Made by a program: the position numbers and the translations under genes. 48,093 nucleotides of DNA from a virus. The notes beneath the pieces are model-generated. The model was not told the DNA's origin. It saw only the letters and a program-made list of their open reading frames with translations, and ran no database searches. Positions 1 through 48,093 of the stretch are shown piece by piece. Each line of letters starts with the position of its first letter. Positions within the stretch are counted from its first letter, which is position 1. The stretch is taken from the IMG/VR virus record IMGVR_UViG_3300042987_001328, positions 1-48,093 of that record, one strand, 5' to 3'.

Positions 1-42
1 AAGTGACGTTGCGCCTCGTGTGACCATTTTGCAAAAAGGGGC

Positions 43-71
43 TTGACAAAACCGTGCAAGAACCGTACCAT
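43..71 (+). promoter_or_regulatory. Sigma70-like promoter
   Basis: A perfect -35 hexamer TTGACA (43-48) is followed after exactly 17 nt by TACCAT (66-71), a 4/6 match to the -10 consensus. It stands about 30 nt before the ATG at 100 that opens the long + strand gene run. Host RNA polymerase would be expected to read it early in infection. Confidence 0.6.
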
Positions 72-99
72 TGCGGACGCACACCCACAACAGGGATCA

Positions 100-873
100 A
101 TGGCGCAACGCCCAAATCTTGCAGGCGTTATCACGACTGATGACGTTTCAACTAAAGGTACAGGTAATTTTAAGGCAGATTATGTAAACTGGGCTCGCAT
201 TGCAAATCTTCTACATCAGCACGCAGCTGAATGGGAGTTTCATCTGCGCCCTTCGCCCGAAGGACTTCATATTTGGCGTGCGCCAAATGATACGGGCTAT
301 GTCGTCGGATACTTTACAGGCCCTGATGGTCATTGCACGCCCGATTTTCCTCAAGCGGTGATGGACAACAGGAATGCTCCTGTTCTGTACGACAAGATTT
401 CTGCACGCGATGTAACAGATACGCATCGTCGTTGTCTTTGTACTGCTGCCGCCTACAGCTTTGGGCTTGCCTATGAGCTTTGGGCGAAGGAAGAGGTCGA
501 GAATCCTCACAGAGACGAGGCCACAAGCGGCTCTACGCCCCGTTCGCCCGGTCGCCCACCCTCTGCCGCCAAGGCATCCCCTGAGGCCACTGCAGCCGAT
601 CTGATCAGCAAGCTGGAAGAGCTGGGCATCACGCCCTATGGCAGTAAGACCTTTGCGGCGATTTGCGAGGTCGAAAAGCTTGATCAAATCCCTGCGGAAA
701 AGATCAGCAAGCTTGCAAAAGCAATCGGCGCTGATCACGTGAAGATGTTCAATCAGGGCAAGAACAGCAAAGGCGCTCAAATTCTTCCCGCGCCCGTGAA
801 AGATCAGATCAGCGGCCAGAGTTCGATTGATGAACTTGCGCAGGCTGCAGAAGATGCTTTCGGTGATGACTGA
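100..873 (+). CDS. Probable ssDNA-annealing recombinase (DUF1071-like)
   Basis: A 257-aa protein. The first half (about residues 20-125) carries features I associate with the DUF1071/Erf-like phage single-strand annealing proteins: an N-terminal stretch around VNWARIANLL, a central segment ending in a PV-like/DNRN loop, then a THRR motif followed by the hydrophobic AYSFGLAYELWA helix. Residues about 145-170 are a Pro/Ser/Ala-rich linker, and the C-terminal part is a charged helical domain of unknown role. Such proteins anneal complementary single strands during phage recombination and fit a region with SSB, nuclease and polymerase. I chose the ATG at 100: the TTG at 43 is the -35 box of the promoter. 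The family call is from memory of its pattern and is moderately sure. Confidence 0.6.
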   Translation: MAQRPNLAGVITTDDVSTKGTGNFKADYVNWARIANLLHQHAAEWEFHLRPSPEGLHIWRAPNDTGYVVGYFTGPDGHCTPDFPQAVMDNRNAPVLYDKISARDVTDTHRRCLCTAAAYSFGLAYELWAKEEVENPHRDEATSGSTPRSPGRPPSAAKASPEATAADLISKLEELGITPYGSKTFAAICEVEKLDQIPAEKISKLAKAIGADHVKMFNQGKNSKGAQILPAPVKDQISGQSSIDELAQAAEDAFGDD

Positions 874-1048
874 ATTCCATCCCGCCCCATTCAATCACTT
901 TTCACTTGAATTGAAAGATCCTTGGCCCGTTGTTGAGCGCCTGCGACTAGCACTGGTTGAAGCGCAGTATTACACACCAGGCGCGGAAAATACAACTGGG
1001 CTTGCTATTGACTCGCTTCTTGAACTTCTGCCTAACGAAGATGACTGA
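866..1048 (+). CDS. Small unknown protein
   Basis: A 60-aa protein starting MTEFHPAPFN. The ATG overlaps the end of the preceding gene by 8 nt, and its own end overlaps the next start, so it is translationally coupled on both sides. The sequence is leucine-rich (LELKDPWPVVERLRLALVE) and likely helical, with an acidic C-terminus. No family recognised. Its reality rests on coupling and on the dense gene packing. Confidence 0.55.
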   Translation: MTEFHPAPFNHFSLELKDPWPVVERLRLALVEAQYYTPGAENTTGLAIDSLLELLPNEDD

Positions 1049-1361
1049 ATCCACAGGAGTAACTTTGATTTCTCCGCCCGCCGAACTAATTCGGCAATGG
1101 TCCGCCGAATGGGATACAAACGGCGGCGCACATTGCGATGAAGTTCTTTACATCGCTGCTAAGGCGGCCGTGTGGGGCGTTAGAGCTGGCGTCGCGGGCG
1201 CCATCAAGGAAACATCAAGTGTTCACTGGCGTGTTGCCGGTGGCGATGAGGATGGCGTGCAACTTGTTCGTGTTAGCGATCTAGTCGCGTGGCTGCGCTT
1301 GTTTGACGAAAAATATGGGCCTGGATATGACAGCTTTGCACCCGTTCACTCCAATGGCTAA
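1041..1361 (+). CDS. Unknown protein, 106 aa
   Basis: Starts MTESTGVTLI at an ATG overlapping the previous stop by 8 nt. The sequence contains a PPAELIRQWSAEWD segment and a long Ala/Gly/Val helix, AAKAAVWGVRAGVAGAIKE, then VSDLVAWLRLFDEKYG near the C-terminus. The start resembles many short picocyanobacterial and cyanophage proteins that begin with a PPxELxxxW stretch, but I know no function. No signal peptide or catalytic motif. Confidence 0.6.
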   Translation: MTESTGVTLISPPAELIRQWSAEWDTNGGAHCDEVLYIAAKAAVWGVRAGVAGAIKETSSVHWRVAGGDEDGVQLVRVSDLVAWLRLFDEKYGPGYDSFAPVHSNG

Positions 1362-1560
1362 TTTTCCAACTAGCGACACTCTTGGTCTTGACGTGGCGAA
1401 AGCCATTGGGCTATCAACAAAGGGGCTTGTTAATTTTAGTTTGCATTTCAAAGCGCAAGAGCTTGTGAAGTGCGAAGCTGAATATTTGGTCTGCGACGCA
1501 GACACAAGTGCTTTTGTTAAATCAATGCAGACCTACCAATTAGTACCAATCAATGACTGA
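1354..1560 (+). CDS. Small unknown protein
   Basis: A 68-aa protein beginning MANFPTSDTLGLDVAKAIG, overlapping the previous stop by 8 nt and the next start by 8 nt. It looks like a compact alpha/beta fold with two cysteines in CEAEYLVCDADTSAFV. The repeated 8-nt coupling across the first genes suggests one polycistronic transcript from the promoter at 43-71. No family recognised. Confidence 0.55.
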   Translation: MANFPTSDTLGLDVAKAIGLSTKGLVNFSLHFKAQELVKCEAEYLVCDADTSAFVKSMQTYQLVPIND

Positions 1561-2011
1561 CGCCACGCCATACCGCGCCACCGCTGAGCAGTGGCAGTCA
1601 CTTGAAAACGACGATTCCACCTTTCCTTACGAGGCTTGCATCCTTGAACTCCGCGCCAGGATCGAGGCCCTAGAAGCCGGCGCCGTCTGCCCGCACGTCG
1701 TCACCAGCGACGAAGGCACCAGCTATTGCGGGTTGGCTGAGCAGCAGGCCGCCGCATCGGCGCCACCGAAGCCCGCGCCTGCCGGGTCGCTGGTTGAGCG
1801 GGTGGCCATCGCCTGCGCCAAGCCATGCAACGAAACCTGGGACGATCAAGCCCGCGCCGCCCGCCGCCCCAAGCCTCCGAGCTTGGCGGAGGAGGCGTTG
1901 GCGCTGATCCGTCACGATCCGGCAAACCAGCCTTTTCTGAGCAAGAAAGGTATAGACACCCTCAGGCGCGCCCTGGAGCGCCTACAACAACTGGAGGACA
2001 GCAATGACTAA
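1553..2011 (+). CDS. Host-like protein with C-terminal KPPSLAEEAL module
   Basis: A 152-aa protein opening MTDATPYRATAEQWQSLE, with a Trp-containing N-terminal helix and ELRARIEALEAG. The last 50 residues hold RRPKPPSLAEEALALI, ending in LRRALERLQQLE; the same module recurs in the next gene. Such proteins are familiar in marine and freshwater Synechococcus/Cyanobium and their phages, function unknown. The DNA is distinctly GC-rich relative to genes from 2566 on, which suggests recent origin from a high-GC picocyanobacterium. Confidence 0.7.
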   Translation: MTDATPYRATAEQWQSLENDDSTFPYEACILELRARIEALEAGAVCPHVVTSDEGTSYCGLAEQQAAASAPPKPAPAGSLVERVAIACAKPCNETWDDQARAARRPKPPSLAEEALALIRHDPANQPFLSKKGIDTLRRALERLQQLEDSND

Positions 2012-2360
2012 CCAACAACACCCACTTACCCCACCGCCTGAGCTGGTGAAGCAGCTTGCGCGTTCAGGCGGATACCATGTCGCCCCTTCGTGGCTTGTTG
2101 ACATTTTGACTGCCTCTTACCAGGCTGGCGCAGACCAGGAGTTGGAGGCGTGTTTAAGCGAGATGATCACTTGGGGTGCCGTCACTTCATACGGCGCATC
2201 CTTGGCAGACGACCTCCGCACCGCCCGCCGCCAGAAGCCGCCGAGTCTGGCGGAGGAGGCGCTTGAGGTAGCACGGATTGAGCTGACTCCAACCGGCAAG
2301 AACGGCGCCCTGATCATCAAGGCCCTAGAGCGCCTGAAGGAGCTGGAGGAACAACAGTGA
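2004..2360 (+). CDS. Paralogue of preceding KPPSLAEEAL protein
   Basis: A 118-aa protein starting MTNQQHPLTPPPELVKQLA. The C-terminus RRQKPPSLAEEALEVARIE, followed by IKALERLKELEEQQ, repeats the module of the upstream gene, while the N-terminal halves differ (here PPPELVKQ and a segment reminiscent of small cyanophage proteins with VAPSWLVDILTASYQAGADQ). The two genes overlap by 8 nt and share elevated GC. A shared tail on different heads suggests module shuffling. Function unknown. Confidence 0.7.
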   Translation: MTNQQHPLTPPPELVKQLARSGGYHVAPSWLVDILTASYQAGADQELEACLSEMITWGAVTSYGASLADDLRTARRQKPPSLAEEALEVARIELTPTGKNGALIIKALERLKELEEQQ

Positions 2361-2566
2361 CCCAACCCCTAAGCCCAGCCGCTCAGGCGGTGCGACTTGC
2401 TGCCGAGCTACAAACCGATCTTGATTTTCGATACGCATCTAAAATAGCCGCCGCCGCGCTGTGTGCGCTGGCGGATCAGGTGGTGCCAGCCAACGGCAGC
2501 CGCAAGAACAATGAGATCCGCGCCGAAATCCTTGCCATCGCCGCCGAGCTGGAGGGTGGGCGATGA
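2357..2566 (+). CDS. Small unknown host-like protein
   Basis: A 69-aa protein initiated by GTG at 2357, which overlaps the preceding TGA (GTGA). The sequence is Ala-rich and helical (AAQAVRLAAELQTDLDF, AAALCALADQVV), ending in ILAIAAELEGGR. It completes the GC-rich block that starts at 1553. No family recognised. Confidence 0.6.
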   Translation: MTQPLSPAAQAVRLAAELQTDLDFRYASKIAAAALCALADQVVPANGSRKNNEIRAEILAIAAELEGGR

Positions 2567-2949
2567 CTGAAGACCTCTTTAACATGACTGACTCCATTAA
2601 CTTAAACCTTGTTGATCAAGTTGTTTCTGTGATTCCTGCAGAAGCTTGGCCTGTTGTTAACACTGCATTGATTAATGCCATTGTTGATAACATGCCATCT
2701 GCTGTACTGGAGCAATTAACAAATGATCCATGTGGGTTTGATGAAGCTCAGCATATCCTTATTAACTACTACAGTAAAGATGGGTATGAACGTGAGTTAA
2801 TCACTGACTCATTTAAGATCCTTGGAGATAGTTACGTTTGTAGCATCCTTGATTCTTTAGAACTCCACAAACATGTCATTCACAAAGGGACAGGTACCTC
2901 ACTGCAATCAATGCAAGACGGGGAGGATGTTAGTCAAGGAATCTCGTAA
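2563..2949 (+). CDS. Unknown protein, 128 aa
   Basis: ATG at 2563 overlaps the previous TGA. The protein is acidic and helical (LNLVDQVVSVIPAEAWPVV; INAIVDNMPSAVLEQLTN). Base composition drops to the AT-richer level of the rest of the early region exactly here, marking the right edge of the GC-rich block. The last 77 nt overlap the next gene in another frame, so the true C-terminus might be shorter if one of the two is mis-framed. No function recognised. Confidence 0.6.
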   Translation: MTEDLFNMTDSINLNLVDQVVSVIPAEAWPVVNTALINAIVDNMPSAVLEQLTNDPCGFDEAQHILINYYSKDGYERELITDSFKILGDSYVCSILDSLELHKHVIHKGTGTSLQSMQDGEDVSQGIS

Positions 2950-3250
2950 GGTTGATTCATACATGCGACGCAGGCGCATGTGTGATCATTGTGGTTATAG
3001 AGATACCACATATGAAGTACCAATCGAATTCTTTGAACAAGCTAAAGCTAATCAACAAATTGTTGCAAAGCTAACCCAGCTTGTTACTGGTACTGCTACC
3101 CTGCAACCACTGCCACTTCAACAGGAGATCAAATGCATTAGATGTCATTTCAACAACAGAACATCATGTTCTTTTGAGTTACCTGAGTACAACACTCAGG
3201 ATGCATTTGATTGTGTTCATTTCTCTCTGCCTTATGCCAACCAAAGCTAA
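2873..3250 (+). CDS. NrdR-like zinc-ribbon protein without ATP-cone
   Basis: A 125-aa protein. Residues 11-49 read CNQC...ESRKVDSYMRRRRMCDHCGYRDTTYEV: Cys11/Cys14 and Cys37/Cys40 form a zinc ribbon, and the SR...RRRR..C..CG.R.TTYE pattern is that of the NrdR repressor of ribonucleotide reductase genes. NrdR continues into an ATP-cone; here it is replaced by an unrelated C-terminal half with more cysteines (CIRCHF, SCSFE, DCVHF) that may hold a second metal. It could bind DNA as a regulator, mimicking or competing with host NrdR; it lies two genes before thyX, another dNTP-supply gene. Function inferred, zinc ribbon clearly visible. Confidence 0.75.
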   Translation: MSFTKGQVPHCNQCKTGRMLVKESRKVDSYMRRRRMCDHCGYRDTTYEVPIEFFEQAKANQQIVAKLTQLVTGTATLQPLPLQQEIKCIRCHFNNRTSCSFELPEYNTQDAFDCVHFSLPYANQS

Positions 3251-3533
3251 GTTCAAATACAACATTGGTGATCGCGTAGCTGAACGCCCCAAGCTACGTG
3301 GTGTCTTTGCACGCACTCAAGAGACACGTGATCGCATTGCGCAGCATCGTAACCAACGCTATGGCACAGTAGTTGGTTTTGATTCCAAGCGCAATGTAGA
3401 TGGTCGTACCATGCAGTTCTTACTTATTCAATGGGATCATTTGACATCACCAACAGCTCATGCTCAGATGCGTATCTGTCCTATTGATCAGTTACAAGAA
3501 CTGACGAATCAAATTGTTGTGCCTGGAGAATGA
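3234..3533 (+). CDS. SH3/KOW-like small protein
   Basis: A 99-aa protein starting MPTKAKFKYNIGDRVAERPK. The pattern of a GDRV strand, then YGTVVGF, then LLIQWDHL is that of a small SH3-like barrel, as in many short phage proteins that mention 'GxxVxxxxxxxGxVxxxxxxxxxVxWD'. The ATG lies inside the 3' end of the preceding gene and its stop overlaps thyX. Binding partner unknown. Confidence 0.65.
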   Translation: MPTKAKFKYNIGDRVAERPKLRGVFARTQETRDRIAQHRNQRYGTVVGFDSKRNVDGRTMQFLLIQWDHLTSPTAHAQMRICPIDQLQELTNQIVVPGE

Positions 3534-4189
3534 TCATGAATGTCAAGTTGATCTGGGTAACCCCCAACGCAGAAGAGCTGATTACTTATATGGCACGCGT
3601 CAGTGCCCCAAAGAATCAGGAGAATATGGAGACTGCTCCTAAGTTGTTGCGTTATTTAATTCAACACAAGCATTGGTCTCCCTATCAGATGGCTAACATG
3701 TGTGTTGAAATTAACACAACCCGTGCAATATCTGCACAGATTATTAGACATAGCTCATTTAGTTTTCAGGAGTTTAGTGCTCGCTATGCAGATGTCAGTG
3801 AACTAGGTTCTGCTGTCATCCCACACTTGCGTAGACAAGATCATAAGAACAGGCAAAATAGTATTGATGATCTAGATCCAGAGATGGTTGGTAGTTACTA
3901 CCGACGCATCAGTCAACTCTTTGAAGATGCTGAACATCTCTATCGTGAGATGATAAGCACTGGTGTTGCCAAAGAGTGCGCCAGGAACATTCTGCCGATA
4001 GCATCTCAGACTAGAATCTATATGCAAGGATCTTTGCGTTCATGGATCCATTACTTACAGCTACGTTGTGACAACGGAACACAAGCAGAACACCGACAAA
4101 TTGCAGAAGAAATCAAACGAATCTTCTGTCAACAATTCCCAATCATTGGAGAAGCTGCCTTCTCAGGAGAAGACAACACAACCATCTGA
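3530..4189 (+). CDS. thyX: Flavin-dependent thymidylate synthase ThyX
   Basis: A 219-aa protein with the ThyX signature at residues 73-86, RHSSFSFQEFSARY (consensus RHRxxSxNExSxRY; the third residue is Ser, as in other phage forms I recall). ThyX methylates dUMP to dTMP using methylenetetrahydrofolate, FAD and NADPH. The N-terminal MARVSAPKNQ and the HWSPYQMANMCVEI segment are also typical. Length fits the family. It overlaps the preceding gene as ATGA, so I use the ATG at 3530; a second in-frame ATG lies at 3536. Together with the dCTP deaminase at 41 kb it would provide dTMP for phage DNA synthesis. Confidence 0.95.
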   Translation: MIMNVKLIWVTPNAEELITYMARVSAPKNQENMETAPKLLRYLIQHKHWSPYQMANMCVEINTTRAISAQIIRHSSFSFQEFSARYADVSELGSAVIPHLRRQDHKNRQNSIDDLDPEMVGSYYRRISQLFEDAEHLYREMISTGVAKECARNILPIASQTRIYMQGSLRSWIHYLQLRCDNGTQAEHRQIAEEIKRIFCQQFPIIGEAAFSGEDNTTI

Positions 4190-4216
4190 AGAACAACGCA
4201 TTAGTCGTTTGTTTTT

Positions 4217-4330
4217 CTAGGAGGGTGTGACCTCACGGTGATCAAGCCGCAAGGTCATTCGTTTACTAGCCAGGGGAAGCAGCAGAAACCCTGACTCCCT
4301 CGGGACTGACGCTGCTCTTCTGCGTCCCAC
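4217..4330 (+). ncRNA. Structured leader / pseudoknot RNA candidate
   Basis: The 206-nt gap between thyX and the Gp88 gene folds well on the + strand. Domain 1: CTAG (4217-4220) pairs CTAG (4266-4269) around GTGACC (4227-4232) with GGTCAT (4253-4258) and CGG (4236-4238) with CCG (4247-4249). Domain 2: CAGGG (4271-4275) pairs CCCTG (4289-4293), and the loop bases GAAG-C-AGCAG (4276-4285) pair CTGCTCTTC (4312-4320), which makes an H-type pseudoknot of 5 and 9 bp. An alternative hairpin GAGG/CCTC (4221-4224 with 4231-4234) excludes part of domain 1, so switching is possible. I do not recognise a known riboswitch class. Confidence 0.5.
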
Positions 4331-4346
4331 AACAGTCTACTTGACA

Positions 4347-4370
4347 CGTTCTAAGCATGACGTTAAACTG
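4347..4370 (+). promoter_or_regulatory. 24-bp repeated motif, copy 1
   Basis: CGTTCTAAGC followed by ATGACGTTAAACTG, 25 nt before the ATG at 4396. It is one of four near-identical copies (see 7413, 8602, 11905). In this copy a perfect TTGACA (4341-4346) stands 17-18 nt before TAAACT, so a sigma70 promoter with TAAACT as -10 is possible here; the other copies lack a -35 match, pointing to a phage-specific promoter or leader element. Confidence 0.7.
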
Positions 4371-4395
4371 CTCCACACCAATTCAGTACAGCACC

Positions 4396-5184
4396 ATGAA
4401 ACTTCTTAAGTTTTCTACTGGCAATGGCAAGCTCAAGAATCGTTTGATCTTCTCGTTGCCAGCGGGTTATGCATGCCCACATGCTGGTGTATGCAAGACC
4501 TTTGCAGATCGTGTCACAGGTAAGATCACTGACTTACCTCAGCACACTGGTACCACAGCAGATGAGTTCCGCTGCTTTGCTGCAATGGCAGAGACTAAGC
4601 CAAGCGTACGTGATGCACGTTGGCATAACTGGGATCTGCTGCGTAATACCATCCATCTCAATGGCAATCAGTCAATGCTGATGCGTGATCTGATTGACAT
4701 GTCGTTGTTGATGGAACCAGAGAAGGAACTTGTACGCATCCATGAGAGTGGTGACTTCTGGATTGAAACCTACATGCGTGCATGGGCAATGGTTGCAGCA
4801 CAGCGACCTAAGCAGAAGTTCTATGCCTATACCAAGTCTCTTGGCATGTGGTTGAACTTACGTGATCAGCTGCCATCTAACTTCTATCTCACTGCATCTT
4901 ACGGTGGTACGCTTGACTATCTCTTGCCAAAGTATCCAGATGTGTTCAAGCGTATTGCTTATGTGGTATACACAGAAGATGAAGCTAAAGAGCGTGGTCT
5001 AGAGATTGACCATGACGACAGCCATTGCTTTGGCAACAAGCCGTTTGCACTCCTTGTGCATGGCAGCCAACGCGCTGGATCAGACGCCATGAAAGCTTTG
5101 TCTCAACGTAAGAAAGACAAGGGATTCGTTGGGTACGGTAAAACATTCCAAAAAGAATCCGTACCTATTAACGTCTTTGCTTAG
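4396..5184 (+). CDS. Phage Gene-product-88-family protein
   Basis: A 262-aa protein with KFSTGNGKLKNRLIFSLPAG, then CPHAGVC (Cys27, Cys33) and RCFAAMAE (Cys60), the pattern of the phage 'Gene product 88' family, which has a conserved cysteine set that could bind metal. Biochemical role is unknown to me. I start at 4396 rather than 4357 because the 4357 ATG is part of the repeated 24-bp motif, which elsewhere lies wholly upstream of genes. The gene follows a structured leader and that motif, so it is probably controlled separately from thyX. Middle sequence has Trp-rich blocks (DARWHNWDLL, MRAWAMVAAQ) and a late CFGNKPF. Confidence 0.7.
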   Translation: MKLLKFSTGNGKLKNRLIFSLPAGYACPHAGVCKTFADRVTGKITDLPQHTGTTADEFRCFAAMAETKPSVRDARWHNWDLLRNTIHLNGNQSMLMRDLIDMSLLMEPEKELVRIHESGDFWIETYMRAWAMVAAQRPKQKFYAYTKSLGMWLNLRDQLPSNFYLTASYGGTLDYLLPKYPDVFKRIAYVVYTEDEAKERGLEIDHDDSHCFGNKPFALLVHGSQRAGSDAMKALSQRKKDKGFVGYGKTFQKESVPINVFA

Positions 5185-5194
5185 ACCCGCTACT

Positions 5195-5218
5195 ATCAGT
5201 TAGTTATACCTAACTGAT
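5195..5218 (+). promoter_or_regulatory. Perfect 9-bp hairpin before next start
   Basis: ATCAGTTAG (5195-5203), loop TTATAC, CTAACTGAT (5210-5218): a perfect 9-bp inverted repeat ending 2 nt before the ATG at 5221. No U-run follows, so it is not a classical terminator; an operator, an RNase processing site or a hairpin controlling initiation fits better. Confidence 0.5.
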
Positions 5219-5220
5219 TA

Positions 5221-5448
5221 ATGGCTTATCTGCTGGCATGTTGGAAGTCTGGTACACCATATGGTGTCCGGGCTTCCACTGATTCTTTTGAGTTGATTCC
5301 GTTAGACTCGGAAACAGCATTAGGAAAAGTCTTTAGTCATCCGTATCGCTCAGGTGCACAAAAGATTTTGTCCTGGATCCAGCAGAATGATCATGTCCTC
5401 AATCGTGAAGAACTCTCAATTCAAGATTGCGCCAGGTTCCAGCGATGA
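5221..5448 (+). CDS. Small unknown protein before DNA polymerase
   Basis: A 75-aa protein, MAYLLACWKSGTPYGVRAST..., ending just inside the polymerase gene. The GTPYGVRASTDSFELIPLDSE segment followed by ALGKVFSHPYRSGAQKILSW looks like a compact folded domain and not a shadow frame. It begins right after a perfect hairpin and overlaps the polymerase start by about 56 nt. Role unknown, possibly an accessory factor by position. Confidence 0.55.
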   Translation: MAYLLACWKSGTPYGVRASTDSFELIPLDSETALGKVFSHPYRSGAQKILSWIQQNDHVLNREELSIQDCARFQR

Positions 5449-7249
5449 ACGTTGGCTCATCTTTGATTTGGAATCGGATGGGTTGTATGACGTTGTATCC
5501 GTTATCCATTGCATTGTCATCTATGACATTGGAGCCAACCAAACTTTTACTTATGGGCCTGATTGCATTGCTGCTGCTCTTGATCATTTGGCAACCGCTG
5601 ATGTTTTGATAGGGCACAACATCATCTTCTATGATCTGCCTGTTCTGCAAAAGTTGCATTCATTTGTCTGCAAAAGTCGGATTGTAGACACACTTATTTG
5701 CACTCGATTGATCTGGCCTAAGGAGGTACTCTATGACCTTGACACAGAACAATATCCGCAGGTTCCAGAAAAGAACCGTGGATCCGCATCACTTAAGGCT
5801 TGGGGATGGCGCTTGGCCAATCACAAGATCGACTTCAAAGACTTCAGTGAATACAGCCAAGAGATGTTGGACTACTGTGTCCAGGATGTTGTTGTCACCC
5901 TTAGCCTTTGGCAATTCATTGTCAAACAAAACTATCCGCAAGCAGCTTACAAACTTGAACACGACTTTGCTATTGCCATTAACAAACAAATTAGAGCAGG
6001 CATTCCTTTTGACGTTGATGCATCTCTTGATCTTGTGGATGGTCTTAGAACAAAACAAGAAGAACTCGAAGTTCATTTAAAAAAAATCTTTCCACCTATC
6101 AAACATGAGACTACCTTTATCCCCAAGGTTAACAACTCCACGAAGGGTTACGTTAAAGGCCAAGCTTTTACTAAAGTACATTGGGAGGAATTTAATCCTG
6201 GCTCTCGTGAGCAGATTGTACAAAGGCTACAAGCAAAGTACGGATGGACCCCTGAAACAACTACGGAAAAAGGTAATCCAATTCTTAATGACGATATACT
6301 TGCGGCACTTCCATACCCCGAGGCAATTCAGTTATCCGAATACATGTTGGTTAAGAAGCGTCTTGGCCAAATAGCAGATGGTCGTAACGCATGGCTCAAG
6401 CTTGTTAACAATGACACTGGTCGTATGCATGGTGATCTAGTAACCAATGGTTGCATCACAGGTCGTTGTGCTCACCGCAACCCAAACATGGGTCAAGTAC
6501 CAGCAAGCTATTCACCTTATGGTCATGAGTGCCGTAGTTTGTTCCATGCCCCGCAAGGTTGGGATCTTATTGGTATTGATGCCAAAGCATTGGAGCTGCG
6601 TTGTTTAGCTGGTTATCTTGCCCTCTGGGATGATGGTGAGTATGCATCAATGGTTATTAATCCAGAAGTAGATATCCATAGCTATAACCAAGAGCAATTT
6701 GGTGTAGCAACCAGGGACATAAGCAAGCGTCTTTTATATGGGCTTCTATACGGGTGTGGTGCAATTAAAGCAGGTACTATCATCAATGCAGAAGAGAAAG
6801 ATCCTGAGGTACTTGCAACTTTAGGGCGTAATGCTATCGATGGTTTTATGCGTGGTGTACCAGCACTGAAAAAGCTTAAACAAAAGATTGAAGAGACTAT
6901 TGGAACTCGTGGTTATCTTATTGGTCTTGATGGTCGCACTCTACATTGTCGTTCCGCTTTTAAAGGATTGAATGTTTTGTTGCAATCCAGTGGTGCAATC
7001 ATCATGAAACAAGTTGTAATTAATATGCACAACAACATTGAACAAAACCTGGCTTTACCACATGGTCAGGAGTGGGAACAAATGCTTATGATCCATGACG
7101 AAGTCCAGTTGGCATGCAAGCCTGAGCACACAGAACACATCCGTGAACAAGCATTGCAAGCCTTCCCCCAAGCAGGTGCGTTCTTTGGATTTAAATGTAC
7201 AATTGAAGGCGACTCCCGCGTTGGCAAGACGTGGGCTGATACACATTAA
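5393..7249 (+). CDS. T7-type family A DNA polymerase with 3'-5' exonuclease
   Basis: About 618 aa. The exonuclease domain is intact: ExoI FDLESDG (near residue 24), ExoII LIGHNIIFYDLP, ExoIII YCVQDVVVT. The polymerase domain has motif A IDAKALELRCLA (near 395, like the T7 DASGLELR), motif B KRLLYGLLYG (near 445) and motif C MIHDEVQL (near 567). Tyr in the LLYG of motif B matches the T7 enzyme, in contrast to Phe in E. coli Pol I. No 5'-3' exonuclease domain, as in T7. It is the replicative polymerase; a processivity factor would come from host or phage. The start is uncertain: GTG 5354, ATG 5387, ATG 5393 or GTG 5405; none has a good ribosome-binding site. Confidence 0.95.
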   Translation: MSSIVKNSQFKIAPGSSDERWLIFDLESDGLYDVVSVIHCIVIYDIGANQTFTYGPDCIAAALDHLATADVLIGHNIIFYDLPVLQKLHSFVCKSRIVDTLICTRLIWPKEVLYDLDTEQYPQVPEKNRGSASLKAWGWRLANHKIDFKDFSEYSQEMLDYCVQDVVVTLSLWQFIVKQNYPQAAYKLEHDFAIAINKQIRAGIPFDVDASLDLVDGLRTKQEELEVHLKKIFPPIKHETTFIPKVNNSTKGYVKGQAFTKVHWEEFNPGSREQIVQRLQAKYGWTPETTTEKGNPILNDDILAALPYPEAIQLSEYMLVKKRLGQIADGRNAWLKLVNNDTGRMHGDLVTNGCITGRCAHRNPNMGQVPASYSPYGHECRSLFHAPQGWDLIGIDAKALELRCLAGYLALWDDGEYASMVINPEVDIHSYNQEQFGVATRDISKRLLYGLLYGCGAIKAGTIINAEEKDPEVLATLGRNAIDGFMRGVPALKKLKQKIEETIGTRGYLIGLDGRTLHCRSAFKGLNVLLQSSGAIIMKQVVINMHNNIEQNLALPHGQEWEQMLMIHDEVQLACKPEHTEHIREQALQAFPQAGAFFGFKCTIEGDSRVGKTWADTH

Positions 7250-7251
7250 CC

Positions 7252-7407
7252 ATGTACTTACTTGTAAAATTACTTAACGAATTACTTACTCTTGGTGTTT
7301 ATTCAACATTGATTAAATGTGCATTTGACTTTACTTGGTATCAAGGATTTGCTCTTGGTTATTTGTTTTGGATTTTACGTGATGCCTGTAAAAATCCCAA
7401 CAAATAA
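7252..7407 (+). CDS. Small membrane protein
   Basis: A 51-aa protein, MYLLVKLLNELLTLGVYSTL..., starting 2 nt after the polymerase stop. The N-terminal leucine-rich helix and the FALGYLFWILRDACK segment could each embed in a membrane; the tail KNPNK is basic. Short phage membrane proteins of this kind are common but not assigned. Supported by close spacing and codon continuity. Confidence 0.5.
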   Translation: MYLLVKLLNELLTLGVYSTLIKCAFDFTWYQGFALGYLFWILRDACKNPNK

Positions 7408-7412
7408 TTATT

Positions 7413-7436
7413 CGTCCCAGGTATGACGTTAAACTG
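7413..7436 (+). promoter_or_regulatory. 24-bp repeated motif, copy 2
   Basis: CGTCCCAGGT followed by ATGACGTTAAACTG, 24 nt before the ssb ATG. The motif's own ATG opens a 13-codon frame whose TGA overlaps the ssb ATG, so a leader-peptide role is a second possibility. The leader after the motif is C/A/T-rich and lacks a purine-rich ribosome-binding site. Confidence 0.75.
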
Positions 7437-7460
7437 CCTTAACACCTTGCATCTGTACTC

Positions 7461-8276
7461 ATGAACTTTGCTTCTGTCTGCGCTCAAACTAACGAAACTC
7501 CACGGGAAGTATTTATTAGTGCAACAGCTACAGCTATCCGTTGTTCTGTAACACTGCCTCCTGTTGGCAAGAAAGCTCCTACTGTACTTGAACTCAATGT
7601 ATATGGAAAGAACGCAGAGCGTTTTGTCCAGGCACCCAAAGGATCCCTCATCTACATTCACGGCGCCAAGTTACGTCACGATCTTGACACCAAAACGTTT
7701 TCGTTACATGGAGGAATTATTGCTCCGGTTACGGAACAATTCCCGATCTTTAATACAATCATCTTGAGTGGTCGTTGTATTAAAGACATTGACCACGATG
7801 ACGCACGTGCATTTCGTACAACACCAGATGGTTTGATGATTTGCAATCAAACACTATCTGTTAGCACTGGTCGCAATCAAGCTGATCTCTTCAACTTCTT
7901 TGCGATGAACAATGCACAGGACAAACTTAACAATGCCGAATTGTTAGTTAACTTCACACGCAAGGGAACTGGTCTAACCATTAACGGTCGCCTTGTAACA
8001 GATACATGGATTGACCGTGAAACAAAAGAAAAGAAATCTCAGACCAAGATCCAGCTGGTTAATATGACCTTGGCTCCCAAGGGATCTGTTGAACCGCAGC
8101 CAATTACACCGCAAACCACCGTTGCCTCCACTGAGAATGTTGCCACGCTTTGGGGTGGCCGCACTGCTGACGAAACTCCTGATCCCTGGAACAAAGCCTC
8201 AGGTGGTGGTCTGCCTGATCTCCCTGGACACTATGGCCCTGCTCCAACTGAAATCGATGAAGAGGTTCCGTTCTGA
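7461..8276 (+). CDS. ssb: Single-stranded DNA-binding protein with two OB-like domains
   Basis: A 271-aa protein. Residues about 105-210 form a canonical SSB OB-fold pattern (NTIILSGRCIKDID at its start, NQTLSVSTGR, then GLTINGRLVTDTWID). The preceding 100 residues look like a second OB fold (SATATAIRCSVTLPP, VLELNVYGKNAERF, SLIYIHGAKL). The extreme C-terminus EIDEEVPF is the acidic tip that in bacterial SSBs recruits DNA-repair and replication partners. A linker rich in Pro/Thr separates the folds from the tip. Bacterial SSBs normally have one OB fold in about 180 aa, so this is enlarged. It lies between the polymerase and recombination-type genes and is preceded by copy 2 of the repeated motif. 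Confidence 0.85.
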   Translation: MNFASVCAQTNETPREVFISATATAIRCSVTLPPVGKKAPTVLELNVYGKNAERFVQAPKGSLIYIHGAKLRHDLDTKTFSLHGGIIAPVTEQFPIFNTIILSGRCIKDIDHDDARAFRTTPDGLMICNQTLSVSTGRNQADLFNFFAMNNAQDKLNNAELLVNFTRKGTGLTINGRLVTDTWIDRETKEKKSQTKIQLVNMTLAPKGSVEPQPITPQTTVASTENVATLWGGRTADETPDPWNKASGGGLPDLPGHYGPAPTEIDEEVPF

Positions 8277-8596
8277 TGTCTGATCACACTCCTGTCAAGC
8301 CACTGAAAAGTGAGTTTTGTTTTCTACATGAAGACTCAGATGGTACTGAAACCATTGTTAAGTTTGACCAGGTTTTTACCGACAAGATCATTGAGAACTT
8401 CATTCAGTTCTTAAGGGGTTGCGGTCACCATGACATTTGTATTTACACTGCATTGCAATTTTTTGCAGAAGAATACTTTCAATCCATGGAGTCTATGGAT
8501 CTTGTAGAGATCCATGAAGATAACAAAGAAATGTTAAAAGACCTTAGAAAGAAAAAGAAGAAGGGAGTTAAGCAAGAAGCTGATGACTTAAACTGA
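8276..8596 (+). CDS. Unknown protein, 106 aa
   Basis: The ATG overlaps the last base of the ssb stop. The protein begins with a hydrophilic stretch, has FDQVFTDKIIENFIQFLRGCG followed by ALQFFAEEYF and ends in a charged tail LRKKKKKGVKQEADD. It is strictly coupled to ssb, so an SSB-linked role is plausible, but no family is recognised. Confidence 0.65.
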   Translation: MSDHTPVKPLKSEFCFLHEDSDGTETIVKFDQVFTDKIIENFIQFLRGCGHHDICIYTALQFFAEEYFQSMESMDLVEIHEDNKEMLKDLRKKKKKGVKQEADDLN

Positions 8597-8601
8597 TGGC
8601 C

Positions 8602-8624
8602 CGTCCTGGGATGACGTTAAACTC
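8602..8624 (+). promoter_or_regulatory. 24-bp repeated motif, copy 3
   Basis: CGTCCTGGG followed by ATGACGTTAAACTC (one base shorter in the left half), 26 nt before the ATG at 8651. The leader CATCCACTAACCCACTC is again C/A-rich and without a clear ribosome-binding site. Confidence 0.75.
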
Positions 8625-8650
8625 ATCCACTAACCCACTCGGAACTGACC

Positions 8651-9754
8651 ATGACTTCAACTCCGATTGACATCTTGAGTGATTCCTGGATGGATGAAAT
8701 CCAACCTGAAACAACTCCTGCACCCCTCCCTGCTTCTACCAACAAAATGACCATGAAGAAAACCTCTTCCCTTGCCAAGCGTGACATTGCTTCTTTCCAA
8801 ATTTTCCAATCTAAGGAATTTGTTTCTGGGTACCAGAACCTCGTCACAATTCAACCTCTCAACAAGTCCAAGACACGAGGTTGGTTCGTGCGGAAGTCAG
8901 ACTTGGACACTTGCGGATGGAGTGCCACTGAAAGTGACTTTGCTACAGGTTCAGTTATCTGGAACTACAAGCAAACTTTTGGCATGGCTCCCAACACTTC
9001 AGTGGAAGAAGGACTCAATTTTACTGAGCCTCGTATTCAAATCCTTCTACGTTCTCCCCTCATGGTTGAGGAAACCACAGGGATGAGGCAAACGATTGGT
9101 ACGTTTGATAACCCTGAGGTTAAGGAATTGTTTGAAGCCGATAAGGTTGCATCTGATCTTGCCGGCAGCAAAGGTGAGCTGTACAAGCGCAAGTACAGTG
9201 TGCGGACCAAATACCTGATCTACCTGCTGACCAAAGACAACAAGCGTGCCCATAATATTCCTATGGTGCTGACGCTGAAAGGTCTTAATGGTACAGATGT
9301 ATCTGATAAGGTACGTATCTATGAGCGTGAGATGTCTAAGTGTCTGAGCAAAGCTCTGGATACTGAGATTCCTCTGAGCTTCAATGAGAAGTTCTATGCC
9401 ACTACAGTGTTCTCTCCTGTGTTGGCTAATGAGATGCGTGGTGCTAACAACGTAGAGATCTGCGCTGTTGAATCATTTGACATTCCTGATTACAGCACAC
9501 AAGAAGATGCGATTGAATCTTTGAATCGTTTGTCGATTCCAGATGAAGATCGTGAATCAACTTGGAAGTACCAGGAACTGTTCTTTGATTACATCAACAT
9601 CCATGCCAAGCAGGATGCACAGAAACTGGGTGGTGCCTATGGTATGAAAGATGGTGTAGAAGTATTGCCTGCTTCTCGTACCACAGATGCCATTGAGGTT
9701 AAGGCATTGCCTTCTCGTAACCCCATCACTGGTGAGGATTCTGATCTGAGCTAA
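8651..9754 (+). CDS. Unknown replication-region protein, 367 aa
   Basis: Hydrophilic 40-residue N-terminus rich in Thr/Pro, then a soluble alpha/beta protein. Noticeable segments: GWFVRKSDLDTCGWSA, TEPRIQILLRSPLMVEETTG, LAGSKGELYKRKYSVRTKY, MVLTLKGLNGTDVSDKV. This pattern reminds me of DUF5895-type proteins of cyanobacteria and cyanophages, of unknown function, but I cannot confirm it. It has its own copy of the repeated motif and is the third gene after the polymerase, so a DNA-metabolism role is likely. No catalytic motif or membrane segment seen. Confidence 0.7.
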   Translation: MTSTPIDILSDSWMDEIQPETTPAPLPASTNKMTMKKTSSLAKRDIASFQIFQSKEFVSGYQNLVTIQPLNKSKTRGWFVRKSDLDTCGWSATESDFATGSVIWNYKQTFGMAPNTSVEEGLNFTEPRIQILLRSPLMVEETTGMRQTIGTFDNPEVKELFEADKVASDLAGSKGELYKRKYSVRTKYLIYLLTKDNKRAHNIPMVLTLKGLNGTDVSDKVRIYEREMSKCLSKALDTEIPLSFNEKFYATTVFSPVLANEMRGANNVEICAVESFDIPDYSTQEDAIESLNRLSIPDEDRESTWKYQELFFDYINIHAKQDAQKLGGAYGMKDGVEVLPASRTTDAIEVKALPSRNPITGEDSDLS

Positions 9755-10019
9755 CACTAACAGAAGGATTAGCTAGGTCATTCGGATTGATAATCACTTG
9801 ATTAAAGATCCGAATGTCCTTTACTAAACCTTTAATAATTCCTTGACGTTGAGTGGCAATCCTCGCCAAGAGGGTTGCCATCTCTTTTAGTTCACTAACG
9901 GAATTACATTCAGCAATGGAGCGTTTGATCTTTTCTTCCCAGAACTTATCATCAATTGATGGTTCAATTTCAAACGCATGCAATGGAGTGTACTCAAGTT
10001 CTTGTGTAGATTCTTCCAT
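9726..10019 (-). CDS. Unknown protein on opposite strand
   Basis: A 97-aa acidic protein, MEESTQELEYTPLHAFEIEP, with a good helical stretch CNSVSELKEMATLLARIATQ and LVKDIRIFNQVII. The amino-acid pattern is protein-like, and similar small proteins occur in cyanophages as far as I recall. It is the only - strand gene in the first 14 kb and its 3' end overlaps the preceding + gene by 29 nt in convergent orientation. Function unknown. Confidence 0.6.
   Translation of the reverse strand: MEESTQELEYTPLHAFEIEPSIDDKFWEEKIKRSIAECNSVSELKEMATLLARIATQRQGIIKGLVKDIRIFNQVIINPNDLANPSVSVSSDQNPHQ
9779..9816. other. 9-bp inverted repeat, possible terminator
   Basis: CATTCGGAT (9779-9787) and ATCCGAATG (9808-9816) are perfect complements around a 20-nt loop, 24 nt past the stop of the 8651-9754 gene and inside the end of the opposite gene. 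There is only a weak T-rich stretch after it (CCTTTACT). It may end or process the + transcript. Confidence 0.4.
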
Positions 10020-10071
10020 TGTTTATGTAATTGTTAGTGACATTCTACTCAAAAACAATCAGAGATTCAAA

Positions 10072-10275
10072 ATGAAACCTGAAGAAAAAGCTGCATTACA
10101 GACAGGTGCCATTGCTGCTGGGCTAGGAAGCCTAGTAGCTCTGGTCGTAAGCAGCCCCATTACCTGGGGTGTGCTGGCCTACGGCACCTATCGAATCAGT
10201 CGTCAGGCGTACCAGCGGACCAAGTACCGTGGTAAGCTGAAGCCTATCCCTGAGGAAGACACCTGGGGGATCTGA
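10072..10275 (+). CDS. Small one-helix membrane protein
   Basis: A 67-aa protein starting MKPEEKAALQTGAIAAGLGS. A hydrophobic segment TGAIAAGLGSLVALVVSS followed by PITWGVLAYGTYRIS probably spans the membrane once or twice; the C-terminal part is basic (RQAYQRTKYRGKLK). I use the ATG at 10072: longer frames upstream would run antisense over the preceding - strand gene. Role unknown. Confidence 0.6.
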   Translation: MKPEEKAALQTGAIAAGLGSLVALVVSSPITWGVLAYGTYRISRQAYQRTKYRGKLKPIPEEDTWGI

Positions 10276-10311
10276 TTCCAACTCAACTCAAACCACAACA
10301 CACTATTAGCC

Positions 10312-11253
10312 ATGACAACTGCTCAACTTACAGAACTCAATGAAGGTCAGAAACTTATCTACACACGCACGAATATTGGCCGTGCGTTCCATGGGTTTGA
10401 TGACACCGAGATTGCTGGCATTTATTTGCGAGATGATGATTGTTGCGTGGTGCGCCGCGATGGTAGCCAGCAGACTTACAACAGGGAACTGATAAGAAAA
10501 GCTTATATATGCCACAAGGGTAGGCTTAAGGATTTCTTTTCATATTTAGGTCCTAACTATAGGGGTCCTAGCATATGGCGTAACAACGCCTATGTTCTCT
10601 TCAAAGGATGGAACTATGTCCATGCACTCGGACACACAACACCTAACGCAAAGTTACAAAACCACTGGGCAGACAAATTTATACACCTATCAGATCAACA
10701 CAAACTCACAACCCTCCTTCAATCTGACCAAACAGACCTGGGGCATCTGGTTGCGCCGGACGGGTTGCGGTCTACAGATCGGCCCATTGATCTGGACTCT
10801 GAGTTGGTGGAAGACGAGAGTACCCTTCCGACATGTGAACCTTGGTGTTCATGCGGGTCCTTTCAGCGTCAGCTCCACAATCTTCCTCTGCTCAGACAAG
10901 AAGCAGAAGGAATCATGCCCTGGTGCATCCACCTGAGTTGGTTTATTAAGTACAGGCAACTGCTATGCAAGCGCACAGAGGTACGTAATGCAGCACCATC
11001 TGGTACACCAGATAAATGCGTGGCTTGGTTTTATGCTCCACCGGTAGATGCAACCAGTGACGGTAAGTTTGTATTGCTGCATACCAAGCATGGGTCACAA
11101 GCACCGCTAACCCACTGGCGTACCTACAAGAAAGATGAAGTCTTTACGCAAGCTGATGCATGGACTTTGTTTGACAGTATGCTAGATGCTGGTTATGTGC
11201 CATACCCTGGCACTTCTCTGCCACAACTTAAGACTGCACTCAAGAAACAATGA
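10312..11253 (+). CDS. Unknown protein, 313 aa
   Basis: Starts MTTAQLTELNEGQKLIYTRT. The N-terminal 70 residues look like a small beta domain (RTNIGRAFHGFDDTEIAGIY, DDDCCVVRRDGSQQ). Middle contains a cysteine pair (CEPWCSCGSF) and a Trp-rich tract; the C-terminal part includes KFVLLHTKHGSQAPLTHWRT and a YVPYPGTSLPQL tail. Between about 10590 and 10936 another frame is also open for 114 codons, so a frameshift in or around the middle cannot be excluded. No family recognised. Confidence 0.6.
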   Translation: MTTAQLTELNEGQKLIYTRTNIGRAFHGFDDTEIAGIYLRDDDCCVVRRDGSQQTYNRELIRKAYICHKGRLKDFFSYLGPNYRGPSIWRNNAYVLFKGWNYVHALGHTTPNAKLQNHWADKFIHLSDQHKLTTLLQSDQTDLGHLVAPDGLRSTDRPIDLDSELVEDESTLPTCEPWCSCGSFQRQLHNLPLLRQEAEGIMPWCIHLSWFIKYRQLLCKRTEVRNAAPSGTPDKCVAWFYAPPVDATSDGKFVLLHTKHGSQAPLTHWRTYKKDEVFTQADAWTLFDSMLDAGYVPYPGTSLPQLKTALKKQ

Positions 11254-11417
11254 CACCAACTCAACGTTATGATCTGGACATTCCAGAAGACACCCATTGG
11301 GCACTTGTTAAGTTAGCTGCAGAACTTAAGATGCATCATGAAGACTATGCACAAAACATTCTGATTGGTCATGTCGAACACGAATTGGATCGACAAGCTG
11401 CAGCTAACAACGATTGA
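11250..11417 (+). CDS. Ribbon-helix-helix-like small protein
   Basis: A 55-aa protein starting at an ATG that overlaps the preceding TGA. The sequence YDLDIPEDTHWALVKLAAEL, then KMHHEDYAQNILIGHVEHEL has the strand-helix-helix pattern of Arc/MetJ-type DNA-binding proteins (a hydrophobic-alternating strand, a helix, a turn with a His/Gly/Ser-type start, a second helix). Such proteins bind operator DNA as dimers and often act as repressors. The call rests on pattern only. Confidence 0.5.
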   Translation: MTPTQRYDLDIPEDTHWALVKLAAELKMHHEDYAQNILIGHVEHELDRQAAANND

Positions 11418-11571
11418 AGAACCTGATGGGTCTTTGACAATTCAGATTGACTGGGATCCAGAAGATCCGGAGTTAGCTCTTTGGACTTCATGGGGTGAGG
11501 AAAAACAAAAACAACTTTTCCTCGATGCTTTAACCAAAACTCTTGACAAGGAAATTGACAATGACTATTGA
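11371..11571 (+). CDS. Small acidic protein
   Basis: A 66-aa protein, MSNTNWIDKLQLTTIEEPDG, with a beta-hairpin SLTIQIDWDPEDPELALW and a C-terminal helix. Short acidic proteins with this DGSLTIQIDWDPEDPELALW core are common in picocyanobacteria and their phages, function unknown. It overlaps the preceding gene by 47 nt and the next by 11 nt. Confidence 0.6.
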   Translation: MSNTNWIDKLQLTTIEEPDGSLTIQIDWDPEDPELALWTSWGEEKQKQLFLDALTKTLDKEIDNDY

Positions 11572-11899
11572 TCAGTATGGCTTGAATGATCCAGAGTATA
11601 CCAAGCTGTTCCTTAAGAATGCAGATCAACTAATTGATCTGTACTATAGGTTTAGCAATAAGCTAACGGCTGGTTACCAAATGGGTGTGCCAGAGGATGT
11701 TAAGCGTCAGCTCTTTGATGATGTTGTTTACAGAACCAATGACTGCGCTCGTGAGAAACATAAAAAAGAACATCCTGAAAGCATTGAACTATATGTAAGT
11801 AATACAGAGTTGAAGAAAGAGATTGATTCTCTTAAAACAATTCTTCTTAATTTAGTTGAAGTATTGATTGCAGCCGAAGAAAATAAACCGATGGAATAA
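11561..11899 (+). CDS. Unknown protein, 112 aa
   Basis: Starts MTIDQYGLNDPEYTKLFLKN, overlapping the previous stop by 11 nt. It is helical with a C-terminal coiled-coil-like part (NTELKKEIDSLKTILLNLVE). Ends 5 nt before copy 4 of the repeated motif. No family recognised. Confidence 0.6.
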   Translation: MTIDQYGLNDPEYTKLFLKNADQLIDLYYRFSNKLTAGYQMGVPEDVKRQLFDDVVYRTNDCAREKHKKEHPESIELYVSNTELKKEIDSLKTILLNLVEVLIAAEENKPME

Positions 11900-11904
11900 T
11901 AGTG

Positions 11905-11928
11905 CGTCCTGGTCATGACGTTAAACTG
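11905..11928 (+). promoter_or_regulatory. 24-bp repeated motif, copy 4
   Basis: CGTCCTGGTC followed by ATGACGTTAAACTG, 30 nt before the ATG at 11959. Here the motif's own ATG frame stops after four codons, so the shared DNA, and not a long leader peptide, is what is conserved. The leader is A/C-rich without a clear ribosome-binding site. Confidence 0.75.
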
Positions 11929-11958
11929 ACCACAACCCATCTCAATTAAATCAAGTTC

Positions 11959-12078
11959 ATGTTTGAATCCATCCTTGGTGCCATTGCTCCAGTGCTTAAA
12001 GATTTGCTGTGGGCTGCAGCTGGTATGCTGCTGTCCTACTGCATCAACAAACTCCAAGCTCACTTCAACCTCATCTGA
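11959..12078 (+). CDS. 39-aa membrane peptide
   Basis: MFESILGAIAPVLKDLLWAA, followed by GMLLSYCINKLQAHFNLI: almost entirely one hydrophobic helix. It has its own copy of the 24-bp motif and is followed 3 nt later by the Gp157-like gene. Because the motif-to-ATG distance matches the other three copies I think it is real. Role unknown; too short and mis-placed to call a holin. Confidence 0.55.
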   Translation: MFESILGAIAPVLKDLLWAAAGMLLSYCINKLQAHFNLI

Positions 12079-12081
12079 GTC

Positions 12082-12780
12082 ATGACACAAATTACTTCAA
12101 CAAAACTCAATACGCTAAACATCATTCAGCTCTATGAGCACTATGCTGCTCTGGAACGCTCTCTTCCTTTGCTCACTCCTCAGTCCCAGGAGATGGCAAA
12201 AGCAGAGCTGGAAATTTGTGCTAACCTCCGATCAGAAAAGATTGATCGCATCCATTACGCAATGGCATCCCATGAAGATGCTATTGAACGCATCAAGAAA
12301 GAATCAGAGATGATTGCGGATTCCAAGCGCCATCACGAATCTCAAATCAAGTCTCTCAAGGGATTGCTAAGCTGGTTACGTCGCGCTCTGCCCAACGACT
12401 CCAATAAAATTACAGGGCGCAACTATCAGTTCACCTTAGTCAAGAAGAAGGAGTTAACCGTTGAAGTCACGTCGGACCCTAACCTTTGGGACACTGAACA
12501 AAAATCTAAATTCTGCATCGAACAAGAAACAACCACAACTAGAAGAACCGTGGTACGTTCAATATCAGGAGAAGTCCTATCCGACAGGACAGAACCTAAA
12601 ACCAAACTTGAAATCCTCCCTAACGTCGATGCAATCCGTAACGCCTACCAAACCGGGCAACAACTACCACAAGGAGTCAAAGTTGCACAAGAATATTCCA
12701 TCCGTACACGACGACTTTTCTCCAACCGGTTGGAAATGGATGCATCCGAATATGCAGGAGAACTTCTACCAGAAGCTTGA
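12082..12780 (+). CDS. Siphovirus Gp157-family protein
   Basis: A 232-aa protein. Residues 1-120 are helical with a coiled-coil block (EKIDRIHYAMASHEDAIERI, KKESEMIADSKRHHESQIKS) followed by LKGLLSWLRRALPN and a strand region KITGRNYQFTLVKKKELTVE. This order matches the phage Gp157 family, found beside SSB, annealing proteins and nucleases, whose biochemical role is unclear. The C-terminal third (TRRTVVRSISGEV onward) is longer than in the family examples I remember. The location among replication genes supports the call. Confidence 0.65.
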   Translation: MTQITSTKLNTLNIIQLYEHYAALERSLPLLTPQSQEMAKAELEICANLRSEKIDRIHYAMASHEDAIERIKKESEMIADSKRHHESQIKSLKGLLSWLRRALPNDSNKITGRNYQFTLVKKKELTVEVTSDPNLWDTEQKSKFCIEQETTTTRRTVVRSISGEVLSDRTEPKTKLEILPNVDAIRNAYQTGQQLPQGVKVAQEYSIRTRRLFSNRLEMDASEYAGELLPEA

Positions 12781-13033
12781 ACCTCCTGTTGACATCGAAG
12801 ATGCACGCATCAAGATGGCATGTCATAACCACAGCGTAGAAGACTTTGATCTACAGCTGGAAATGAATGCTCTTGAGATGGGTATGCTATGCGATGGTGC
12901 TGAGCCCCTCCCTTACCAACAAGATAAAGCAGAGGATCTTGAACAAAAGAAACTTAAGCTTCTTCTTGGTAAACGTTTTCATCAGAACGCAGCACGGTGT
13001 TACTGGTACTGGATTGCTAAGTCTGAAAAATAA
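12740..13033 (+). CDS. Unknown protein, about 97 aa
   Basis: Frame MHPNMQENFYQKLEPPVDIE to a C-terminus rich in aromatic and basic residues (NAARCYWYWIAKSEK). ATG codons at 12740 and 12752 are both possible; 12740 has GGAAATGG just upstream. It overlaps the Gp157-like gene by about 41 nt in another frame. Helical, with a KKLKLLLGKRFH stretch. No family recognised. Confidence 0.55.
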   Translation: MHPNMQENFYQKLEPPVDIEDARIKMACHNHSVEDFDLQLEMNALEMGMLCDGAEPLPYQQDKAEDLEQKKLKLLLGKRFHQNAARCYWYWIAKSEK

Positions 13034-13069
13034 CTTCACATACAATTGAATAATACATAGAGGTGTACC

Positions 13070-13330
13070 ATGGCTGATGAAAACCTGATCCGTTTATTGG
13101 CAGGGTTCACCAGTGATGGTACACCCCTTTCTGCAACGATTGGTTCCAAGATGGAGCATGGTGTTGTCATCTTGACAGCTGCCATGTTAAGCAATGAAAA
13201 CCTTGCTGCATCTATGGATGCAGAAGAGATGGTTGATGCTGCTGTTACTTACTACAATCTCATTCAAAAACGACTTGGTTACTACCAGGAATGTCAAGCA
13301 CATTCTTTAGAGCGTCTCCTAAACAGCTAA
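13070..13330 (+). CDS. Small unknown protein, 86 aa
   Basis: Starts MADENLIRLLAGFTSDGTPL behind a good ribosome-binding site, AGAGGTG, 6 nt before the ATG: one of the few strong sites in this stretch. Contains ILTAAMLSNENLAASMDAEE and a Tyr-rich C-terminal helix (VTYYNLIQKRLGYYQE). Soluble, acidic. No family recognised. Confidence 0.65.
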   Translation: MADENLIRLLAGFTSDGTPLSATIGSKMEHGVVILTAAMLSNENLAASMDAEEMVDAAVTYYNLIQKRLGYYQECQAHSLERLLNS

Positions 13331-13365
13331 TTACTGCTATGGTAAGAGGGTCTTAAATCCTAGCG

Positions 13366-13566
13366 ATGGATCCAATTCCTGTACCAAAGCTTACCGTCTC
13401 CTTTGCTGTTGAGGTAGACATTGAATACAACTCGTTTGGTGGTCGTACCAAACAAGACATTGCTATTGCTCTAGCAGATGATGTCGAAAACCTTATCTAT
13501 GAGGTAACACCAGACATCAAAGCTGTTTTTGTTTCTATTACTGGAATTGATTCCGATGACAACTGA
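13366..13566 (+). CDS. Small unknown protein, 66 aa
   Basis: MDPIPVPKLTVSFAVEVDIE, then a TKQDIAIALADDVENLIYEV helix and a FVSITGIDSDD strand: a beta-alpha-beta layout. Its 3' end overlaps the next ATG by 11 nt. Function unknown. Confidence 0.6.
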   Translation: MDPIPVPKLTVSFAVEVDIEYNSFGGRTKQDIAIALADDVENLIYEVTPDIKAVFVSITGIDSDDN

Positions 13567-13858
13567 TCTTAAAACAAAACTTAATACTGCTGGTGCTTTT
13601 GATACCCCCTGGCTTAAGGAGCAACTCCTTAGGTGGGACGCAAAGGCCGAGCAACGCAAGGCAGACTTCACCGAGCACATGTACCGCTGCAGTAACAGGA
13701 CAGACCCCGCTCACCCCATGCACAGCCTCTACACAGGCCTCTGGCATGACTTCTGCATCCGTGAAGCAGGGCCCATCATGCGTGATAGGTTCTTTGAAAT
13801 GATGGAAGCCATTGACCTTTATGAGCAAGGTCTGCTGACACCAGAGCTTGCTTCTTAA
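13556..13858 (+). CDS. Unknown protein, 100 aa
   Basis: Starts MTTDLKTKLNTAGAFDTPWL. Helical; contains KADFTEHMYRCSNRTDPAHP, LYTGLWHDFCIREAGPIMRD and a Glu/Leu-rich end. The histidine/cysteine content (HMYRC, HDFC) might bind metal, but no known motif is met. Overlaps the preceding gene by 11 nt, consistent with coupling. Confidence 0.6.
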   Translation: MTTDLKTKLNTAGAFDTPWLKEQLLRWDAKAEQRKADFTEHMYRCSNRTDPAHPMHSLYTGLWHDFCIREAGPIMRDRFFEMMEAIDLYEQGLLTPELAS

Positions 13859-13882
13859 GGTTTCTTTCTTGCACATCTTGTT

Positions 13883-13910
13883 AGGACGGGCCACCATAGT
13901 GGAACGTCCT
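13883..13910. other. Nested hairpin between genes
   Basis: AGGACG (13883-13888) pairs CGTCCT (13905-13910); inside, after a GG/AA internal loop, CCAC (13891-13894) pairs GTGG (13899-13902) around CATA. Total 10 bp. It ends 8 nt before the ATG at 13919 and has no U-run, so it may control translation or processing of that gene. Confidence 0.45.
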
Positions 13911-13918
13911 TCCTACTT

Positions 13919-14314
13919 ATGGAATCTACTGAACACAGCTGGACTGAAAACGCACCCATGGATGCGATTAAAGACTGGCAAATCTGGTACAAACAACACC
14001 GCGTTGTTGCTGAAATGGATGAGCCCCTGGTAACAAAAGACTCACGCGAAAAACTTCATGACACCACTAATGCAACTAATTCTCAATTAGAGGATTGGCG
14101 TTCCAGCCTTGGTCATCAGGATGGTTATTTCAAGCTAGCTGTTGAGCACTTTAGTGATACGTTAGCTGAGTTTGCTAATGAACTTACTGCTGCTCAAATG
14201 TATGAAGCTTTCTTGTATGCTGCAATGGATTCAGTAAAACAAATAAAACAAGACTATGAGAATGCTCAAGAACTTGTTGATCTGATTAAAGGAGAAAAAA
14301 ACAATGACAAATAA
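13919..14314 (+). CDS. Unknown protein, 131 aa
   Basis: MESTEHSWTENAPMDAIKDW onwards; acidic and helical, with HFSDTLAEFANELTAAQMYE and a C-terminal helix KQIKQDYENAQELVDLIKGE. The start follows the nested hairpin at 13883-13910. It overlaps the next gene by 11 nt. No recognised family. Confidence 0.6.
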   Translation: MESTEHSWTENAPMDAIKDWQIWYKQHRVVAEMDEPLVTKDSREKLHDTTNATNSQLEDWRSSLGHQDGYFKLAVEHFSDTLAEFANELTAAQMYEAFLYAAMDSVKQIKQDYENAQELVDLIKGEKNNDK

Positions 14315-14576
14315 ACCTGTAATTATGAACCCTATTCCTTACCCAGAATGGGTTTGTCATACCTGTGGTATGGACTTTGGTGGCTGGTATAAAAAAGGTG
14401 TGTACACTGGACCGACACATCACTGCTCAACACACCACATGGGTACATGTGGTGTTTGCGGTGCAACAGATGTAAGTGTCACAGAGCCCAGGGACTATGG
14501 TCACCTGCGTAAGGACTGGCGACATGCTGCCTATGAAGCTAAGAAAAAATCAACCCCCAGCAGCAAGGCTGAATAA
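14304..14576 (+). CDS. Small zinc-ribbon-like protein
   Basis: A 90-aa protein with CHTCG (CxxC) near residue 18 and CGVCG (CxxC) near residue 49, plus HHCSTHH between them: a plausible zinc ribbon. Tail is basic (YEAKKKSTPSSKAE). It ends the + strand run and overlaps the convergent - strand gene by 27 nt. A nucleic-acid-binding role is possible. Confidence 0.6.
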   Translation: MTNKPVIMNPIPYPEWVCHTCGMDFGGWYKKGVYTGPTHHCSTHHMGTCGVCGATDVSVTEPRDYGHLRKDWRHAAYEAKKKSTPSSKAE

Positions 14577-14891
14577 AACTGTTGCATTGGTACCACCTGC
14601 TTCTGATACAAAGACAGGTTGAACGTATTTAACCGGGTGGTTTGCTACGTTGTAATGGGTGGTGCCATTTGCAGTAATAGTTTGGTTTGCAATAACCTTA
14701 GACCAATTGGTGCCATCAATTGAACCATTTAGTGCCACAACAACGTTGGTATCAACTGTTGCAACGGTAACAAACAATACATAGTTCTTGGTTACAAGCT
14801 TAGGCGGTAGTTGTACTACAGTCGATACACCAGATGCAGGTGCAGTTAAAACTGGATAGTTAATGAATAGATTTTCTTCTTGGTTAGCCAT
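14550..14891 (-). CDS. Beta-rich small protein, possible virion decoration protein
   Basis: A 113-aa protein, MANQEENLFINYPVLTAPAS, dominated by beta strands: YVLFVTVATVDTNVVVALNG, then SIDGTNWSKVIANQTI and ATVLFSLAAGG at the end. The 'NGSIDGTNWSKV' motif is what I see often in small structural proteins of phages (virion-associated, similar to carbohydrate-binding-like beta sandwiches). On the - strand, convergent with the zinc-ribbon gene and divergent from the Dps-like gene, which lie 83 nt away. Function inferred from pattern only. Confidence 0.6.
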   Translation of the reverse strand: MANQEENLFINYPVLTAPASGVSTVVQLPPKLVTKNYVLFVTVATVDTNVVVALNGSIDGTNWSKVIANQTITANGTTHYNVANHPVKYVQPVFVSEAGGTNATVLFSLAAGG

Positions 14892-14974
14892 AACACCATT
14901 GGTTTTTACTCATTCTAATTGAATGATTTCCTTGCATTACTTCAGTGATAAACTGGTATTAGTGCAAGAAATCT

Positions 14975-15526
14975 ATGTATACCCCTGCCCCTCAAGCGCC
15001 TGCTCAGCCTGAACTTACTGTTGTTCAACAGTTGCCGCAAGAGCAAGCAAAGCCCAAGGCTCCTGCTAAATCCAAAGGGACTGATGTTGGATCCTTCATC
15101 CAGCAGTGTATTTCTCTGTGCTCGTATCTAAAGGATCTTGAGACCCAGAGTCACTTAATCCATTTAAACTACGAGGGTGCAAACTTTCTTGGGGTGCATG
15201 CCTTCCTTAAAGAGCAGTATGAAGCGCACCTAGAGCAGTTTGATACCCTTGCTGAGTTTGTACGCAGCATGGATTACCTGATGCCAATGTGTGGTTGTGG
15301 TTTGGCTGATGCTTCTCCAGGGCTCCAAAAAGTAACTAGCTATAAAGGTAATGATCAGCTAGCGGTGTACTACAAGAATCTTGAAGAGTTAGCTAATAAA
15401 GCTAAGAAGTTAGAACCTATTGCTGCCAAGGTAGGTGCTATTGATATCCAAAACTACATGGCAGATCTTGTTGGTCAAGCTTTTAAAGCCGCTTGGTTTG
15501 TTAAAGCTACCTTGAGGAATGGGTGA
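14975..15526 (+). CDS. dps: Dps-like ferritin
   Basis: A 183-aa protein. Residues about 40-175 are a four-helix ferritin-like domain. The dinuclear ferroxidase set of Dps is complete and correctly spaced: His63 and His75 (12 apart, as HLNYEGANFLGVH), Asp90 (+15) and Glu94 (+19) in FDTLAE. In E. coli Dps these are His51, His63, Asp78 and Glu82. Dps oxidises Fe(II) with H2O2 in an intersubunit site, stores iron and can coat DNA. The N-terminal 35 residues are Pro/Ala/Gln/Lys-rich, a possible DNA-binding tail. A Cys cluster CGCG follows near 107. It is coupled (TGATG) to the metallopeptidase gene. It may protect phage or host DNA during infection, or travel in the virion. Confidence 0.8.
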   Translation: MYTPAPQAPAQPELTVVQQLPQEQAKPKAPAKSKGTDVGSFIQQCISLCSYLKDLETQSHLIHLNYEGANFLGVHAFLKEQYEAHLEQFDTLAEFVRSMDYLMPMCGCGLADASPGLQKVTSYKGNDQLAVYYKNLEELANKAKKLEPIAAKVGAIDIQNYMADLVGQAFKAAWFVKATLRNG

Positions 15527-16611
15527 TGAATTTATTCCAGAAACTATTAAATACATATAGACGTGCTGATAAATCTTTGGGTGGCTGGTTGCCAGGTGGT
15601 GGAACTGCTAATCCTTTAAGCAGAACAGTTTCTAGTATTAATCCTCAAGATGCACTTGGTTATTTGGTAACAACAACAGCTCAACCTGTTCAATCAAGAA
15701 TAAAGAGAGAAGTCCAAAACATTGCTAACTCAGGTAGCTGGGGAACAACGCTTAGAGAAGTGCCAAGACTAATGTCTGCGGCAACTAAACAAATGAATCG
15801 ACTTGGTCTTCCTGGTGTTTGGTCTACAGATTTTGCAAACACAACACCAAAAAATTTAGGACAAGGAACGCTTCCTGCTGGAGTTCGAGTTGATGCAACT
15901 GGTGCTTATAATATGTTCTCAAGTATGGGTCCGCATTATGACATTGAAGGTAAAGTTGTAAGTACAGGTCCAAGGACTCCTTCGTGGATTGTTGCACATG
16001 AATTAGGACATGCTGTTGACGTAGCAAGACGACCGCAAAATTTTGCATTTATTAACAACCCAGATATTTTTAAATCAGTTATAAAAAATGAACCTTTACG
16101 ACAAGCATCGCCAGGTGCATTGGTAGTTGGAGCAGGTACACTTAAAGATTCAAATCAAGATCAATCATTATTAAGTGCAGGCATCGAAGGTGCTTTAGCT
16201 GGACTTGGCGCTGGCCAGCACATATTAAATGCAGAAATACAAGCCGATCGTCATGGCATGCCAATAGCAAGAAGAGCAGGTGTTCAATGGAATCACCCAC
16301 AGAATCTATGGGCTAAAGGAAGTTATGTTTCAACTTTTGCATACCCAGGATTTGCTCAAGGAGTTATAGGTGAATTAGGAAACCGTGCTGTTAATACAAT
16401 AGGTGGGTTATTTAATGCAGCAACCAGGGCTTTAAAAGGACCTGGTCTTTCGGAAACAGAACAAGCCTTAACAAAATACGGATACAATCCACTAGAATAT
16501 AAAATGGAACCAAACAACAATGAAGTAAGACTAAACAGACGAAGCAGACAAGAACAAGCCTTGTATGATTTTATAAGTAATCCAGAACAAAAGATTCAAA
16601 AAGGATATTGA
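15526..16611 (+). CDS. Zincin metallopeptidase, probable virion protein
   Basis: A 361-aa protein. HELGH at residues 158-162 within WIVAHELGHAVDVARR is the zincin HExxH zinc-binding site, and EIQAD at 237-241 supplies the likely third ligand with the usual Glu...Asp pattern of gluzincins. N-terminal residues 1-60 (MNLFQKLLNTYRRADKSLGG, then WLPGGG) resemble the N-terminus of the 18883 protein. Downstream are Gly/Ala-rich stretches. No signal peptide. Zincins in phages may process virion proteins or act on host targets after ejection. Starts at ATG 15526, overlapping the Dps stop. Peptidase call rests on motif geometry. Confidence 0.75.
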   Translation: MNLFQKLLNTYRRADKSLGGWLPGGGTANPLSRTVSSINPQDALGYLVTTTAQPVQSRIKREVQNIANSGSWGTTLREVPRLMSAATKQMNRLGLPGVWSTDFANTTPKNLGQGTLPAGVRVDATGAYNMFSSMGPHYDIEGKVVSTGPRTPSWIVAHELGHAVDVARRPQNFAFINNPDIFKSVIKNEPLRQASPGALVVGAGTLKDSNQDQSLLSAGIEGALAGLGAGQHILNAEIQADRHGMPIARRAGVQWNHPQNLWAKGSYVSTFAYPGFAQGVIGELGNRAVNTIGGLFNAATRALKGPGLSETEQALTKYGYNPLEYKMEPNNNEVRLNRRSRQEQALYDFISNPEQKIQKGY

Positions 16612-16640
16612 TTTACTGAATAACTACAGAGGAATAAGTG

Positions 16641-18764
16641 ATGGCTGAACCTTATAATTTTTCTTCTCCAGAGAAAATTCGATTGCAGATGGCGTATGAA
16701 CGCGCCATTAGGCGGGGAGAAAATCCTGAGCCATATCTAAGGCAGCTTAAACAATTTGTACAAAATAATCCTATCTATCCTACTCGACCGAATAGGATCG
16801 ATGTTTTTCCTAGACCTGACGGAGAAAAAATTGATTGGGTAAGGCACAGCGGACCAGCAAGCGACCTTCCTGAAACAGATTGGAATAAACTGTACCCAAG
16901 AGACGTACGGCCTGCAACAAAAGAATTTGATTTCACAAGAAGTGCTTCTGAGCATTTTCCAACTCAAGAATCTTTAAGCGTTGGCGAGCGTTCAAATAGA
17001 TTTATCAATCAATACTTTGGAGGACAAGATCCTGGACAGGTGATCAATCCAGCTACACTTCGTCCTTACGGTAATGAGTTGCGGATTCATGATGCAATGC
17101 ATGACTTCGCTAACGTGGGGAATACCTTAAGAGATGAAGAGTTAATTACGATTGCTGAAAAAGTAGGGACTGCTCCTTTAGGATCTCGTGACATCAATTT
17201 AAGAGGCTTAACGCAACAGCCTTTTGGGGGAGGTTTCTCTCCAGGCTGGCTTCATGAAGAATCGCTTGGAGATGTAAGAAATAATACTCGCCTAGGCGGT
17301 CCAACACTTGTTCAGCAACGCGGTGCTTCTCGAGGAAGTTCTTTGTTCCGTGACAACAACAGGGTCACTTCGTTTCTAAGTCCTCCTATTAGCCGCGATG
17401 AATTCAATACTATGGTGCAGCGTGGGCAGGAATTCTACGATCAAGTTCATGGAAACTTTTCTGGATTCCGCAACGCAGACTTCTTCCTTAAGGGATCGGA
17501 AGTACTGACCGCTCCTGCTGTGACACAGCAAATACAAGGTGGTTACAACACTGGCGGCATGCCCTATGGCAATTATCTTTCTCGAATGAATGCACCTCTA
17601 GTTCCTACTGTTGACCCGGAAAAGTGGCAACAGGCTTTAGAGGCTCAGCTTAAACCTGGAGGAGAAAGGTTAACTAAAGCTTTGGAAAAAGAACAGGAAG
17701 TATACAGATCTCCAGAAGAAGTTGAAAGGAGAAGGTCATCTGAACAATGGGAAGATAGGGCAGCCGCTCTGCGGTTCCAAGAACAGAATAGAAATCGCCC
17801 TGTTGCCGATTTAAGAGAAGTTGTTCCTGCTGGAATTGACGTTGATAGCTTAGAATTTCAGAGAGATGCACGTGTCTTCAATGCATTGATGGATAAAGCA
17901 AGAGAAGGCGGATTGCAGAGCAGAACCACATTTGCAATTATGAGAGATACTCTTGGTGAAAAACCTAGTTACGATAAAAATGCTGTATTGCGACTTAATA
18001 ATGCGGTGGAAGGTTTGACATGGGACAATAAGTGGGACGTATCGAGAGGAGGTGATGGGCCAACCAGCGAGAAAGCATTGGCTGCACTTAGAGAAGCAGT
18101 CGATCAGTCTAGAAATTTGCACGGAAGCGGACCAACGGCTGCTGCAGGTCAGGGGTTTTTAAATCCTGCTAATCTTGGAAGCAGTGTTAGAAACCTGTCC
18201 CAGAGTGGTAAGGCTGTTTTTGAAGGTGCTGGCTTAGATCCACAAGAGCTTCTGCTGAGCACTGCCGCAGCGGCAAAACAGCTGCAAGGTTATGAGAAGG
18301 AGTTACCGCTGGTCAGAGGTGCTATCAAAGCAGGGTTTAATGCGACAGCTGATCTTACTGGATCTATCCCATTGTTTGATCCTAAGTTCAGGGAAGCTGT
18401 TGAAAAAGGTGACGTGGGAGCAGCAGCTAGACAAGTTGGAACTGAGTATGCAACAGGAGCTGTTGCTGCTCCTGTAGTTGGCTTAGGAGTAGGTGCATTA
18501 AATCAAGTTGCACCAAGGGTTGCTCAAACTGTTGTAAGAGGGCTTGGTGTTGCACGTACCGCAAATCCAATTGCGGTTGTTTCACAATTGGGTGGTTCTG
18601 CCAAAATTGATCCTAAAGCTGATCAAAAAGCTATTCAAAGTCAATTTGCACGTGCTGAAGCAGCACGTAGACGAGGAGGTAGATGGAGATTTCCAACACC
18701 TTTTGGTAATATAACAATCCCTGAGCTAGGCATTTCTGAAGCTGGTGGTTTATTTTTTAGGTAA
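16641..18764 (+). CDS. Large unknown, probable virion/internal protein
   Basis: A 707-aa protein behind GAGGA. N-terminal 35 residues are helical (SSPEKIRLQMAYERAIRRGE). The middle is polar, with many Arg/Gln/Gly and a segment RIHDAMHDFANVGNTL. From about residue 520 it becomes Ala/Gly/Val-rich with potential membrane-inserting stretches (TGAVAAPVVGLGVGALN), then a basic RRRGGRWRF and a conserved-looking tail FGNITIPELGISEAGGLFF. This composition fits an internal or ejected phage protein. It stands between the peptidase and a Lys-rich peptide, all spaced as one operon. Family not recognised. Confidence 0.55.
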   Translation: MAEPYNFSSPEKIRLQMAYERAIRRGENPEPYLRQLKQFVQNNPIYPTRPNRIDVFPRPDGEKIDWVRHSGPASDLPETDWNKLYPRDVRPATKEFDFTRSASEHFPTQESLSVGERSNRFINQYFGGQDPGQVINPATLRPYGNELRIHDAMHDFANVGNTLRDEELITIAEKVGTAPLGSRDINLRGLTQQPFGGGFSPGWLHEESLGDVRNNTRLGGPTLVQQRGASRGSSLFRDNNRVTSFLSPPISRDEFNTMVQRGQEFYDQVHGNFSGFRNADFFLKGSEVLTAPAVTQQIQGGYNTGGMPYGNYLSRMNAPLVPTVDPEKWQQALEAQLKPGGERLTKALEKEQEVYRSPEEVERRRSSEQWEDRAAALRFQEQNRNRPVADLREVVPAGIDVDSLEFQRDARVFNALMDKAREGGLQSRTTFAIMRDTLGEKPSYDKNAVLRLNNAVEGLTWDNKWDVSRGGDGPTSEKALAALREAVDQSRNLHGSGPTAAAGQGFLNPANLGSSVRNLSQSGKAVFEGAGLDPQELLLSTAAAAKQLQGYEKELPLVRGAIKAGFNATADLTGSIPLFDPKFREAVEKGDVGAAARQVGTEYATGAVAAPVVGLGVGALNQVAPRVAQTVVRGLGVARTANPIAVVSQLGGSAKIDPKADQKAIQSQFARAEAARRRGGRWRFPTPFGNITIPELGISEAGGLFFR

Positions 18765-18769
18765 CTACA

Positions 18770-18883
18770 ATGGCTAAATCTAAAAACAAAAAGAAGAAAG
18801 GTGCAACTGCAAAGCAAAATGCTAAGCAGAATGCTGGTAATGCAACTGCAAAAAAAGCTAAGAATGGGGGAAAGAAGAAGTAA
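18770..18883 (+). CDS. Lysine-rich 37-aa peptide
   Basis: MAKSKNKKKKGATAKQNAKQ, then NAGNATAKKAKNGGKKK: about half of the residues are Lys, with Ala/Asn/Gly, resembling eukaryotic-H1-like tails. The stop overlaps the next ATG (TAATG). It could neutralise packaged DNA or bind nucleic acid; no function known. Too short for family search by eye; codon pattern and strict coupling argue it is real. Confidence 0.6.
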   Translation: MAKSKNKKKKGATAKQNAKQNAGNATAKKAKNGGKKK

Positions 18884-19647
18884 TGGATTTATTTCAACAG
18901 TTTTTAAATAAAGTTGGTCGTGGTTACGGTCAATTAGATAAGAATGTATTTGGCGGTTTGCTTCCAGGAGGTGCAGCATCTTTGGCAAGTCCCGTTAAAC
19001 AACAGATTCAAAAAACGTTTAGTCCTGCAAATATTAGAGATGTTGCTTTAATTCCTGTATTAGATAAAGGGCTGTCTACTGGCGCAATTCCTCCTGTTGC
19101 TGGAATGTATGCACGGTTTTTAACAGGAACAGCTAAACCGCTTACTGAATTACCGCCTGCTTTACAACCTGAAATTCCTGCCGCTTATGCAAGCGCAACA
19201 GCTACAAAACAAATATTAAATCCGGAATGGGATACAGCACTTCAGAAAAAAATAAACGAAAAACTAACTCTGGTTAAAGATCCTTTCATTGCGCGTATGT
19301 TTGCTATAAATGATTTAGAGTCAGCTAATATTCCACGTTATATTTCATCTCAACAAGTAATAGACCGTAAAGGAAATATTCCAATTGGTTATAACGATTA
19401 CCCAGATAATTCAATATTGGCAGAATCCTTGGGACGTTTTTGGGTTAATCCAAAAACTAAAGAAGTAAAAGATCGTTATGATTTTAATTACTACACTCCC
19501 GAATTGACGGATCCCGGTTTAAGAAATCCGCTTGTAGGCTTGCAAATGCTAACAGAAGGAAATCCTCGGGGTGCTATTGCTATATCAGATGCCTTGGGTT
19601 TTATCAAGCCCGGTTATGGTTATGAGATTAAAGCTCCTTTGAGGTGA
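18883..19647 (+). CDS. Unknown protein sharing N-terminus with peptidase
   Basis: A 254-aa protein. The first about 45 residues, MDLFQQFLNKVGRGYGQLDK, then FGGLLPGGAASLASPVKQQIQ, mirror the start of the 15526 peptidase (MxLFQxxLN...GGxLPGG...PVxxxI). The rest has no catalytic motif visible; polar with many Pro/Ala in the middle and a Tyr/Pro-rich part (YDFNYYTPELTDPGL). I infer a common N-terminal module that targets both to the same place, for instance the virion interior. Last gene of the + strand run. Confidence 0.6.
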   Translation: MDLFQQFLNKVGRGYGQLDKNVFGGLLPGGAASLASPVKQQIQKTFSPANIRDVALIPVLDKGLSTGAIPPVAGMYARFLTGTAKPLTELPPALQPEIPAAYASATATKQILNPEWDTALQKKINEKLTLVKDPFIARMFAINDLESANIPRYISSQQVIDRKGNIPIGYNDYPDNSILAESLGRFWVNPKTKEVKDRYDFNYYTPELTDPGLRNPLVGLQMLTEGNPRGAIAISDALGFIKPGYGYEIKAPLR

Positions 19648-19891
19648 AATGTGCAAGCCTGTGGCAATTAGCGCATAGTGGGGTGCATTTACTGATTTCA
19701 TTTTGGATGCGGCACCAGCTGTATCCTTTGTTAATCATTGTTGATACGTTGTGGTCTTTGGCTCCAAGGTGGTGGAACTCTATGACGCGATGATCCGTAA
19801 GCCCACAGCTTGTACACTTAAGACTTTGTTTATATTCCTGTAAGCGTTGACGGTTTAATAAGATGGTTTCTTTGTTATTTTTCCAACTCAT
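19628..19891 (-). CDS. HNH homing-type endonuclease
   Basis: An 87-aa protein with CTSCGLTDHRVIEFHHLGAK and, later, CTPLCANCHRLAH: CxxC, an FHH at the His active site and a CxxCH...H, the usual zinc-finger HNH layout of small phage nucleases. It would cut DNA to promote its own spread. It sits next to the tRNA cluster, overlaps the end of the + gene by 20 nt, and two further HNH-like remnants are nearby, typical of homing-prone phage regions. Confidence 0.8.
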   Translation of the reverse strand: MSWKNNKETILLNRQRLQEYKQSLKCTSCGLTDHRVIEFHHLGAKDHNVSTMINKGYSWCRIQNEISKCTPLCANCHRLAHFTSKEL

Positions 19892-19926
19892 CCATACAAC
19901 TATTTGCTGCTTAAAGTATAGCTAAA

Positions 19927-19998
19927 AGCTGGATATCCGATTTGAACGGATGGCCTGAGATTTACAAAATCCCTGCTCTACCACTGAGCTAATCCAGC
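19927..19998 (-). tRNA. tRNA-Thr(UGU)
   Basis: Reading the complement: acceptor GCTGGAT/ATCCAGC (7 bp), D-stem GCTC/GAGC with loop AGTGGTA, anticodon stem GGGAT/ATCTC (one G-U), loop TTTGTAA giving anticodon UGU, T-arm ATCCG TTCAAAT CGGAT. All four stems pair. CCA is not encoded. A threonine tRNA reading ACA/ACG would help translate phage codons. Confidence 0.9.
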
Positions 19999-20001
19999 AC
20001 A

Positions 20002-20080
20002 TCGGAATGGTAGGATTTGAACCTACGGCGAATTCTCTGCGTTACAAAGGCAGTGCTTCAATTTAAAGCTTGTAGGGCAG
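20002..20080 (-). pseudogene. Damaged tRNA-like sequence (UGU-type loop)
   Basis: The complement has a good T-arm (GTAGG TTCAAAT CCTAC), a D-arm-like GCTT/AAGC and an anticodon loop TTTGTAA. The acceptor 3' strand CATTCCG has no partner: the expected CGGAATG is missing 5' of the D-arm. The anticodon stem has a C-C mismatch at the top pair. Probably a decayed tRNA, or a tRNA-like structure whose 5' part was replaced. Confidence 0.45.
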
Positions 20081-20082
20081 TA

Positions 20083-20158
20083 TCGGAACGCTCAGATTTG
20101 AACTGAGATTATTCCGTCTCCCAAAGGCGGTGCCATGACCAAGTTAGGCGACGTTCCG
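20083..20158 (-). tRNA. tRNA-Pro(UGG)
   Basis: Complement: acceptor CGGAACG/CGTTCCG with discriminator A, D-stem GCC/GGC, anticodon loop TTTGGGA (anticodon UGG, G37 as in proline tRNAs), T-arm CTCAG TTCAAAT CTGAG. The anticodon stem CCGCC/GACGG has one C-A mismatch at the fourth pair, which may reduce function or be tolerated. 76 nt. No encoded CCA. Confidence 0.8.
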
Positions 20159-20159
20159 A

Positions 20160-20276
20160 AACTGCTTACGTACTCTAACACTTTTTCTTCAATTAGACTA
20201 CGATGTCTTGAGTGCCAAATGCGGTGGTGATTTGGGCATAAAGGTATTAAGTTTAACGGGCTGTACTTAAATAGCC
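20160..20276 (-). pseudogene. C-terminal HNH endonuclease remnant
   Basis: The complement encodes NLIPLCPNHHRIWHSRHRSL and IEEKVLEYVSSF, which is the classic C-terminal half of a small HNH nuclease (NLIPLC..HH...H). The N-terminal zinc/HNH half is absent: upstream is a tRNA-like sequence and the same frame only continues by chance. It lies between tRNA-Pro and a degenerate tRNA, so it looks like a relic of a homing nuclease that invaded the tRNA cluster. Confidence 0.55.
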
Positions 20277-20280
20277 TACA

Positions 20281-20382
20281 GCACCCAGGGGGGATTTGAA
20301 CCCCCATCGCCATATCCACTGAAAGCATTGCGTCCAATACCCAGGCTGGTGGCCGCACTATCCAATTGTTTCGGACTGGGTG
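20281..20382 (-). pseudogene. Degenerate tRNA-like sequence
   Basis: Complement has a strong T-arm (GGGGG TTCAAAT CCCCC) followed by CTGGGTG, which pairs perfectly with CACCCAG 94 nt upstream. The anticodon arm cannot be built with five pairs, and the span of 102 nt exceeds normal tRNAs. A shorter 71-nt reading (5' end at about 20351) has only partial stems. The 5' part overlaps the end of the 55-aa gene. I regard it as a decayed or unusual tRNA-like element. Confidence 0.4.
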
Positions 20383-20525
20383 GATCTGTACGGTTCCGTA
20401 AGTTCACAGTTCTCGTCAATTATGCCAGCATCTTGCAAGAACTTCTTACATGCCTCAGGATCTTTAAGCATTTTATCCAACCATGGTTGGAGTTTTTCGT
20501 GAGTTAATCTTTCTATCTTGTACAT
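20358..20525 (-). CDS. Small unknown protein, 55 aa
   Basis: MYKIERLTHEKLQPWLDKML, followed by KDPEACKKFLQDAGIIDENC and a Glu/Thr tail. It is short but has a convincing amphipathic helical pattern and good codon flow. It lies in the - strand run between the GC-rich RNA block and the tRNAs, and its 3' end overlaps the tRNA-like element. Role unknown; by its sequence it may be a small regulator or adaptor. Confidence 0.55.
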   Translation of the reverse strand: MYKIERLTHEKLQPWLDKMLKDPEACKKFLQDAGIIDENCELTEPYRSTQSETIG

Positions 20526-20602
20526 AATTATGGGCGACAGTATCCACCTACGATCACCTTAGCAGTGCGTTTACGTTGTGGCTTAGGGGACTGTTCGTTT
20601 AA

Positions 20603-21274
20603 TACAACGTTCCTTGTTGTACCCAAATAGTTGCCTGGGGAACCACCCCAGGACTTGCGCCTTATCTGCTGCAGCAGAGTTTGGCTGGTGTGAGTCCATC
20701 TCTCACGTGGTCTGGTTGTCAATCCCCCTACAGACATCGGGAACCCTCCAAGCGGGAGGATAACGCTGTTCCAGATTCATGGGGAACATTGCCACGGCCA
20801 CCAACTTTGCTGGTTAAGGGTGGTGGTGCGCTCCACCCAAGGGAATCATACACCAGATTGAGGGGTCGTGCCGGAATCAAACCGACTTTCTGTGTAGCTT
20901 GTCGCCCTGTCCTTATCAATGGACTACCGACCCAGTGACCCCCAGGTTTGAGCATTGTTAAGAGGCTTAGGGGGTGTTAGATCATTTTACACACTCTGGC
21001 CGATCAGACCCCAGGGTTGCGGATCCGTCGCGCTTGCCGAATCGGTCCCCGGCGCACCAGTGGATCAAACTGGCAGGAGAGGCCACCCCCTGGCCTGGAA
21101 ACCCAGGACTTCGTACGCAACCAGGAAAGGCACCCCGCACCAATGACGGACCTCAGAACTGGCCGCACCCTACCGACAGAGCAGTAGAGGTGGTTGATGG
21201 ATCAAGTGTACCGCCTTCTAGGCTATGTGCCTAACGCGCACAGGGACCTGACCGCTATCGTTTAGAAGTATAGC
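20603..21274 (-). ncRNA. Large GC-rich structured RNA candidate
   Basis: No convincing protein gene exists between 20526 and 21277, and base composition is clearly GC-richer than the flanks. It tiles with hairpins: 20603-20621 (6 bp), 20634-20652 (CCTGGGG/CCCCAGG), 20665-20678, 20690-20706 (7-nt loop), 20745-20759, 20768-20787, 20818-20838 (6 bp), 20862-20933 (tRNA-like fold, see findings), 20938-20975 (ACCCCC/GGGGGT), 21057-21073 (7-nt loop), 21081-21095, 21170-21187 (6 bp), 21226-21242 (7-nt loop), 21254-21274. About half of the 5-bp hairpins could arise by chance, but the longer ones and the tiling are notable. Minus strand is preferred from its neighbours. Size, phage setting and tRNA neighbours recall GOLLD/ROOL-type ornate RNAs; identity unproven. 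Confidence 0.55.
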
Positions 21275-21277
21275 TGA

Positions 21278-21811
21278 TCAAATGTTTTCTAGTACCAAGC
21301 GTTTGCCACGGAACTTGGCACGGGCTGTTTTGTTTTTGGTATCAACAGCAGTGACAACAGCAATCTGAGGTTGGCTACCATTAGTGTAAAGAAGAAAATC
21401 ACCTTTCTTTACGGCATCAGGTTGACAGACATAGTGTGTGTCTTTGCCATTAAGGCTGGCGGAAAAAGTGTAAGGCAATACTTCTTCCACATCTTTGGGG
21501 CTTAAAACATGGATTTCTCCAGTGCCTTTTTCTTCTATAAGGTAATTATTGCTGGAGTTGGTGCCAATGTGGTTGCCATATGCAACACTGCCGTCTTCTT
21601 TTTTAAAAGAGTAAAGAGTTTTAGTTTCAGCCATGGGTTCTTCAGGTGATTCGTCGTAGATTACAAGGTCATAATCATAAGCATACGTTTTGTTTTTGTT
21701 GTGAAGAAATTCGCAATACCATTTGTCGCCCCATTCTTTACGAAGGATGCGCATAGGTTTGCTGCCATATCTTTTCTTAACAATGTCTCCAACGTTAAAG
21801 GTTTTTGCCAT
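21278..21811 (-). CDS. SH3-like domain protein, 177 aa
   Basis: N-terminal MAKTFNVGDIVKKRYGSKPM, then RILRKEWGDKWYCEFLHN, is a GDxV...G..M.V...W..C.. pattern of small SH3-like (DUF2158/YodC-type) proteins. The C-terminal part from about residue 95 also has barrel-like strands (DAVKKGDFLLYTNGSQPQIA, VVTAVDTKNKTARAKF). No catalytic motif. It ends right at the 5' edge of the GC-rich RNA block. Role unknown. Confidence 0.65.
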   Translation of the reverse strand: MAKTFNVGDIVKKRYGSKPMRILRKEWGDKWYCEFLHNKNKTYAYDYDLVIYDESPEEPMAETKTLYSFKKEDGSVAYGNHIGTNSSNNYLIEEKGTGEIHVLSPKDVEEVLPYTFSASLNGKDTHYVCQPDAVKKGDFLLYTNGSQPQIAVVTAVDTKNKTARAKFRGKRLVLENI

Positions 21812-21874
21812 TAGACATTCTGAGTTTTAAGACTATGCACAGCATAGCAAAAACTTTAGCTGTTAATGATTTGT

Positions 21875-22033
21875 TTATTTTTTCTTTGCTGTCTTAGCTG
21901 AGTCTTTAAATGCTTTGGCAGTAGGTGCTCCCTTATCACCAGGCTTGCGCATCTTTTCACCGCTACCTGCAGCAATGCGTTCACGCTTGGCGTTGATGTT
22001 CGCATAAAGACCAGGCTTCTTCTTCTCTGCCAT
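21875..22033 (-). CDS. Short basic KKPGLYANI-type phage protein
   Basis: A 52-aa protein, MAEKKKPGLYANINAKRERI, then AAGSGEKMRKPGDKGAPTAK and an end FKDSAKTAKKK. Short Lys/Arg-rich proteins with the KKPGLYANIxAKRxRI and GSGEKMRKPGxxGAPT blocks are widely conserved in cyanophages and other marine phages; function unknown, possibly a nucleic-acid-binding or virion-associated protein. It overlaps the next upstream gene by 53 nt. Confidence 0.8.
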   Translation of the reverse strand: MAEKKKPGLYANINAKRERIAAGSGEKMRKPGDKGAPTAKAFKDSAKTAKKK

Positions 22034-22181
22034 CTTCTAATAACCGTTTGCGTTCTTCTAGTATTTTAGCGTACTTACATGGCTTAGCACTCCTGGCCCA
22101 ATTAGGGCCAGGATTTGGAATCATTGTTTCTAGTTTCCAGAAGTAATCTTGGAGACGTTGTTCTTCTGTGATACGTGCCAC
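21981..22181 (-). CDS. Small unknown protein, 66 aa
   Basis: GTG start at 22181 overlapping the upstream TAG by one base. Sequence MARITEEQRLQDYFWKLETM, PNPGPNWARSAKPCKYAKIL, then EERKRLLEDGREEEAWSL: a helical, charged protein. The 53-nt overlap with the following KKPGLYANI gene is unusual but both frames look protein-like. No family recognised. Confidence 0.5.
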   Translation of the reverse strand: MARITEEQRLQDYFWKLETMIPNPGPNWARSAKPCKYAKILEERKRLLEDGREEEAWSLCEHQRQA

Positions 22182-22387
22182 TAGCTCAGGGTTGTTGGTG
22201 TGTCCTTGGTTTGACTGAACCGCTGCATGAATTCATCCATGTGCTCCAGGGAATCCAGGCGGCACAGAACGTCAGTGAGGCTGCTGATGGTAATGGGATG
22301 TTCGGTGCGGGCGGCAAAGGCTAGCGCATCACGCAGGTGGCCGGCAGCAGCATCAACAGATTCTTTGACTTGGGAAGACAGAGACAT
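22181..22387 (-). CDS. Small helical protein, 68 aa
   Basis: MSLSSQVKESVDAAAGHLRD, ALAFAARTEHPITISSLTDV and LCRLDSLEHMDEFMQRF: an all-helical protein. I start at the ATG 22387 rather than 22432 because the extra N-terminus (MFVIAPLLRNPKESE) is unlikely and its DNA holds the inverted repeat. No function known. Confidence 0.55.
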   Translation of the reverse strand: MSLSSQVKESVDAAAGHLRDALAFAARTEHPITISSLTDVLCRLDSLEHMDEFMQRFSQTKDTPTTLS

Positions 22388-22431
22388 TTCAGATTCCTTG
22401 GGGTTACGTAAGAGGGGAGCAATAACAAACA

Positions 22432-22468
22432 TTGTAGTTCATGTGTCTAGTAATAGTATGAACTACAA
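22432..22468. promoter_or_regulatory. 11-bp perfect inverted repeat
   Basis: TTGTAGTTCAT (22432-22442) and ATGAACTACAA (22458-22468) are perfectly complementary across 15 nt, in the 125-nt gap between the methyltransferase gene and the 22181-22387 gene. It may be an operator for those downstream - strand genes or a processing hairpin. No U-run is present. Confidence 0.5.
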
Positions 22469-22512
22469 GTCATAAGTAGAAAAGTAAGGTAAACACAACA
22501 GGTAGGTTGGGA

Positions 22513-23103
22513 TTACTCGTCATCAAAGTCGGTCCAGATCCAGCCAATTTGATAGTCATCAAACAAAGGATCAATGCCAATGGCATCCATGACTTCGTAG
22601 ATTAAACGACCTTTGCCGTTGCGCTTACCTTTGAGTATAAGATTGTCGTCAACAACGATCAAAGTGCCAGGGCAAATGATGTCTTTGGCGGCAAACAGTT
22701 CCTTTAGGTGGTGGGATGCTGCTTCCCAGTCGTCTGCCCAATTAGTAATGTTGAAAGAATCTAGGTAGAGTAGGGCAACATTGCCGCTCAAGCTGGAGAG
22801 ATACTCAACGGAATCTGATTGGATGATTTCTGTTTTGGAGCTGGTGTTGCTGCGGGCAAGTTTGCAGGCAACAGGATCAATATCAATTGAAATCAGGTGG
22901 CCTCCATTGTGTTGGATGTAGTTGTCAAAGAGAAGGGTTGAGCAACCATCGCCCGTGTAGTTGTCCTGTTCTCGGTAAGTACCTGTCTCAACAATGATGG
23001 GATGATTGGTGGAATCTAGAAACTTAAAGATTTGATCAAAGGTCTTTTCTCGGGCACCAAGGCGTCCTTTAATCCCTTCGTAGTATTCAGTCCAACCGCT
23101 CAT
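22513..23103 (-). CDS. Class I SAM-dependent methyltransferase
   Basis: A 196-aa protein. Motif I region IIVETGTYRE with GDGCSTLLFDNYI, and motif II HLISIDIDPVAC (acidic loop for SAM ribose binding), are typical of Rossmann-fold methyltransferases of the MTF24-like type; a LYLDSFNIT and TLIVVDDNLI strand follow. Substrate unknown; such enzymes in cyanophages often lie with glycosyltransferases and may act on surface sugars or small molecules. It is in the hli-containing - strand run and starts at ATGAGC. Confidence 0.75.
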   Translation of the reverse strand: MSGWTEYYEGIKGRLGAREKTFDQIFKFLDSTNHPIIVETGTYREQDNYTGDGCSTLLFDNYIQHNGGHLISIDIDPVACKLARSNTSSKTEIIQSDSVEYLSSLSGNVALLYLDSFNITNWADDWEAASHHLKELFAAKDIICPGTLIVVDDNLILKGKRNGKGRLIYEVMDAIGIDPLFDDYQIGWIWTDFDDE

Positions 23104-23111
23104 GGTGTGTG

Positions 23112-23249
23112 CTATAAATCAATCCGAGTATAGGTGATTTCTTTTGACTGGAGTTCCTTCTCTTTTTCTTCAGCTTCAATAGTTTCTACATCTTCTACCA
23201 CAGGCCACTCCTCAATGTCGTAATAGAACCTTGTCAAATTACAAGACAC
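23112..23249 (-). CDS. Small acidic protein after hli
   Basis: A 45-aa protein, MSCNLTRFYYDIEEWPVVED, then VETIEAEEKEKELQSKEITY. GTG start at 23249 overlaps the hli end by 11 nt; an alternative TTG is at 23237. Very Glu-rich. Its tail TRIDL ends 8 nt before the methyltransferase start. Unknown role; the coupling to hli suggests co-expression. Confidence 0.5.
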   Translation of the reverse strand: MSCNLTRFYYDIEEWPVVEDVETIEAEEKEKELQSKEITYTRIDL

Positions 23250-23487
23250 CGATGAGACTCCAGATGGATTGTTTGTGGAACAGCTCCCAGTACATGATGA
23301 ACATGACCGCAAGCATGGCGACTCTTCCATTCCAGCGCTCTGCAAACCACATATAGTCATTTGGATGTGTTGGAATCTTGAATAAGTTTAGGTCTGGGCA
23401 ATACTCGTTAATCATTTCTTTGGCTAACCAGGCAAGGCACATAGCCATTCCTTGGATGAAAAGCAACGTCTTCATGAATCCGTTCAT
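23239..23487 (-). CDS. hli: High-light-inducible (Hli) protein
   Basis: An 82-aa protein. The chlorophyll a/b-binding-like motif AERWNGRVAM (Glu50, Asn53, Arg55) followed by LAVMFIMYWELFHKQSIWSL and IG is the Hlip signature (ExxNGRxAMxGxxxxxxxE). Hli proteins bind chlorophyll and carotenoid in thylakoids and dissipate excess light; cyanophages carry them to keep photosynthesis running during infection. Here an extra hydrophobic N-terminal helix (TLLFIQGMAMCLAWLAK) precedes it, so it has two predicted TM segments. Overlaps the upstream small membrane gene as ATGA. Confidence 0.85.
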   Translation of the reverse strand: MNGFMKTLLFIQGMAMCLAWLAKEMINEYCPDLNLFKIPTHPNDYMWFAERWNGRVAMLAVMFIMYWELFHKQSIWSLIGVL

Positions 23488-23588
23488 TGTCTTGCCAGGA
23501 GTTCGCGGATGAAAATGAAGGCATCAATGCCTGTGATTAGGAGGATAGCACCCAAGATGCTGGCAATGGCATAGACAAAACCATTCAT
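23484..23588 (-). CDS. 34-aa single-span membrane peptide
   Basis: MNGFVYAIASILGAILLITG, then IDAFIFIRELLARQ. One hydrophobic helix. Its TGA overlaps the Hli ATG (ATGA), so it leads the hli operon. The start ATG at 23588 lies about 26 nt from the divergent promoter/operator repeat. It may partner with Hli in the membrane; unknown otherwise. Confidence 0.6.
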   Translation of the reverse strand: MNGFVYAIASILGAILLITGIDAFIFIRELLARQ

Positions 23589-23614
23589 CGCAAAAAGGAA
23601 AATACCTGGTACAT

Positions 23615-23637
23615 TGAGGTTAATATACAAAACCTCA
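23615..23637. promoter_or_regulatory. 7-bp inverted repeat in divergent gap
   Basis: TGAGGTT (23615-23621) and AACCTCA (23631-23637) flank AATATACAA. It lies in the 50-nt gap between divergent genes and ends 1 nt before the ATG at 23639. Position suggests a shared operator, or an RNA hairpin covering the start of the nuclease gene. Confidence 0.5.
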
Positions 23638-23638
23638 G

Positions 23639-24493
23639 ATGGTTGCTAAAGTAGACATATCCAAACCTTGGATTCAAGTCCAGGATAAGCAGCCAGATAT
23701 AATGCGGAACCTTAATAAGGCCGCAACTAGGGTTTCAATCAATGGTAGGCGGCATTACAGCACTCCGCTACCCGTTAACTTTGCTCCCTCAGTTACCACA
23801 ATATTAAGTGAGACTGCATCTGAGGCAAACAAACGTAAGCTGGAGATGTGGTCAAAAGCAAATCCAGGTGTTAAGGAGGCTGCTGCTGAGCGTGGAACAG
23901 CTATCCACTATGGCATGGAGCAGTATCTCAAAGGGAATAAGGAGCCCAGTATTCCGGAAGAGTATCAAGATTTTTGGTGTGGTATGCCGCCAATCTTGGA
24001 TCAGTTCCAGGAGGTCTTATGGGCTGAAACTCCAGTGGATCCTAAGTTTGATTTTACTGTTGGTGCTGATGACGTGGCTCGTGTGTGGGGTTGCGATGCT
24101 GACGGGAGGGCATGGGCTGGTGCTCCCGATATTATTGGCGTGGTTAATAATAAGCTCACTCTTGCTGACTTGAAAACCAGTGTCAAGCCTTATAGCCGCA
24201 ACTGGCCTAAAGACTTAGAGAAAGGCTCAGTTGAATGGCGTGATTTACTGGGTGGTCATATGAAGTTTAAAAAAACCTGTAAGCAGTTAGCTGCGTATGA
24301 CATTGCAATTGAACAGACTCTTGGGATGACAGTACAACAAGCAGCAATTTTGGTATCAACGCCAACACGTACACAGGTATTTAAGATTTCCAGGAATTTC
24401 TTGAATATGTTAAGGGAAGATTGGTATAAGATTCTTGAGTCTTACTATAATCAAGTAGAAGAGTTTGGGGAGTCAGACCCAGATCTGATTTGA
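23639..24493 (+). CDS. PD-(D/E)XK exonuclease (RecB/Cas4-like)
   Basis: A 284-aa protein. Motifs: RGTAIHYGME (His90), GAPDII (Asp164), LTLADLKTS (Asp177-x-Lys179) and QLAAYDIAI (Gln216, Tyr220) are the ordered active-site set of RecB/lambda-exonuclease/Cas4-type PD-(D/E)XK nucleases. Likely resects DNA to make 3' ends for the annealing protein at 100-873, or processes replication intermediates. First gene of the + strand run; ATG start at 23639 directly after an inverted repeat. No Fe-S cysteine set of Cas4 type was seen, so an ordinary phage exonuclease is favoured. Confidence 0.8.
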   Translation: MVAKVDISKPWIQVQDKQPDIMRNLNKAATRVSINGRRHYSTPLPVNFAPSVTTILSETASEANKRKLEMWSKANPGVKEAAAERGTAIHYGMEQYLKGNKEPSIPEEYQDFWCGMPPILDQFQEVLWAETPVDPKFDFTVGADDVARVWGCDADGRAWAGAPDIIGVVNNKLTLADLKTSVKPYSRNWPKDLEKGSVEWRDLLGGHMKFKKTCKQLAAYDIAIEQTLGMTVQQAAILVSTPTRTQVFKISRNFLNMLREDWYKILESYYNQVEEFGESDPDLI

Positions 24494-24496
24494 ATT

Positions 24497-24703
24497 ATGG
24501 ATGGCGCCCCAGATGAACAACTTGAGAAATTGAGAATGGCTTGGAATCCAGAAGATCCGATTGAGAAACAAAAGCGTATCGCGTGGGCGGTGGCAACATC
24601 AACAGCTATTGAGACCAGGGAGGATCCTGTGCTGATTTATGAAAGGTTGATGAAACAACCAGTGTTAATGGGCGTCTCACTTAGTGACGCAGATAAGACA
24701 TAA
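24497..24703 (+). CDS. Small acidic helical protein
   Basis: A 68-aa protein, MDGAPDEQLEKLRMAWNPED, then a helix KRIAWAVATSTAIETREDPV and a Met-rich tail. It starts 3 nt after the nuclease stop. No family recognised; by position it could be a nuclease accessory. Confidence 0.55.
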   Translation: MDGAPDEQLEKLRMAWNPEDPIEKQKRIAWAVATSTAIETREDPVLIYERLMKQPVLMGVSLSDADKT

Positions 24704-24779
24704 AGATTTCAACTTTTTATCCCGGCCTTTTGGATTCCCGGAAGTAGGATAAATAGACATCCAAAACCACACCTCCGTC

Positions 24780-24962
24780 ATGGACATTCATCATGTCTTT
24801 GTCGGTGAGTGGATGAATACGCTCCAATGCCTCATGTCTAATGCGGCAGATGGGGATGTTTTTTGTCTACCCACACCGATGCATCTTCATGCTTTCCTTC
24901 TTGTTAAGGAGAATTTTCCTGAACGAGACTTTAAAGTAGAAGTGCTCCAGGGGGATTGCTGA
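24780..24962 (+). CDS. Small unknown protein, 60 aa
   Basis: MDIHHVFVGEWMNTLQCLMS, then NAADGDVFCLPTPMHLHAFL and a tail FKVEVLQGDC. The stop TGA overlaps the primase ATG. Rich in His and Met, with 3 Cys. Real by coupling; unknown function. A 5-bp stem TATCC...GGATA lies in the 76-nt gap before it. Confidence 0.5.
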   Translation: MDIHHVFVGEWMNTLQCLMSNAADGDVFCLPTPMHLHAFLLVKENFPERDFKVEVLQGDC

Positions 24963-27601
24963 TGTCTAGTACGCAGAAACTGTCGCTGTCGCCAGGAGAG
25001 ATTCGCCTTGACTATATTCCCATTGAATGGCCGCTTACACCGCTGGGTGGCAACAAGGATCCCTACATCGTTGGTTGGCAGAATCAACCATTTACGGTAC
25101 GTGAAATTGAGGAAGAAATTATTAGTGGAAAATGCAAAGCTGTTGGCTTGCATTCTGGTCCTGTTTACAACTATCCATATGGTCTTATCTGGGTCGACGT
25201 GGATGGACCAACGGTTTATGAACTGGTCAAGCAGCTTTCAAACCTTGAATTTTCTGATGCACTCCCCAGTACCTTAACCATTCTCAGTGGCAAGGAAGGG
25301 AGAGAGCGTAAGTTATACAAGATTGATCGGGAAAAACACAAGCATCTTGTAAGGAACAAGTACACCTGGACTGCAGGTGGCAATAAAGAAAAGCTTGAGA
25401 TTCTTTGGCGTCGGCACCAAGGTGTGCTAATGGGGTTGCATCCGGATACGGATGGTTACTACACGGCACAAGATCAAGGGTTTGAGTGGATCCAGCAGTT
25501 GCCTGAATTTCCGGATTGGTTGCTGAATCAGATCATCAATAAGAATGTCAAGCAAGGGGTACCTGCTCGGCAAACAACACGGGTTGTTGGTCCAGGGTTT
25601 GTGGTTAATGCTCAGATCGATTTAGATCGTGACATTAAAAAGGCAGCAGAGGCAATGTGGAAATTACCTCAAGCTGCCGTAGATGATTACGACATCTGGA
25701 TTGCTATTGGTCAGTCGCTCCATTCATTGGATGAATCCCTGCTAGAGCAATGGGATGAATGGTCTAAGCAATCAGATAAGTATAGAGAAGGTGAATGCCA
25801 CAGGCGCTGGCTTTCGTTTACTAAAGGTGGTGGCAGAGGCATCGGTACTATTCTGCATATTGCTCAGGAGAATGGTGTCCGACTCTCTGATGATTCCCGT
25901 GTACTTCCTGTTGATGATGCGCTGTTAGATCACCAGGCACAACTCCTTTCTCAATATGAAGGTGAATCCATGGAAGCTGTTCATGTTTCTGAAGTCCTTG
26001 CTCCCAATTTGGGACAGACGTTTGCCGAAGCGCCGCATCAGCAGAAGCGTGCAAAGCGCAAGCAAGGAGACAAGGAAACAAGACAAGGGAACTATTCATG
26101 CAATCAGATTGCTGACAGAGTCATGCAAGAGTTTAAGGGGGATGTGGTCTACAGTCAAGCTCGTGATTCCTTCTTTTACTACGGACGTAAGTCAAAAGGT
26201 GTTTGGTCCCAGCTGTCTGATACAGAAATTAAGGGGGCCATTAAGGAAGTTGTGGATCGCGTCAGTGGAGAAATGTTGCCTAGTGGATATGGTATTAACT
26301 TGATTAATAATCTTACGGAGCTAATTAAGATTGAGCTGTGCTCAGATGAGTGGTACGAAAGTAATGATCTGCTGTTGTTTACGAATGGTGTGTTGAATGT
26401 GGCAACAAGGCAACTGATGCCTTTTGATCGGGAGCTGCGCATGACACAGCAACTGCCATATGACTATGACGCAGGTGCTACTTGTGAGCCAATCATTAAG
26501 TGGCTGAAGAATGCACAGGAAAATAACTGGGGTAGGGTCCAGGTGCTTAGGGCTTGGTTACGTGCAGTGCTGTTGAGTCACTCTGATATTCAAAAGTTTG
26601 TTGAGATTGTGGGACCTGGTAAGTCTGGTAAGTCCACATATTCAAATTTGGCGCATGCACTGGTTGGTGATGACAATGCCATGATCTCGTCATTGGAGCA
26701 TCTTGAAAAGAATAGGTTTGAGACGGCAAACCTCTATAAGAAAAAGCTGTTGCTCTTCAATGATGTTGAACGGTATGGTGGATCTGTCTCCGTGCTCAAG
26801 GCTATTACTGGTCGTGACCTGATCCGTAATGAACGTAAGTTTCAAGCTGGGTCCCAGAAGCCGTTTAAGTTCAATGGCCTGGTTATGATCACGGCTAATG
26901 AACCCATCCAAACTACTGATCCGACTTCTGGTCTGGCTCGTCGTCGGCTCACCATTCCTTTTGACAAGCCTTTTACTGGCAATTCTGCAGAACAACGCAC
27001 ACTTATTGATATGGACGATAACGGTCGTCCTTTCGGTGAGTTTGCTGCTCTCATTCCAGGGCTTGTGAATTGGGTGCTGGATATGTCAGAAGAAGAGATG
27101 AGGGAATATCTGATGGAAACAAATAATAAGGTTGACTTCTTTGCTAAGCACCACAGGGATCAGATCCTTAAATCCAATCAGATCATGGATTGGATGGAGC
27201 ATTGTGTGGTGTTTGATCCAGGGGTGTCAACGGCAGTGGGCTTGGCTAAGCGGGCAACGGGTGGTGCATCTAATGTGTACGCAGGCTGGGATACAATGCT
27301 CTACGCCAGCTACTGCGAGTTTGCCTGTGCTTCCAATAGCAACATCTTGGGTAGGACTCGTTTTGAGACTCTGTTAATGGATGTGTGTATCCACCAGCTG
27401 GGGCTGAACGTCTACAAATTCAAGAACAGGAAAGGTATGCGTGCTGTCAACATTGCATGTCGTGCTTCTGATCAGAAGTACACAAGCTTTCCTTCCATTG
27501 TGGAAGTGGGCTTGAATAAAGAAGAGTGGAGAGTTTACTACGGAAATGTACTGGATAAGCAGATGGATGAGAAAATAGAATCTGCAGAGGAAATCCAGTG
27601 A
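24962..27601 (+). CDS. Primase-helicase (prim-pol, PriCT, SF3 helicase)
   Basis: An 879-aa protein. The N-terminal part has GLIWVDVDGP near residue 78, the DxD of an archaeo-eukaryotic prim-pol domain. Residues about 226-283 (AAEAMWKLPQAAVDDYDIWI, QSLHSLDESLLEQWDEWSK) match the PriCT segment. A D5_N-like stretch precedes Walker A GPGKSGKST (near 549-560), Walker B LLLFNDVERY (near 594) and the sensor FNGLVMITANEP: an SF3/D5-like helicase. Thus one chain should make primers and unwind. It takes the place of the T7 gene 4 protein. GTG of speD overlaps its stop. Confidence 0.9.
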   Translation: MSSTQKLSLSPGEIRLDYIPIEWPLTPLGGNKDPYIVGWQNQPFTVREIEEEIISGKCKAVGLHSGPVYNYPYGLIWVDVDGPTVYELVKQLSNLEFSDALPSTLTILSGKEGRERKLYKIDREKHKHLVRNKYTWTAGGNKEKLEILWRRHQGVLMGLHPDTDGYYTAQDQGFEWIQQLPEFPDWLLNQIINKNVKQGVPARQTTRVVGPGFVVNAQIDLDRDIKKAAEAMWKLPQAAVDDYDIWIAIGQSLHSLDESLLEQWDEWSKQSDKYREGECHRRWLSFTKGGGRGIGTILHIAQENGVRLSDDSRVLPVDDALLDHQAQLLSQYEGESMEAVHVSEVLAPNLGQTFAEAPHQQKRAKRKQGDKETRQGNYSCNQIADRVMQEFKGDVVYSQARDSFFYYGRKSKGVWSQLSDTEIKGAIKEVVDRVSGEMLPSGYGINLINNLTELIKIELCSDEWYESNDLLLFTNGVLNVATRQLMPFDRELRMTQQLPYDYDAGATCEPIIKWLKNAQENNWGRVQVLRAWLRAVLLSHSDIQKFVEIVGPGKSGKSTYSNLAHALVGDDNAMISSLEHLEKNRFETANLYKKKLLLFNDVERYGGSVSVLKAITGRDLIRNERKFQAGSQKPFKFNGLVMITANEPIQTTDPTSGLARRRLTIPFDKPFTGNSAEQRTLIDMDDNGRPFGEFAALIPGLVNWVLDMSEEEMREYLMETNNKVDFFAKHHRDQILKSNQIMDWMEHCVVFDPGVSTAVGLAKRATGGASNVYAGWDTMLYASYCEFACASNSNILGRTRFETLLMDVCIHQLGLNVYKFKNRKGMRAVNIACRASDQKYTSFPSIVEVGLNKEEWRVYYGNVLDKQMDEKIESAEEIQ

Positions 27602-27972
27602 GCAATGGTAAGCACTTAATCCTAGATCTTTATGGCTGTGATCCAGAGCTGTTGAATAACTATGAGATGTTGGAAGAGTGGTTGCAAACCGCTCTTCTGA
27701 TGGCTAAGGCTACGATCTTGCGCATTATTGGTGAGAAGTTTAAGCCGCAAGGAGTTACGTTACTTGCGTTGTTGGCTGAATCGCATGCCTCTGTGCATAC
27801 GTGGCCTGAGATGGAATACTGTGCAATTGATCTCTATACGTGTGGTGCCACGACTGATGGGAAGAAGGCAGCTGATTTTTTGAAATACAAGTTAAAAGCT
27901 CAACTATCAGAAGAACGTGAGCTTATTAGGTCTGTTACACCTGTTATCGGTGGTCAATCAACTGATCAATAG
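27598..27972 (+). CDS. speD: S-adenosylmethionine decarboxylase proenzyme
   Basis: A 124-aa protein with the autocleavage and active site LLAESHASVHTWPE: Glu61-Ser62 is the processing site that yields the pyruvoyl group, His67 and Cys82 (in DLYTCG) are the catalytic pair, all spaced as in prokaryotic SpeD. It decarboxylates SAM for spermidine synthesis. Known as an auxiliary gene in cyanophages, possibly to support polyamine-assisted DNA packaging or host stress. GTG start, 4-nt overlap with the primase. All key residues present, so likely active. Confidence 0.95.
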   Translation: MSNGKHLILDLYGCDPELLNNYEMLEEWLQTALLMAKATILRIIGEKFKPQGVTLLALLAESHASVHTWPEMEYCAIDLYTCGATTDGKKAADFLKYKLKAQLSEERELIRSVTPVIGGQSTDQ

Positions 27973-28012
27973 CTAAATTGTGTATAGTTAATCGGAAAGA
28001 ATCCGATTTTGT

Positions 28013-29275
28013 ATGGATAAAAAACCTAAGCTGCTGTGGGCAGGTGACATTGTTGCCATGACCGGCTTTGCTCGTGTCACAGAAAATGTCTTGGAACGCA
28101 TCTGTGACAACTTTGAAGTCGTTGTCCTGGGCCACAACTATTGGGGTGATCCGCATCCCCTCTGTCAGAAGTACAAGATCTATCCGTCTTCTAATCGATT
28201 CCAGCAGGCTCCCTTTGGGGAAGAACGCATTCGTGAAATTGTTGAGAAAGAAGAGCCGGATATTGTCTTTACCATTAATGACATGTGGATCATTAATGAA
28301 CAGTACAGGCGTATTGAGGATTTGCACCAGCAGAAGAAGTTTAAGTTTGTGGGTTATGCGCCCATGGATTCTTACAACTGGCTGGGGTGTTTGGATGAGA
28401 CGGCTAACAAATGGGATGCTGTCATCTCTTATACGGAATTTGGTGCTCACGAATTTATTAAGGGTGGTATCCAGAAGCCTGTTGCTGTCATTCCACATGG
28501 TGTGACAAAGGGTCAGTTCTATCCCATGGATAAGAAAGCTGCACGTAAACGCTTAAATCTTTCTGAAGATTCGTTTATTGTGTTCAATGGGAACCGCAAT
28601 CAATTCCGTAAACGCATTGATATTACGGTTGAAGCCTTTGCCAAGTTTGCCAAGGACAAGCCTGATGCAATGCTTTACCTTCACATGGGCCTTAAGGACC
28701 AAGGTTGGGATGTAATGCCTCTCTTTGCCAGGGAGATGGCTAAGCAGGGGTTGGATCCTAATGGACGCATCATCCTCACGGGGAATGGAGCAAATCCACC
28801 CAACGTGGATGTGGATAGCCTTAATGCCATCTACAACGCTGTTGATGTAGGTGTCAACACTTGCAAAGGTGAAGGTTGGGGACTTGTCAACTTTGAACAT
28901 GCCGCATGTCAAGTTGCTCAGGTGGTGCCAGCACATACGTCCTGTAAAGAGATCTTTGAGGGCTACGGACGCCTCATCCGCTGCGATCACGTCGATGTGG
29001 ACACCAACTACTGCCGTGAGCTTCCCTGCCCTTCTGCCGATCACCTGGCGGAGATTCTGACGGATCTGTATGAGAACCGTTCCAAGTTGGAAGCTACTGC
29101 TGAGTTGTGTTACATGCGGGCGACAGATCCTCAGTTTGATTGGGAGACTATTGCGTCTCAGTTTGGTGGCATCTTTGAGGACGTGATGAATGAGGTTGAT
29201 CACTCCGTTGATGAGGAGCCTAAGGAGGAGAAGCGAAAGAAAAAAGGTAAGAAGAGGAAGCTGCAGTTGAACTGA
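28013..29275 (+). CDS. GT4-family glycosyltransferase
   Basis: A 420-aa protein with two Rossmann-like halves. N-terminal KPKLLWAGDIVAMTGFARVT; C-terminal FIVFNGNRNQFRKRIDITVE (the KRID/E-type nucleotide-sugar loop), then GVNTCKGEGWGLVNFEHAAC, the E-x7-E motif of GT4 enzymes. Substrate unknown; could glycosylate virion proteins or host surface. The Lys/Arg-rich C-terminal tail (RKKKGKKRK) is a phage extra. It closes the + strand run and is followed by the terminator at 29298. Confidence 0.8.
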   Translation: MDKKPKLLWAGDIVAMTGFARVTENVLERICDNFEVVVLGHNYWGDPHPLCQKYKIYPSSNRFQQAPFGEERIREIVEKEEPDIVFTINDMWIINEQYRRIEDLHQQKKFKFVGYAPMDSYNWLGCLDETANKWDAVISYTEFGAHEFIKGGIQKPVAVIPHGVTKGQFYPMDKKAARKRLNLSEDSFIVFNGNRNQFRKRIDITVEAFAKFAKDKPDAMLYLHMGLKDQGWDVMPLFAREMAKQGLDPNGRIILTGNGANPPNVDVDSLNAIYNAVDVGVNTCKGEGWGLVNFEHAACQVAQVVPAHTSCKEIFEGYGRLIRCDHVDVDTNYCRELPCPSADHLAEILTDLYENRSKLEATAELCYMRATDPQFDWETIASQFGGIFEDVMNEVDHSVDEEPKEEKRKKKGKKRKLQLN

Positions 29276-29297
29276 GTATCCTATCTCCGTGGGAGTG

Positions 29298-29330
29298 ACC
29301 CCTCTGTGCTGAAGAGCAGAGGGGTTTTTC
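29298..29330 (+). terminator. Rho-independent terminator
   Basis: ACCCCTCTG (29298-29306) pairs CAGAGGGGT (29317-29325) around TGCTGAAGAG, directly followed by a T-run with one C (TTTTTC). It follows the glycosyltransferase stop by about 20 nt, ending the + strand transcript. A clear case. Confidence 0.9.
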
Positions 29331-29444
29331 TTTGGGAAGTTAGTCTCAATGTGAGAATTAAGTGGGAGTGTGTACCAGGGATTGGGTGTGGTTGTGGCCT
29401 GTGGGATACAGATAGTTTGTGGTGATACGGAATGTGGGGTGAGA

Positions 29445-29545
29445 GGAGGTGTTGGGTGCACTAAAAATTATGCATGGAGTAGAAATCTCTTAATTCTGGC
29501 TAGGACGACACCTCCATGGGCAATTAAGACGACACCTCCATTAGG
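29445..29545. repeat. Left arm of about 100-bp inverted repeat
   Basis: Starts GGAGGTGTTGGGTGCACT and contains CATGGAGTAGAAATCTCTTAATT in part (that core is almost identical to the right arm). Two copies of ACGACACCTCCAT sit 24 nt apart (29505-29518, 29529-29542). The arm is about 78% identical to the complement of 29675-29772, with one 3-nt gap. The stretch 29331-29444 before it is GT-rich and without a gene; a TACCAGGG (29371-29378) is echoed on the outer side of the right arm. Confidence 0.75.
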
Positions 29546-29674
29546 TAAAACTGTCCTGTTGAATCCTGCCTGGAGCCTTAAGAGAAAAGGTGTGTCATCT
29601 TAAGAAGGGGATGATACTCGTGGTACGGGGGTGCGGGGGTACGCACTGATGACGGCAAAACGCATTAATCACTA

Positions 29675-29772
29675 CTCATGGAGGTGTCGTTTAAAATATT
29701 CATGGACATGTCGTTCTAGCTCTAATTAAGAGATTTCTATTCCATGCGCAATTTTTGATGCACATACCTCCT
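29675..29772. repeat. Right arm of about 100-bp inverted repeat
   Basis: Its complement matches the left arm base for base over most of its length. CATGGAGGTGTCGT (29677-29690) and CATGGACATGTCGT (29701-29714) are 24 nt apart, mirroring the left arm. The 129-nt spacer (29546-29674) holds a G-rich tract GTACGGGGGTGCGGGGGTAC and two CTTAAG sites but no gene. The block could be an origin, a recombination site, or an insertion. Between 29773 and 29857 nothing else was seen except an A/T palindrome. Confidence 0.75.
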
Positions 29773-29857
29773 CCCCTTGTCCTATAAGACTCAAATTGAG
29801 CATGGATAACGGGTAAAAACCCCTGGTACTCTTTTTCTTGGAATTCCTCTTGCAGTA

Positions 29858-30208
29858 ATGTCCAGCGGTTACAAGCCGATGCCGCCCCTCTGGCGCCTGT
29901 GTGAGCTCTTTGTTCTCTCTGATGACCATCCATCAGGCTTGGCCTGGGCGGTCCACAAGGCTGGCTACAAGCCAGGGGAGCAAGCTGGTCGCTTGAACAC
30001 AGCGTCAAACTTTTACGATGTCTGTATTGATGGCGTAATATTCAAGGCTCATCGGATCGTGTACTACTTACGTACTGGACAAAGCCCAGATGGCCACGCT
30101 GTTACACATCACTACAGCAATAAAACCAAAGACAACCGGGAGCAACTCATTGCAACCCGTAGGTCCAAACAAAAGAAATCACAATCTTTTCAGGAGGCAA
30201 GCTGGTGA
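29858..30208 (+). CDS. HNH-like homing endonuclease, 116 aa
   Basis: The C-terminal part VCIDGVIFKAHRIVYYLRTG, then HHYSNKTKDNREQLIATRR resembles the HNH_3/AP2-type homing nucleases (IDG..Y.AHR.IW.L.tG..P....H.....DNR..NL..A), though the DHIDGN block reads VTHHYSNK. The N-terminal 45 residues have a short helical region (PPLWRLCELFVLSDDHP). It sits directly beside the inverted-repeat block, so nuclease and repeat may be one mobile unit. Tail basic (RRSKQKKSQS). Confidence 0.6.
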   Translation: MSSGYKPMPPLWRLCELFVLSDDHPSGLAWAVHKAGYKPGEQAGRLNTASNFYDVCIDGVIFKAHRIVYYLRTGQSPDGHAVTHHYSNKTKDNREQLIATRRSKQKKSQSFQEASW

Positions 30209-30855
30209 CCATCTTCCGTTACGTACCAAGCATTGATCATCTGAGTGATGATGAGCTGGCAACACATGGTTTTTATCGCGGCTTCCAGTGCCCCCATAAT
30301 CACTACATCAGAGACGCAAAAGAGAATTGGTGCTACCACTGCTCTTTCAAGATTGTATCTAATCGCTGCGGTTTTGACATTAACTACATCCATCCCACAT
30401 ACAAGCTGAAATACGACAAGTTATGGCGCAAAATCAAACGTGGTGAGCCAGATGACTGTTGGCCTATTGAATTCAATTCCAACGCACATAATCCCAAAAG
30501 GATGTGTTTTCCTTCCTATCGCTCAACATATGCCAAACAGCTATCTGACAACATGACACTACAAAAAATAATCTATATGTGTGCCTGGGGCGACATCGGC
30601 TCCTTGCTTGTCACCAGGATTTGTAAAGATCCCTGGTGCGGCAACCCCTTACATATGGTTTCTATATTCAATCCCAAGTATCCACCGCAGTCCATTTATC
30701 CATTGGAACTTGAGTATGACAATGCCAAGCTGATGGTTATGGCAAAGGCTAGGGCTATTGGCAGAGAGACTGACCTTACCCGTTCCTTACATAAAACAAC
30801 CATCAGTCATCCTATTACCATGAAAGATGCCCAAGCTTATGATGAGATAGGGTAA
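30205..30855 (+). CDS. Zinc-finger/HNH-like protein, 216 aa
   Basis: GTG start overlapping the previous TGA. Contains CPHNHYIRDAKENWCYHC (C-x3-H...CxxC; likely one zinc site) and, later, CKDPWCGNPLHMVS, similar to the Cys/Asn-Pro-x-His ends of phage HNH-like proteins. The middle KLWRKIKRGEPDDCWPIEF also recalls HNH-family proteins ('DGCW' box). Probably a DNA-binding or nuclease protein, function not proven. Coupled to the preceding HNH gene. Confidence 0.55.
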   Translation: MTIFRYVPSIDHLSDDELATHGFYRGFQCPHNHYIRDAKENWCYHCSFKIVSNRCGFDINYIHPTYKLKYDKLWRKIKRGEPDDCWPIEFNSNAHNPKRMCFPSYRSTYAKQLSDNMTLQKIIYMCAWGDIGSLLVTRICKDPWCGNPLHMVSIFNPKYPPQSIYPLELEYDNAKLMVMAKARAIGRETDLTRSLHKTTISHPITMKDAQAYDEIG

Positions 30856-30869
30856 CAGCCAACAATACA

Positions 30870-31790
30870 ATGTCCAGAAGCCAGCTCGCGCAGCGGCAGC
30901 GTACACAAGATAACCCATTAAACCTTGGTACCTTTAGCCAAACATCTTTGCGTTGTCTCCGTGGCACCTTAGGTCCACAGAATAAAGTTGTTGGTTATCG
31001 TGATACAAGCCAAAGTTCCAATGGTGGATTTGGTGGCGGCGCATATAACCACTGGTTTAAAGTAACTATTACAAAGAATGCATGGTTGATATTGGTTAAA
31101 GGCGAACCTAGGCCAAGCTATATTCAGTTATCTGCTTATGAATCAAACGCTAATCCAATTGAAGGTAGAAGTATTTTTCAAGCTGATAGCGTATCTTTTA
31201 CGGCAGAAGGAGAAACCTACTATCCATACGTTGGGCATGTAATGAATGCTCAATCAGATCTTTATAACACATTTAACTTTTATCGTTTTGATAAAGGAGA
31301 TGAAAGATATTATGCATTATCTCCTGGCTCTTATTTATTTTGTGTATCAACTACGCGCAATGAACCCTTAGATTATCAAGTTGGCTTGGTTATTGAGGTA
31401 CAAGATATTGAGCCTAAGCTTCTACTTGAGACAGGAGCTAGAAATTACTTTGTTTGTGAGAATGCTCTTAGTTTAAATAACACACTTGTAATTGGCCCCA
31501 TATTTACTTCTAATTACACATTGCCTAGTGGTTTTAATGCCTATACCAATATTTTGGCTACTGTTCAATCAGGAGTTACCGTAACCATACCCAATGGTTC
31601 TTCTTGGTTTCTTGACACAAATACAGTAGAAGCTAATGAAGATTTCATATTGCTTGACTTAGCAGAGGACTATACTGGAGAAGATCAGCACACACACTCT
31701 TTATCTGAATGGCGGGACGCTTGGCAACGAGACCATCAAGATACCGATCGTTTTCCAGATTTGTTTATCCCTTACACAACAACGTCATGA
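30870..31790 (+). CDS. Beta-rich probable virion protein, 306 aa
   Basis: MSRSQLAQRQRTQDNPLNLG, then long runs of beta-type sequence (YNHWFKVTITKNAWLILVKG, YIQLSAYESN, YYALSPGSYLFCVSTTRN, DYQVGLVIEVQD). C-terminal acidic tail with LLDLAEDYTGEDQHTHSLSE. Layout and Gly/Ser content suggest a beta-sandwich in a virion or adhesin. Lies before two coupled small genes. No family recognised. Confidence 0.55.
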   Translation: MSRSQLAQRQRTQDNPLNLGTFSQTSLRCLRGTLGPQNKVVGYRDTSQSSNGGFGGGAYNHWFKVTITKNAWLILVKGEPRPSYIQLSAYESNANPIEGRSIFQADSVSFTAEGETYYPYVGHVMNAQSDLYNTFNFYRFDKGDERYYALSPGSYLFCVSTTRNEPLDYQVGLVIEVQDIEPKLLLETGARNYFVCENALSLNNTLVIGPIFTSNYTLPSGFNAYTNILATVQSGVTVTIPNGSSWFLDTNTVEANEDFILLDLAEDYTGEDQHTHSLSEWRDAWQRDHQDTDRFPDLFIPYTTTS

Positions 31791-31936
31791 CTAAGCTAAC
31801 AAGTGTATTTGCATTGATCAGCTTTTTCAGCAAACCAACTAAAGGCCCATTGTTACCAAAGACGACTACTCAGCTGTTTAGTGAGTATTGCAAAAACAAT
31901 CCATCTGCTGCCTCGTGTAAAGTCTTTGACTGTTGA
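31787..31936 (+). CDS. 49-aa small protein
   Basis: MTKLTSVFALISFFSKPTKG, PLLPKTTTQLFSEYCKNNPS, ASCKVFDC: a short hydrophobic N-terminus, possibly membrane-associated or a weak signal, and two or three cysteines at the end. Start overlaps the previous TGA; stop overlaps the next ATG. Coupled, so likely real. Confidence 0.5.
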   Translation: MTKLTSVFALISFFSKPTKGPLLPKTTTQLFSEYCKNNPSAASCKVFDC

Positions 31937-32367
31937 TGCGCATATCTAGAAGAAAAAAAGTAACAACCATTTACTTACCAGATGGTTGGATCTTTAAGAT
32001 GCGGCTGGCACCTTACATCAGAACCAAAGGATCTTGTGTGTGGCTTGCAAGCCTTGCTGTAGCCAAATCCAATAGACAAATCAATGATTGGCTGGTAAAA
32101 CGCAAAAAACAATCAACAACAAAATTAAGTCAGCAATTAACAGGTCAATTTGGTCCACGCATTCAAGCCTTAGCTATTCGTCAGGTTAGGCAATGGGTGA
32201 TTGATTTGCCACCAGGTGATTCAATTGCATTGCGCTGTGAATCTGCATTACCTGATAAGCAATATCAAGTATGGAAAAAATGGTTTGCTAATCATGAATC
32301 AAGTCAATGGGTAGCACAAGATAAATACCGTTCTTTCTGGTATTACAAGCCAAAGTATGTAGAATAA
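31936..32367 (+). CDS. Basic unknown protein, 143 aa
   Basis: MRISRRKKVTTIYLPDGWIF, then a Trp-rich stretch WLASLAVAKSNRQINDWLVK, basic overall. Aromatic C-terminus (WVAQDKYRSFWYYKPKYVE). Possibly a nucleic-acid-binding protein; no family recognised. Coupled to the 31787 gene. Confidence 0.6.
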   Translation: MRISRRKKVTTIYLPDGWIFKMRLAPYIRTKGSCVWLASLAVAKSNRQINDWLVKRKKQSTTKLSQQLTGQFGPRIQALAIRQVRQWVIDLPPGDSIALRCESALPDKQYQVWKKWFANHESSQWVAQDKYRSFWYYKPKYVE

Positions 32368-32385
32368 AAGAAATGGATTATTGCC

Positions 32386-32550
32386 ATGCATCGCCTCAAT
32401 GATTATCTGGAAGTAGCACTTGCTATTCATGCAGCCTGTTCTGCTATCTGCGCATTGACCCCAACACCTAAAGACGATACGGTTGTACGTAAAGCCTATC
32501 GTTTAATTGAGATTGCAGGTCTTGTGATTGGCCGCGCAAAACAACGCTGA
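32386..32550 (+). CDS. Small conserved-looking phage protein, 54 aa
   Basis: MHRLNDYLEVALAIHAACSA, then CALTPTPKDDTVVRKAYRLI and EIAGLVIGRAKQR. The PTPKDDTVVRKAYRLIEIAG pattern is typical of a short helical protein found in many bacteria and phages; function unknown. Convergent with the - strand gene at 32551. Confidence 0.6.
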   Translation: MHRLNDYLEVALAIHAACSAICALTPTPKDDTVVRKAYRLIEIAGLVIGRAKQR

Positions 32551-32712
32551 TTAATCAGGTAAAGCCTGAAACCAGAACACGCATCCTGCCTGTTTTTCAA
32601 CCCAATCCCTAGTTGCGTAAGCTTGTTCTTTGGACATGGTTACGCACTTTTTTTCATCGCCTACTTGCCAGCAGATATTTACCCGTATATACGGTTCTTT
32701 ATACTTTTTCAC
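32551..32712 (-). CDS. Small protein coupled to endolysin
   Basis: A 53-aa protein initiated by GTG overlapping the endolysin stop (GTGA). MKKYKEPYIRVNICWQVGDE, then KKCVTMSKEQAYATRDWVEK and an end AGCVFWFQALPD. Three cysteines. Short and soluble; no family recognised. The coupling argues that it is real and possibly co-produced with the lysis enzyme. Confidence 0.6.
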   Translation of the reverse strand: MKKYKEPYIRVNICWQVGDEKKCVTMSKEQAYATRDWVEKQAGCVFWFQALPD

Positions 32713-33818
32713 TTTGTCACCAGTATTGCCCAGCCTGTGTTCTGTCCGTCACATTCCCAACGCCTTAACCAATTCTTTTTACTGTACTTAACGGCAGTTC
32801 CAGCTTTTCGGTCATGGCTGGTGTAGTCGCCATTGACAATATCAGCTTCTCCGTTGGGGTCATGGAATACAAATGCATCAGGTGTGAAGCCAATGCAGCA
32901 TGTCCAATGTCCTCCTCCAGTTGGATAGCTTACTGTGCCTTTATGTAACCAGCCAACTGCTACAGGTCTGCCATTACGGATTTCGTTTTCTAGTAAAGCA
33001 CTATTGCCATTCGTGATGAACTTGGCATTTAACCCTAGCTCTTTTAATGCTTTTAGTTGTGCATTTCTATCTGTTGTATCTCCATACTTAGAACGTATTT
33101 TATTGTATTCATCATCGTTATTAATTTTGCCATAGTAACGTGCAATCATTGCACAACTAGAAGAGAAACATTCCCTATACCCAGTGCCAGATTGGTTATC
33201 TAGTTGGTATTCATACGGCACAGTTAGTATTTTTTCCGTCTGTACTACATTGTCTTGTTTGTCTTCATTTCCTAATTGTTGGCCCATGATCTCAATCAGC
33301 TTATCGCTGTAATTAGGATCAGTGGCATATCCTTCCTTCACAAGGAGACGTGCGCAATCATACCGACTAGCAGCTCTATTAACCCCCTGGTACCTACTGT
33401 AGTCTTTGTACCAACGATCAACAAGATAACAAACACATGTAAAAAGATCCGGGAAGTTAATAAATCCTGCAGTGATTGTTACCCATTTACCGTTAATAAA
33501 TTCTTGTGTATTGACATTGGTCCCATTGCCTTTGAGGCCAAAGTAGTTATGTGTACCAGAAGTGTGTCTACCCCAGGCCGATTCAAGAGCCCATTGAGCT
33601 GCTACACATTCTGGGTATCTAGCACCAGCTGCTTTAGCTGCTGCCATAACACCCGCCCAATCATTGGTGTAAATAGTGGCTTTCTCTTCTGTTCTAAATT
33701 TAGATGCAAAAATCTCCAGGGTCTCAGTAGATAGAGTACCCTGGAGCCACTCAAGAGCTTCTTTCTGATGCTTGAGTCCTTTGTAGTTAATAGCTACATC
33801 AACCAGATTAATTGTCAT
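32709..33818 (-). CDS. Two-domain endolysin: glucosaminidase and C39-like peptidase
   Basis: A 369-aa protein. Residues about 50-180: AAQWALESAWGRHTSGTHNY is the GH73/FlgJ-type glucosaminidase motif with catalytic Glu79, and FGLKG follows. Residues about 195-369: VPYEYQLDNQSGTGYRECFS, Cys217 or Cys222, His304 in GGGHWTCC and Asp320 in FHDPNGE form the Cys-His-Asp set of a C39-family peptidase. So it can cut both glycan and peptide bonds of peptidoglycan. No signal peptide, so release would need a holin, which was not identified. First of a - strand run that continues into tail genes; a second lysozyme exists at 43 kb. Confidence 0.85.
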   Translation of the reverse strand: MTINLVDVAINYKGLKHQKEALEWLQGTLSTETLEIFASKFRTEEKATIYTNDWAGVMAAAKAAGARYPECVAAQWALESAWGRHTSGTHNYFGLKGNGTNVNTQEFINGKWVTITAGFINFPDLFTCVCYLVDRWYKDYSRYQGVNRAASRYDCARLLVKEGYATDPNYSDKLIEIMGQQLGNEDKQDNVVQTEKILTVPYEYQLDNQSGTGYRECFSSSCAMIARYYGKINNDDEYNKIRSKYGDTTDRNAQLKALKELGLNAKFITNGNSALLENEIRNGRPVAVGWLHKGTVSYPTGGGHWTCCIGFTPDAFVFHDPNGEADIVNGDYTSHDRKAGTAVKYSKKNWLRRWECDGQNTGWAILVTK

Positions 33819-33842
33819 CGACCTAAAGCTTATATGTCTACT

Positions 33843-34316
33843 TTAGATCTGGTTAGTTTCAGGCACAAAGTCACTGGGAGAAATAGGCCATTGATTGTAT
33901 TCACTACTGGTGATGTAATCAGCAAGGGCACCAGTGTCAATGGTGGCTTCAATGGCAGTCACCTTGGTACCAGCTGCCATGCGGATTGTTTCACGCCACA
34001 GCTGCCAGTCGATAGGGATCTCAGTGCCGTTGTCCACCTTGCGCACCACCATCCAGTCCGTTGGGGTTAGCAGCAGGCCAGCGGTCATTCGGGTCTGCGC
34101 AGTCCACTGCTCAACGAGCTGGGTGTGATCTTTCGGCAGTCCTGGCCCCCAGTAGAAGCGCTGGTCGTAGGGCTCAGGGTCCGGCACTTCGGTGATGCCA
34201 ATGGCTTCTTTCTCTTCCAGCGTGGAGAGGCGCAGGAAGTTGGCGGGGTACTGCGTACCGTCAGGAGTGGAGAAGGCAGTGTCTGGGGCAAGGGGCTGCC
34301 CGTTGAGGAGGAACAT
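33843..34316 (-). CDS. Tail-fibre assembly-like protein
   Basis: A 157-aa protein with MFLLNGQPLAPDTAFSTPDG, YPANFLRLSTLEEKEAIGIT and EPYDQRFYWGPGLPK, a pattern common to small phage proteins next to fibre genes, which I associate with fibre assembly/chaperone-type proteins. The lower half is helical with MTAGLLLTPTDWMVVRKVDN (a DUF4376-like 'LL.TDWmvvR' run). Immediately follows, in - strand order, the large lectin-like tail protein, supporting a role in fibre folding. GC content is higher than at either end. Confidence 0.65.
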   Translation of the reverse strand: MFLLNGQPLAPDTAFSTPDGTQYPANFLRLSTLEEKEAIGITEVPDPEPYDQRFYWGPGLPKDHTQLVEQWTAQTRMTAGLLLTPTDWMVVRKVDNGTEIPIDWQLWRETIRMAAGTKVTAIEATIDTGALADYITSSEYNQWPISPSDFVPETNQI

Positions 34317-34353
34317 GACGAGAAGGCGGTGTTACATGGGGCAGTGCCCTGGG

Positions 34354-36741
34354 TTAACGAGCGCGAGCGATTGAGAATGGGTTTTCGGCAAAAGCGGCGT
34401 AAACAAATGTCGCCGAACTACCGTTGGCGCTTGATGAGACGTTTCTGAGCTTGAACCCATTGCTTGTAAAATCCATTGTTGGCTGGTTCTGATTTTCTGG
34501 GTTAGATGTATTTGCTTGGATGTCCGTAAACACGGCGTTATATGTGTCTCGCGCTGCGTCAACAATCAGCCAGTTGGTGCCTGCTGTCGTTGAGCTTTTG
34601 ATCATCACCCACCTCGGCCTAAACCCCGTATAAACAAACGGCCCATCTGTGCTGCCGTTGCCGGTGTAGCTGCCGAAGCTAGAGTACCCGGCTACTGGGG
34701 CGAAACAGTAGGCGACGAGTTTATTCCCGCTGGTGTTAGTCCGTGAGCTTGTTCCAATGCTGAAAACAGTTGACGTGGGAGAAGTATTGTTCCAAGCTGT
34801 GCTGTCTGTAGCTTCGCCATCCGTTCCGGTTGTTGTTTGAAACAGTTTTAAGTATTTAGTGTTGCCGAGTGAAGCATGATAAACAGCGCCGCCATTGCTT
34901 CCACTGTCGCGGTCTTTTACCAAAATTAAAGACGGAGCGACGCCCAGCCCGTGCCCAACCGTGGCATTAGCGCCCGTCCCCGTATAAGTAATAACACTGA
35001 ACCCCGCACTAGCATTTGCCCTCACCGAGGACGTGATGCTGCCGTTGGTGTTGGTGACGGTAGATGAGCCGGCGTCCCAGCACCAGGCGGCGTAGGTATT
35101 TGGACTCTCGTTGAAATTAACGGAAGACCCAACAGCAAATCCATCTGAATTAAATGCTGTCAGAGAGTTCACGTCGGTTGATTCAGAATCTGTTCCGCTA
35201 CTAACAAGAAGCTTTGTGGCACCACGAACAACATCGGCTAGTCGGTGTCCATAGGCAACGTTTCGGCATTTAACCCAAACCAAATCAGGCGAGAACCCCA
35301 GCCCCGAGATTGTCTGCGTGCTGCCATTGCCGGTGTAGAGCTTGGTGTCGAAGTAATCGCTGCCCTTGAGGATCGTCGGCGTGGGCAGGTTCTGCGTGCA
35401 GAGCGCCTTGTAGCCGCTGGGTGCGGTGTAGGCGAAAGCGCGTTGGCCGAAGTTGAAGGATGCAGCCGCGCTATTGCCTGATGTCGTTCCAAGCGCGGGG
35501 AAGTATTCAACGCCAGATGCAGCAGTTACAGGGCTAAACGAAGTTTGCGTGCCGTTCTTGTAAATCCTTAATTGATTGTTTGATGCGTCAAAAGCAAAGC
35601 CAATTACGTCATTGGTAGTTGCATACGGTTGCCCAGTAGTTGCAGTTCCGTTTAAGTTTGTTGTTCCTGCTGCAACCTCCCAGCCGAATCCATTACCAGC
35701 TCCTGGATAAGATGCTTCCGTGATAGGCGAAATGCCAGGAGTGCTATTGGCTGAACTGTTCAAAGTAACTTCCCAATACCACTTGCTAGCACTTGCTATA
35801 GGCATTGTGGCGACAATAGTTGTGTTGCCCGCTGTGGTTTGGGCGTAGTCAAGATTGCCGTTTGAAAACGTCCCTAGCGTTTGACGCTTTAGCGGGTTGA
35901 GAGTCGCATAATTCCCCCTTACCTCCCCGCCTGCGCCTGTGTCTGTGCCGTAGTTCGTGGGGCTATCTACGAGGGAGTCGTTGCCTGCACCAGCAGTGAC
36001 GCTGAGGTTGGTTGGTGTCCAGTTGTTACCGTTGCCAGAAGTGTCCTTGCCCAGGGTGGTGGCGGTGTTGTTGCTGTTGTCGGCGAAGTCGAGCCTGAAG
36101 CCGTTGGTGCCGTAGGTGCCGGTGTATGCCTTGGGCTGCCAGATGCCGTTGGTGTCGGTCTCACCGAAGCTGCTGGGCGTTAGGGCTTGACCGTCGATGA
36201 AGTGGATGTCGGCGAGATAAGCCGACAGATAGGTATCCTGATCTGCTGCATAGCGACCAATGACATGCGAGGATCCACTGTTGTTGACCAGTGTTGAATA
36301 GCTGGATGATACCGTGTTACCGCTAAGAGTTTGCTGGACATTGTTCACATAAACCTTGATCCTATCTGCCGCTGTCCCTTGCGTTGTATCGACTGCAAGA
36401 ACAACGTGATACCAAGCTGATGGATCTCGAAATACTGCGGCAGTATCTGCAAACTTTTGCGATGTGTCGTACCAGATAACGCGCAGTGCATCACCGCTTG
36501 GGTAGTACAGCTGAAAATAAGATGACGTTGAATCTCTGGCGCCGAACAGCCCACCCTGTGTGGCGGAAAGTGCCGCACGCTTCACCCATCCGCTCCAAGT
36601 CCACGTTGTCCTATTCCCCGCCGATGCCGGTGTGCGGCTGAGGTAGGCGCTATCTGCCGAGTTGAACCGCAGCGAACGGCTGATCTGGTACCCGCCGCCT
36701 GCTGTTGCACCTAAAAGAAGAGTATTATTTAATAAACTCAT
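34354..36741 (-). CDS. Lectin-like tail/adhesin protein, 795 aa
   Basis: Residues 1-220 form a concanavalin-like (LamG) domain: YLSRTPASAGNRTTWTWSGW, then WYHVVLAVDTTQG and IHFIDGQALTPSSFGETDTN. Residues about 280-440 match a SPRY-like fold (KWYWEVTLNS, GFGWEVAAG, DVIGFAFDASNNQLRIYKNG). Then two or more repeated domains (DYFDTKLYTGNGSTQTISGL, FSPDLVWVK; again GYSSFGSYTGNGSTDGPFVY, with RPRWVMIKSS). These are typical of phage receptor-binding proteins; the DNA is GC-richer than the neighbours, which fits acquisition from other phages. Coupled ATGA to the upstream fibre gene. Confidence 0.8.
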   Translation of the reverse strand: MSLLNNTLLLGATAGGGYQISRSLRFNSADSAYLSRTPASAGNRTTWTWSGWVKRAALSATQGGLFGARDSTSSYFQLYYPSGDALRVIWYDTSQKFADTAAVFRDPSAWYHVVLAVDTTQGTAADRIKVYVNNVQQTLSGNTVSSSYSTLVNNSGSSHVIGRYAADQDTYLSAYLADIHFIDGQALTPSSFGETDTNGIWQPKAYTGTYGTNGFRLDFADNSNNTATTLGKDTSGNGNNWTPTNLSVTAGAGNDSLVDSPTNYGTDTGAGGEVRGNYATLNPLKRQTLGTFSNGNLDYAQTTAGNTTIVATMPIASASKWYWEVTLNSSANSTPGISPITEASYPGAGNGFGWEVAAGTTNLNGTATTGQPYATTNDVIGFAFDASNNQLRIYKNGTQTSFSPVTAASGVEYFPALGTTSGNSAAASFNFGQRAFAYTAPSGYKALCTQNLPTPTILKGSDYFDTKLYTGNGSTQTISGLGFSPDLVWVKCRNVAYGHRLADVVRGATKLLVSSGTDSESTDVNSLTAFNSDGFAVGSSVNFNESPNTYAAWCWDAGSSTVTNTNGSITSSVRANASAGFSVITYTGTGANATVGHGLGVAPSLILVKDRDSGSNGGAVYHASLGNTKYLKLFQTTTGTDGEATDSTAWNNTSPTSTVFSIGTSSRTNTSGNKLVAYCFAPVAGYSSFGSYTGNGSTDGPFVYTGFRPRWVMIKSSTTAGTNWLIVDAARDTYNAVFTDIQANTSNPENQNQPTMDFTSNGFKLRNVSSSANGSSATFVYAAFAENPFSIARAR

Positions 36742-37895
36742 TGTACGTCTGTAATTAAACGAGCAGTAATACGGCTGGAGCTTTCAACATAATAAACCAA
36801 TACAGAGACACTGCCAAGGCCAGTGCTCATTGTTGGTGTACCACCAGAAAACTTCCAGTTACTTCCGTAAGCAACTGTAGAAGCTGTAGTTCCGTTTTGC
36901 GTAATTACAATTGAACCACTTTGGCCAGCTGTTTGGTTGCTTGGATTAGCAAGTGTCACTGCTCCACCTGCTGGTAATGTAAGACTAAAGTTGTTTGCGG
37001 TGATTAAATCAAGAGTTACAGTACCACTTACACTGCCGAGTGCAGAAACCGTACCTAGACAGCTATTAAATACAGTAATGCGTCCTGAAGAATTAACAGA
37101 ATATCGTGACGTTCCGTTTGTATAGAAAGAAAGTGTAGTCCATTGACTTGCATCAAGACCCCCCCATTGCAACTCAGTTCCCGTCCAACGAGCAGCGCCC
37201 CATCCTGAAATTGCTAATGCATTGACATTACTGGGTGCTGTAATGTTTAAATAGTTGACATTACCGGTGGATAAAGTTGCCGTTTGTCCTGTTAACGTAG
37301 TAAATGCACCGGCATCACCCGTGACTGTCGCACCTGATACCTGTGTAGTAAATACTCCGGATACGCCTGTTAATGTTGCAAATTTACCAGTTGTGCCAGT
37401 AACAGTAGCTCCTGATACTTGTGTAGTAAATATCCCAGATACACCTACAATGTTTCCACCTGTCACTGATGTGAAATTACCAGTATCTCCAGTTACGCTG
37501 GTACCAGAAAGACTGGTAAAAACACCTGAAACAATAGTAGCTATTCCGCCAGTTGAGGTTGTGTACTGAATTGAGTTACCGGTGATTGTCGCACCAGATA
37601 GATAGGTAGTAAAAACACCTGAGACGCCCGTAATATTTGTAAATTTTCCAGCATCACCTGTGACTGTTGCACCTGATACTTGGGTAGTAAATACACCAGA
37701 TACAAAGTTAGCTGTTGTGCCAGTGACTGTTTGCCCTGATACAGTTGAACCACCTTGAATAATGTTTCCAGAAATAGTTCCAGTTACTGTTACGTTTCCA
37801 GAAATAGCATTTGCTAAACCTGAAACACTTACTGTCGCATCACTTCCGCCTTGCGTATAGGTGATGTTATCAACTTTTACGGTACCGTACGGCAT
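36738..37895 (-). CDS. Repeat-rich tail fibre, 385 aa
   Basis: The first 215 residues consist of tandem repeats around VSGVFTTQVSGATVTGD and variants (GVFTTYLSGATITGN, GIFTTQVSGATVTGT), typical of beta-helical or triple-stranded fibre shafts. The C-terminal 170 residues form a separate globular part (NVNALAISGWGAARWTGTEL, YSVNSSGRITVFNSC, SVLVYYVESSSRITARLITD). It follows, on the - strand, the shorter fibre at 37932 with which it shares repeats. Role: tail or baseplate fibre. Stop overlaps the ATG of the lectin-like gene. Confidence 0.8.
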   Translation of the reverse strand: MPYGTVKVDNITYTQGGSDATVSVSGLANAISGNVTVTGTISGNIIQGGSTVSGQTVTGTTANFVSGVFTTQVSGATVTGDAGKFTNITGVSGVFTTYLSGATITGNSIQYTTSTGGIATIVSGVFTSLSGTSVTGDTGNFTSVTGGNIVGVSGIFTTQVSGATVTGTTGKFATLTGVSGVFTTQVSGATVTGDAGAFTTLTGQTATLSTGNVNYLNITAPSNVNALAISGWGAARWTGTELQWGGLDASQWTTLSFYTNGTSRYSVNSSGRITVFNSCLGTVSALGSVSGTVTLDLITANNFSLTLPAGGAVTLANPSNQTAGQSGSIVITQNGTTASTVAYGSNWKFSGGTPTMSTGLGSVSVLVYYVESSSRITARLITDVQ

Positions 37896-37931
37896 GGTTT
37901 TTTCTTTTATTCTTGTATTCTACTTTAGTTA

Positions 37932-38816
37932 TTAGGGAAGAATTGTAAGAGGTCCTTGAATTATAAAACCAGAAGTGCCTCCAGAAACAACCCCAGAACA
38001 AACAACAGCAGGTGTTGCACCAGAAGGTGTTGTGATGTTTAAAGTTGTCCCTGTTATGTTTGTAAATTGTGCCGTAGCACCTGTGATTGTATTGCCACTG
38101 ATAGTACCTGGTGTAAAAATGCCGGAGACAATATAACCAGATCCAGAAACGTTTAAATCTCCCGAGATTGTAGTACCTGAAAAGCTTAAATTTGTAGCGG
38201 CAAGCGTCACAAAATTACCAAGAGTGGCATTAATTGTATTGCCTGTTACCGTAGTTCCAGAAAGACTACTGAAAACTCCGGATGTTCCTGAAATTGTGTT
38301 GCCTGTAATAGTTGCTCCACTTAAATAAGCAAAGACACCAGATGTACCAGAAATACTGCTCCCTGTTATTGAAGCTCCTGAAATTCTTTGGAAGTTACCT
38401 GTGGTTGCGTTGACTGTTGTACCCGTTAATGTTGTAACTGCGGCAGAAGAAGCGTTAAGATTTGTTGTTTGTACGTTTGTACCCGTAAGTGTTAAGCCAC
38501 TGATGGTACCACTAACAATGGCATCAGTTTGAACAAGGATGCCACTAAATGTTGCGTTGGCACCAACTGTGATGCCAGTCGCAACAATTTGACCAGAAAC
38601 TGTTAGGCCACTTTCAACAACAACATTACCGCTGACAGTACCTCCAGTGCGGGGTAAGTAGTAGAAATTAAGATACTGTTTTGTGCCGGATAAGGTAAGT
38701 TTTTTGTTCTTTAATGCTGGATCAACTTCGTTAAGATGCACAACCGTCAGTAGATCGACATCTTCCAGGTCAATCCCAGCTATCTCCTGTAGGTCACTGA
38801 TTCTTCGGTTGGCCAC
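37932..38816 (-). CDS. Repeat-rich tail fibre, 294 aa
   Basis: N-terminal 50 residues (MANRRISDLQEIAGIDLEDV, DLLTVVHLNEVDPALKNKKL) are a known type of virion-attachment head in cyanophage fibres. The rest is Thr/Ser/Gly repeats (ISGTSGVFSSLSGTTVTGNT, GATITGNTISGTSG), as in the neighbouring fibre. The alike repeats in two adjacent genes allow recombination between them. Role: fibre shaft, anchored to the tail by the N-terminus. Confidence 0.8.
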   Translation of the reverse strand: MANRRISDLQEIAGIDLEDVDLLTVVHLNEVDPALKNKKLTLSGTKQYLNFYYLPRTGGTVSGNVVVESGLTVSGQIVATGITVGANATFSGILVQTDAIVSGTISGLTLTGTNVQTTNLNASSAAVTTLTGTTVNATTGNFQRISGASITGSSISGTSGVFAYLSGATITGNTISGTSGVFSSLSGTTVTGNTINATLGNFVTLAATNLSFSGTTISGDLNVSGSGYIVSGIFTPGTISGNTITGATAQFTNITGTTLNITTPSGATPAVVCSGVVSGGTSGFIIQGPLTILP

Positions 38817-38870
38817 TACTTATGTATACAAATACCCTTAAAACCAATTATAGTTGCAGTATACTGACAA

Positions 38871-39161
38871 CTATTTAACTCGAACTTCAATGCGGGGAAT
38901 GACATTAGACAGCCCTTGCCACAGTAGTTGGCCTCCTGTTACCAAGCCACAAGCAATGGCGAGCATCACAAGGACTTCTGCAATGGTGAGGTTACGGCGC
39001 AGGTACACGACTTGCTGTGGACGTTGCTGAGGCTGCTGGAGAGCCTGCATCTGAGCTTGTTGAATGGCTAGTTCACGAGCACGGGCCTTCATCTCAGCCA
39101 ACTGCTCAGGGCTGATGGTGCCAGGAATTGGTTGGTTGCTAGGAGGAACTTGGTTTTCCAT
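38871..39161 (-). CDS. One-TM protein with Gln/Pro-rich helix
   Basis: A 96-aa protein: Pro-rich N-terminus, a helix rich in Glu/Ala/Gln (ELAIQQAQMQALQQPQQRPQ), then a single TM segment (IAEVLVMLAIACGLVTGGQL) and a basic end (IPRIEVRVK). Layout is that of a membrane-anchored coiled protein. It is at the start of the - strand run leading to fibres and endolysin; a holin or spanin-like role is possible but not supported by a specific motif. Confidence 0.6.
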   Translation of the reverse strand: MENQVPPSNQPIPGTISPEQLAEMKARARELAIQQAQMQALQQPQQRPQQVVYLRRNLTIAEVLVMLAIACGLVTGGQLLWQGLSNVIPRIEVRVK

Positions 39162-39213
39162 CTGAGCACTTTTGTTTTTTACACATTAGCATCTAAGCAA
39201 AGGAATTGTTGCT

Positions 39214-39627
39214 ATGCAGTACGGATTACGGAAAGGTTTAGAAGATATTGCCAGGGAGCTAAAGGGTATTAACAATGCCCTCTCGTCGCTCTGGTCAATT
39301 CAATACGAGAAAGGCGAGATTGATGTTCTAGATCCCAGGGCCTATGCCGATGAGTACATTACGACAGAGGAATGTGCCAATCGCCTGGGAGTCAGTGACC
39401 AAACACTGCGTAACTGGATTGCAATCGGCAGGAAAACCCCAAATAAAGGCTGGGTAGAAGGCATCCACTATGTCAACATCTGCCCAGATGGTGACAAAAA
39501 GACAGTTTTCCGAATACCCTGGACTCGTCTTGTGGAATCCTTTGCCAAAAATCGCAAAGCAGTCCATGCTGATTTCTATAAATCTTGCAGCGAAGGAAAA
39601 ACAGTAGAGCGTGGTGAGCCTATATGA
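39214..39627 (+). CDS. HTH (excisionase/MerR-like) DNA-binding protein
   Basis: A 137-aa protein with YITTEECANRLGVSDQTLRN, a helix-turn-helix of the HTH_17/excisionase type, followed by WIAIGRKTPNKGWVEGIHYV and a wing-like strand VFRIPWTRLV. Probably regulates this + strand set or takes part in recombination. N-terminal coil precedes it. First gene of a short + strand operon, divergent from 38871-39161. Confidence 0.7.
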   Translation: MQYGLRKGLEDIARELKGINNALSSLWSIQYEKGEIDVLDPRAYADEYITTEECANRLGVSDQTLRNWIAIGRKTPNKGWVEGIHYVNICPDGDKKTVFRIPWTRLVESFAKNRKAVHADFYKSCSEGKTVERGEPI

Positions 39628-40082
39628 TCAAACATCGCTTTACCACTGTGGACATCGATGCCGTTACAGTCGACAACTTGGAAGAAACCTTACCACTTTC
39701 CTTGCGTCTCCAAGTAGAAATGTTTTTACCACCCAGTGGTTCGTTTGATACAGCTACCTTGCGCAGATACCTCCAAAACTTAAAAAACTATGAAGAAGAG
39801 GATGCCAACTTTGGCATGACGCTTGCCAACAGATTGCGTTTAGCTTTCAAAGATATGCAGCCAGATACAATCTGTGGTAAATTTCCGCAAGCAGAACTGT
39901 CTTTAAAGCGGAGGTTGCGTTGCGTAGCAGAATACCTTATTCGCTCCGGAGAATTTGATAAGCTACGGGATGCCAACGGTAAGCTAATCAAGAAACGCGG
40001 TGTACTAGGCAAGATGGTTGTGATGTATCTACCAACGCCTAGGATGATCGAAGCATTACAGAAACAAGGATTGACACTATGA
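39624..40082 (+). CDS. Unknown protein, 152 aa
   Basis: MIKHRFTTVDIDAVTVDNLE, LPLSLRLQVEMFLPPSGSFD, then helical, with LSLKRRLRCVAEYLIRSGEF. Basic C-terminal region. Starts ATGA-coupled to the HTH gene. No recognised family. Confidence 0.6.
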   Translation: MIKHRFTTVDIDAVTVDNLEETLPLSLRLQVEMFLPPSGSFDTATLRRYLQNLKNYEEEDANFGMTLANRLRLAFKDMQPDTICGKFPQAELSLKRRLRCVAEYLIRSGEFDKLRDANGKLIKKRGVLGKMVVMYLPTPRMIEALQKQGLTL

Positions 40083-40465
40083 ATCGTAGGGAAAAATTAA
40101 TTGCTTCTGTCATTGGTCCAGACATGGATGAGACCAAGGCCAAGATGCTTGATGGCACCATAAAGCTAGTTCTTGGTGACATGGGGCAACATTACTGCAA
40201 GATGTGGGATGCAGAAGGACCTGGCGTTATGGTGTTCCAGCCAGAAAATAAAGAACGCTCGATGTTCTTTATGACACTTAAAGAATTGCATGCGGCACAA
40301 GAAGAGTGTGAACGCAGTAATGATGGTGATATGGCAGAGACGTTTAGGCGAATCCTTGGGTCAGCACAGAAGATTGATCCTACAGAAAAAGCTGGTTATA
40401 TCATCAATGATTCCCACGGGATTCGGTATTTGCAAATAGACTACAACCAGGTTGCAGACAGCTGA
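40079..40465 (+). CDS. Unknown protein, 128 aa
   Basis: MNRREKLIASVIGPDMDETK, then YCKMWDAEGPGVMVFQPENK and a mid helix MTLKELHAAQEECERSNDGD. Overlaps both neighbours by 1-4 nt. The end YIINDSHGIRYLQID looks beta-structured. No family recognised. Confidence 0.6.
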   Translation: MNRREKLIASVIGPDMDETKAKMLDGTIKLVLGDMGQHYCKMWDAEGPGVMVFQPENKERSMFFMTLKELHAAQEECERSNDGDMAETFRRILGSAQKIDPTEKAGYIINDSHGIRYLQIDYNQVADS

Positions 40466-41046
40466 TGGCATTACAGATCCTTCGTAAAGAAGACTTTGAA
40501 TTAGTTACAAACTATGACTTAATAGCAGCAGCCAATGCGTTGATGGGAAATATTGACCTGGACCCAGCAAGCTCAGATTTTGCCAACGACTATGTTCAAG
40601 CTGAAAACTACTACACACCATCCGATGATGGTCTGAATGAACAGCAGTGGTTCGGTAACGTATATGTGTTCCCACCCAATGGTGCATACTTTTGGGATAC
40701 TGTGCAATCGCGCTGGAAGATCACACGGAGTAGTGCCAGGAGTTTAACGTCTTCCCATGCGGTGTGGTTTAGACGCTTGTATCGGGAATGGATGAGTGGT
40801 CAAATTAAGCAAGGTTTGTATTTTACCAACTGTCCAGACATGATTCGTTATGAGCAGAAAATCTTTGACTTTCCCATCTGCATCTTGAAAACAAAACCTG
40901 TATTAGTCAAAAGGACAAGCGAGGAAGTTAGCAAACATACTACTGCAACATCAATGCTTGTCTACCTGCCACCCACCGATTCTGCTGGGGATGCAGTACA
41001 AAACTTTGTAGACATCTATTCTCCTAAGGGCCGAGTTCTCTGCTAA
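40465..41046 (+). CDS. Dam-like adenine methyltransferase homologue with altered motif
   Basis: A 193-aa protein with the phage Dam layout: IDLDPASSDFANDYVQAENY, then YTPSDDGLNEQQWFGNVYV and FPPNGAYF at residues 69-76, where N6-adenine methylases have N/D-P-P-Y/F. The first Asn/Asp is replaced by Phe and the Tyr/Phe by Asn, so catalysis is doubtful. Residues to 193 follow the same length as phage DNA N6-adenine methylases. Could be an inactive DNA-binding relative or a variant active enzyme. A near-copy of the 24-bp motif lies inside, on the opposite strand (40740-40753). Confidence 0.6.
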   Translation: MALQILRKEDFELVTNYDLIAAANALMGNIDLDPASSDFANDYVQAENYYTPSDDGLNEQQWFGNVYVFPPNGAYFWDTVQSRWKITRSSARSLTSSHAVWFRRLYREWMSGQIKQGLYFTNCPDMIRYEQKIFDFPICILKTKPVLVKRTSEEVSKHTTATSMLVYLPPTDSAGDAVQNFVDIYSPKGRVLC

Positions 41047-41073
41047 ATTTTTCACAGGAACAAACAAAGAAAC

Positions 41074-41661
41074 ATGAGCGTTCTTGCTGATTGGGAGATT
41101 CTGGCGCTTGCAGAAGACGAAGAAATGATTGCACCTTTTGTTGATCATCTAGTCAGCAAGGAAGATGGACGTAAGCTTCTGAGTTATGGTCTTAGTTCCT
41201 ATGGCTATGACATTCGCCTCTCTCCTAAGCAATGCTTGGTATTCGGCAAGATCCAAGCCGGGGACTGTGACCCAAAGAATTTTGATCCTGATATTTTGCG
41301 TCCTACTGAGCTTCTTGAGGATGAGCGTGGTCAATATTTCTTGCTTCCTCCGTACGGTTACTGCCTGGGCGTTGCTTATGAGCGGCTGAACTTACCACGT
41401 GATGTGACTGTTGTTGCTGTCGGCAAATCTACTTATGCCCGATCGGGAATCATGGTTAATATCACACCAGCAGAGGCCGGCTGGAAGGGACACCTGACGC
41501 TTGAGATTAGTAATTGCACCGGTCTCTTCAATCGAATCTATGCCAATGAAGGCATTACACAACTTCTGTTCTATCGTGGTAAGCCTTGTGCAGTAGATTA
41601 CCAAGCCCGGAAAGGTAAGTATCAAGATCAACCATGTGAGGTTGTCTTCTCTCAGGTCTAG
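41074..41661 (+). CDS. dcd: dCTP deaminase
   Basis: A 195-aa protein: YGLSSYGYDIRLSP at the N-terminus, GKSTYARSGIMVNITPAEAG, then GWKGHLTLEISNCT with the catalytic Glu144, and a C-terminal IYANEGITQLLFYRGKPCAV and RKGKYQDQP: the Dcd/dUTPase-fold order. It deaminates dCTP to dUTP; with dUTPase activity of host or a bifunctional form it feeds dUMP to ThyX. Length fits the family. Ends the + strand set; 3' end overlaps the - strand gene by 4 nt. Confidence 0.9.
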   Translation: MSVLADWEILALAEDEEMIAPFVDHLVSKEDGRKLLSYGLSSYGYDIRLSPKQCLVFGKIQAGDCDPKNFDPDILRPTELLEDERGQYFLLPPYGYCLGVAYERLNLPRDVTVVAVGKSTYARSGIMVNITPAEAGWKGHLTLEISNCTGLFNRIYANEGITQLLFYRGKPCAVDYQARKGKYQDQPCEVVFSQV

Positions 41662-42032
41662 ACAAAAGGCTTCCCAAAATTAGGAAGAGGTTTTTGGGCA
41701 TAGCCTACGCTACCGGCTCTACCACCGGAATCTCCACGCGTAGGCAGCTCTACCCCATCAATACTTGCGGGCCTCCGTGGAACTTTACCTCGGATGGTTG
41801 GCTCATCAATCGCTGCAGATTGTCTGTACTTACCAGCGGTTCTAGCAGCACGCATGAACTTAGCTACACGACCTTGCTGATCGTTTACTGATTCTGCAGA
41901 TTTACGACTCTCTTGCTCAATACGACGCATGTCTGTGTCGTATGCTTGCTCCGGACGCAAGTCAGATACCTCAGCCCCAGAGGTACCTGACAATTGCCGT
42001 GGATCGTAATTGGGATTAAAGATGTTAGCCAT
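41658..42032 (-). CDS. Unknown protein, 124 aa
   Basis: MANIFNPNYDPRQLSGTSGA at the ATG 42032 (an upstream ATG at 42065 adds an unlikely MGLIYSSYNIS). Polar with Arg-rich middle (IEQESRKSAESVNDQQGRVA) and a Gly/Pro-rich tail. Possibly a virion protein. Convergent with dcd, divergent from 42074. No family recognised. Confidence 0.55.
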   Translation of the reverse strand: MANIFNPNYDPRQLSGTSGAEVSDLRPEQAYDTDMRRIEQESRKSAESVNDQQGRVAKFMRAARTAGKYRQSAAIDEPTIRGKVPRRPASIDGVELPTRGDSGGRAGSVGYAQKPLPNFGKPFV

Positions 42033-42073
42033 ACTAATATTGTAAGAGGAATAAATCAAGCCCACTTATTGAT

Positions 42074-42421
42074 ATGCAAGGCGCTGCTGGCTTTCTCGAT
42101 AGCTTTGTTCAAGATGAGTTGAAGTGTCGCTGCCTGAGCGAAGACGACTTTGGTGCATCGATTGATAATGCAAACAATGACGTACCCCTGTATGATCAGT
42201 ACAACCGTGGTTTAGCCGCATGCGAGCAAGGTCTGGAGAGGAACCCATTGCATCTCGAGGGTCAACGGCCCGGAATGACGGGTTACATTCCGTCGATGGA
42301 GGAAGCTTTATCCCAGTATCCAGCATCTTCCCCGAAGCCAAAAGCCCTGGTGATGGAGCTGGAGGGACCAACGGAGGAGATGCTGGAGCAGTCCAGAAAA
42401 CGACGTGGTTTGATCCGGTGA
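42074..42421 (+). CDS. Unknown protein, 115 aa
   Basis: MQGAAGFLDSFVQDELKCRC, DVPLYDQYNRGLAACEQGLE and a tail MLEQSRKRRGLIR. Starts 41 nt from the divergent gene. Its TGA overlaps the DUF3310 GTG. No recognised family. Confidence 0.55.
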   Translation: MQGAAGFLDSFVQDELKCRCLSEDDFGASIDNANNDVPLYDQYNRGLAACEQGLERNPLHLEGQRPGMTGYIPSMEEALSQYPASSPKPKALVMELEGPTEEMLEQSRKRRGLIR

Positions 42422-42738
42422 AGCCTGGGGAAGGCCCCAGTGATCAACCTGTTGTGAGTGAGTGCAAGGACGGTGTTTGCCCCGTACCGTGGCTGACAAC
42501 TGCTCCTGCTGTGGTTCCAGTGAATGATGTGGTTAATCATCCTGACCACTACACAATGTCTTCTATTGAATGCATTGAAGCCATTGAAGCCCAGCTGACA
42601 CCCGATGAATACCGTGGCTACCTAAAAGGAAACATTGCCAAATATGTATGGCGTGAACGTCATAAAGGCCGTACTGAGTCACTGAAAAAAGCGGCCTGGT
42701 ATCTAGACCGCCTGATTAAATTTGACGAAGCCTACTAG
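42418..42738 (+). CDS. DUF3310 protein
   Basis: 106 aa from the GTG at 42418 (GTGA overlap). The C-terminal part NHPDHYTMSSIECIEAIEAQ, GYLKGNIAKYVWRERHKGRT and KAAWYLDRLIKF is the DUF3310 pattern (NHPdHY...EcIdai...Gyl.GN..KYvwR...Kg..e.LkKA.wYldrLI), a small phage protein sometimes called a nucleotide-kinase-like or SaV-like. Exact function unknown. Longer frames to 42220 exist but would overlap the previous gene by 200 nt. Confidence 0.8.
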   Translation: MKPGEGPSDQPVVSECKDGVCPVPWLTTAPAVVPVNDVVNHPDHYTMSSIECIEAIEAQLTPDEYRGYLKGNIAKYVWRERHKGRTESLKKAAWYLDRLIKFDEAY

Positions 42739-43049
42739 AAAGGCTGAAGTCTATCTTCATCATCTTCATCTTCATCCTCGTCGTATTCTGCCATGCAGGA
42801 TGCGGCGAGTTCTGCTAGTTCAATATCTGTTGGAATATCAAAATCAAGTTCGATTTCTTCGTCAGCCATCAGTGATTTGACTGCATACCACTCCATCAAC
42901 CGCTGGTGGTACAGACTTAACAATGCATAACGGAGTTCATCCCAGGTCATGTCCTGAGCTGCAATCTCTGCTTTACGCATCGAGAATTGCAGTTCTAGTG
43001 GAAGTTCAAATTCACGTGGTTCAACTGAACGCTCCATTCCACTCTGCAT
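42735..43049 (-). CDS. nblA: NblA-like phycobilisome degradation protein with acidic tail
   Basis: A 104-aa protein. Residues 13-60 (FELPLELQFSMRKAEIAAQD, MTWDELRYALLSLYHQRLME) match the NblA pattern (LtLEQqFslr...e..a..ms...lq..ll.LYrqlm), the helix-loop-helix that binds phycobilisome alpha subunits and targets them for proteolysis. Known NblA proteins are about 55-60 aa; here an extra 40-residue tail ends in AEYDEDEDEDDEDRLQPF. Freshwater cyanophages such as those of Microcystis are known to encode nblA. The family call is moderately strong; the tail is new to me. Confidence 0.7.
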   Translation of the reverse strand: MQSGMERSVEPREFELPLELQFSMRKAEIAAQDMTWDELRYALLSLYHQRLMEWYAVKSLMADEEIELDFDIPTDIELAELAASCMAEYDEDEDEDDEDRLQPF

Positions 43050-43073
43050 TCTTCAGATGCGATTATTCTAAGT

Positions 43074-43760
43074 CTAGCGGTCAAACATCACATCTGTACA
43101 GGGAAGGGAAAATAGCTCATCAAGGTCCAAAGCATCTGACCCGTCCCAGGTTGTTTTGCATTTAAAACCGTTGGCAAACTCTGCCAGGATGTAAGGATTG
43201 AGTTCTTGCTCCAGCCTACGGATGGCATAGACCTGTTCCAGGGATGCTTCATAGTTACGGAAAGCAGTCAACAGGATGTCAGTCGACGGCCATGCCTCTA
43301 TGCCTGGCACCTCAAAAAGGAATAGACGAATTTCTTCTCGTCGCCTGTTGATCAAACCACCAAGCACTTCATGGTGTTCATTAAAGATCCACTGACTAAT
43401 TTCCTGTGTGGCACCACGGTAATCTTCTTGTTCAATGCAATCGATGATGGAGCTGTAAAGGAAGGGCTCCCAGCCAATCGAATGTGCAAATGAAATAAGG
43501 GCCTGATGCATATGAGCATCAAGCCCTAGGTTGAGCTTTTGCAATTCAATGTCAATGACATTGATTTCATGGAAGAGATACTCCAGTGCTTTTTCAGAAC
43601 TACAGAGCTGTCCTTTTTTTACTGGAGAACCATCTGGGTAATACTGAGTGCCATAACCAATGGTATAAGGCTCAGCATTAGTAGCTGGATCACCATATGC
43701 CTTTTCACTAAACCCTTCGTATTTACGAATCAGGTTAATGGCATGCGTGAAATCAGCCAT
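43074..43760 (-). CDS. GH24 lysozyme (T4-type muramidase)
   Basis: A 228-aa protein. The N-terminal HAINLIRKYEGFSEKAYGDP with Glu15 and Asp24 (nine apart, as Glu11/Asp20 in T4 lysozyme), then PYTIGYGT with Thr33 as the third residue, is the GH24 signature; a 7-residue insertion separates Asp and the YTIGYG block. The middle HQALISFAHSIGWEPFLYSS continues the fold. The C-terminal 70 residues (beyond ~150) are extra and may bind the wall or the virion. It could be a second endolysin or a tail lysozyme. No signal peptide. Confidence 0.85.
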   Translation of the reverse strand: MADFTHAINLIRKYEGFSEKAYGDPATNAEPYTIGYGTQYYPDGSPVKKGQLCSSEKALEYLFHEINVIDIELQKLNLGLDAHMHQALISFAHSIGWEPFLYSSIIDCIEQEDYRGATQEISQWIFNEHHEVLGGLINRRREEIRLFLFEVPGIEAWPSTDILLTAFRNYEASLEQVYAIRRLEQELNPYILAEFANGFKCKTTWDGSDALDLDELFSLPCTDVMFDR

Positions 43761-43797
43761 GGAGATAACAAATAATTATCTCCAATATACACAGTTT

Positions 43798-43920
43798 TTA
43801 CTTGCCTTGCCCCCTTAATTGTTTACGTCCGTGGTTAGGAAGTGAATTCCTTCCTTGACCCTGCCTAGTGCGCTTTGGCTTTGGTTCAATGCGAATTGTT
43901 GTTGACTTAGGTTTTGCCAT
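43798..43920 (-). CDS. Short basic phage protein, 40 aa
   Basis: MAKPKSTTIRIEPKPKRTRQ, then GQGRNSLPNHGRKQLRGQGK. The GQGRxSxPxHGRKxxRGQGK type is a short, highly basic protein conserved in many cyanophages; probably nucleic-acid-binding or virion-packaged. Start ATG at 43920. Confidence 0.7.
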   Translation of the reverse strand: MAKPKSTTIRIEPKPKRTRQGQGRNSLPNHGRKQLRGQGK

Positions 43921-43935
43921 GAGTAAATAGCAACG

Positions 43936-44238
43936 TCACCATTTTACGCGGTCCGCCCAGTATGCGGCAGACATCTTACCTTTCTTAATGTTCGCAGCAT
44001 GACGTGCCTTAAAGCTTTCTCGCCGTTTGCGGTAAGCCTCAGACTCTCCTTCTTTCCTGGGACTACCTTGAACTCCTTGCTGACCAAAGTGAATGATCTT
44101 TTCTTGCCCACCTTCACAAGCTTTGACTACATGGCTTTTGGTTGGATGGTTTGGTGTTCGTTGTGGCTTATTGCAAGCCATTTCACTTTTCTTGTAACTC
44201 TTTGCAGCAGCTGCTGCTTTACGGTGTTTGTCAGACAT
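43936..44238 (-). CDS. Basic conserved phage protein, 100 aa
   Basis: MSDKHRKAAAAAKSYKKSEM, NHPTKSHVVKACEGGQEKII, FGQQGVQGSPRKEGESEAY, FKARHAANIKKGKMSAAYWA with end DRVKW. I recall this KSHVVKAC...IIHFGQQGV...RRESFKARH...KMSAAYWADxVKW block from T4-like cyanophages and other tailed phages: a small basic protein, function unknown. Start overlaps the stop of the 853-aa gene by one base. Confidence 0.75.
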   Translation of the reverse strand: MSDKHRKAAAAAKSYKKSEMACNKPQRTPNHPTKSHVVKACEGGQEKIIHFGQQGVQGSPRKEGESEAYRKRRESFKARHAANIKKGKMSAAYWADRVKW

Positions 44239-46799
44239 CAGAATCCTTTAAACATAGAAGTAAATTCACCCAGGATTTGTTCACCTGTTTTTGTTTTATA
44301 CGTAGGCTCTTCTTCATCTGATCCTAAGTCAAAGAAGCTTTCTTTTTTGGTTTCCTCTTCTTCTTCTTTGTTTTCTGAAAAGAATTTTTCAATTGTGCTT
44401 AAAGACTCAAATGGATCTTTAAGGTTTAAATCCACCGTTTTTAACGGTGAATCAACGCCTGCTTTCGTAAGCAAAATTTGTTCAGACCTATCTGTATCTG
44501 GGAAAAACTTTTCGTAAAACTCATCTTCTGTACCTTGGTATCCAGCCGATTGAAATACTTTGTACAGTTCTGTATCTGCTTTTGGTTGTGTATCTTTAAA
44601 ATCTTCTGGACGTTCAATATAGGTAATACCAAGCTTTTCTTGCGTTGGCCTTTGTCTTTTCTCGTTTAAGTATTTAATCTGCTCTCGTATGTCTTGTGCG
44701 GTACCAGTGCGCAGTGTTTCAATAATGTACTCGCGCAGCTCTTCAAGATCGCCTTTAAAATCTGTTAGACCATACTTTTCTAATACTTCTTTCCAGGTTG
44801 TTTTATCATTTGGATCAAGTCCTTTTAGCATTTCATCGGCAAATTCTTCTGGAAGAATAAATTGACCAAAAACAGTTCCTTGTTTTAAGGCCTCTTCTTT
44901 TAATGCTGGCAAAATGTTGTTATAGATTTCGTCTTGTACAGCTCCTGCATTAAGAATATCTTTTGCAGCATCAAAACCTTTTCCTTGCCCCTTTACTTGA
45001 AAATGTACACGCGCAAAACCTGCACGATCATTGACATCAATACCATATCGATATGCTTGTTCTGCCCAGTATGGATCTCCATTCTTGGCTGCTTCCCAAT
45101 CATCAGCAACAATTGAAGCCTGTGCTGCATAATCAGACGCTCGTGCTTTGTTGCCTATAGGATTAAAGTAAAACTCCGGATCAAAATAACGATCATTTGC
45201 TTGTGATATTTCATTAAGGTATTGACTAGCACGTAAATCTGCTACCAACTTAACTGCATTAACCATATCTTGTGTCTGGAATGGGTTCTGCTCTTCTTGT
45301 CTAATATCTAAATACTCAACAAATTCATCCATGGAACGAGAAGTATTAAACCTAGGAATCAGATATTGATCGATAAAATTTCGTGCAAACTCTGCTTGCA
45401 CTTTAATTGTGTTATTTGTTTCTGCAGTTGAATATCCAAGTTCAAGATCTTTTTCATATCGTTTTTTTAATTCGTTATCAAACCATTGCTGCCAATTGTA
45501 CGTGGCGTTATTTCTAACCCCAGTAATGTTTTGCAAGCTTTTCTCAAGTGATTCTTCTGCTTTGCTTCCTGACATGAAAGAAAGCATGCCACCAACACCA
45601 GAATCACCTAAGATGCTATTAGTTAATTCTTTATTGATATCAGAAATTTCAGCAAAGGAGCCCAATCCTCTGATTAAACTTATATTTCCTTCTTTTACTT
45701 TTGCTTTCTTCATTTCCTCAATAGTATCTTTTAATACGTTTTGAGTAAGTGCTCCAAAGCGTTTGACATCGACTGTTGTTTTTTCACCAACAGCCTGATT
45801 AAGTGCATCTTCTAATTCTGTGACACCATACCCCATGTTTGTGTTGTATAGAAATGACAGTTGCTTATCTTCAGGTCTTTCAGATAACCGGAATAAAGCG
45901 GCAAACTCATCTGGTTTATTTACATCTAAGTATTTTTCTTTCGCCATTTTGTCCCAATAGGGATCATCTTTCTTTGCTTTTTCCCACTCAGCGGCAATTT
46001 CAGGAACGTTTAAAAGTCTTTCTGTTTGCGTGTCTAAGTTAATTCCTAGTTGTAAGTTTCTTACGTTTTGAATATCTTGATCAGTAGGTTTTTTTTCAAT
46101 ATATGTGTTTGCTTGTTTTGTTATTTCCGGAGCATTTCCTCTTAACCCGGCTGCTTTCCCTTGCGTGGTGTAATGCTGCAAATAAAAACCATTCTCCCCA
46201 TACCTTTGCGTTACGTCTATATCATCATTAGCAATTGCTTGTTCCCAGCGTTGTGCAACCTCTGGGTATTGTTTTTTGTAGTACGCAGGATCAAAATCTC
46301 CATAAGGCGGTTTGGCACCTAAAGATGGGTCCCACTCCTGGAGTTTTTCTGTTATGTAAAAAGCTTTAAAGTAATCTTCTAAAGTATTTCTTAAACCACT
46401 ATCAATTCCTTGTAGACCACGAATAACTTCACGTCTATTTACATAGTCTCCACCAGATGTTGTTTTTGCAACAGTAACGGTTGTATCATAAGCTTGATTT
46501 TTTGCTGTATTTGAAGTGTTTAAAGCATTGTTTTCTTGGTTTGTCCTTGAGTTTTGATCGTTTATCATGCGGTTAGTAGCGTTGTTAGGGTCTTCTACCC
46601 ATTTAAATTTCTCTACAGCTCTACAAGTATTCCACCAATCTCTTCGTTGCCAAGGCTTTGCATCGCAGACAGTATCAAAACCATCTGAAACTTTAATCTG
46701 ATTATTCGTTGGTAAATTAGTTGGAAGATTAGTTGGATAGTCAGTTTTTTCATAGCTGACATCCCACTTTCTTGTGGATGGATTATAAGAGATTCCCAT
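44238..46799 (-). CDS. Large unknown, probable virion protein, 853 aa
   Basis: Starts MGISYNPSTRKWDVSYEKTD, with a repeated NLPTNLPTN near the N-terminus. It is long and helical, with recurring units: 'DPxYWDKMAKEKYLDVNKPDEFA' and 'GDPYWAEQAYRYGIDVNDRAGFAR' look like degenerate copies of one domain (about residues 280-310 and 590-620). Ends in a Glu-rich stretch (EEEEETKKES) and FTSMFKGF. No enzymatic motif. By size and position it may be a tape-measure-like, internal or baseplate protein. Precedes two basic small genes. Confidence 0.5.
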   Translation of the reverse strand: MGISYNPSTRKWDVSYEKTDYPTNLPTNLPTNNQIKVSDGFDTVCDAKPWQRRDWWNTCRAVEKFKWVEDPNNATNRMINDQNSRTNQENNALNTSNTAKNQAYDTTVTVAKTTSGGDYVNRREVIRGLQGIDSGLRNTLEDYFKAFYITEKLQEWDPSLGAKPPYGDFDPAYYKKQYPEVAQRWEQAIANDDIDVTQRYGENGFYLQHYTTQGKAAGLRGNAPEITKQANTYIEKKPTDQDIQNVRNLQLGINLDTQTERLLNVPEIAAEWEKAKKDDPYWDKMAKEKYLDVNKPDEFAALFRLSERPEDKQLSFLYNTNMGYGVTELEDALNQAVGEKTTVDVKRFGALTQNVLKDTIEEMKKAKVKEGNISLIRGLGSFAEISDINKELTNSILGDSGVGGMLSFMSGSKAEESLEKSLQNITGVRNNATYNWQQWFDNELKKRYEKDLELGYSTAETNNTIKVQAEFARNFIDQYLIPRFNTSRSMDEFVEYLDIRQEEQNPFQTQDMVNAVKLVADLRASQYLNEISQANDRYFDPEFYFNPIGNKARASDYAAQASIVADDWEAAKNGDPYWAEQAYRYGIDVNDRAGFARVHFQVKGQGKGFDAAKDILNAGAVQDEIYNNILPALKEEALKQGTVFGQFILPEEFADEMLKGLDPNDKTTWKEVLEKYGLTDFKGDLEELREYIIETLRTGTAQDIREQIKYLNEKRQRPTQEKLGITYIERPEDFKDTQPKADTELYKVFQSAGYQGTEDEFYEKFFPDTDRSEQILLTKAGVDSPLKTVDLNLKDPFESLSTIEKFFSENKEEEEETKKESFFDLGSDEEEPTYKTKTGEQILGEFTSMFKGF

Positions 46800-46800
46800 A

Positions 46801-47163
46801 TTACACCGCCAGCTTTAGATCTTGTACGTGGTAAGCAAATACATCAATGGGTTCTTTTTTAACCCAAGCACTGATTCTATCCATTCTAGCCTGTGAAAAG
46901 AAGTCTTGTTTCTGGTACCAGTCAGTGATCAAGCTGCTGGCCTTTGATGTGTTGCACCTGCGGCACGCAGGAATCAGATTATTGCGATTGCTGGAGCCAG
47001 AACGAAAGCGTGGGATGATGTGGTCTAGGGAGGTCGCATCGTCTCCGCAGTAACCGCACTTGCAGTCCCAGGCATCGTATATGGATTGTCGATAACGTTT
47101 CTTTGCAAGCTTTGGAGTTAATTCAATGAGCAGGGCTAGTGGTTCCTGTTCACTGTTGAACAT
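46801..47163 (-). CDS. HNH endonuclease, 120 aa
   Basis: CGYCG (CxxC), then LDHIIPRFRSGSSNRNNLIP and CRRCNTSK (CxxC): the full H-N-H core with LDHxxPR, NN and CN. Likely DNA-cutting homing-type or packaging nuclease. It is not adjacent to terminase genes here. Upstream region (47164-47298) contains a plausible promoter TTGTTT, 16 nt, TAAAAT on this strand. Confidence 0.8.
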   Translation of the reverse strand: MFNSEQEPLALLIELTPKLAKKRYRQSIYDAWDCKCGYCGDDATSLDHIIPRFRSGSSNRNNLIPACRRCNTSKASSLITDWYQKQDFFSQARMDRISAWVKKEPIDVFAYHVQDLKLAV

Positions 47164-47233
47164 ACTCTTTAGTTGCCGTTACCTTATTTTACTTTCGTTC
47201 CATGTGTAAACAAACACAAAGCAGAGATTAAAT

Positions 47234-47276
47234 AAGACTAAAGAAGCATGACACTATGTTTTGATTCGTTAGTCTT
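47234..47276. promoter_or_regulatory. Inverted repeat between divergent genes
   Basis: AAGACTAA (47234-47241) and TTAGTCTT (47269-47276) are perfect complements; with one extra T the match extends to AATA...TATT. It lies between the divergent HNH gene and the HTH gene, so an operator for the HTH protein is a simple guess. Confidence 0.45.
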
Positions 47277-47298
47277 TATTGGTAAGCGTTGAGACGCA

Positions 47299-47565
47299 AT
47301 GAGCACAAGCACCAGCTGGGTCTCTGCCCAGAAAGCACAGGAGCTTCTGGGCATCGACAAGAAGACGTTGTTCCGCTACCGGGATGACGGTACGCTCAAG
47401 CTTGGCCCTCATTATGCGGCATTTGCTGAGACACGCTCCCGCGACAGCTTCCGTTGGAATGTGACAGCAGTCAGGAAACAGCTGCAAAAGAAGGGACTTC
47501 TTTCTTCTGTTTCAATGTCTTGTAATAGTTCTTGCGTAAGCGATGAGCAAGGACAAGATCAGTGA
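47299..47565 (+). CDS. Excisionase-like HTH protein, 88 aa
   Basis: MSTSTSWVSAQKAQELLGID, then KKTLFRYRDDGTLKLGPHYA and RDSFRWNVTAVRKQLQKKGL: a MerR/excisionase-type winged HTH (sxxxAxxLLGIxxxTLxRYRxxGxLxxGxHY). A Ser/Cys-rich tail overlaps the convergent integrase-like gene by 95 nt. Adjacent to an integrase-like gene, it resembles an excisionase/integrase pair. Confidence 0.7.
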   Translation: MSTSTSWVSAQKAQELLGIDKKTLFRYRDDGTLKLGPHYAAFAETRSRDSFRWNVTAVRKQLQKKGLLSSVSMSCNSSCVSDEQGQDQ

Positions 47566-47929
47566 CATTCAACTTGATCCTTTGATGAGCCATTGCCTGG
47601 TACAGATCTGCGCAAATACCATCAAAACTCTTTGAGCTCCAGAACCACTGGGGCTCTTTTTCTTTAAGTTGAAAAAGCAGCATCCATTGTGGATGGATGG
47701 GTTGAATAGGTTTTTTCCTGTTATGAAAAACAATGCTATCACCTTCCCAATGCCAGCCATGGGTACGGAAGTGCTCAGCAGTAACACCAAATGTTGCTAC
47801 CATGCCATAAAGCCATGCAACATCCTTAAGGCTGCGCTTGGAAGCTAGTTGGAAATACTCATCAACGATGCGTTGATCAACAGGAGGAGAGTGCGTCATG
47901 GTTGAGCTGGCGCAAAGTGCCCTCACCAT
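47471..47929 (-). CDS. Degenerate tyrosine-recombinase-like protein
   Basis: A 152-aa protein (or 142 aa from ATG 47899). VAWLYGMVATFGVTAEHF resembles the cyanobacterial integrase block W.YGMLATYGLRPHE, in which Arg is the first catalytic residue; here Arg is replaced by Thr. The region with HPQWMLLFQLKEKEP fits the next strand/helix. The C-terminal Tyr/Arg/His box is not evident, and the protein is about half the usual size, so it is likely a non-catalytic or decayed recombinase. Confidence 0.45.
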   Translation of the reverse strand: MVRALCASSTMTHSPPVDQRIVDEYFQLASKRSLKDVAWLYGMVATFGVTAEHFRTHGWHWEGDSIVFHNRKKPIQPIHPQWMLLFQLKEKEPQWFWSSKSFDGICADLYQAMAHQRIKLNVTDLVLAHRLRKNYYKTLKQKKEVPSFAAVS

Positions 47930-48019
47930 AAAAGGAAAGCTATCGGCCCGTGGTCCTAGTTAAGAGTTTCCTAACAATTCTCTACAGGCATGACATAAGT
48001 ATACCTTATTAAACACGCA

Positions 48020-48093
48020 TTAAGACTCAGCTGGTGTTATACCACTTGCATAGGCAGCCCAAGCAAGTCCTACAGCTTCGATAGTAGATGTCT
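48020..48093 (-). CDS. C-terminal end of a gene entering from the right edge
   Basis: The complement ends STIEAVGLAWAAYASGITPA, ES, stop TAA at 48020-48022, open to the window edge. It looks like a small helical C-terminus. Family cannot be told from 24 codons. The 90 nt between it and 47929 hold no gene. Confidence 0.4.
   Translation of the reverse strand, partial: TSTIEAVGLAWAAYASGITPAES

Follow-up and report, generated by a model that had tools for sequence, protein, structure and literature searches.

What is encoded between the thyX gene and the gp88 homologue of this virus, and on which strand? The window, meaning the whole stretch of DNA analyzed (48,093 nucleotides, IMG/VR record IMGVR_UViG_3300042987_001328), carries between these two plus-strand genes an element that a sequence-only reading took for a leader of gp88 resembling a riboswitch or a stable phage sRNA. 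We place the element on the minus strand. With a probability of about 0.6, it would be an independently transcribed, highly structured and trans-acting sRNA gene of an S-EIV1-like freshwater cyanophage, opposite thyX and gp88. The surrounding features are the following.

3530–4189, plus strand: thyX, FAD-dependent thymidylate synthase (PF02511, E = 5e-46), neighbor on the strand opposite to the RNA
4341–4369, plus strand: promoter-like sequence of gp88, TTGACA-17-TAAACT, past the RNA element
4396–5184, plus strand: gp88 homologue (PF17338, E = 4.5e-41), probable start ATG 4396

Alignments of gp88 relatives begin at ATG 4396. The gene order thyX, gp88, DNA polymerase A is common to the window and to the freshwater Synechococcus cyanophage S-EIV1, to which the window is therefore most likely related. 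A motif, TAAGCATGACGTTAAACTGC, is found on the plus strand upstream of gp88 (4352–4371) and again upstream of an SSB gene (7418–7437); it is present in many related contigs and is probably a phage promoter class. Elsewhere in the window, the minus strand of the region 19927–20974 harbors an orphan abiF RNA (RF03085, 55.3 bits, 20938–20974) close to tRNA-Pro and tRNA-Thr; an HNH-like open segment lies in between. The region 20150–21300 showed no intact frame for an AbiF protein.

Fold and strand of the RNA

Read on the minus strand, the element folds as a P4 hairpin followed by a P1 stem that encloses the P3 and P2 hairpins (P4 – P1[P3, P2]P1′), and a 6-bp kissing helix joins the loops of P3 and P4. 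It corresponds to the block conserved in 32 distinct phage homologues, and our covariance model, R1, scores it at 127.5 bits. Its parts, from 5′ to 3′, are listed below.

4221–4328, minus strand: structured RNA of about 108 nt, 5′ end near 4328, last conserved base near 4221
4324–4328, minus strand: P4 5′ strand GGGAC, partner 4302–4306; double-sided changes in every pair
4307–4323, minus strand: loop L4 GCAGAAGAGCAGCGUCA, kissing strand AGCAGC at 4311–4316; family consensus GAAGNAGAACNNCGUCA
4302–4306, minus strand: P4 3′ strand GUCCC; covariation
4297–4301, minus strand: P1 5′ strand GAGGG, partner 4221–4225; GC/AU/UA swaps
4289–4296, minus strand: P3 5′ strand AGUCAGGG, partner 4268–4275; 8/8 pairs change on both sides
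4276–4288, minus strand: loop L3 UUUCUGCUGCUUC, kissing strand GCUGCU at 4278–4283; covariation and free-position test
4268–4275, minus strand: P3 3′ strand CCCUGGCU; covariation
4258–4267, minus strand: joining segment J3/2 AGUAAACGAA; AA and GA columns invariant in alignment A3
4247–4257, minus strand: P2 5′ strand UGACCUUGCGG; 11 pairs including a tandem U.G/G.U
4228–4238, minus strand: P2 3′ strand CCGUGAGGUCA; covariation and wobble count
4221–4225, minus strand: P1 3′ strand CCCUC, last conserved element; covariation

Homologue alignments of 20 and then 32 distinct sequences both showed covariation in six helices. Among the 32 distinct homologues, standard pairs make up 98.7% of the pair cells against 81.2% in shuffles, and 28 of the 35 pairs show double-sided changes. 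The covariation score reached 0.573 compared to 0.212 in shuffles, and none of 500 shuffles scored as high. Sliding the partners by 1–3 columns lowered pairing to 36–51%. When 65 matches (61 distinct) were aligned, double-sided changes appeared in each of the 29 nested pairs; this alignment was fitted to the model and is biased towards it, while the first ones were not so fitted. The kissing pairs are 100% kept in alignment A3. They were also assessed free of model bias, with a search pattern leaving two positions per side unconstrained: the free positions are complementary in 86/86 distinct viral matches (76 entirely Watson–Crick, 10 with one G.U). The folding energy of the single sequence is unremarkable (z = −1.5, plus strand). 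Judged by these alignments, the pairings are real and above chance.

Preservation of the pairings among homologues had been set beforehand as the test of the proposed pseudoknot, which withstood it. The CAGGG/CCCTG stem of the sequence-only reading (plus strand, 4271–4275 with 4289–4293) is present and covaries. Its loop pairs with a downstream segment as proposed, and this pairing covaries as well, but conservation does not extend to the further pairs of the proposed bulged 9-bp helix; it covers the 6-bp helix of 4278–4283 with 4311–4316, which joins two hairpin loops. The two mutually exclusive stems proposed upstream are really one continuous 11-bp hairpin, P2 (4247–4257/4228–4238), on the minus strand, and no conserved alternative pairing to P2 was seen among homologues. 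Two further covarying helices, P1 (4297–4301/4221–4225) and P4 (4324–4328/4302–4306), had not been noticed.

The non-Watson–Crick cells indicate the strand. On the plus strand they are mainly A.C, which become G.U when read on the minus strand, where we counted 93 G.U versus 10 A.C cells. Without the two nearly invariant wobble columns of P2, the minus strand still shows 30 G.U versus 10 A.C. The tandem U.G/G.U wobble of P2 is kept in most of the wider family. According to these counts, the functional strand is the minus strand.

Promoter and genomic settings

Immediately upstream of the RNA we found the following element.

4334–4339, minus strand: −10 box TAGACT (TANNNT), 5 bases before the first G of P4

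Of 41 mutually dissimilar upstream regions, 35 have TANNNT at this fixed distance ahead of P4, compared to a mean of 2.7 for other windows of equal width; in these 35 regions, the RNA has a predicted promoter of its own, with the start at the 5′ end of the structure. A −35 element was not found in a search of the upstream regions. Promoters with only a −10 element are common in cyanobacteria. No gene adjoins the RNA on its own strand in the window, and no terminator was seen there after P1′, so that the 3′ end is uncertain. Taken together, the covariation, the minus-strand G.U pairs and the fixed −10 box argue for an independently transcribed sRNA gene rather than a gp88 leader or riboswitch. 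A phage sRNA of about 115 nt, one of the possibilities first raised, agrees with the −10 box and with the absence of an adjoining same-strand gene. The promoter motif ascribed to a gp88 leader lies past the element, which is on the opposite strand; on the plus strand, 4341–4369 comes after the element, so a gp88 transcript that starts there cannot contain it.

DNA patterns for both loops yielded, in successive searches, 23, 41, at least 120 (not all real) and 117 stretches. The two loops stand in the same order in at least 117 viral stretches, beside unrelated genes. Among 80 viral contigs with a gene for a gp88 relative, about 25 have a homologue of the element. R1 recovered members with unrelated flanks and matched 18 of the 39 genomes or records tested, with one RNA copy in each virus record matched; roughly half of the gp88 carriers tested with R1 gave no RNA. 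The varied neighbors, the single copies and the absence from about half of the gp88 carriers point to an accessory phage gene independent of its neighbors. The S-EIV1 genome lacks the RNA in the R1 search; a BLAST match to S-EIV1 covers only the promoter and start of gp88 and was rejected as an RNA homologue. Neither single members nor a concatenation of 17 members gave a convincing RNA homologue when compared by BLAST with named phages. A window-type pattern run over 84,980 genomes gave two matches, one due to chance and one real, on a Bacteroidetes MAG contig that is probably viral.

The neighborhoods are diverse. In some relatives, LAGLIDADG-type ORFs come before the RNA and virion genes after it (first ORF PF03161, a downstream ORF PF23140); elsewhere it adjoins tRNA-Leu (L103, L134), or has in its vicinity a transaldolase (cyanophage talC) together with an hli-like ORF (L182) or, in L148, an integrase-like gene. 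In L138, L207, L213, L214, and L223, the LAGLIDADG-type ORFs are directly upstream of the RNA, and up to four group I introns stand close together on the strand opposite to these ORFs; those of L138 appear to interrupt structural genes. The introns near some members led us to consider a group I intron origin, which we rejected: these introns lie within structural genes on the opposite strand and have no loops in common with the RNA. A decayed or rearranged copy is seen in L065 (2840–2936), where P4 and the 3′ half are kept while P2 and the kissing loop are altered.

Could the RNA instead act in cis, as a leader or riboswitch controlling the next gene on its own strand? Some loci would suit such a role: a same-strand ORF starts 30–60 nt past the RNA in L163, L137, and L142, and a reduced form of the RNA, described below, ends right at a start codon in L135, L139, L149, L172, and L202. 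In L176 and L222, a strong terminator-like hairpin (GCCCCACA...UGUGCGGGGCUUUUUU) lies just 3′ of the RNA; since it shares bases with the 3′ strand of the RNA, formation of one may preclude the other. However, both neighbors are on the other strand in the window, where thyX and gp88 leave the RNA without a same-strand gene to lead, and in many relatives; the next gene is opposite in the window, L108, L112, L103, L078, L049, L045, and L148. The RNAs of L108 and L163 are closely similar, yet their downstream genes differ, and transcription from the −10 box would begin with the RNA. The riboswitch in a gp88 leader proposed at first is further contradicted by extra DNA between RNA and gp88 in L006, L045, L049, and L056 and by the relatives that lie beside unrelated genes. 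We therefore regard cis control as unlikely for the family, although the RNA could have a leader role too in L163 and L137, where it is co-directional with the next gene.

Relation to CyVA-1 and other RNAs

In agreement with the sequence-only reading, which recognized no known class, the RNA of the window matched no Rfam family, either at the gathering score or at E ≤ 10, and the RNA of 16 other loci was unmatched at the gathering score. In these searches, which also took in divergent members, weak matches to RsaE and mir-3689 were taken as chance. The literature searched contained nothing on this phage RNA.

Below threshold, a marine member (L113) matched CyVA-1 (RF02965) on the minus strand with 23.5 bits, the best score among window-type relatives, against a gathering threshold of 41.4 bits. 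The window itself is not a CyVA-1, as it gave no match at E ≤ 10 or in a direct search. Of the open papers searched, a single one mentions CyVA-1, a bacterial RNA, among the low-abundance sRNAs in halite cyanobacteria (PMC7002113). Like the window RNA, CyVA-1 is small and free-standing, and its consensus loops, GUUUUaCCGUUu and GAAGGAGAaCGACGUCA, are able to kiss and match L3 and L4 of the window and of the family consensus. The arrangements differ: in CyVA-1 (77 nt, no P2), P3 precedes P4 and both lie inside one outer stem, whereas in the window RNA P4 comes first, outside P1, and P1 encloses P3 and P2. The Rfam annotation of CyVA-1 includes no kissing helix, and our comparison suggests that the model omits one. 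On a viral contig (L238, 3780–3859) we found a true CyVA-1 (52.4 bits) with P3 before P4 within one outer stem; its loops, UUUUUGCCGUUUCC and GAAGCAGAACGGCGUCAGG, are the same two loops, complementary in the middle, so that kissing is possible. L4 is identical at 15 of 17 bases between the CyVA-1 consensus and common phage members. From this loop identity, common descent of the phage RNA and CyVA-1 appears likely, the link being drawn from the pair of loops as seen in a single viral contig and in the Rfam consensus. No CyVA-1 was found in 198 genomes of the phylum of the Bacteroidetes MAG.

A third scaffold is formed by L135 and 10 further distinct sequences. It keeps the P4–P3 order with the outer strands upstream of P4, giving a reduced form, P0[P1[P4],P3], which ends at or near a start codon. 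It is wedged between a stop and the next start codon in L135, L139, L149, L152, L172, L183, L186, L190, L202, and L245, and adjoins small conserved ORFs, e.g., MTREKLTEIVREVLAE. Given the different arrangements of CyVA-1, the reduced form and the phage sRNA, the core appears in three scaffolds.

In cobalamin-type riboswitches, a hairpin outside the closing stem kisses a loop inside it. The window RNA shares this layout but has its hairpin on the 5′ side, another consensus, no Rfam match and no same-strand gene to lead. GOLLD and other large phage-associated RNAs are likewise structured non-coding RNAs of lake phages, some with tRNAs nearby (PMC12286853), but GOLLD is hundreds of nucleotides long versus about 108 for the window RNA, and the window gave no GOLLD match.

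Proposed role of the RNA

In the mechanism we propose, transcription from the −10-only promoter TAGACT would start at P4. The sequence comparisons show the RNA to fold as P4 – P1[P3,P2]P1′, locked by the 6-bp kissing helix between L4 (GAAGNAGAACNNCGUCA) and L3 (UUUUUGNNGUUUCC), with the conserved joining segment and tandem G.U wobble of P2 as further parts of the structure. Around this helix, the conserved bases left unpaired may make up a compact core to which a conserved host protein (or a small molecule or RNA) binds during infection. The RNA would act in trans, perhaps as a mimic or competitor of host CyVA-1-type RNAs with the same two loops, and independently of its neighbors, which differ between phages. 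Because the unpaired bases near the kissing helix are the same despite different neighbors, a protein or ligand site fits better than base pairing with variable targets.

The same bases raise another possibility, that the kissing core is a ribozyme catalyzing cleavage or another reaction, with swapped topologies as in hammerheads. Invariant unpaired bases in L3, L4, and J3/2 and the recurrence of the core in three topologies would agree with this, and non-circular permutation of one RNA core is known in hammerhead ribozymes (PMC10085705). However, the window RNA has no hammerhead core. The Rfam ribozyme models gave no match, group I introns being found only elsewhere in neighboring loci, and no 5′ processing is needed, as the 5′ end is already fixed at P4 by the promoter. 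We regard catalysis as slightly less probable still than cis control.

The RNA might also act on thyX or gp88 as an antisense RNA or by transcriptional interference: its transcription would run towards the 3′ end of thyX, it overlaps the C-terminal frame of thyX in L024-type loci, and its −10 box abuts the −35 box of gp88. The elaborate fold is nevertheless kept where neither gene adjoins, and about half of the tested gp88-bearing contigs have no RNA, which makes this role improbable. Least credible of all is a plus-strand RNA of the thyX–gp88 intergenic region, the strand first proposed: most pairs are Watson–Crick and so possible on either strand, but without the P2 wobble columns A.C mismatches outnumber G.U pairs there by 29 to 9, P2 is broken, and both the −10 box and the match to the Rfam relative, CyVA-1, are on the minus side.

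The trans-acting sRNA favored here is a member of a large aquatic-phage family, absent from Rfam and from the literature searched. What began as a loose observation is now a defined RNA family in which covariation proves a tertiary contact. The family spans well over a hundred aquatic viral contigs, from apparent cyanophages and others, unmatched in Rfam at curated thresholds. It is possible, though less likely than not, that a single kissing core has been set in at least three non-circularly permuted scaffolds, that aquatic phages widely carry it as a gene of their own to engage the target of the cellular CyVA-1, and that one undescribed biochemical function underlies them all. The three scaffolds also provide a candidate example, outside ribozymes, of an RNA permuted in nature. 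The orphan CyVA-1 RNA gains a phage counterpart, and its function may thus be testable through the binding partner of the phage RNA.
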